From NCBI GenBank assembly GCA_031258835.1, contig JAIRMH010000052.1:1-33825 (forward strand): DNA of 33,825 nt. Direction: 5' to 3'. This stretch comes from Tannerella sp. (GTDB lineage Bacteria; Bacteroidota; Bacteroidia; Bacteroidales; Tannerellaceae). The notes beneath the pieces are model-generated. The model searched no databases. It was given only the letters and a program-made list of their open reading frames with translations, and was not told where the DNA came from. Numbering within the stretch: position 1 is the stretch's first letter; each line of letters opens with the position of its first letter. This document shows, one piece after another, positions 1-33,825 of the stretch. Made by a program: the position numbers and the translations under genes.

Positions 1-41
1 ATCAACGCCGCTACTGCCAAAATAACACGATATTTTTTCAT
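1..41 (-). CDS. 5' end of a CDS cut off by the window start; N-terminus MKKYRVILAVAAL.. looks like a signal peptide
   Basis: Reverse complement of 1-41 reads ATGAAAAAATATCGTGTTATTTTGGCAGTAGCGGCGTTGAT; a candidate -7 box (TACCTTTG on minus, 65-72) lies upstream. Confidence 0.6.
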   Translation of the reverse strand, partial: MKKYRVILAVAAL

Positions 42-120
42 CTTTTTATTTGTTTTAATTGGGGCAAAGGTAGCAGCTATTTGTTACAAAAATGGCGACT
101 TTCTGTTACAAAACAATTAC

Positions 121-190
121 TTTCCCCGATAAATTTCGGCGGACATTTTTATCGGTATGTGTGGAATGTCGAAAATTTTATGTATATTTG
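121..190 (+). repeat. Copy A of a ~70-bp dispersed promoter-like repeat
   Basis: tttccccgataaatttcggcggacatttttatcggtatgtgtggaatgtcgaaaattttatgtatatttg; near-identical to the reverse complements of 5709-5777 and 32783-32852; ends in TATATTTG. Confidence 0.85.
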
Positions 191-353
191 ACACGCCTAA
201 AAAGCAGTTCTTTGAGCGTATTAATAATTTTATTGCATTTGATGATTGGGTCTGCGGTGAAATATTTTGCACATAATGATTGCATATTGAAAAAATGTTT
301 TCTAAATTTGTCGTGTTTTTTGATTTTTACTAACAATAATAATATTAAGTACT

Positions 354-1229
354 ATGCAAAGCAGACGTGATTTTATTAAGCGAGCATCTATGTTGATTGC
401 CGGAGGCGTTGTGTCTCCAAACCTTATGTCTTCCGGTGGAGGGATACCTGCGCCGTCGAAGTATCTTGGACTTCAGCTTTATTCTCTTCGTGAGATGATA
501 AATGACGAAGGTATACGTAAAGTGTTGGAGGTAGTTGCGGGAATGGGCTATAACAGCCTTGAAACCGCCAGTTATGGCGATGGGAAATTCTATGGAGAAG
601 ATCCTGTTGAATTGAAAAAAATAGTGGGAGATTTGGGCATGAAGTTGACAAGCTCTCATATCGGACGTAATATCACAAAAGATCATGACGAAGACATGGC
701 TTGGTGGAACAAAGCGGTTGAAGCGCATAACGCCGCAGGCATGAAATATATGATAATGCCATCCTCGCCATTGAATGAAGGCGCTACCCTTGATAAGGTT
801 AAACGTTATGGGGATTATTTTAATGAAATAGCCCTGATCACGGCCGGAGCGAGCATACAATTCGGTTATCATAATCACGCTTTTGAATTTGAGACTAAAA
901 TCGACGACATTCCTGTTTATGACCTCCTGTTAAAAAATACAAGCCCCCGTCATGTGATTTTCCAACTTGACGTTTACTGGATTAAGAAAGGCGGATATGA
1001 TCCTGTTGATTATATGAAGAAATATCCGAAACGCATTAAAGTATTGCATATTAAAGACGAAACCGCTATTGGCGCTCAGAATACGGTTAACTATAAAGAT
1101 ATATTCGAGCAGGCTTATATCAATAAAATAAAAGATTGGTATGTAGAAGTAGAAGAATACGATACGACACCGGAGGAAGACGTCAGAAAAAGTGCGGACT
1201 ATTTGCTGAATGCCGATTTCGTGAAGTAA
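354..1229 (+). CDS. Sugar phosphate isomerase/epimerase-like TIM-barrel protein with Tat signal
   Basis: MQSRRDFIKRASMLIAGGVV Tat-type leader; motifs SLREMI, FGYHNHAFEF, QLDVYWIKKGG, VLHIKDE typical of xylose-isomerase-like TIM barrels. Confidence 0.85.
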   Translation: MQSRRDFIKRASMLIAGGVVSPNLMSSGGGIPAPSKYLGLQLYSLREMINDEGIRKVLEVVAGMGYNSLETASYGDGKFYGEDPVELKKIVGDLGMKLTSSHIGRNITKDHDEDMAWWNKAVEAHNAAGMKYMIMPSSPLNEGATLDKVKRYGDYFNEIALITAGASIQFGYHNHAFEFETKIDDIPVYDLLLKNTSPRHVIFQLDVYWIKKGGYDPVDYMKKYPKRIKVLHIKDETAIGAQNTVNYKDIFEQAYINKIKDWYVEVEEYDTTPEEDVRKSADYLLNADFVK

Positions 1230-1234
1230 ATGGC

Positions 1235-1274
1235 GGCTCCCGTCGCTCGAACAGGGGGAGGCGGGAGCCTTTTT
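1235..1274 (+). terminator. Rho-independent terminator after the TIM-barrel gene
   Basis: ggctcccg ... cgggagcc followed by ttttt, starting 6 nt after the stop codon. Confidence 0.7.
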
Positions 1275-1336
1275 CCTGTTCGTCGACACGTTTTTCAGCC
1301 GCTTCTGCCGAGGCGAAAGCAGTTGTTTATGGCTGA

Positions 1337-1789
1337 TTAGAGAAAATCCGTCGTAATTTTATGTATGCGTTCTAAGTGACGACCGCCTTCAAACGGGGTG
1401 TCCAAATATGCATCTACTATTTGGGCTACGTCATCTTGCGTTATGAATCTGGCCGGAATAACAAGTATATTCGCTTTATTGTGTGCGCTGATGAGTTTTG
1501 CTATATTGACATTCCAGGCAAGCCCGGCTCGTATGAATGTATATTTGTTGAGGGTCATCGCCATCCCGTTTCCCGTACCGCATAACGCAATACCGATCTC
1601 TATCTCCTTGTTTTTTATTGCTTCTCCCAACAGATGAGCGTAATCGGTATAATCGCTCCTTTCTGTCGAACCGGCGCCAACGTCAATGTAGCTCAAGCCT
1701 CTTTGTTCAAGGTGTTTTTTGATGAACTCTTTAAATTCAAAACCTGTGTGGTCACTTGCTAATCCTATTGTTGTATTTGTGAAATTCAT
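1337..1789 (-). CDS. rpiB: Ribose-5-phosphate isomerase B
   Basis: IGLASDHTGFEFKEFIKKHL, GIALCGTGNGMAMTLNKY, AHNKANILVIPARFI: RpiB/LacAB family motifs. Confidence 0.92.
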   Translation of the reverse strand: MNFTNTTIGLASDHTGFEFKEFIKKHLEQRGLSYIDVGAGSTERSDYTDYAHLLGEAIKNKEIEIGIALCGTGNGMAMTLNKYTFIRAGLAWNVNIAKLISAHNKANILVIPARFITQDDVAQIVDAYLDTPFEGGRHLERIHKITTDFL

Positions 1790-1811
1790 TTCGGTTATAG
1801 TTTTAAATAAT

Positions 1812-1867
1812 GGGGCTAAAGGCTAAATGTCAACCGGTTCCTGTTCCTGTTTTTAACCCTTAGCCCC
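1812..1867 (-). other. Intercistronic hairpin between transketolase and rpiB
   Basis: ggggctaa (1812-1819) and ttagcccc (1860-1867) with extended imperfect pairing. Confidence 0.5.
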
Positions 1868-1875
1868 TTTTTGCT

Positions 1876-3909
1876 CTATTGTTTTAACAGTTCTTTGACT
1901 AATGTATAGACATTATCTCCCGTGAAACCAAGTTTTTGGTCTAGCACTTTGTACGGAGCGGAATAGCCGAAGCTTGGCATGCCGTGTATGCGTCCGTTAT
2001 CTCCGACGAGGCCTTGCAGGGTTACGGGCAAACCGGATGTCAGTCCGAAGCGTTTCACGCCACGGGGTAATACATTGTCCCGGTATTCCGCCGGTTGGTC
2101 GAGGAATAATCCTTCGGACGGAACCGATACTATCCGTACATGGATGCCTTCGTCGGCAAGTTTTCCGGCGCCTTCTACGAGCGTGGCCACTTCCGAACCG
2201 CTTGCCAGCAAGACGACATCAGGACTGCCGTCGCTGTCACTGACGATGTATCCGCCCTTCGTGATCTGTTGCGCTTCCGTGCGGCGGGATCCGCTTGCTG
2301 CCGGCAGATTGTTTATATTCTGACGCGATAAGATGAGGGCTACGGGGCGGTTACTTTCTACGGCTACTTTCCATGCATAGATTGTTTCTTCCGCATCAGC
2401 CGGACGGATGACGATCGTCGAGCGTTCGCCGGAATGATTTTTCAAGTGTTCCAGCAGGCGTATCTGCGCCTCGTGTTCTACGGGCTGATGCGTGGGGCCG
2501 TCTTCTCCTACGCGGAATGAATCGTGCGTCCATACGTATATCACATGCAACCGCATCAATGCCGCAAGGCGTACGGCCGGCTTCATATAATCGGAGAATA
2601 CGAAGAATGTTCCGCATACCGGAATCACGCCTCCATGAAGCGCCATACCGTTCATGATACAGGCCATCGTGAGTTCGCTTACGCCTGTTTGAAGGAATTG
2701 CCCGGAGTAATCGCCTTTTCTGAGCGCTTTTGTATGTTTAAGGAAGCCGTCCGTCTTGTCGGAGTTACTTAGATCGGCAGATGCTACAATCATGTTCTCA
2801 ACCTGCTTTGCATAAACGCCTAACATTGTAGCCGAGGCAGCGCGAGTTGCAATATTTTCTTTCATTTCAATTGCCGAGTAGTCTATTTCAGGCAATTTCC
2901 CGCTTAAGAACAAATCTAATTTTGCAGCAAGTTCCGTATTTTCGGTGCGGAATCTTTCTTCTTCACGAGCTATTTCCCGTGCCCAATTTATAAGTTTTTT
3001 CCTGCGTTCGGCATACAATATCTCCACTTCGGGGAAGATGGTAAACGGATTTTCCGGGTCGCCACCCAGATTTTTTATGGTGGCGTTGAAGTCGGCGCCG
3101 GCAGCAGATAACGGTTGCCCGTGTGTGGATATAGTATTTTCGTAACTGTTACCCTCCGCGTCAACAGCGCCTTTTGCCATTACGGTCTTGCCGATGATGA
3201 CCGTCGGGCGTTCTTTTTCTGCGTTCGCCTCTTTCAGCGCCCGGCGTATTTCGTTGACGGAGCTGCCGTCTACGGTGATAACATTCCAGTTCCATGCTTT
3301 GTATTTCGCCGCCACATCTTCGGTATTTACTTCGTCCACTTTCGTTGAAAGCTGTATGTTGTTCGAGTCGTAATACATAATCAGGTTGTTCAGGCCTAGA
3401 TGACCGGCTATGCGGCCTACGCCTTGGGATATTTCTTCCTGAACGCCGCCGTCGGAAATATAAGCATATGTCTTATGCGACATCCATTCTCCGAAGCGTG
3501 CAGCCAGAAAACGTTCCGCGATAGCGGCGCCGAGAGCCATCGCATGACCTTGTCCAAGCGGGCCGGATGTGTTTTCGATACCATGCAAAACATCCACTTC
3601 CGGATGTCCTGGCGTCAGGCTTTCCCATTGACGGAAATGCTCCAGTTCTTTCAGCGGTAACAATCCGGCTAATGCAAGCGTCGAATACAACATCGGAGAC
3701 ATATGCCCCGGATCGAGGAAAAAACGGTCGCGGTAAGGATCGTCAGGTTTTTCCGGATTAAAATTCAGAAATTCGGAATAAAGAGTATTTATGAAATCAG
3801 CTCCGCCCATAGAACCGCCCGGGTGCCCGGACTTCGCTTTTTCCACCATCGAAGCGGCAAGGATACGAATGTTATCTGCCGCCAAGTTCATTGTTTTTTC
3901 GTTGTTCAT
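1876..3909 (-). CDS. tkt: Transketolase
   Basis: NIRILAASMVEKAKSGHPGGSMGGADF, GPLGQGHAMALGAAIAE, YVWTHDSFRVGEDGPTHQPVEH; preferred start MNNEKTMN at 3909. Confidence 0.95.
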   Translation of the reverse strand: MNNEKTMNLAADNIRILAASMVEKAKSGHPGGSMGGADFINTLYSEFLNFNPEKPDDPYRDRFFLDPGHMSPMLYSTLALAGLLPLKELEHFRQWESLTPGHPEVDVLHGIENTSGPLGQGHAMALGAAIAERFLAARFGEWMSHKTYAYISDGGVQEEISQGVGRIAGHLGLNNLIMYYDSNNIQLSTKVDEVNTEDVAAKYKAWNWNVITVDGSSVNEIRRALKEANAEKERPTVIIGKTVMAKGAVDAEGNSYENTISTHGQPLSAAGADFNATIKNLGGDPENPFTIFPEVEILYAERRKKLINWAREIAREEERFRTENTELAAKLDLFLSGKLPEIDYSAIEMKENIATRAASATMLGVYAKQVENMIVASADLSNSDKTDGFLKHTKALRKGDYSGQFLQTGVSELTMACIMNGMALHGGVIPVCGTFFVFSDYMKPAVRLAALMRLHVIYVWTHDSFRVGEDGPTHQPVEHEAQIRLLEHLKNHSGERSTIVIRPADAEETIYAWKVAVESNRPVALILSRQNINNLPAASGSRRTEAQQITKGGYIVSDSDGSPDVVLLASGSEVATLVEGAGKLADEGIHVRIVSVPSEGLFLDQPAEYRDNVLPRGVKRFGLTSGLPVTLQGLVGDNGRIHGMPSFGYSAPYKVLDQKLGFTGDNVYTLVKELLKQ

Positions 3910-3976
3910 TTTTTTAGTTATTAGTAGTTCGTTTAATTGTTTTGTCATTTGTCGCATTAGTGGACGAATTTGCAGT

Positions 3977-5683
3977 CTAATTACAGTTCTCTTTTATCAG
4001 CTTCTCTACGACCGGGTCGCCTAATTCCTTTGCTTTCTCGAAATTCTTACATGCCTCCTCCTTCTTATCCTGACGGATGAGGCTGACGCCTAACAGTCGG
4101 TATGCAGAGGCGAATGTCGGATCCTGTACAATCGCTTTCTCCACACATTCCTGCGCTTTGACAGGCTCTTTAAGGCGCAGATAAACGGAAGCCATTTCTG
4201 CCTGATAGACGGCGTTATCTTTGTCGAGCGAAATAGCTTTCTCGATATCTTTCAGCGCGCCTTCGAGGTCGTTGGAACGAAATTTTGCTTGTTCGCGATA
4301 ATAATAAAAAGCGTCGCCAACGTTTCCACCGGTAAATATATAATATTTATCATAATCTTTGACTGCCTGCTCATAAAATCCCGTCTGCATCTTTAGTTCC
4401 ACACTTTCCAGCAGATACGCCTGCGCTTCGGCAATGGGGCTTTTTGCAATGGCGCTATCCAGTAGCGTGATGATTTCCATGTAATTGGAGCCGGGTATCT
4501 GTTGTTTGCATTTAGCGGCAAGATAATACGATGCGCCGGAGGCTACCGGGCTATGGTTGACCATGGAATATGCCTGGAACGCCTTTTCGTAATCGCCGTT
4601 ATAGAAAGCGATGTCGCCTTCTAATTGGCGGTACAGGGGAAGATCTTCCTCCGATAAGGCTTTTTGCGTGTATCCTTCTGCGGTTTCGACATTCCAGTTT
4701 TTGTGGCGGAGCGTGCTGTCGCTGGTTGCTATTCCGAAAATGAGTTTTGCCTTGTTATAATATATGTTTCCTCTGTTTTTTGTTTGTTTTTCGATTTTTT
4801 CAAGATCGGCCAGCGCCAGGTCCAGCATCTTAAGTTGTTCATTTTCCGTGGGCGCCAGTTCTTTGCGACGATAGGCGTAATGCGACGCCCGGCTGATATA
4901 GCCTTCCTCATGATAGGGGAATGTCGTGATAAAATCGTTCAACGTTTCGAGGTATAAACGGGCATCTTCTCTTGACGTGTGGAGTAACAGGGCGATCTGC
5001 GCATCTTCTGCCGTTGGGGGCCATGCTTTACGTATCCCGATATCCGAGTATGTACGTTTCAGCATATCCATAGAAGTGATTTGCAGGCTTTTGATATATG
5101 CAACAGAGATACCGTAGGTCTTTCCCTTTCCCGATGCATCGGCCTGCGTTAATGCAAAGACCTCGCCGTTTTCGGTTAATAACGGATAGCCTTCCTGCGA
5201 TTTGGGAAGCGGCATATCTATTTTGTAATAATCATAAGCGCCGTTGATTTTTGTTATCTCCAGGATGCTTCCCTGCACCAGCTCTTTTACTTCCGCCGAA
5301 GGTGGGATATAGGCGGCAGATCCTGTTTGTACCGCCGTTTTTACTTGAGTTAAGAAGGTTGTTTTTTTTGGAATGGCGACTTTGAAACAAATCACTCCGT
5401 ACATTTCGTCGACACCTAATATGTGTGTGACAGGCAGTTTCTCACCGGAGGAAGTTGTTACTACGGCTTCCTTGGCATTTTTGAATAAATCGAACGACGA
5501 TACCGCTTCGCCGTTCTCTTGAATGAAGAACCCGTTTCCCGTTTTGGATACGCCCTCTTTGGTTGTTGTTTCAACGGTTATGATAGCTTTCGACGCCTTG
5601 TCGAGCCATTTGGGCGCTTTTTTTTGTGCGGCAGCCGAAACTGTTTGTAACACTGTTAATAATAGTATGAATACTTTCTTCAT
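3977..5683 (-). CDS. Secreted protein with an N-terminal trypsin-like (apparently catalytically degenerate) domain and C-terminal TPR repeats
   Basis: Signal peptide MKKVFILLLTVLQTVSAAAQ at 5683; S1C-like fold pattern GNGFFIQENGEAVSSFDLFKNA; TPR units such as GALKDIEKAISLDKDNAVYQAEMASVYLRLKEPVKAQECVEKAIVQDP. The longer ORF start at 6037 runs into araB and is unlikely. Confidence 0.8.
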   Translation of the reverse strand: MKKVFILLLTVLQTVSAAAQKKAPKWLDKASKAIITVETTTKEGVSKTGNGFFIQENGEAVSSFDLFKNAKEAVVTTSSGEKLPVTHILGVDEMYGVICFKVAIPKKTTFLTQVKTAVQTGSAAYIPPSAEVKELVQGSILEITKINGAYDYYKIDMPLPKSQEGYPLLTENGEVFALTQADASGKGKTYGISVAYIKSLQITSMDMLKRTYSDIGIRKAWPPTAEDAQIALLLHTSREDARLYLETLNDFITTFPYHEEGYISRASHYAYRRKELAPTENEQLKMLDLALADLEKIEKQTKNRGNIYYNKAKLIFGIATSDSTLRHKNWNVETAEGYTQKALSEEDLPLYRQLEGDIAFYNGDYEKAFQAYSMVNHSPVASGASYYLAAKCKQQIPGSNYMEIITLLDSAIAKSPIAEAQAYLLESVELKMQTGFYEQAVKDYDKYYIFTGGNVGDAFYYYREQAKFRSNDLEGALKDIEKAISLDKDNAVYQAEMASVYLRLKEPVKAQECVEKAIVQDPTFASAYRLLGVSLIRQDKKEEACKNFEKAKELGDPVVEKLIKENCN

Positions 5684-5708
5684 GACATTTGGTTTGAAAT
5701 ACAGCGGA

Positions 5709-5777
5709 CAAAAATACATGAAATTTTCGACATTCCACACAGCCGGATAAAAATGTCCGGTGAAATTCGTAAGGAAA
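5709..5777 (-). repeat. Copy B of the ~70-bp dispersed promoter-like repeat
   Basis: Minus strand: ..acgaatttcaccggacatttttatccggctgtgtggaatgtcgaaaatttcatgtatttttg; ends in TATTTTTG, 25 nt before the start codon at 5683. Confidence 0.85.
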
Positions 5778-5820
5778 AAACAGTGAAAATCCCGCAACAA
5801 GTTCATGTCTTGGGATTTTC
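5771..5820 (-). terminator. Terminator downstream of araB
   Basis: gaaaatccc (5785-5793) / gggattttc (5812-5820), followed on the minus strand by actgtttttt. Confidence 0.65.
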
Positions 5821-5838
5821 TTTGCTTTCGTATTTTAT

Positions 5839-7509
5839 TTATATCTGTATTGTTAATTCCTCTGTGAATTTTCCTATCCTCACATATTTCTCGTATATCT
5901 CGCCGTATTGTTTTGCATTTTCCTCGTTGGGCAAATATTCTTTTGTAAAGCCGGAGGTCATTGCTTTTTGCGCGTTCTCTATGTTCTTGTAGACGCCGGC
6001 GGCTGTTGCGGCAAACATTGCCGCTCCGAGAGCGCACGCCTGGTCGGTCTTACACACTTTAATAGGCATATGTAGCACGTCGCTTAATGTCTGCATGACA
6101 AATGGGGATTTCAACGCGATACCTCCTATGCCTATTACGTTATCGATGCGTACGCCTTCATCCGTAAAACGTTCGACGATTGCACGCGAGCCGAAAGCCG
6201 TCGCTTCCACGAGGGCGCGGAAGATATGAGGCGCCGTACTTCCCAGCGTAAGCCCGGTAATCGTTCCCGTAAGCAACTGGTTGGCATCCGGCGTCCGGCG
6301 TCCGTTCATCCAGTCGGTTGCAATAACGGCGCTTTCGCCAAGCGGTATTTTTTCCGCCTTTTCGGTAAGCGCAAGGATCATCTTTGCGCAGGTTTCGTCG
6401 ATCAGCTTTGTTTTTGTTGCGTCGTCGACAATGGTTGTTTCCGATAGAATCTCTTTAATCGGAAATTCCAGCACGCGTTTGAACCATGCATAAATATCTC
6501 CGAACCCGGACTGTCCGGCCTCAAGGCCGATCATGCCGGGTATGACGGAGCCGTCAACCTGTCCGCAGATCCCTTTGAGCAGTTTATCGCCTGTTTCTTT
6601 ATAACTTGCAACCATCACGTCGCAGGTGGATGTCCCGATGATGCGGACCAGGGTGTTCGGCGTGATACCGGCGCCGACGGCTCCCATGTGGCAGTCAAAA
6701 GCGCCTCCCGCCACCACCACCTTCGTGGGAAGTCCGAGTCGCGAAGCCCATTCGGGAGAGAGAGTGCCGACAGGTTTGTCTGCCGTCTCCGTTTTTTCGA
6801 ATAGTCTGCTGCGGAATCCTTTTAGTAGTGGGTCGAGCGTTGTCAGGAACTCCTCGTCGGGCAGTCCGCCCCAGCTTTCATGCCACATGGCCTTGTGCCC
6901 GTTAGCACAACGGCTGCGAACGATGTCTTTTGACGTTTTCACGCCGGTAATCAACGCCGGCAACCATTCGCAATATTCGACGATAGAAAAGGCCTTTTCG
7001 CGGACGGCTTCGTCTTCGCGCAGCACATGTAAAGCCTTTGCCCAGAACCATTCCGAGGAATAGATGCCGCCTTCGTAGGCTGCATAATCGATGTTCCATG
7101 TCTTGCAGAGTTCATTTATTTCCGCCGCTTCCTTTACTGCCGTATGGTCTTTCCAGAGAACGAACATGGCATTCGGATTCTCTGCAAATTCGGGCAGTAA
7201 TGCCAGCGGCGTACCTGTTGCATCCGTAAAGGCCGGCGTACTGCCGGTTGTGTCGAAGGCGATGCCGACGACCTGTTCGGCCGTCCCCTGGGGACTTTGC
7301 GATAGCGCTTCTTTTACGGTCGCTTCAAGTACGTCGATATAATCTTGCGGATGCTGACGATATTGGTTAATAGAGGGGTTACAATATCTGCCGACCGACC
7401 AGCGCGGGTATTTTTTTACCGCCGACGCTATGATTTCTCCGTTTTCTGCGTTTACAATAAGGGCGCGGGCGGAATCTGTCCCGTAGTCGAGCCCGATTAC
7501 ATATTTCAT
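5839..7509 (-). CDS. araB: L-ribulokinase
   Basis: MKYVIGLDYGTDSARALIVNAENGE; GGAFDCHMGAVGAGI; DWMNGRRTPDANQLLTGTITGL; VIGIGGIALKSPFVMQTLSDVL: FGGY ribulokinase. Confidence 0.95.
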   Translation of the reverse strand: MKYVIGLDYGTDSARALIVNAENGEIIASAVKKYPRWSVGRYCNPSINQYRQHPQDYIDVLEATVKEALSQSPQGTAEQVVGIAFDTTGSTPAFTDATGTPLALLPEFAENPNAMFVLWKDHTAVKEAAEINELCKTWNIDYAAYEGGIYSSEWFWAKALHVLREDEAVREKAFSIVEYCEWLPALITGVKTSKDIVRSRCANGHKAMWHESWGGLPDEEFLTTLDPLLKGFRSRLFEKTETADKPVGTLSPEWASRLGLPTKVVVAGGAFDCHMGAVGAGITPNTLVRIIGTSTCDVMVASYKETGDKLLKGICGQVDGSVIPGMIGLEAGQSGFGDIYAWFKRVLEFPIKEILSETTIVDDATKTKLIDETCAKMILALTEKAEKIPLGESAVIATDWMNGRRTPDANQLLTGTITGLTLGSTAPHIFRALVEATAFGSRAIVERFTDEGVRIDNVIGIGGIALKSPFVMQTLSDVLHMPIKVCKTDQACALGAAMFAATAAGVYKNIENAQKAMTSGFTKEYLPNEENAKQYGEIYEKYVRIGKFTEELTIQI

Positions 7510-7516
7510 AATAATA

Positions 7517-9025
7517 TTATTGTAAGGATTTGTTTAACATATAATAAACTTCATTCATCCGCAGTTCTTTCTTAAAATCGGATATCGTAGTATGTTCGTC
7601 GATCACTAATAGTTCGATACCGGCAATCTCCGCATAATCTTCAAAATAATCTACGGTCAGGTCGTAAGAAAAACCGGTATGATGCGTACCGCCCGCAAGT
7701 ATCCATGCGCCGGCGCCGATTTCGAAGTTCGGGCGCGGTATCCATAATGCCGATGCCACAGGCAATTTGGGTAGCGGTTTCGGTTTTATACAGTCTACTT
7801 TGTTCACGATCATACGGAAGCGATTTCCCAAATCGACGATTGTCGCAGCAGTGCCCGTACCGGTTTTGCTCGTGAAAATGAGGCGCGCAGGATCGTTCTT
7901 GCCTCCTATGCCAAGCGGGAATACATCTATGACCGGTTTCTGTTCGGCGGCTATCAACGGGCATACTTCCAGCATGTGCGCTTGCAGGATGGAACTTCTC
8001 TCTTCTGCGAAATTCAGCGTATAATCTTCAAGGAAAGAACATCCTTTCGACATTCCCCGGCTCATGAACCATATCGTACGATATAGCGCCGCCGTTTTCC
8101 AGTCGCCTTCGGCGCCGAATCCGTAACCTTCGGCCATTAACCGTTGCGAGGCAAGGCCGGGAATCTGGTCGATGTTTTCCAGATCATCGAAGTTTGTTGT
8201 GAATGCTTTGGCGCCTTTGGCTTTTAGCAATTTGCGTAATGCGATTTCTATGCGCGCCGCCTTTTCTACCTGTCCGCGTTTTGCGCCGCCGGCCTTACAT
8301 GCAGGGGCAAAAATATACAGGCGTTCGTATTCTTCCATCAACCCGGCTATTTCCTCGTCGGAAACATTCGCCTGTATAGCGACTAATTCCGCTATCGGAC
8401 AGTAATCTACATGATAACCTAAACGCATTTCTGCATCCACCTTGTCGCCGTCCGTTACGGCGACATTGTTCATCTGGTCTCCGAGGCGGATTATCAACAT
8501 ATCCTGCGAATCGGCCCATGCAGCGGCTACGCGCATCCATACGGATATTTTGTCTTGCACGCCGTTGTCGCTCCAGTGGCCGACGACGATTTTTCGCGGC
8601 TTACGCATGCGTGCGGTGATATGACCAAATTCGCGGTCTCCGTGAGCCGACTGGTTCAGGTTCATAAAATCCATATCCATCGTGTCCCATGGAATCTCTT
8701 TGTTGAACTGCGTGTGTAAATGCAGCAACGGCTTGCGAAATTCCTGTAATCCGTGGATCCACATTTTTGCGGGCGAGAATGTGTGCATCCACGTAATGAC
8801 GCCGATACATCGATCATCGCTATTCGCTTTTTTTAATACATCGGTAACTTCTTTCGATGAGTTCGCCGTCCCTTTATAAACAATTTTCACCGGAAGATTT
8901 CCCGATGCGTTAAGACTCTTAACGATTTCTCCGGAATGAGCGTCAACCGCTATTACGGCGTCGCCGCCATACAGGAGTTGCGCCCCTGTGATAAACCATA
9001 CTTCAAAATTTTCAAATGCTTTCAT
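7517..9025 (-). CDS. araA: L-arabinose isomerase
   Basis: VWFITGAQLLYG, WMHTFSPAKMWI, LLHLHTQFN, AEGYGFGAEGDWKTAALYR, GGTHHTGFSY. Confidence 0.96.
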   Translation of the reverse strand: MKAFENFEVWFITGAQLLYGGDAVIAVDAHSGEIVKSLNASGNLPVKIVYKGTANSSKEVTDVLKKANSDDRCIGVITWMHTFSPAKMWIHGLQEFRKPLLHLHTQFNKEIPWDTMDMDFMNLNQSAHGDREFGHITARMRKPRKIVVGHWSDNGVQDKISVWMRVAAAWADSQDMLIIRLGDQMNNVAVTDGDKVDAEMRLGYHVDYCPIAELVAIQANVSDEEIAGLMEEYERLYIFAPACKAGGAKRGQVEKAARIEIALRKLLKAKGAKAFTTNFDDLENIDQIPGLASQRLMAEGYGFGAEGDWKTAALYRTIWFMSRGMSKGCSFLEDYTLNFAEERSSILQAHMLEVCPLIAAEQKPVIDVFPLGIGGKNDPARLIFTSKTGTGTAATIVDLGNRFRMIVNKVDCIKPKPLPKLPVASALWIPRPNFEIGAGAWILAGGTHHTGFSYDLTVDYFEDYAEIAGIELLVIDEHTTISDFKKELRMNEVYYMLNKSLQ

Positions 9026-9077
9026 GTTTTTACTGTTTTAATAATTTTCTGATATTCGTTAAATTTTCGGTGTTCAT

Positions 9078-9809
9078 TTAAGTTGTCGATATGGATTCGT
9101 TTGCCGTATTCGACTGACTGGCCTGTTTTTGTCCGTAATAAGCGCCTGGTCCGTGTTTGCGGCTGAAATGTTTTTCTATCAGGAAGGGATTCATAGTAAG
9201 ATTCGGGTTGACCCCGTATGCGATATAGGCTATTTTTGCTACTTGTTCCATCACTACGGCATGGTGCACGGCCTCATGCGCATTTTTTCCCCACGAGAAC
9301 GGCCCGTGGTTTTTCACCAAAACGCCGGGCGTATGCACCGGGTTAAGTCCCTCGAAACGTTTGATGATCACATTTCCTGTTTCATGTTCGTATGCGCCAT
9401 TCACCTCTGCCTCCGTCATGTCGTCGGTACAGGGAATCGCATCATGGAAATAGTCGGCGTGCGTAGTGCCTGTATTTGGGAGATCCCGTCCGGCTTGCGC
9501 CCATGCTGTGGCATACGTGGAGTGTGTATGAACAATGCCCCCTGTTTCGGGAAACGCTTTATATAAAGCGACGTGCGTAGGAGTGTCGGACGAAGGTTTC
9601 AGGCGTCCTTCCGCCACCATTCCGTCGAGATCCGTCACGACCATATCTTCCGCTTTCATCATGTCGTAAGATACGCCGCTGGGTTTTATTACGACAAGTC
9701 CCGAAGCGCGGTCTATTGCAGAGACATTTCCCCATGTGAAAATGACTAATCCGTGTTTGACCAAATCAAGGTTGGCGCGGAATACTTCTTCTTTCAGTGA
9801 TTCTAACAT
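9078..9809 (-). CDS. araD: L-ribulose-5-phosphate 4-epimerase
   Basis: [18 protein letters not shown]-like start ([19 protein letters not shown]), [51 protein letters not shown]. Confidence 0.95.
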
Positions 9810-9859
9810 AAACTATATATTGGTAATTACTTATAATTTATCCGTGTGTCGATAATGAC

Positions 9860-10543
9860 TTAAATTTTAAATTTCCCGGTTTTCCGGTAGATATCCCCGT
9901 TCATCCTATACAGGCGTGCGCCGCGTTTGGAACCTGATTTGTCGATTTCTTCGGTCTTCTCAATAAATTCCATTTCGGCGACACGTTTGCGGAAGTTTCT
10001 TTTATCTATCGTTTCTCCGTATATGGCTTCGTATAGCGATTGCAACTGCGTAAGCGTAAATAATTCGGGCAGTAAGTTGAATCCGATCGGCTTGACGCTT
10101 GCTTTCTGTTTCATTATGTTACGGGCTTTGTCAACCATTTCCCGGTGGTCGAATATCAATTCGGGAAGTTTGTTTATGTCTGCCCAGTGAGCATTGTGAC
10201 TCTGCACTAACTTTTTATCATAGTCGTCGATATTTATCAGTGCATAATATGCAATGGAAATGACGCGTTCGCCCGGATCGCGGTCGATTTCGCCGAAAGC
10301 GCCGACCTGCTCCATATACACTTTTTCCAAACCGGTCAGTTCGTGCAGGATGCGTTTGGCGGCATCGTCCGTGCTCTCCTCTTTTTGTACAAATCCTCCC
10401 ATCAACGACCAGTTGCCTTTCGACGGTTCGAAATTGCGTTTCAGCAAAAGTAAATTTAACTTTCCTTTCTGGAAACCGAAAATTATACAGTCGATGCTTA
10501 CATAAAACTTCGGATGAGTGCTATAATAATTACGTTTAGGCAT
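9860..10543 (-). CDS. araR: Nudix-domain transcriptional regulator, AraR-like (Nudix domain plus winged-helix C-terminus)
   Basis: VSIDCIIFGFQKGKLNLLLLKRNFEPSKGNWSLMGGFVQKEESTDDAAKRILHELTGL; located inside the ara operon as in Bacteroides. Confidence 0.85.
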   Translation of the reverse strand: MPKRNYYSTHPKFYVSIDCIIFGFQKGKLNLLLLKRNFEPSKGNWSLMGGFVQKEESTDDAAKRILHELTGLEKVYMEQVGAFGEIDRDPGERVISIAYYALINIDDYDKKLVQSHNAHWADINKLPELIFDHREMVDKARNIMKQKASVKPIGFNLLPELFTLTQLQSLYEAIYGETIDKRNFRKRVAEMEFIEKTEEIDKSGSKRGARLYRMNGDIYRKTGKFKI

Positions 10544-10559
10544 GGATATTCTCTTCTAA

Positions 10560-12239
10560 TTACCAGAAATAGATATAAAAAGCGACGGTGATACCGAGTA
10601 TGATACACGTATGCAGGATATCCCAATGATTCCAGCTTGCACGCGTATCGGCTAATTGTTCTTTTGTCGCGGTACCGAAGACAAGGCCTTGTATTTTTTC
10701 CCGCGAGGGGGCTTCCGTGAATAAACTTACGGCGATTATGACAAGGATGCAAAAAAGAAACATCCAGCCGCAGAAGAACAACCAGTTTACATCGTAAAAT
10801 ATATATTTGAATAAGTTTTCGCTTGAATGTCCGGTTGAACTATAATATACGTTTGCACCTAAACGGGTCAATCCGATGATCATACCGGCGATTAAGCCCC
10901 ACATACCGCCTTTTGCGCTGGTACGTTTCCAGCATATGCCAAGCAGGAACGCCGCGGCGATGCCCGGCGCGAGTACGGACTGGACGTCCTGCAAGTAAGC
11001 ATATAATACGTCGCCCACCTTGCGCATGATGGGAATCCATAATATGCCCGACAACACAATCACTGCCGTTGCGATCTGTCCGATGATTACTAATTTTTTC
11101 TCGGACGTATGAGGTTTAAAACGTTTGTAAAAATCAATGGTGAACAACATGGAGGAGGAATTAAACAGGGATGCCAGCGAACTCATCAATGCTGCGAGTA
11201 TACCGCAGACAATCAGCCCCTTTACACCGGCCGGCAACAGTTTTGCCACTAATGTAGGGAATGCCGCGTCGGCATTATGCACACCGTTCTCCATAAGCGG
11301 CAGGAAATTGCCGGTTTTCTGATGAAGGGCAAAAGCTATCATCCCGGGGATAAGGAATAAGAATACGGGCAATAATTTCAAATAAGCGCCGAAGATAGAG
11401 CCTCGGCGTGCCTCTTTCTGGTTTTTCCCCGACAGGACGCGTTGAACGATAAACTGGTCGGTACACCAATACCAGAAACCGATAATAGCAGATCCTGCTA
11501 ACGCTCCCAGCCATGGAAAATCGGAATCTCCATTACTGCGAATCAGATTTGTCATTGTATCTCCATAGTCGTTTACCGGGGTGGCGCCGGCAATACGTAT
11601 CATTTCGTCCCAGCCGCCGAGTTCTTTAAATCCTAAGATGAGGATGATCAGCGAACCTAACAACAGAATCGGGGTTTGAAGGACGGAAGTGTAAAGCACG
11701 GATCTCATTCCGCCGACGACCGTATAAAGTGCAGTGATTAGAACTAATCCGATAGCGGCTATCCAGAAGAAATCGATTCCCCATATTTCTTCTATTTCGA
11801 ATACTTGCTGGAATACTAAGCCTCCGGCGTAAACCGTCACGGCCACTTTGGTGAGTACGTAACTTATCAGCGAGATTACCGATAAGATGGTTCGGGATTG
11901 GGGATTGTAACGCCGTTCCAGAAATTCGGGCATGGTGTATACCATGCTTCGCGAATAAAACGGAACGAATACCCATCCGAGAATAAGTATCATCCAGCCT
12001 TGAATTTCCCAATGCGCCATTGCCATTCCGCTTGAGGCGCCGGCGCCGGCCAATCCGATAAGATGTTCCGAACCGATGTTCGATGCAAAAATCGACGCGC
12101 CTATCGCTATCCATGTCGCGTCGCGTCCTCCGAGAAAATAATCCGCCGAGTTGTCTTGCTTTTGCTTCATAACCCATGCGATAATACCGATTAATGCGAG
12201 GGAGAATATCCCTATTACAATCCAATCTAACGTTTCCAC
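10560..12239 (-). CDS. Sodium:solute symporter (SSS family), probable arabinose transporter; GTG start
   Basis: DWIVIGIFSLALIGIIAWVMKQKQDNSADYFLGGRDATWIAIGASIFASNIGSEHLIGLAGAGA; first gene of the ara block. Confidence 0.9.
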   Translation of the reverse strand: METLDWIVIGIFSLALIGIIAWVMKQKQDNSADYFLGGRDATWIAIGASIFASNIGSEHLIGLAGAGASSGMAMAHWEIQGWMILILGWVFVPFYSRSMVYTMPEFLERRYNPQSRTILSVISLISYVLTKVAVTVYAGGLVFQQVFEIEEIWGIDFFWIAAIGLVLITALYTVVGGMRSVLYTSVLQTPILLLGSLIILILGFKELGGWDEMIRIAGATPVNDYGDTMTNLIRSNGDSDFPWLGALAGSAIIGFWYWCTDQFIVQRVLSGKNQKEARRGSIFGAYLKLLPVFLFLIPGMIAFALHQKTGNFLPLMENGVHNADAAFPTLVAKLLPAGVKGLIVCGILAALMSSLASLFNSSSMLFTIDFYKRFKPHTSEKKLVIIGQIATAVIVLSGILWIPIMRKVGDVLYAYLQDVQSVLAPGIAAAFLLGICWKRTSAKGGMWGLIAGMIIGLTRLGANVYYSSTGHSSENLFKYIFYDVNWLFFCGWMFLFCILVIIAVSLFTEAPSREKIQGLVFGTATKEQLADTRASWNHWDILHTCIILGITVAFYIYFW

Positions 12240-12280
12240 TGTGCTATTTTTTTAATGATTCATATTGATTTTTCAAATTT

Positions 12281-12297
12281 GGTGTAAAAATAACACT
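12281..12297. promoter_or_regulatory. Candidate operator GGTGTAAAAATAACACT shared with the galM leader
   Basis: Imperfect palindrome; aligns with AGTGTAAAATTAATACT at 16376-16392. Confidence 0.3.
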
Positions 12298-12324
12298 CAA
12301 TTAAATAGGATGTATATAAAATTA

Positions 12325-12379
12325 TATGTTATACAACACAAAAACCGCAAAAAGTGGCATTTTGTGTTGTATAACATAT
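12325..12379. promoter_or_regulatory. 20-bp perfect inverted repeat upstream of the ara operon; candidate AraR operator pair or strong stem-loop
   Basis: atatgttatacaacacaaaa (12325-12344) / ttttgtgttgtataacatat (12360-12379), 15-nt loop; each arm holds the quasi-palindrome TGTTATACAACA. Confidence 0.65.
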
Positions 12380-12387
12380 TTAATTGG

Positions 12388-12507
12388 GTTTTCCTCCCGT
12401 CACTGCGAGGAACGAAGCAGTCGCCAACGACCGATGGGATTGCTTCGTCGCTTCGCAATCAATGACGCTCCCGTCATTACCCTTTATCTGTCGCAATGAC
12501 GGAAAAC
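12388..12507. repeat. REP/MITE-like folded element of the CGTCATTGCGAGGAACGAAGCAATC type
   Basis: Terminal inverted repeats gttttcctcccgtcactgcga / tcgcaatgacggaaaac; internal gaacgaagcagtc / gattgcttcgtc. Confidence 0.75.
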
Positions 12508-12559
12508 CGACTTTTTAGACCGCCCTCCGCGGGACGGGGATAGGGGGGGGATCGTTATT

Positions 12560-13696
12560 TTAAGCTAATTTTCGCGCTCCGTCGCTGATTACCACATCAT
12601 AAACTTTCGGATAACGACCGAATTTTTCTTTATAACCTTCTTTCGCTTTTTTGATAAAATCATCATAAAGTTCGTCTTTCACAAGGTTGATGGTACATCC
12701 TCCGAAGCCGCCTCCCATAACGCGCGAGCCGGTAACGCCGCATGCTTTTGCTATTTCGTTGAGGTAGTCCAGTTCCACGCAACTGACTTCATATAACTTA
12801 CTCATTCCGTAGTGCGTTTCATACATTTTTTGTCCTACGGTTTCGTAATCGTTAGCCTTAAGCGCTTCACAAACGTCGAGAACGCGCTGTATCTCTTCGA
12901 TTACGTATTCCGAGCGCATGTAGTCTTCGTCGCTTACCTTGTCTTTTACCGTCCGGAGTTGCTCTAACGAAGCGTCGCGCAAAAATTCCACGCCTAACTC
13001 TTTGGCGACATTTTCGCATGACTGGCGGCGTTTGTTATAAGCCGACGATGCTAATTCGTGTTTTACCAGCGTGTCTAATAACACTAATTGATAACCTTTG
13101 GGATCGAACGGGTAATATTCGTATTCCAGAGAGCGGCAGTCGAGGCGGAGCAAACTTCCTTTTTTTCCGAAAACGGAAGCGAACTGATCCATAATACCAC
13201 ACATCACACCGCAGTAATTATGTTCGGTAGCTTGCCCTATTTTAGCCAGTTCAAACGGATCTATGCCGAGGTTGAACATGTCGTTCAACGCAAAAGCATA
13301 TGTGCTCTCCAACGCTGCCGACGACGACATTCCGGCGCCCAGAGGAACATCGCCGGCAAATGCCGTGTTAAAACCGGCTATTTTGCCTCCGCGTTTAATG
13401 ATCTCGCGACATACGCCGAATATATATCTTGCCCAACTTGTGCGTGGGGCGTCTTCTTCGTTCAGTCCGAATTCAACATAATCTTTCAAGTCGATTGAAT
13501 ATGCGCGGACTTTATTTGTGCCGTTTGTTTTCAGTTCGGCAATCATTCCTTTATCAATAGCGCCGGGGAAGACAAATCCTCCGTTATAATCGGTATGTTC
13601 TCCAATCAGGTTGATACGTCCCGGTGAAGCGTAAACCGACCCGGTACTTCCGTCGAAATGTTTAATGAAACGGCTTCTTACGTGTTCTATATCCAT
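12560..13696 (-). CDS. galK: Galactokinase
   Basis: SPGRINLIGEHTDYNGGFVFPGAID, GDVPLGAGMSSSAALE, CGIMDQFASVFG, GSRVMGGGFGGCTINLV. Confidence 0.96.
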   Translation of the reverse strand: MDIEHVRSRFIKHFDGSTGSVYASPGRINLIGEHTDYNGGFVFPGAIDKGMIAELKTNGTNKVRAYSIDLKDYVEFGLNEEDAPRTSWARYIFGVCREIIKRGGKIAGFNTAFAGDVPLGAGMSSSAALESTYAFALNDMFNLGIDPFELAKIGQATEHNYCGVMCGIMDQFASVFGKKGSLLRLDCRSLEYEYYPFDPKGYQLVLLDTLVKHELASSAYNKRRQSCENVAKELGVEFLRDASLEQLRTVKDKVSDEDYMRSEYVIEEIQRVLDVCEALKANDYETVGQKMYETHYGMSKLYEVSCVELDYLNEIAKACGVTGSRVMGGGFGGCTINLVKDELYDDFIKKAKEGYKEKFGRYPKVYDVVISDGARKLA

Positions 13697-13718
13697 AATT
13701 TTATATTGTTTTATAAAA

Positions 13719-13755
13719 TTCCGGCGTCTTGCGTTTAGCGCGTAAGACGCCGGAA
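13719..13755 (-). terminator. Strong hairpin between the MFS transporter gene and galK (attenuator/processing-type)
   Basis: ttccggcgtctt (13719-13730) / aagacgccggaa (13744-13755), 12-bp perfect arms. Confidence 0.6.
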
Positions 13756-13768
13756 AATAATTTGTTTA

Positions 13769-15238
13769 CTACTCAACAGGGATGTTCTTATTGACATTCT
13801 TAAATCCGATCACTGCATAGAATAGCAGGTAAGCGAGACCGACAAACAGTAGCCAGTAACTCGTCATAAACCCTGCTGTGTCGGCAATCAGGTTTTGTGC
13901 GTAAGGAATAATACCTCCACCGACAACCAGCATCATGAAGATGCCCGACGCTTGTGCAACGTATTTACCCAATCCCTCTACCGCCAGATTGAAGATGCCG
14001 CCCCACATTACCGAGGTGCAGATCCCTACCAGTGCAAGGAGCAGGAATGTAATCGGTACTTTGACCATTCCGGCTGAGAGTGTTCCGCCGCTCGTGTCGA
14101 ACGCCGGCATGGAGGCGGTTATGCTTACCGGCAAAAGAATAGCGGCGATCACTAAAAGGATGCCTATGCCGGATGCCACCGTCAGCATCGTCTTGCTGCT
14201 TACTTTCGATCCGATAGCAGCGCCTATCAACCGTCCGATGAGCATCAGCAGCCAGTAAAAACCGACTACGCCGCCGGCTATACCGGTCGCGATTCCAAGA
14301 CCGGGTTGTGTCTTGCCGTCGAGTATTTTTTGTGCACTTTCGTTGGTGTTCTTACTGACGATTTTGGATTCGTAGGATTTGTTGTTTGCATTTGCCTCAT
14401 CCTCGGCTTTTAGTTGGGCTAAATAGTTAGCATCCTCCTGTTGTTTCCGGTATTCGGCCACCTTTTCTCTGGCTCCTTCGGTGGTGAAGGAAGTCATGTA
14501 GAGATTAGCGGTACCCGGTACGCCTACTTCGACGCCGACGTATACGAATATAGCAATGGCGCCCAATACAAAATGGCGGAACGACCAGGGGCTATACTGC
14601 GATTTTTCGCCTTTAGCCACCCGGTTGATGGTGGATTCCGGTTCGGGGATCTTCACAAAGAATAGGACAATACCCACTAAAGCAAAGATTCCCAATGCAA
14701 TGAACAATACGGGGTTGACGTCGGGGATGGAGGCTTTGGCCACATTTCCGACCAAAAGACCCACCAGCAAAGGAACCAGCGTTCCCATCATCGAGTTGAA
14801 TGAGCCGCCGACCTGGATAAGCGTATTGCCTTTTTTGCCGCCGCCTCCCAGGGTGTTAAGCATAGGATTAACGACTGCATTGAGCATACACATTGAAAAG
14901 CCGGCAATAAATGCACCCAGCAGGTAGATGTAAAAACTTCCCGCCACTCCCGATAAGAATTGGATGCCTACGCCGACGAACCCTACTGCGATGGCAATCA
15001 GAGCCGTTTTTTTGTAACCCACTTTTTGCAACAGCATACCGGAGGGTATTCCCATCACGGCATAGGCAAGGAAGTTCATAAAATTACCCAACATTCCCAA
15101 AGCATTGGAAACGCCAAACTGGTTTTTCAGTACAATTCCCATCGGTGCGGCCAAATTAGTCACAAATGAGATCATGCCGAAGAGCAGGATCATCATGATG
15201 ATGGGTAAAAGATAGTTTTTGTCTTGCTTGTTTGTCAT
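13769..15238 (-). CDS. MFS sugar transporter (glucose/galactose type)
   Basis: Multiple TM segments; IPSGMLLQKVGYKKTALIAIAVGF, GFSMCMLNAVVNPMLNTLGGGGKKGNTLIQVGGSFNSMMGT; sits between galM and galK. Confidence 0.88.
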   Translation of the reverse strand: MTNKQDKNYLLPIIMMILLFGMISFVTNLAAPMGIVLKNQFGVSNALGMLGNFMNFLAYAVMGIPSGMLLQKVGYKKTALIAIAVGFVGVGIQFLSGVAGSFYIYLLGAFIAGFSMCMLNAVVNPMLNTLGGGGKKGNTLIQVGGSFNSMMGTLVPLLVGLLVGNVAKASIPDVNPVLFIALGIFALVGIVLFFVKIPEPESTINRVAKGEKSQYSPWSFRHFVLGAIAIFVYVGVEVGVPGTANLYMTSFTTEGAREKVAEYRKQQEDANYLAQLKAEDEANANNKSYESKIVSKNTNESAQKILDGKTQPGLGIATGIAGGVVGFYWLLMLIGRLIGAAIGSKVSSKTMLTVASGIGILLVIAAILLPVSITASMPAFDTSGGTLSAGMVKVPITFLLLALVGICTSVMWGGIFNLAVEGLGKYVAQASGIFMMLVVGGGIIPYAQNLIADTAGFMTSYWLLFVGLAYLLFYAVIGFKNVNKNIPVE

Positions 15239-15281
15239 AGATTCTGATTATTAAGTTATTGATAGATAATTTATTATGGTT

Positions 15282-16358
15282 TTATTCTACTGAAAATTTA
15301 TATGCGGTAATACTCTCGAACGTTTCGCCCGGACGGAGGACGACGGAGGGATATTCCGGTTTGTTAGGGCTGTCGGGGAAATGTTGCGTTTCCAGGCATA
15401 ACGCCGATCTTTGGGGATAGCGCTGTCCGTTTTTCCCTGTTTGGTTGCCGGTCATCCAGTTTCCGGTATATAATTGTACGCCCGGTTCTGACGTATATGT
15501 ATCCATAATAATCCCCGTTTTGGGAGATATGCAACGCGCACAAAAAGCCGCTTTGTCCTCTTCTTTATTTAATATAAATGTATGGTCGTATCCCCTGCCG
15601 AATTTGAGCGGCTCAAAATCGTCGTTTATACGTTCGCCGACGGCGTGAAGCTCACGAAAATCCATAGGCGTTCCTTCTACCTTCTCTTTGGGGCCGTATG
15701 GTATGGAAGTCTCGTCCGTCGGAAGGTAATAATCCGCATTTATCATCAGCAAATGGTCGTCTATTGAAGGATCACCGGCGCCCGAAAGATTGAAATACGA
15801 ATGGTTGGTAAGATTTACTACGGTAGGTTTATCTGTTTCTGCGCGATAATATATTATCAGTGAGTTGTTATCCGTCAGATAATAGCAGATGGTCGTCTTC
15901 AACTGTCCGGGGAAACCTTCTTCACCGTCTTCGGAGGTGTAATTCAGTTCCACATGTTGTTCGTCGACCTGTCTCATATCCCATACTGCGGAATTGAAGC
16001 CTTTGATTCCACCATGCAGATTGTTTGGGCCATTATTGAGTGCGAGTTTGTCGTAGACAACTCCGTCCAGCGTAAAAGCGCCTTTGGCGATTCTATTCCC
16101 GTAACGTCCGCATACTCCCCCGAAATAAGGTTCTTCGGAAGCCAGATAGTCGTCGATCGATTGATGTCCCGTTACGACGTCAACCATTTTCCCGTTTTTA
16201 TCGGGAACCATGATGGATACAATTTTAGCTCCGTAATTCAGAACGGTTATTTCGGCGCCATTTTGGTTTGAAAGTACACAAAGACTTGTTTCTTTTCCAT
16301 CGATAACTTTCTGAAAATCAGCTAAATATAGACCTGAAAGTGTTTCTTTATTTTCCAT
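15282..16358 (-). CDS. galM: Aldose 1-epimerase (mutarotase)
   Basis: YFGGVCGRYGNRIAKGAFTLDG, NNGPNNLHGGIKGFNSAVW, VNLTNHSYFNLSG, GYDHTFIL, ETQHFPDSPNKPEYPSVVLRPGE. Confidence 0.95.
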   Translation of the reverse strand: MENKETLSGLYLADFQKVIDGKETSLCVLSNQNGAEITVLNYGAKIVSIMVPDKNGKMVDVVTGHQSIDDYLASEEPYFGGVCGRYGNRIAKGAFTLDGVVYDKLALNNGPNNLHGGIKGFNSAVWDMRQVDEQHVELNYTSEDGEEGFPGQLKTTICYYLTDNNSLIIYYRAETDKPTVVNLTNHSYFNLSGAGDPSIDDHLLMINADYYLPTDETSIPYGPKEKVEGTPMDFRELHAVGERINDDFEPLKFGRGYDHTFILNKEEDKAAFCARCISPKTGIIMDTYTSEPGVQLYTGNWMTGNQTGKNGQRYPQRSALCLETQHFPDSPNKPEYPSVVLRPGETFESITAYKFSVE

Positions 16359-16420
16359 AATCGTTGTTTAAATTGAGTGTAAAATTAATACTATTATTTT
16401 ACATGATGTCATTTAAAAAG

Positions 16421-16434
16421 ATGTTTTAAAACAT
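16421..16434. promoter_or_regulatory. 14-bp perfect palindrome ATGTTTTAAAACAT upstream of galM
   Basis: Read directly in the galM / 16560 divergent intergenic region. Confidence 0.35.
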
Positions 16435-16495
16435 ATCGCGTCATATTTTTAATGTAATTTTCTGACAATAAGACATGAGCAGACACATTTTTTTT

Positions 16496-16503
16496 TATAT
16501 TTG
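16496..16503 (+). promoter_or_regulatory. Bacteroidota -7 box TATATTTG for the 16560 gene
   Basis: Matches TAnnTTTG. Confidence 0.5.
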
Positions 16504-16559
16504 CACCTCTTTTTTTGTTGTTAATGGTCTCATGATATAAAAATAAAGCATAAAATAGA

Positions 16560-17807
16560 GTGTTTAATGTGAGAAGATTTATATGTGTCCTGTCTGCCGT
16601 CGTTTCGTTTTTATTCGGCGGTCGAGAGGTGTGTGCGCAAATAACGGAGTATCTGTATACGTCGGATTGCCGTATCGATACGTTACGTCAGGGTCAATTA
16701 TCGTTTGAAGCTGACAACCTCTCTTTTTTTAAGAATAATGAATTCAATTCGACGGTTCAAAAAGGTTATACGTTACCGGGATTCTGGTCGCATATGAAAA
16801 TTTCCTATTATCCCTGTACGAACCTGAAATTAGAAACGGGCGTCCATTCTATCTGGTTTTGGGGGACGACACGGTATCCGGCGTTTGCATATCAGGGAAT
16901 TTCAAATTGGAGGGGGCGCGAAGATGCCTATTATGTGCATGTTTTGCCGTATTTCAGGGCGCACGTAGCGCTATCCGACCATGTCGACATCATTTTAGGG
17001 AATATTTATGGCGGGTCAAACCATCGTCTGATAGAGCCGTTGTATAATCCGGAGTTGAATTTGACGTCCGACCCCGAATCCGGTATGCAGTTGCTGTACA
17101 ATACGAAATGGCTGCATCTTGATATGTGGGTAAACTGGATGACGTATATTTATAAGTTAGATACGAAGTCGGAAGTGTTCGTTGCGGGGACGACTGCCCG
17201 TATTAATGCAAACCGTGAAGATGCGCCGTTACATGTTTATTTCCGGTTGCAGTGGCTGGCGCAACACCAGGGAGGCGAGATCGACGTGACGAACGAAAAT
17301 GTGCAAACGATCATGAATAGCGCGGCAGGTGTCGGTTTTAAACGGAATATAAACCGGAAAGTTCTTAAATATATAAATGCGGAATTTGACGTGACGAACT
17401 ACAACTATCCGAAAGGGCGAGTATCCGTTCCGGGAAAAGGGCATGGTTTTTATGCCGGGCTGGCTGTTCAGCTGCGGGATTTTCACGTCAGGACGTCATA
17501 TTGGCGATGTAAAGATTTCGTCACAATACTCGGCAATCCTTTTTATGGGTCGGTATCGCTAAAAGAAGAAGACATGCTGTATAAAAAACCGGAGATGTTT
17601 CATGCAGGAGTGGATTATCTGTATCCTGTGAATATAGAAAAAGGTTTTTATTTAGGCATTATGGCCGAAGTGTATTATTATTTATCGGGTATGATGTACT
17701 CGTCGGAAACCGGATTGCCGGCGTCTGCGCCTTTCGGACGGAACACGAATTTCTCCTTAGGCGTTTGCCTGCGGATAAATCCGTCGTTTCTGCTGAAGCA
17801 ATATTGA
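16560..17807 (+). CDS. Predicted outer-membrane beta-barrel protein of unknown function (GTG start)
   Basis: Signal peptide RRFICVLSAVVSFLFGGREVCAQ; alternating aromatic strands; C-terminus ..FSLGVCLRINPSFLLKQY. Confidence 0.6.
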   Translation: MFNVRRFICVLSAVVSFLFGGREVCAQITEYLYTSDCRIDTLRQGQLSFEADNLSFFKNNEFNSTVQKGYTLPGFWSHMKISYYPCTNLKLETGVHSIWFWGTTRYPAFAYQGISNWRGREDAYYVHVLPYFRAHVALSDHVDIILGNIYGGSNHRLIEPLYNPELNLTSDPESGMQLLYNTKWLHLDMWVNWMTYIYKLDTKSEVFVAGTTARINANREDAPLHVYFRLQWLAQHQGGEIDVTNENVQTIMNSAAGVGFKRNINRKVLKYINAEFDVTNYNYPKGRVSVPGKGHGFYAGLAVQLRDFHVRTSYWRCKDFVTILGNPFYGSVSLKEEDMLYKKPEMFHAGVDYLYPVNIEKGFYLGIMAEVYYYLSGMMYSSETGLPASAPFGRNTNFSLGVCLRINPSFLLKQY

Positions 17808-17824
17808 CGTCCTTTCTACTCATT

Positions 17825-19651
17825 TTATTCAGGCGATTTGTCGCCGAGTTCGAGCTGTTTCTCCAAAGCTTTTACGGACGATAGCGTATTGTTCATTTTA
17901 CGAAGGAATACGTCCAGGTCGTCATTATTGTCTAACCCGAATTTTTTCTTGAGCCGGTATCTCACCATGTGTACGGAAGATTGTTCGATAGAAAAACATT
18001 CGGACACATCTCCGATTGCCATGCCGATAGCAAAGCATATACAATATTTTAAATAGGAGACGGAAAGATTCCCGTTATATGCGTTTTTAAGTTCGGGTAT
18101 ATATTGTTCGTTGAGGAGGCTTAGCGATTTCAGATATTCTTTCTTGTCAGACAGTTTTTTCGTTATCAGTTTTTTAAGGTCTTCAATGATAAGTTTGTTC
18201 TGAGGTTCTTCCGTTTTTATATATTCCTGTTTTTTGTCGTTTATGCGTTCGTATTCGTTTATTTTTTGCGTATAAGATTCTATTTGTTTATCAAGGAGTT
18301 CCTTGTCTTTTAACAGTTGCTCCATCGCCTTGTTCTTCCCTTCGAGTTCCACCTCTTTCAGCCAATAGTCCGACAGTACTTCATATTTTTCCAATTGTGC
18401 TTTAACGGCTTGTTCTTCTTTGATTTTAAGGTTGAGTTCCGCTTCTTCTTTTTCTGCTCTTATCAACGCGGAGCGGCGTTTTATGATTTTTTTTGCGGTG
18501 TAAAACCACAGGCAAAGCAACGCAATGGTTATGACGAGCAGGAGGGCGATCAGTATTAGCATGCTGATGGATTTTATCTGGTTGGCGTTGATGACCTTTA
18601 GCTGTTCGATTTTATGTTCTTCTTTTTCCGTATTGTATAAATATTCAAGTTCGCGCGATTCGATGTCGCGGATCTTTAGTTTCAGGTCGTTTTTGATCCG
18701 GTTGTATTTAAGCGCCTCTTTATAATCGTTCTTTGAAAATAGAATCCTGCTGTGAAGGTTGGCATAGACCGATTCGTCGGAATAGAAAGTCTCCGGAGGA
18801 TACATGGAGCCTCCTTCTTTTATTTGTTGTGATAAATAGTTTTCGGCTTCGATAATTTGTTTTTCCGCTTCATTGTATCTTTTTTGTTCAAAAAGAGACA
18901 GGGCTTTTGTGTATTTTATCCTGCTCATTATGTACGCATCGTCGGTATACCCGATTGATTCGGCATTTTTGATGCAGTCATTTATGAATTTCCAGTCAGG
19001 CGTCTGCTTTAAGGAATGATATTCCGCGAGCAGGAGATATGACTGCAAGATGTCGTAATCCAGTTTGCCGGGTAATTTATTTTCGTTTGAATAAAAGAGG
19101 TGGATACGTTTCTTTTCGTAAAAGATCGCCGAATCGAGCGGCGCTTCCTGATTAGTCGCGTCAAAATGCATTTTGTAATAGTCCGATTTCATCGTGCTTA
19201 GCGTAAAGTCAATGAATGGCGAATATTTTTTTTGTAAGATGTTTTCTACTTTTCCGATGAGTCTTTTTGCATAGGTGGTATCCGGCTGGTTTGCCGTGTA
19301 TACGGCTATGTTGTATATGTGACAGCTTATAGCATGTGTGTCATTGTCTACCTGTTCGTAATAATCGAGGGCTTTTTCGAAGTGTTTATAACCTTCTTTT
19401 TTACCGTAAGGCGCATTTATCGCCTGCGTTCCCATTGTATAGTGGTAGTGTGCCAGAGACAATGGTTGGCCTCCCTTTTCCGCATATATGTCGATCGAAT
19501 CTGTCGGCGCGTTTTCCGGTTTGTCTGCAATTGCCGTGAAAAGATTTGCCGTCGTCTTCGGGAATACAACGGCGACGTTCTCGCGGGAATATAGAAAAAT
19601 ACAGGAAAACATAAATGTTATCATAAGTATTTTTTTGTTGTTCATTTGCAA
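17825..19651 (-). CDS. Membrane-anchored TPR regulator with coiled coil and C-terminal LuxR-like HTH
   Basis: N-terminal signal; TPR-type helices; TM ISMLILIALLLVITIALLCLWFY; coiled coil; C-terminal ..CICFAIGMAIGDVSECFSIEQSSVHMVRYRLKKKFGLDNNDDLDVFLRKM. Confidence 0.75.
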   Translation of the reverse strand: MQMNNKKILMITFMFSCIFLYSRENVAVVFPKTTANLFTAIADKPENAPTDSIDIYAEKGGQPLSLAHYHYTMGTQAINAPYGKKEGYKHFEKALDYYEQVDNDTHAISCHIYNIAVYTANQPDTTYAKRLIGKVENILQKKYSPFIDFTLSTMKSDYYKMHFDATNQEAPLDSAIFYEKKRIHLFYSNENKLPGKLDYDILQSYLLLAEYHSLKQTPDWKFINDCIKNAESIGYTDDAYIMSRIKYTKALSLFEQKRYNEAEKQIIEAENYLSQQIKEGGSMYPPETFYSDESVYANLHSRILFSKNDYKEALKYNRIKNDLKLKIRDIESRELEYLYNTEKEEHKIEQLKVINANQIKSISMLILIALLLVITIALLCLWFYTAKKIIKRRSALIRAEKEEAELNLKIKEEQAVKAQLEKYEVLSDYWLKEVELEGKNKAMEQLLKDKELLDKQIESYTQKINEYERINDKKQEYIKTEEPQNKLIIEDLKKLITKKLSDKKEYLKSLSLLNEQYIPELKNAYNGNLSVSYLKYCICFAIGMAIGDVSECFSIEQSSVHMVRYRLKKKFGLDNNDDLDVFLRKMNNTLSSVKALEKQLELGDKSPE

Positions 19652-20070
19652 TATCGATTACGATTGTTAAACGGACAAAAGTATGAAAAAGATACTTAAT
19701 CACAAATTGCACCGGGACGACTTTTAATAAGGCCTTATAAATCCTTGCAATAAATATTCATAATTATGTCTGTAATATCCGCAATAGTGCTTTCATAACG
19801 CCCTTGTATTAAATTGCAAACCAATTACGTTTATTTATGTTTTATTTGTAAGTGTTTGCATTTGGTTTTCCCAATTTTATCGGGTTATCCGGAAATATTC
19901 GTTCTGTGTTACGCAATTCATTGCATGGAAAAAGGAATTGATAATCCGTCGGGCAGAATTTCCCAATGCGCGGCGTATAGCTTCGTAGAGCGCCTTTTAT
20001 GATCGTTGTACAAGTTTGTATTGCTTACAAGTCGGATATTTTGCATTTTTGGAAACCGGAGCATAATAAA

Positions 20071-20118
20071 ATGTAGATATATGTATAGTATATGTAGGAA
20101 AAAAGAGAAATACTTTTG
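20071..20118 (+). promoter_or_regulatory. Promoter region with three phased ATGTA repeats and a -7 box TACTTTTG
   Basis: ATGTA at 20071, 20081 and 20092; TACTTTTG at 20111-20118. Confidence 0.45.
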
Positions 20119-20174
20119 TCGGCGAGAATTGAATTACGCCTTTTTGTAATTTAGGAATTTCAAATTTAGATATT

Positions 20175-22439
20175 ATGGAAATGAAAAAATACATTGTGTT
20201 TAGCAGTAACGTCATTTTGATGATGGCGGTAACGTTTATTTTTTTAAATTCTTGTTCGGATTCGGTAATAAAGAAAGAGACGCTTATTTCTGATTTTAAA
20301 AATCCGGCGTTCAGCGTAAAGGAAGACGCCGTCACCTACACGTCATTGGGATCCGACCTCAAAATTTTATGGCAGGAGGGGGATAAAATCGGAATTTTCT
20401 GCGATGATACGAATCCGCCGACATTCAACGAACGCGCCATTTTGCATCAGGCGTATATAGGCCAGAATCGCGGAGTGTTTGTGTCCGATATAGATTGGGG
20501 GACGAGTTCGCATAAATTTTTTGTTTATTATCCATGGAAAGAGAACGTCGGAATGGCGCCCGAATTGAATCATGCCATACAAAGGGTTCAGGCGCAGAAC
20601 GGAAACAATAGTATGCACATTGGAAAGAATGCTTTTATGTTCTCACGTGTAAGCGACGTTGTCCCCTCTTCAGGCGATATCCCGTTGGATTTTACGCATA
20701 CGACAAGCATCTTTGAGATAAGTTTCAAATCCGACCATCCGAGCGTGTATGGTAAACCGTTGACAAAAGTAGTTCTCAAGGCAAGTAACGGCGCTACGTT
20801 ATCAGGCGATTTTATCTTTAATATCACAAAAGTTTACAATGCGAGCAATATGCCTCAATTTTCGAATGAATGTGATTCGGTCATACTGAACGTTGAAAAT
20901 GCATATATGCCGGATAATTCTACGGACAGTTTGAGGGCTTATCTTGTAGTTAATCCCGCATATATGGATAAGGCGATTATAACGTATACGGTGGGTGGAG
21001 AAGAATATACGCTGGTAAAAAATGTAGATAGACAGTTGAAAGCGCAAAGCGTGTATAAAATTATGACGAAAGTGGAATATAGCGCGCTAAGCGTTACTCC
21101 GCAAATTCTTTATCTTTCTCCGGCGAATCCCTCCGGAACGATTACGGTTAAGAGTACGCATCCATGGGTTTTTAACGGTGCGGCTTGCGCCGTGGCTACA
21201 TCTCTCCATAACGGGGGAGAATCGGGAGAAGTCCCTTTCTTATTAACGAGAAAAACGTCGCTTGTCGATTTTACGGTATATGGCAGTAGTACCGCCGAGA
21301 TAAGAACGACTGGCGATAATACGAAATCCGCATCCGTAAGAATTGAAAATCTATATTTATCCGTGCCGGAAACGCTTTATATCAGTAATCCGTCCGGCGC
21401 CGACACAACAATATTTATGCCGGATATTGTAGCGTTTGGAGGTAGCGCGAGGTATGTTGTGGACGGTTATACCGGCGACTGGATTCAGTCGGTGGAATAC
21501 CATGAGATCAGCGGGAAGTTGAGAATTAAAGTGTTGCATAACAACACGAATGCGGATCGCCCCGGAACACTTACGGTTCATCATATAGACGATCCGTCAT
21601 ACCAACTGACGATACCGCTTCTCCAGAATGAGTTTAAGTATGTACCGGAATTTAAGTTTTTTGTAATGGACATACAATGGTGTAAGAGAACCAGCCTTGA
21701 TGTGGATATCGCATTTTTGTTTGAAAATAATAATCCGATAACGCCGATGGAAGATTTGCCGGTAGGATATGGAGCTTTGTATAGTGATCCGAACCTTAGA
21801 AACAAGCCGGCAAACGCATCGCAAATAATTGGAAGTACGAGCAGTAATACGTATGTGAATTATATAATAAAGACTGTACCTGAACGGCGTGATACGGTTA
21901 AACTCTTAAACTGGGGTGGGGATGCTGTGGATGGTCAGGGCGAGACCGTATATTTTGATGCGGAGGCATTTCATGATGCAACAGATGTTCCGCGTTATCT
22001 GAATCTTGGGCTTTATCTGACATGGTGGAAGCATGGTCACGCGAATGAGCATTGGACGGTGCGTGTGACGCTTAGTTGTTATAGAGGAGGAACGATGGTT
22101 AAATATGCATCAATTCCCAATCGGACGGCAACGAATTATCGAAATGTAGGCGGCGAATTGGTTCATTCCCAGTCGTTCTTTATAGAACTGAACCATGTAA
22201 TAGTTCAAGTTCCTTCGAGTTTTAAGACTAAGTTTACATATGCCGCAGCGATTACTTACGACCGAATAACGCATTACGGTATTATGCGCGAGACAGATCC
22301 GGCACGCCCGAAATGGAGTGCGGATAAACCGTTATGCGAGAACGATACGGATGTGAATACTAGTTCTACTCCGATATCGGCAGAAGATATTAAGAGGATA
22401 GAGGATGCAAAAAAGAAAGCTGCAAGCCAAATTTTTTAA
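20175..22439 (+). CDS. Fimbrillin-like / BACON-domain surface lipoprotein with uncharacterised C-terminal domain
   Basis: Lipobox FLNSC; LKILWQEGDKIGIF, HKFFVYYPW typical of fimbrillin-like proteins; LSVTPQILYLSPANPSGTITVKSTHPW typical of BACON-like repeats. Confidence 0.7.
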   Translation: MEMKKYIVFSSNVILMMAVTFIFLNSCSDSVIKKETLISDFKNPAFSVKEDAVTYTSLGSDLKILWQEGDKIGIFCDDTNPPTFNERAILHQAYIGQNRGVFVSDIDWGTSSHKFFVYYPWKENVGMAPELNHAIQRVQAQNGNNSMHIGKNAFMFSRVSDVVPSSGDIPLDFTHTTSIFEISFKSDHPSVYGKPLTKVVLKASNGATLSGDFIFNITKVYNASNMPQFSNECDSVILNVENAYMPDNSTDSLRAYLVVNPAYMDKAIITYTVGGEEYTLVKNVDRQLKAQSVYKIMTKVEYSALSVTPQILYLSPANPSGTITVKSTHPWVFNGAACAVATSLHNGGESGEVPFLLTRKTSLVDFTVYGSSTAEIRTTGDNTKSASVRIENLYLSVPETLYISNPSGADTTIFMPDIVAFGGSARYVVDGYTGDWIQSVEYHEISGKLRIKVLHNNTNADRPGTLTVHHIDDPSYQLTIPLLQNEFKYVPEFKFFVMDIQWCKRTSLDVDIAFLFENNNPITPMEDLPVGYGALYSDPNLRNKPANASQIIGSTSSNTYVNYIIKTVPERRDTVKLLNWGGDAVDGQGETVYFDAEAFHDATDVPRYLNLGLYLTWWKHGHANEHWTVRVTLSCYRGGTMVKYASIPNRTATNYRNVGGELVHSQSFFIELNHVIVQVPSSFKTKFTYAAAITYDRITHYGIMRETDPARPKWSADKPLCENDTDVNTSSTPISAEDIKRIEDAKKKAASQIF

Positions 22440-22508
22440 TTGTAAGCAATCAAGAAAAAAAATAGCCGCGGGTGTATTAGTTTGATTTTTAGAATAAAAA
22501 TCGTAGGG

Positions 22509-22549
22509 AAGAAGGAGTATCATCTTGTTTTGAATGGTATTTCCTTCTT
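22509..22549 (+). terminator. Hairpin with T tract after the fimbrillin-like gene
   Basis: aagaagga / tccttctt followed by ttcg. Confidence 0.4.
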
Positions 22550-22558
22550 TTCGTTTTC

Positions 22559-22614
22559 GGGGGTAGCCGGTCTGAAAACCACATTTTTAACAATAATCCT
22601 CACCGGCCACCCCC
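22559..22614. terminator. Long-loop inverted repeat between convergent genes
   Basis: gggggtagccggt (22559-22571) / accggccaccccc (22602-22614), 12 of 13 paired. Confidence 0.4.
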
Positions 22615-22626
22615 GCTCCCTACTCA

Positions 22627-24273
22627 TCAAACCATATTAAAGCCTGCAACGCTCCCCGTACCGATTGCGCTGAAATCCTCGATGGTCGTCGACGACCCCG
22701 GCAACGTATCGGCGGTAGACCCGTCGGTCGTAAAAACTCCCGTTCCGTACTGCGCCCAATTATGCAAATTACAGTTGATAATCTGGTTGTACTCGTTTCC
22801 CGTTCCTGCGATATACAATGCGAATCCGGAAAAAGGATCGGTTTTACCAGCTGCGACAAAACTGATTGTGTTTCCGCTACTATTATCATCTATGTATATG
22901 CCGTAGCAGCTACCGCTGTTGTTGTCATTGAAGTTGGCACACATATTGTCCGTGATAACGTTATTATTGCTGCCGTTCGTGTATATTCCGTAACTGTTGT
23001 AGCTGCCGGAAATGTTGTAACTACTGTTGGCGCACGTATTATTTGTGATGATGTTGCTATCGCCTCCGTTCATGTATATTCCGTAACTGTTGCCGATATT
23101 AGCGCCGTTGGCACACGTATTGCCCGTGACGGTATTCTTATTGCCGTTCTGCATGAATATGCCATAGCTGATGTAGCTGTCGTCTTTGGTGGCGCTGTTA
23201 TTGGAACACATATTGCCTGTAACGGTGTTGTTGCTGCTGTCCGTGTCTATGTATATGCCGTAACTATCGCCTCCTCCGCCACCGTTGCTATTGGAACACG
23301 TATTGCCTGTGACGGTGTTGTTGCTGCCGTTCATGAATATACCATAGATGTTGCCAACATTACCACCGTCACACATATTGCCCGTGATGGTGTTGTTGTC
23401 GCCGGAGATGTATATGTCATAGCTGTTGCCGCCACTACAGGCACACGTATTACTCGATACAAGGTTGCTGGTACTACTATCTACGTATATGCCGTAGCTG
23501 TAACTGTCGTTGTCGTTACTGTAGTTGTTACATTTGTTATTTGTGACGGTGTTGCCGTGTCTATTCAGAAATATTCCATAGCTGTTGTTGTTGTTACTGT
23601 AATTGTTACACTTGTTACCCATGATAATGTTGTCATTGTGTTCCATGTACATGCCGTAGCTGGCGCTACTATCGCTGTAGTTTGAAAACACATTGTCCGT
23701 GACGGTGTTACTACCGTTGCCTCTTTCTGTGAATATTCCATAGCTATTGCTACTACTGTTATTGTTTGCAAACGTATTGCCTGTGATGGTGTTGCTACCA
23801 TTGTAGTTGGGTAGGTATATACCATAGCTGATGCCGCTTGTGTCGGTTGTCCCGTGCGCCAGCGTAAATCCCTCAATGAGGTTGTTGTTTCCGAATAAGA
23901 ATATTACCGCGTTATTGCTTTGTGCGTTTGCTGCGCCGGGATTTGTATTCCGCGCTCCTGTCATACGTAGCGTCGTATTGCCTCTTCCGCAGCCTAATAA
24001 GTTTATGTTACTTGCCGAAATTACGAGGGGCGACGTGAAGATGTATTCCCCGTTGAGAACCTTCACTTCTCCGCCTGAAGACATGCTCCCTATCGCCGCA
24101 TTAAATTGCGCAAGATCGTTTGTGCCGTCGCACAGGTAATCGCAGTCCGCTGCGGTGTAGCCCGCGCCCGTGCTGCCAATAACTACTGTCGCGGTGCGGA
24201 GTTGGCGCAAAGAAGAATTTATTGCATCTCCGCTATCGCTACGTTTCGTTGTGTTGTTTTCTAAATTTTCCAT
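22627..24273 (-). CDS. Right-handed parallel beta-helix repeat protein (NosD/phage tail-spike-like)
   Basis: 12 YGIY/YGIF-type coils with NTVTGNTC-type turns; N-terminal ATVVIGSTGAGYTAADCDYLCDGTNDLAQFNAAIGSMSSGGEVKVLNGEYIFTSPLVIS; no signal peptide apparent. Confidence 0.8.
   Translation of the reverse strand: MENLENNTTKRSDSGDAINSSLRQLRTATVVIGSTGAGYTAADCDYLCDGTNDLAQFNAAIGSMSSGGEVKVLNGEYIFTSPLVISASNINLLGCGRGNTTLRMTGARNTNPGAANAQSNNAVIFLFGNNNLIEGFTLAHGTTDTSGISYGIYLPNYNGSNTITGNTFANNNSSSNSYGIFTERGNGSNTVTDNVFSNYSDSSASYGMYMEHNDNIIMGNKCNNYSNNNNSYGIFLNRHGNTVTNNKCNNYSNDNDSYSYGIYVDSSTSNLVSSNTCACSGGNSYDIYISGDNNTITGNMCDGGNVGNIYGIFMNGSNNTVTGNTCSNSNGGGGGDSYGIYIDTDSSNNTVTGNMCSNNSATKDDSYISYGIFMQNGNKNTVTGNTCANGANIGNSYGIYMNGGDSNIITNNTCANSSYNISGSYNSYGIYTNGSNNNVITDNMCANFNDNNSGSCYGIYIDDNSSGNTISFVAAGKTDPFSGFALYIAGTGNEYNQIINCNLHNWAQYGTGVFTTDGSTADTLPGSSTTIEDFSAIGTGSVAGFNMV
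22880..23835 (-). repeat. Degenerate tandem repeats encoding the beta-helix coils (~12 units, about 65-95 nt each)
   Basis: Recurring tatatgccgta / gaatatgccatag and acgtattgcctgtgacggtgttgttgc motifs. Confidence 0.75.
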
Positions 24274-24323
24274 ACTTTTTTATTTTAAAATGTTAGTAAT
24301 AGTTGCTATAAAAAATTGATTGT

Positions 24324-24342
24324 AATGCGATTGAATCGCATT
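24324..24342. promoter_or_regulatory. 19-bp palindrome AATGCGATTGAATCGCATT at the predicted start site of the beta-helix gene
   Basis: 9-bp perfect arms; minus-strand -7 box TACTTTTG is at 24346-24353. Confidence 0.5.
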
Positions 24343-24537
24343 TGGCAAAAGTATAGCGATTTATATTATAAAACAAGAATAATGGTGAAAAGTTTTGTTC
24401 AATAAATCTTAAATCTATAATCTATAATTGCTGTCAATGGCTATCGAATATATCCTCTCGGAAAACCCCAAAAAAAGGCGGTACTTCGTGCCTTGGGAAG
24501 GGGGATAGTTAAAAACATTGAAATAGGCGAGTTTGTT

Positions 24538-24568
24538 TTTGTGTTCTTTCCGGCATGCGCTATCTTTG
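24538..24568 (+). promoter_or_regulatory. Consensus Bacteroidota promoter TTTG-N19-TATCTTTG
   Basis: TTTG at 24538-24541, TATCTTTG at 24561-24568. Confidence 0.7.
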
Positions 24569-24616
24569 CACAAAAAACCTTTAGCAGATATTTAATTATT
24601 ATAAATCATATAAGGC

Positions 24617-25873
24617 ATGAAAACAAATCGGAGAGACTTTATTAAAACGATGGGAGGGCTTGCCCTGTTTACAATTGTACCTCGACGGGTACTTGGAATG
24701 GGATATGTAGCCCCAAGCGATCAGTTGACAAAAGGAATTATCGGCGTCGGCGGGATGGGACGCGGACATTTAAACTATGGTGGTACACGACTTGTCGCTA
24801 TATGCGATGTGGATAAAAAGCATCTTGCATTGGGACAGGCGCTTGTGCCGGAGAAAATTGCGGAATATCATGATTTCAGGGAGCTGATACTTGATCCTAA
24901 TGTCGATATCGTACATATTGCAACCCCTCCGCACTGGCATGGCATCATGTCGGTCGAAGCGGCGAAGGCGGGGAAAGATATATGGTGCGAGAAGCCGATG
25001 ACCCGTACGATCGGCGAAGGGAAGCGTGTCATGGAAGCCGTCAAACGGTATGGGAACATCTTCCGCCTGAATACATGGTTCCGCTTTGCGGATACATTTT
25101 ATGGTCTCGGCACACCGGTGAACCCGCTAAAGAAATTAGTGCAGAGCGGTATGCTCGGATGGCCGCTGAAGGTCACGATAAGCGGTTATACCGGTTTTGA
25201 CTGGAAATTTTATTGGGTAGGGAAAGAAAACCTTACGCCCGAACCGGTACCGCAGGAACTGGATTATGACATGTGGCTCGGACCGGCGCCCTACAAACCT
25301 TATAATCCTCATCGCGTACATGCGACATTCCGGGGATACTGGGATTATGACGGAGGAGGACTTGGCGATATGGGACAACATTATATCGACCCCGTTCAGT
25401 ATATATTAGGGAAAGATGAGACAAGCCCGGTGAAAGTAGAAGTCGATGCGCCGCAGCAACATCCCGACGCCGTAGGTACATGGCGTTCAATAACCTATAC
25501 GTATGAAGACGGATGCCGGATCGTATTGTGGGGAGGCGACTACGGCAACCCGAATACGCCGTATATCTCCGGACCGAAAGGGAATGTTTATAAAAATTTT
25601 GTTTGTGATATACCCGATTGGGAGAAAAAACTGGCCGATTATCCGGAACCCGTACAACAACAAGTTGATTTTATGGAATGTGTGAAAACGCGTCAGCCGT
25701 TTGCACTAAATGAACGAAACGGCTTTCGTTCCGCTACCATTGTTAATATGGGCGCCGTTGCCCTCCGGTTGAACCGGACGCTCGAATTTGACCCGGTGAA
25801 ACTGCAGTTTATCAACGACGAAGCAGCCAATAGCTTGATAGATCAACCGGCGAGAACTCCCTGGAATATTTAA
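24617..25873 (+). CDS. Gfo/Idh/MocA-family oxidoreductase with Tat signal
   Basis: MKTNRRDFIKTMGGLALF; IGVGGMGRGHLNYGGTRLVAICDVDKKHL; IATPPHWHGIMSVEAAKAGKDIWCEKPMTRTIGEGKRVMEAVKR. Confidence 0.92.
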   Translation: MKTNRRDFIKTMGGLALFTIVPRRVLGMGYVAPSDQLTKGIIGVGGMGRGHLNYGGTRLVAICDVDKKHLALGQALVPEKIAEYHDFRELILDPNVDIVHIATPPHWHGIMSVEAAKAGKDIWCEKPMTRTIGEGKRVMEAVKRYGNIFRLNTWFRFADTFYGLGTPVNPLKKLVQSGMLGWPLKVTISGYTGFDWKFYWVGKENLTPEPVPQELDYDMWLGPAPYKPYNPHRVHATFRGYWDYDGGGLGDMGQHYIDPVQYILGKDETSPVKVEVDAPQQHPDAVGTWRSITYTYEDGCRIVLWGGDYGNPNTPYISGPKGNVYKNFVCDIPDWEKKLADYPEPVQQQVDFMECVKTRQPFALNERNGFRSATIVNMGAVALRLNRTLEFDPVKLQFINDEAANSLIDQPARTPWNI

Positions 25874-25920
25874 AAATCCGTAATCCGTAAATTAAATGAC
25901 TTTATAAATAGATAATCGTT

Positions 25921-28900
25921 ATGAAAAAAAATATTTTTAAGATATTACTTTGTGTCTTTTTGTTCTGTCCCGGTATTATAATGGCGCAGAAGCCGGCCAA
26001 TCGTACGGTCGCAACGATCATTGCCGATGTGCTGGCGGAGCTTCCTGCCGGGAAACAATCGATGTATGATGAATGGATGAAAGAACTTTGTTCTACGGGA
26101 ACGGAGGGCGTCAAAAGTCTTGTGGCGATGATGCATCCTCCCGGTAAAGGCGATAACGCCGCCATAGAATACGCCTTGAGCGGGTTGGCTGCTTACGCTT
26201 CCGGGGAGGAAACGTTGAAAAGCAAAATGGAACAAGCTTTTCTTGAAGCGCTCGACACCACGGAAGAACGCGAAACGAAGGCTTTTATTATGCGCCTTTT
26301 GGCGACGCTTGGCTCGGAGGCAAGTATAAATAAGTTATCGGCCTATCTGACGAGTGACGACTTTAGCGCCCCTTCCGCATATGCCATCGCATCTATTGGC
26401 GGCGAGGCCGCCGGCAAAGCGCTGCAGATGACTTTGATGAGGCGTGGCACCCGCTCTCCGGAGGCGCTACGTAATATTATTCAGGCATTGGGAGAGGTTG
26501 TGCCGGCGAACGGAACGGAGGAGTTGTTGAGGACAATGTTGCAGGTGAATGATGCGGAAACAAAGTCGGTTGTTCTTAAAGCGCTGGGCAGAACAGGAAG
26601 CAAAGCGTCGCTTCCGGAATTGGCGGCAAGCGCGGCCGCCGCAGGGTATAAATATGAATTGACGGGCGCCGCAGATGCCTATATACAGTTGATAAAACGA
26701 GTATATGAACAGGGTGATGTGAAAGAAGCGGCTTCGGAGGCCAAAAACCTTCTGAAAAATGCAACAAAAGCAGGTGCGGCACAGATGCGTATTGCCGCGC
26801 TTGAAATCCTGTTTTTGACGCAGGCAGATAAGGTAAAAACACTCAAAACGGCATTGAGCGATCGTGACAAGTCCTATCGAAACGCCGCGCTGACGTACGC
26901 CTCCTGCTATGCAGATAATATAATGTATACAGAATTGTTCAAAATATTGCCGAAAGCCGGGAACGCGGAAAAAACGGATATTTTGAATTGGATTGGAAAC
27001 GAAGCGCAGACGCCCGCAAGGAAAGTGATACTTAAGGAAATAGAAGTCGGCATCGAAAAAACGGCCGCGCAGGTATTGACGCAGCTATTGGATAATTCCG
27101 ATTTTGACGTGAAGCAGGCCGCCGCATATGCACTTGCCAGGATCGGCAACGCGGAGGCCATGCCGGCGCTTGCCGGCATGCTAAAAAGCGAAGACGCCCG
27201 GACGATTGCATTGGCAAAGCGCGAGTTATCTTCTTTCGATGGCGACATCTCGCCTTCTTTAGTGAAAATGTTGGCCTCGGCCTCCGACGAGGGAAAGACG
27301 GCGGCATTGGAGTTGCTGGCTTTACGTAAGGCAAACGCATATTTTAATGCGGCGCTTGAACAGACGAAGAGTTCTTCTCAGCAAGTAAAAAACGCAGCTT
27401 ATAATGTATTGAAAGATGTTGTTTCGGAAAAAGACCTGATCACTCTCTGCGGTTTGCTGGAGAGTTCCGTCCCCGCTTTTGAAAAACCGTTGCAGCAGGC
27501 CGTTATTTCCGCATTATCCGCCATGCCGCCGGCAATGAAGGCCGAAGCGATTACGCGTCGTATGCTGCAGGCCGGCGATTCGAAAAAATATTTATATTAT
27601 CCGGTGTTATCATCTACCGGAGATAAAGATGCACTGGAATTAATTGTAAAAGGGTTTAAGACGGAGAGCCGTCCGGCGAAAGAGGCGGCGTTTGAGGCTT
27701 TACTTGCATGGAAAGGTTTTGACGTGGAAGAACCTTTATATGATATATGTAAGGACGATCCTGACCCTTCTTATTCCGCACGCGCACTGGATGCTTATAT
27801 ATCGCTTGCTTCCGACGTGAAAATGACGGGCGAAAATCGCCTGATATTTTTGCGTAAGGCGATGGAAGCGGCAAAAACGAATGAACAGAAAAATAAAATA
27901 ATAAAGAATATCGGGAATACGGGAACTTACTTAGCGCTATTGTACGCGGGAGAGTTTCTCGATAACGTATCGTTGAAGGAAAATGCGGCGCGGGCGGTAA
28001 TGACGATTGCGCTGGCAAATAAAGCGTATACCGGAAAAAATGTGAAAGAGCTGTTGAACAGGGCGGCTGCCGCTTTGAACAATCCGGATGCGGACTATCA
28101 ACGTCAGGCTATCCGTAAACATTTGAATGAGATGCCGGAAGAGACAGGGTTTGTATCCCTGTTCAACGGGAAAGATCTGACGGGTTGGAAAGGGCTTGTT
28201 GCAAATCCCGTCGAACGGGCTAAGATGAAGCCGGCAGCGTTGAAAAGCGCTCAGGCAAAAGCCGACGCGGAGATGCGTTCCGGCTGGTCGGCGGTCGATG
28301 GAGAACTCGTTTTCAACGGGAAAGGTGATAATATCTGTACGGACAGGCAGTATGGCGATTTTGAAATGTATGTCGACTGGAAACTCGACCCCGCAGGGCC
28401 GGATGCCGATGCCGGCATCTATCTGCGCGGTACGCCCCAAGTTCAGATTTGGGATACTTCGCGGGTGAATGTGGGAGCACAGGTTGGCTCCGGAGGATTG
28501 TATAATAATAGTGTGAATACGAGTAAGCCGCTTCTGGTAGCCGATAATAAACTGGGAGAATGGAATACGTTTTATATAAAAATGGTCGGAGATCGTGTCA
28601 CTGTTAAATTAAACGGGGCGCTCGTTGTCGATAATGTGATCATGGAAAACTACTGGGACCGTTCGCAACCGGTTCCGCCGGTCGAACAAATAGAACTCCA
28701 GGCGCATGGCAGCAAAGTGTATTACCGCAATATATATGTGAAGGAACTGGCGCGACCGGAGCCGTTTCAACTTTCGGCGGAAGAAGAGAAAGAAGGATTC
28801 AAAATTCTTTTTGACGGAACGAACATGCACGAATGGACAGGAAACCTGGTTGATTACAAGCCGGAAGACGGATGTATATCGCTATCGGAGGAGACGAAGT

Positions 28901-29370
28901 TCGGCGGTAATCTTTATACAAAAAAAGAATATGCCGATTTTATTTTTCGATTCGAGTTTCAGTTGACGCCTGCCGCGAATAATGGCGTGGGCATACGAAC
29001 GCCGCTCGAAGGCGACGCCGCTTATGTGGGTATGGAGATTCAGGTGCTTGACAGTGAGCATCCCGTGTATAAAGATTTGGCGGTGTATCAGTACCATGGC
29101 TCCGTTTATGGCGTTATCCCGGCAAAACGCGGCTATCTGAAGCCTGTGGGAGAATGGAATACGCAGGAGATTATGGCTGACGGAACGCATATCCGCGTTA
29201 CGCTTAACGGCACGGTGATACTTGACGGCGATATCAAAGAAGCGACGAAAAACGGCGCAATAGATAAAAAAGAACATCCCGGATTACTTAATAAATCAGG
29301 CCATATCGGATTTTTAGGTCATGGTTCCGCTTTGAAGTTTCGTAATATACGTATCAAAGAGTTGAAATAA
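25921..29370 (+). CDS. Secreted HEAT-repeat protein with two C-terminal DUF1080 (3-keto-disaccharide hydrolase-like) domains
   Basis: Signal peptide; HEAT-like repeats (AAAYALARIGNAEAMPALAGML); GFVSLFNGKDLTGWKGL and GFKILFDGTNMHEWTGNL mark two DUF1080 domains. Confidence 0.85.
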   Translation: MKKNIFKILLCVFLFCPGIIMAQKPANRTVATIIADVLAELPAGKQSMYDEWMKELCSTGTEGVKSLVAMMHPPGKGDNAAIEYALSGLAAYASGEETLKSKMEQAFLEALDTTEERETKAFIMRLLATLGSEASINKLSAYLTSDDFSAPSAYAIASIGGEAAGKALQMTLMRRGTRSPEALRNIIQALGEVVPANGTEELLRTMLQVNDAETKSVVLKALGRTGSKASLPELAASAAAAGYKYELTGAADAYIQLIKRVYEQGDVKEAASEAKNLLKNATKAGAAQMRIAALEILFLTQADKVKTLKTALSDRDKSYRNAALTYASCYADNIMYTELFKILPKAGNAEKTDILNWIGNEAQTPARKVILKEIEVGIEKTAAQVLTQLLDNSDFDVKQAAAYALARIGNAEAMPALAGMLKSEDARTIALAKRELSSFDGDISPSLVKMLASASDEGKTAALELLALRKANAYFNAALEQTKSSSQQVKNAAYNVLKDVVSEKDLITLCGLLESSVPAFEKPLQQAVISALSAMPPAMKAEAITRRMLQAGDSKKYLYYPVLSSTGDKDALELIVKGFKTESRPAKEAAFEALLAWKGFDVEEPLYDICKDDPDPSYSARALDAYISLASDVKMTGENRLIFLRKAMEAAKTNEQKNKIIKNIGNTGTYLALLYAGEFLDNVSLKENAARAVMTIALANKAYTGKNVKELLNRAAAALNNPDADYQRQAIRKHLNEMPEETGFVSLFNGKDLTGWKGLVANPVERAKMKPAALKSAQAKADAEMRSGWSAVDGELVFNGKGDNICTDRQYGDFEMYVDWKLDPAGPDADAGIYLRGTPQVQIWDTSRVNVGAQVGSGGLYNNSVNTSKPLLVADNKLGEWNTFYIKMVGDRVTVKLNGALVVDNVIMENYWDRSQPVPPVEQIELQAHGSKVYYRNIYVKELARPEPFQLSAEEEKEGFKILFDGTNMHEWTGNLVDYKPEDGCISLSEETKFGGNLYTKKEYADFIFRFEFQLTPAANNGVGIRTPLEGDAAYVGMEIQVLDSEHPVYKDLAVYQYHGSVYGVIPAKRGYLKPVGEWNTQEIMADGTHIRVTLNGTVILDGDIKEATKNGAIDKKEHPGLLNKSGHIGFLGHGSALKFRNIRIKELK

Positions 29371-29381
29371 TTTCCGAAGTA

Positions 29382-29414
29382 TTTGGATTTTAATATTGAA
29401 AATAATTACCTTTG
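29382..29414 (+). promoter_or_regulatory. Promoter TTTG-N21-TACCTTTG
   Basis: TTTG at 29382-29385, TACCTTTG at 29407-29414. Confidence 0.6.
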
Positions 29415-29442
29415 CAAATAAATTTACATAAAATAGATAGAG

Positions 29443-29916
29443 ATGAAGAAGATATTGTTATTCGGGGCAGCGATATGCTGTGTATTTGTGTTGGGATCCT
29501 GCAAGTCAAAAAGTAGCGCTTATAAGACTGCTTACGAGCAGGCTAAGTCAAATGATAACACATGGCAAGATGAAGAAGAGGAAGATGACAGCGAAGTGTT
29601 GACGACGGAAGAGATCTCGTATGAATCTGTTAAACAGGAAAAGGTTAAACCGGCATCCGGCGAAGATGCGGCAGGTCTTAAGCGATATTCCGTAGTAATC
29701 GGTAGCTTTAAGAACAGAGTGAACGCCTATTCCTTGAAAGAGCGTATGATAGAGGAAGGTTATAAGTCTGTTGTGGCAGAAAACGATTTTGGGATGTTGC
29801 GCGTTATTGTTGCAAGTTTTGACAGTAAAGCCGATGCTGCGAGAAGCCGTGACGCCCTCAAGTCAAAATATGCTCCAAACTTCCATGACGCCTGGCTTTT
29901 GGAACGTCAGTATTGA
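29443..29916 (+). CDS. SPOR-domain lipoprotein
   Basis: Lipobox VLGSC; LKRYSVVIGSFKNRVNAYSLKERMIEEGYKSVVAENDFGMLRVIVASFDSKADAARSRDALK. Confidence 0.85.
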   Translation: MKKILLFGAAICCVFVLGSCKSKSSAYKTAYEQAKSNDNTWQDEEEEDDSEVLTTEEISYESVKQEKVKPASGEDAAGLKRYSVVIGSFKNRVNAYSLKERMIEEGYKSVVAENDFGMLRVIVASFDSKADAARSRDALKSKYAPNFHDAWLLERQY

Positions 29917-29937
29917 TTTCCGAGAATATTAAGATCT

Positions 29938-29975
29938 AAAAGGATGCTTCTTCCTGAAAAGAAGCATCCTTTTTT
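29938..29975 (+). terminator. Rho-independent terminator
   Basis: aaaaggatgcttctt (29938-29952) / aagaagcatcctttt (29959-29973) followed by T residues. Confidence 0.9.
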
Positions 29976-30039
29976 AATACGTCGTATATGCGTCGAATAC
30001 TTCCTGTCGTATATCGTTAAATAATTAAAATAAGAAATT

Positions 30040-31050
30040 GTGCGTATCGAACAAAATTATTCACTGGAGCGTCATAATACGTTTCATATCCCTGCCAAAA
30101 CCCGCTGGTTTATGGAATATGAGGATGAAGACGAATTGAACCGGATTCTGAAAGATGAATATTTTCAGGAATGTCTGACACTGCATATCGGCGAAGGCAG
30201 TAACCTTTTATTTGTAAATGATTTCAATGGGATAATTCTTCATTCTGCCATAAAAGGCGTTTCGCTTATGGAAGAAACGCCCGAATCGGTTTTATTGCGG
30301 ATAGGCGCGGCAGAACGTTGGGACGATATTGTGGCTTACGCCGTGTCGAAAGGGTGGGGTGGAATAGAGAATCTTTCCGGTATACCCGGCGAAACGGGAG
30401 CGGCTGCCGTTCAGAACATCGGCGCATACGGCGCGGAAATAAAAGATGTGATTGAAACGGTAGAGGCATATAATCAGTTGACGTTCAAAAAACATATTTT
30501 TACAAACGAAGACTGTCGTTATCGTTACCGGCATAGTTTCTTTAAAGAAAATGATCATGACCCCTATATTGTGACGCATGTAAATCTGCGTTTGCATAAA
30601 AATCCCGAATATATACTTGATTACGGAAATCTGCGTGATGCATTGGAGGGTCGTGAAATATCGTTGCCGTCGGTCAGGGACGTCGTTATCGGTATGCGCC
30701 GCGAGAAATTGCCTGATCCGGAAGCGTTTGGCAACGCCGGCAGTTTTTTTATGAATCCCGTACTCTCCGGTGTGCAATATGAGGTGTTGAGAAAGAGATA
30801 TCCGGAAATACCCATGTATCCGTTGCCCGATGGCCGCGTCAAAATTCCTGCCGGATGGCTTATCGAAAAATGCGGCTTCAAAGGTAAAAAGCAGGGGAAG
30901 GTAGGCGTATACGCGAAACAGGCCTTAGTACTTGTAAACTATGGTGATGCTACCGGTGATGAGATCGCCGCATATGCTGAAGTCATAAGCGGGACGGTAA
31001 ACGAAGAGTTCGGAATTATGCTTGCCCCCGAAGTCAGATATGTTTATTAG
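30040..31050 (+). CDS. murB: UDP-N-acetylmuramate dehydrogenase (GTG start)
   Basis: NTFHIPAKTRWFMEY, GEGSNLLFVND, GIENLSGIPGETGAAAVQNIGAYGAEIKDVI, FGNAGSFFMNPV, PAGWLIEKCGFKG. Confidence 0.95.
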   Translation: MRIEQNYSLERHNTFHIPAKTRWFMEYEDEDELNRILKDEYFQECLTLHIGEGSNLLFVNDFNGIILHSAIKGVSLMEETPESVLLRIGAAERWDDIVAYAVSKGWGGIENLSGIPGETGAAAVQNIGAYGAEIKDVIETVEAYNQLTFKKHIFTNEDCRYRYRHSFFKENDHDPYIVTHVNLRLHKNPEYILDYGNLRDALEGREISLPSVRDVVIGMRREKLPDPEAFGNAGSFFMNPVLSGVQYEVLRKRYPEIPMYPLPDGRVKIPAGWLIEKCGFKGKKQGKVGVYAKQALVLVNYGDATGDEIAAYAEVISGTVNEEFGIMLAPEVRYVY

Positions 31051-31666
31051 CACACCATAGTGCGATGCCGCATGCTTCGCATTTCGGATTGCGCGCAACG
31101 CAAATGTATCGTCCGTGCAGAATAAGCCAGTGGTGGGCTTTTGCGATAAGTCTTTCGGGAATATGTTTCACTAGTTCTTTTTCTGTGGCCAGTGGCGTTT
31201 TGCTGTTTGTCGTAAGTCCCGTACGGTTTGCTACGCGGAATACATGCGTATCGACAGCCATCGCCGGTTTGTCGAAGACGACGGATGCTACTACATTTGC
31301 CGTCTTGCGCCCTACGCCCGGTAATTTTTGCAGTTGATCGATGTCCGGAGGGACGATGCCTCCGAATTTTTCAATGAGCATTTTAGCCATTCCGACAAGA
31401 TGCTTTGATTTGCTGTTCGGGTACGACACGCTTTTTATGTACTCAAAAACCTCTTCCGGCGTTGCTTTTGATAGTTTTTCGGGTGTAGGATAGGCTTCAT
31501 ATAAGGCAGGGGTAATCATATTTATGCGCTTATCGGTGCATTGCGCGGATAAAATGACAGCAATCAGTAACTGAAACGGGTTCTTGTAATGCAACTCCGT
31601 TTCGGCTATCGGCATATTTTTTTCAAACCATCCGACGATACCTTTATATCGTTCTTCTTTTCTCAT
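31034..31666 (-). CDS. nth: Endonuclease III
   Basis: LLIAVILSAQCTDKRIN, LPGVGRKTANVVASVVFDKPAMAVDTHVFRVANR; C-terminal CVARNPKCEACGIALWC. Confidence 0.94.
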   Translation of the reverse strand: MRKEERYKGIVGWFEKNMPIAETELHYKNPFQLLIAVILSAQCTDKRINMITPALYEAYPTPEKLSKATPEEVFEYIKSVSYPNSKSKHLVGMAKMLIEKFGGIVPPDIDQLQKLPGVGRKTANVVASVVFDKPAMAVDTHVFRVANRTGLTTNSKTPLATEKELVKHIPERLIAKAHHWLILHGRYICVARNPKCEACGIALWCANKHI

Positions 31667-31741
31667 TTTTACGTTTCTTTGCCCGTATAATATGAAGTTG
31701 TCCGTCGATCGATGAGGATGTTCCGTTATTGTCCGGAGTAA

Positions 31742-32761
31742 TCAATAAGCGGCCTCGAACTGACGGAGGAAACGTTCGTCGTTTTCGGAGAACAGGCGCA
31801 AATCTTTTACCCTGTATTTGAGGTTGGTAATACGTTCGATACCCATGCCAAACGCATAGCCGGAATATATATGGCTGTCTATACCACAATTATCCAGTAC
31901 GTTCGGGTCGACCATTCCGCACCCTAATATTTCTACCCATCCCGTATGTTTGCAGAAAGGACAACCTTTCCCGCCGCAGATATTACAGCTGATATCCATT
32001 TCCGCGCTTGGCTCCGTAAACGGAAAATACGACGGACGAAGGCGTATATTTGTTTCCGGGCCGAAAAGTTCTTTGGCGAAGAACAATAGCGCCTGTTTCA
32101 AGTCGGCAAACGAGACATCTTTATCTACATACAGTCCTTCAACCTGATGGAAGAAACAATGAGCGCGGTAAGATATTGCTTCGTTACGGTAAACGCGTCC
32201 CGGGCAGATGATCCGGACAGGCGGTTGCCGACGTTCCATCACACGCGTCTGAACCGAAGAGGTATGTGTACGAAGCAATACGTCAGGGTTATGTCGTATA
32301 AAAAACGTATCTTGCATATCGCGCGCCGGATGGTCATCGGCAAAGTTAAGCGACGAAAACACGTGCCAGTCATCTTCTATTTCCGGCCCTTCCGCGATGC
32401 TGAAGCCAAGTCTGCCGAAGATATCGCAAATCTCTTTTTTCACAACGGAGAGAGGATGTCGCGTACCGAGCGTAGCCGGATATGCTGTTCGTGTAAGGTC
32501 TAAATCATTATCCGAAGATTTCAGATTTTCAAAACCTTCTTTCAATTCATTTATTTTGTTTTGCGTGAGTTCCTTTAGCTCGTTAAGGTATTTACCTACT
32601 TCGCGTTTACGGTCGGTCGCCACATTGCGGAAATCGTTCATAAGCGAGGAAACCGCGCCTTTCTTACTCAGGTATTTTATACGTAACGTCTCCACGTCGT
32701 CTGCGCTTCCGGCTTTCAGTTCCCGGACTTCCTTCATCAGATCCTTAATTTTGTCGATCAT
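31742..32761 (-). CDS. pheS: Phenylalanyl-tRNA synthetase alpha subunit
   Basis: HPLSVVKKEICDIFGRLGFSIAEGPEIEDDWHVF, NFADDHPARDMQDTFFI, LRTHTSSVQTRVM, GRVYRNEAISYRAHCFFHQVEGLYVD, GYAFGMGIERI; start MIDKIKDL at 32761. Confidence 0.96.
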   Translation of the reverse strand: MIDKIKDLMKEVRELKAGSADDVETLRIKYLSKKGAVSSLMNDFRNVATDRKREVGKYLNELKELTQNKINELKEGFENLKSSDNDLDLTRTAYPATLGTRHPLSVVKKEICDIFGRLGFSIAEGPEIEDDWHVFSSLNFADDHPARDMQDTFFIRHNPDVLLRTHTSSVQTRVMERRQPPVRIICPGRVYRNEAISYRAHCFFHQVEGLYVDKDVSFADLKQALLFFAKELFGPETNIRLRPSYFPFTEPSAEMDISCNICGGKGCPFCKHTGWVEILGCGMVDPNVLDNCGIDSHIYSGYAFGMGIERITNLKYRVKDLRLFSENDERFLRQFEAAY

Positions 32762-32782
32762 ATCAATACAATTTTTAGTCTG

Positions 32783-32852
32783 CAAATGTACATGAAATTT
32801 TCGACATTCCACACAGACCGATAAAAATGTCCGGCGAAATTTATAGGGGAAA
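32783..32852 (-). repeat. Copy C of the ~70-bp dispersed promoter-like repeat
   Basis: Minus strand: tttcccctataaatttcgccggacatttttatcggtctgtgtggaatgtcgaaaatttcatgtacatttg; ends in TACATTTG, 21 nt before the pheS start codon. Confidence 0.85.
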
Positions 32853-32975
32853 GATCCGACTTATATTCCTCTTTTTCGGGTGCTGCCTATGCAACGGACA
32901 GCCCGATTCCCTGTCGTTTTGAAAGGCATTTTTACCAAGTTGGGTTAATAAGTTTCACCGGATTTTTACATGGGG

Positions 32976-33554
32976 CTAGTATTTCATAAAAACGATCCAA
33001 TACCAGTCCTTAGGATCTCCTACACCAACACTGGGGCGATAAAGGTATATGTATGCGGGTGTAGAATCAGTGCTCCAGCTTGTATCTTGAAGATCTTTTA
33101 TTGCATTCCATATGGGTAGATAATCAACTTCCGGATTCGCCATATTATCATATTTATCATGATACAGCGAAATAAACTGAGGTTTTTTTGACGAAAAATC
33201 AAGTTTTGTATAAGAATCCGGAGAGTCGTTTTTTTCCGGGAATGTACGTTCTCCCTTTCCCATCCCGATGATTGTTCCGGCAAATAATCGCGTATTGGTT
33301 GTTTTATCATACCATGTGACGTCGCCGAAGTCCCCTGGTGAATTATATTCGCAAACCGGCATTAAAGAATCAATATAATGAGGTAATGTTACTTTATATC
33401 CACCTAAAAACCGGTTTGTGGTATAGTCTATCATATAGGTAAAAACCATGCTTGCATCGTTAGGGCAGACTACCTTATTTGATGCCTCATCCATATCACA
33501 GCAATTCAGTATAAAAAGAATGCCGATTGAAAATAAAAAATGTTTTGTTCTCAT
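32976..33554 (-). CDS. Small predicted lipoprotein of unknown function
   Basis: MRTKHFLFSIGILFILNCCDMDEASNK lipobox; start at 33554 preferred over 33593. Confidence 0.6.
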   Translation of the reverse strand: MRTKHFLFSIGILFILNCCDMDEASNKVVCPNDASMVFTYMIDYTTNRFLGGYKVTLPHYIDSLMPVCEYNSPGDFGDVTWYDKTTNTRLFAGTIIGMGKGERTFPEKNDSPDSYTKLDFSSKKPQFISLYHDKYDNMANPEVDYLPIWNAIKDLQDTSWSTDSTPAYIYLYRPSVGVGDPKDWYWIVFMKY

Positions 33555-33594
33555 ATTGTTAATATTATTATCTGTATATATTCCTAAATTCATT

Positions 33595-33825
33595 TCAACA
33601 GCCCAATACAGTTACCTTGCTTTCTTCGTCGACAGTCCGTGAGATCTTTTCGTCCCACGAGAGTTCTTTTGCCTTGGGGCGACGGTCGAAGATCACTAGA
33701 TAAGCGGGCGCCGAAGCGTCTATCGTGTCGCGATATTTTTTAATCTGTGTCAGCCCCTTTTCGCGGACAGCGGCTGGAGTTTCGTAGTAATGAATGATTT
33801 TCACTTCGATGATATAGCGTTTGCC
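33595..33825 (-). CDS. C-terminal part of a PD-(D/E)XK nuclease-like protein (possibly AAA-ATPase/DUF1703 type), truncated by the window end
   Basis: The reading frame stays open to the window end: GKRYIIEVKIIHYYETPAAVREKGLTQIKKYRDTI...AYLVIFDRRPKAKELSWDEKISR; the E-V-K core resembles the PD-(D/E)XK catalytic strand. Confidence 0.65.
   Translation of the reverse strand, partial: GKRYIIEVKIIHYYETPAAVREKGLTQIKKYRDTIDASAPAYLVIFDRRPKAKELSWDEKISRTVDEESKVTVLGC

Follow-up and report, generated by a model that had tools for sequence, protein, structure and literature searches.

What is the segment of approximately 70 bp that recurs in front of different transcription units on this contig of a Tannerella sp. 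genome, and how did it come to be there? The first-pass annotation of the window (the whole stretch of 33,825 nucleotides analysed here) had placed three copies at 121-190 on the forward strand and at 5709-5777 and 32783-32852 on the reverse strand, and all three were found at these coordinates and in these orientations. Indeed, a 29-base core (GACATTTTTATCnnnnTGTGTGGAATGTC) has three exact matches in the window, against none expected from shuffled sequences, and reading of the sequence bears out that TGTG precedes the TA of the -7 box by 19 nt in copies A, B and C alike. The description as a three-copy repeat thus holds for the window, but not for the genome. In the host MAG (4.2 Mb in 354 contigs, 86% complete with 5% contamination, the window being contig 109), a model trained on 39 sequences of the family retrieved at least 150 members (E <= 1.6e-6), with 150 of the 150 scored candidates matched, and a pattern search allowing up to three mismatches gave 48 matches, with none in the reversed control.

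We consider it likely that this repeat, hereafter P1, is a non-autonomous, promoter-carrying mobile element of approximately 65-66 bp lodged in the -7 boxes of existing sigma-ABfr promoters. In Bacteroidetes, promoters of this type have a -7 box TAnnTTTG and a -33 box TTTG (PMC7366714). P1 resembles them in carrying TAnnTTTG, with TGTG where those have TTTG (at a distance of 19 nt in copies A, B and C and of 18-19 nt across the family, a spacing that matches the sigma-ABfr architecture reported for Bacteroides, PMC7366714), and its targets have TAnnTTTG as well; it differs from a plain consensus promoter in being a conserved, apparently mobile unit of 66 bp, the conservation of which reaches upstream of the core promoter. 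From this -33/-7 consensus, we infer both the promoter activity of P1 and its start sites. The unit (CCCCTATAAATTTYGCCGGACATTTTTATCGGTCTGTGTGGAATGTCGAAAATTTCATGTACATTT, with TTT before and G after) occurs mainly in two lengths, 66 bp in copies of the GGAATGTCGAAAA type and 65 bp in those of the GTGATTGAAAA type, has conserved ends (left CYYCTRTAAA, right TTTCATGTAnnTTT) and takes a single orientation within target -7 boxes (TAnnTTT^G).

Copy A, identified by sequence, family model and exact pattern, consists of a left junction TTT at 121-123, an inserted unit of 66 bp at 124-189, a -33-like TGTG at 160-163 and a rebuilt -7 box TATATTTG at 183-190, all on the forward strand upstream of a TIM-barrel gene (354-1229, forward strand; PF01261, E 3.2e-13). 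Copy B, on the reverse strand, opens with TTT at 5778-5776, continues with a 66-bp unit at 5775-5710 and ends in the -7 box TATTTTTG at 5716-5709; compared with the element-less orthologues L240-L243, it is inserted at TTTTT^G of a native -7 box. The start codon downstream lies at 5683 and opens a TPR-repeat gene (3977-5683, reverse strand; TPR Pfam matches), the first gene in the TPR/tkt/rpiB unit, which copy B would drive. Copy C, for which element-less orthologues (e.g. L213, L214) were also found, has on the reverse strand its left TTT at 32852-32850, its 66-bp unit at 32849-32784 and its -7 box TACATTTG at 32790-32783. It is the predicted promoter of pheS (31742-32761, reverse strand; PF01409, E 2.7e-91), the start codon of which falls 18 nt past the modelled end of the copy.

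Two details of the earlier description of copy A did not hold. The long leader of 163 nt that it implied is not required, as a closer, conserved native promoter is found at 280-310 on the forward strand, with TTG at 280-282, a 20-nt spacer and a -7 box TAAATTTG at 303-310; the orthologues in two relatives (L334, L335) are preceded, at an equal distance, by a closely matching sequence. Because the TIM-barrel gene retains this proximal promoter, copy A is best read as an additional, upstream promoter. Nor does similarity end at TTTG in every copy, since copy A shares approximately 66 bp more (191-256, forward strand) with eight other copies. Sequence comparison identifies this stretch, directly 3' of copy A, as a second dispersed repeat, R2 (ACACGCCTAAAAAGCAGTTCTTTGAGCGTATTAATAATTTTGTTGCATTTGATGGTTGAATCTGCG), which adjoins eight other element copies (L013, L007, L009, L006, L110, L122, L171, L176), occurs also without an intact element (L119:1078-1143, L188:1950-2015) and is strongly conserved, with 44 invariant columns across 11 copies.

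Throughout the MAG, P1 is short, multicopy and mostly directly upstream of genes, and its 65-66 bp are too short for a protein. Among the 138 copies with enough flank for a gene-distance test, 113 have, within the next 400 nt downstream, the ATG of a reading frame that spans 100 aa or more, as against 48% of random points. The distances concentrate at 12-34 nt. A start codon within 60 nt was found for 69 of the 122 copies that have a -7 box and for none of the 16 that lack one (p = 1e-5). Besides these box-less copies, some are truncated and some are tandem, the latter joined where ACATTT (...GTACATTT) meets CYCC. The closest copies of equal length show at least two differences in 66 positions, so that the burst of P1 does not seem to be a very recent one, unless the youngest copies were lost in assembly.

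Orthologues of several P1-driven genes in relatives have no element and keep a native sigma-ABfr promoter, and the comparison places P1 inside the resident -7 box, after its TTT and before its G (TAnnTTT^G). The best-supported empty sites are those of folP, purL, sufS, abcF and the TPR gene (copy B), that of pheS (copy C) being weaker. At folP, the clearest site, the filled sequence reads GGTTATTTTCATACATTT, element, Gcgagttaaaaagttt, versus GGTTATTTTCATACATTTGcggactaaaaagttt in the relative L300, with flank identities of 18/18 on the left and 13/16 on the right. The corresponding values with element-less orthologues are 15/18 and 13/16 for sufS, 13-14/18 and 12-14/16 for the TPR gene, and 13/18 on the left for pheS, while the matching flanks of the empty site at purL and abcF were established by direct reading. 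These identities derive from an ungapped flank comparison, used in place of an automated best-deletion scan that agreed exactly with the P1 ends only at sufS and was noisy at most other loci, because leaders differ in length. The automatic placement in the ungapped comparison itself chose the wrong TTT at abcF, purL L320 and pheS L211, where direct reading is clearer.

Overall, orthologue pairs with a matching right flank reach at least 12/18 left identities in 43% of cases, versus 5% for mismatched loci. A TA at -4 in the left flank, the remains of a target -7 box, is present in 31 of 76 full-length copies versus a background of 7.9% (p = 4e-15), approximately 60% of full-length copies having no strict TA at this position. 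Only the right flank aligns with orthologues at lysC, hflX, tldD, sppA and metF; at the tRNA synthetase, hflX, lysC, sppA and tldD, conservation covers the leader that follows TTT^G, the upstream side being uninformative. The genes ruvC, ppk, pyrK and the sigma54-regulator gene offered no usable orthologue comparison. TTT is single in empty sites and stands at both ends of filled sites, and it may belong to the right end of P1.

The distribution of the family among relatives is uneven. Genomes of the genus contain 0-24 detectable copies versus at least 150 in this MAG, the genus scan having used stricter filters under which this MAG yields 115. In a set of 61 genomes from 25 genera, matches to the core pattern are confined to one genus, and the related MAGs that display them are labelled Dysgonamonadaceae, Tannerella, Prevotellaceae and Mediterranea in public records, which marks this as a Bacteroidales lineage. 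When the element-driven genes of relatives were compared, one (ppk) proved to be element-driven here too, and two gave weak matches that are paralogues at best. The second richest genome (G035) possesses a distinct P1 subfamily sited at other genes, several copies of which lie inside the -7 boxes of another promoter repeat. This subfamily (TTCTATAAATTTTATCGAACATTTTTATGCG...AATGCTAACTTTG; L367-L370) was repeatedly seen occupying a -7 box that belongs to a P2-like promoter (see below), and the two may move together as one composite.

At least 30 further promoters end in TTTTTCATGTAnnTTTG, and most of them were assigned to a second family, P2 (CTTCTGTAAAAAAAC...TTTGGAAAACCCAAGTTTTTCATGTAGTTTTG), with tens of copies (L384-L413, L005, L006, L126). 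Full-length P2 copies start with CTTCTGTAAA and end like P1, around an unrelated interior: identity between the two families is 9/11 and 12/16 at the ends and 11/38 in the middle, where 10.4 is expected by chance. Shared ends around unrelated interiors are the expected trace of end recognition by an enzyme, an argument of moderate strength as the 3' part is also promoter consensus. Some P2 copies were also observed to have inserted directly into a P1 copy, within its -7 box (L005).

A mechanism can be proposed for how P1 takes over a promoter. Its left end joins the TTT of the target and its right end puts TGTAnnTTT ahead of the target's G. Insertion would swap the native -33 box and upstream part for P1's own TGTG and upstream segment, with no change in the -7 G, the start point or the leader; -7 box, G and leader persist because the right end supplies a new TAnnTTT. 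The gene would presumably stay expressed from a standard strong promoter, making insertion nearly cost-free. As the right end of P1 is itself another TTT^G box, the element could nest into itself, and insertion into its own -7 box would produce tandem arrays. Mobilisation would occur in trans, by a putative recombinase or transposase recognizing the conserved ends defined above, which P1 and P2 share despite their unrelated interiors. More speculatively, P1, P2 and the species-specific subfamilies might be promoter-parasitic mini-elements for which the -7 box is the attachment site, rebuilt on insertion so that the gene is kept running and a new site is made, an idea that we hold only tentatively; the attachment site could possibly be the TTT strand that is melted when RNA polymerase forms an open complex.

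Searches for a mobiliser and an origin gave negative results. Terminal inverted repeats of P1 reach 1-4 matches in 12 terminal positions, and 16-25% of shuffles attain the local score. The Y1 (PF01797) transposase of IS200 and RAYT systems had no match in the 86%-complete MAG, with positive controls, and neither an autonomous P1 copy nor a related IS was present in the flanks examined. Carriage of P1 by phages, plasmids or viral contigs gave no match, and no known RNA family was detected in the window at gathering thresholds. Mobilisation by a Y1 transposase or RAYT was rejected on account of the absence of Y1 from the MAG, as were a single-strand hairpin element, the DNA fold being no better than shuffles (z = 0.36), and conserved subterminal hairpins, the GACATT/AATGTC pairing of which is missing in the 65-bp, G035 and P2 consensuses.

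The lack of inverted repeats and of a candidate transposase would fit a spread that needs no enzyme, in which microhomology template switching or short gene conversion copies the inter-box segment into the TAnnTTT of another promoter. Such a process would also explain why TTT, and often TAnnTTT, is common to both junctions, and slippage could yield the tandem arrays. Some 5'-shortened P1 copies begin at internal T-runs, which is suggestive at most, since selection on the promoter core would look similar. This alternative, which concerns the mechanism and not the pattern, nevertheless appears unlikely, given the specific ends that P1 and P2 share beyond TTT around unrelated middles, the uniform length of P1 (65-66 bp) and its lineage-specific amplification.

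Of the two interpretations offered by the first-pass annotation, a mobile promoter cassette is strongly supported by empty orthologous sites, lineage-specific copies, nesting, truncation and position upstream of starts, although the annotation did not foresee that the element would be seated within an existing promoter's -7 box and rebuild it. The other, a regulon element in which a factor site and a promoter are held by selection before co-regulated genes, would account for the conserved sequence extending upstream beyond the core promoter, but is now largely refuted and must be regarded as very improbable. Indeed, the genes downstream of P1 (40 scanned, plus those in the window) are functionally mixed, including pheS, ruvC, folP, purL, MTHFR, polyphosphate kinase, TldD, glycosidases, AAA-ATPases, a class I tRNA synthetase (labelled ileS), an aminotransferase (labelled sufS) and an ABC-F-type ATPase. 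Moreover, the whole segment is missing from the relatives' orthologues, several with clean junctions, and box-less, tandem and truncated copies exist.

That one strong type of sigma-ABfr promoter was inherited vertically or reached by convergent optimisation, as the frequency of an extended -7 3' part (TTTCATGTAnnTTTG) in the genus and in P2 might suggest, is scarcely credible in view of identities of up to 97% over 70 bp between copies at unrelated genes, exact insertion junctions and orthologues without the element. An assembly or binning artefact, conceivable for a MAG with the contig number, completeness and contamination given above, in which two contigs terminate near element copies sharing one flank, is just as implausible, since most copies are internal to contigs with unique flanks on both sides and related MAGs carry the family independently.

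The mobile element favoured here can be set against several known systems. Putative mobile promoters are short promoter-bearing repeats that precede non-homologous genes within a single genome (Matus-Garcia, Nijveen and van Passel 2012, 'Promoter propagation in prokaryotes', via PMC9208149), and P1 likewise presents nearly the same promoter segment in front of several genes that are not homologous. Relative to their account in the citing paper (PMC9208149), P1 adds empty sites, an exact TTT^G junction, box rebuilding and at least 150 copies. BrickBuilt and MITEPgRS are MITEs of Porphyromonas gingivalis, which also belongs to the order Bacteroidales (PMC4596501); like them, P1 is short, non-coding, intergenic and dispersed, and the TTT at both of its junctions, possibly a duplication, resembles their AAAA or GAAA target duplications. 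BrickBuilt, however, has 12-bp inverted repeats matching the IS5 family, where P1 has none above chance, and exceeds it in length (10,276 bp for 19 copies together, with a 23-nt internal repeat, versus 65-66 bp) (PMC4596501). The Mutator-like elements TnGBS, ISLre2 and ISKra4 share with P1 a promoter-directed, mostly oriented and gene-sparing insertion, but their insertion point lies 15-17 bp upstream of the -35 box and they encode a DDE transposase (PMC3942029), whereas P1 enters the -7 box itself and encodes nothing. Within the literature accessible to this analysis, an insertion that falls in the -7 box and reconstructs it is a new feature.

If this interpretation is correct, a mobile unit of 66 bp has overwritten many promoters in a single lineage of bacteria, landing in their core without destroying it, and P1 could take control of a gene without breaking it. 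Mobile promoters would thereby gain an exact insertion site and a reason for harmless insertion, Bacteroidales would have a fast path to regulatory rewiring, and the concrete question would become which enzyme targets the -7 box. Promoter motif surveys in such genomes may also take a mobile element for a regulatory consensus.

Several minor observations were made along the way. Head-to-head P1 pairs between divergent genes (L156, C208:17035-17163; L187, C324:9093-9324) are predicted to be bidirectional promoters. Two contigs (L155, C269:1-173; L161, C251:1-174) have an identical 119-bp end, each leading into a different P1 copy; this flank was considered as an IS and rejected, as by eye it looks like a gene end at an assembly branch point, with the last codons, on the reverse strand, supplied by the element. 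The contig pair possibly represents strain-level alleles. R2 itself holds a promoter-like pair, TTTG...GCATTTG. Finally, long GAGAGA microsatellites lie 3' of R2 at L122 and L176, inside or beside small reading frames, which suggests that the genes near them may be phase-variable.
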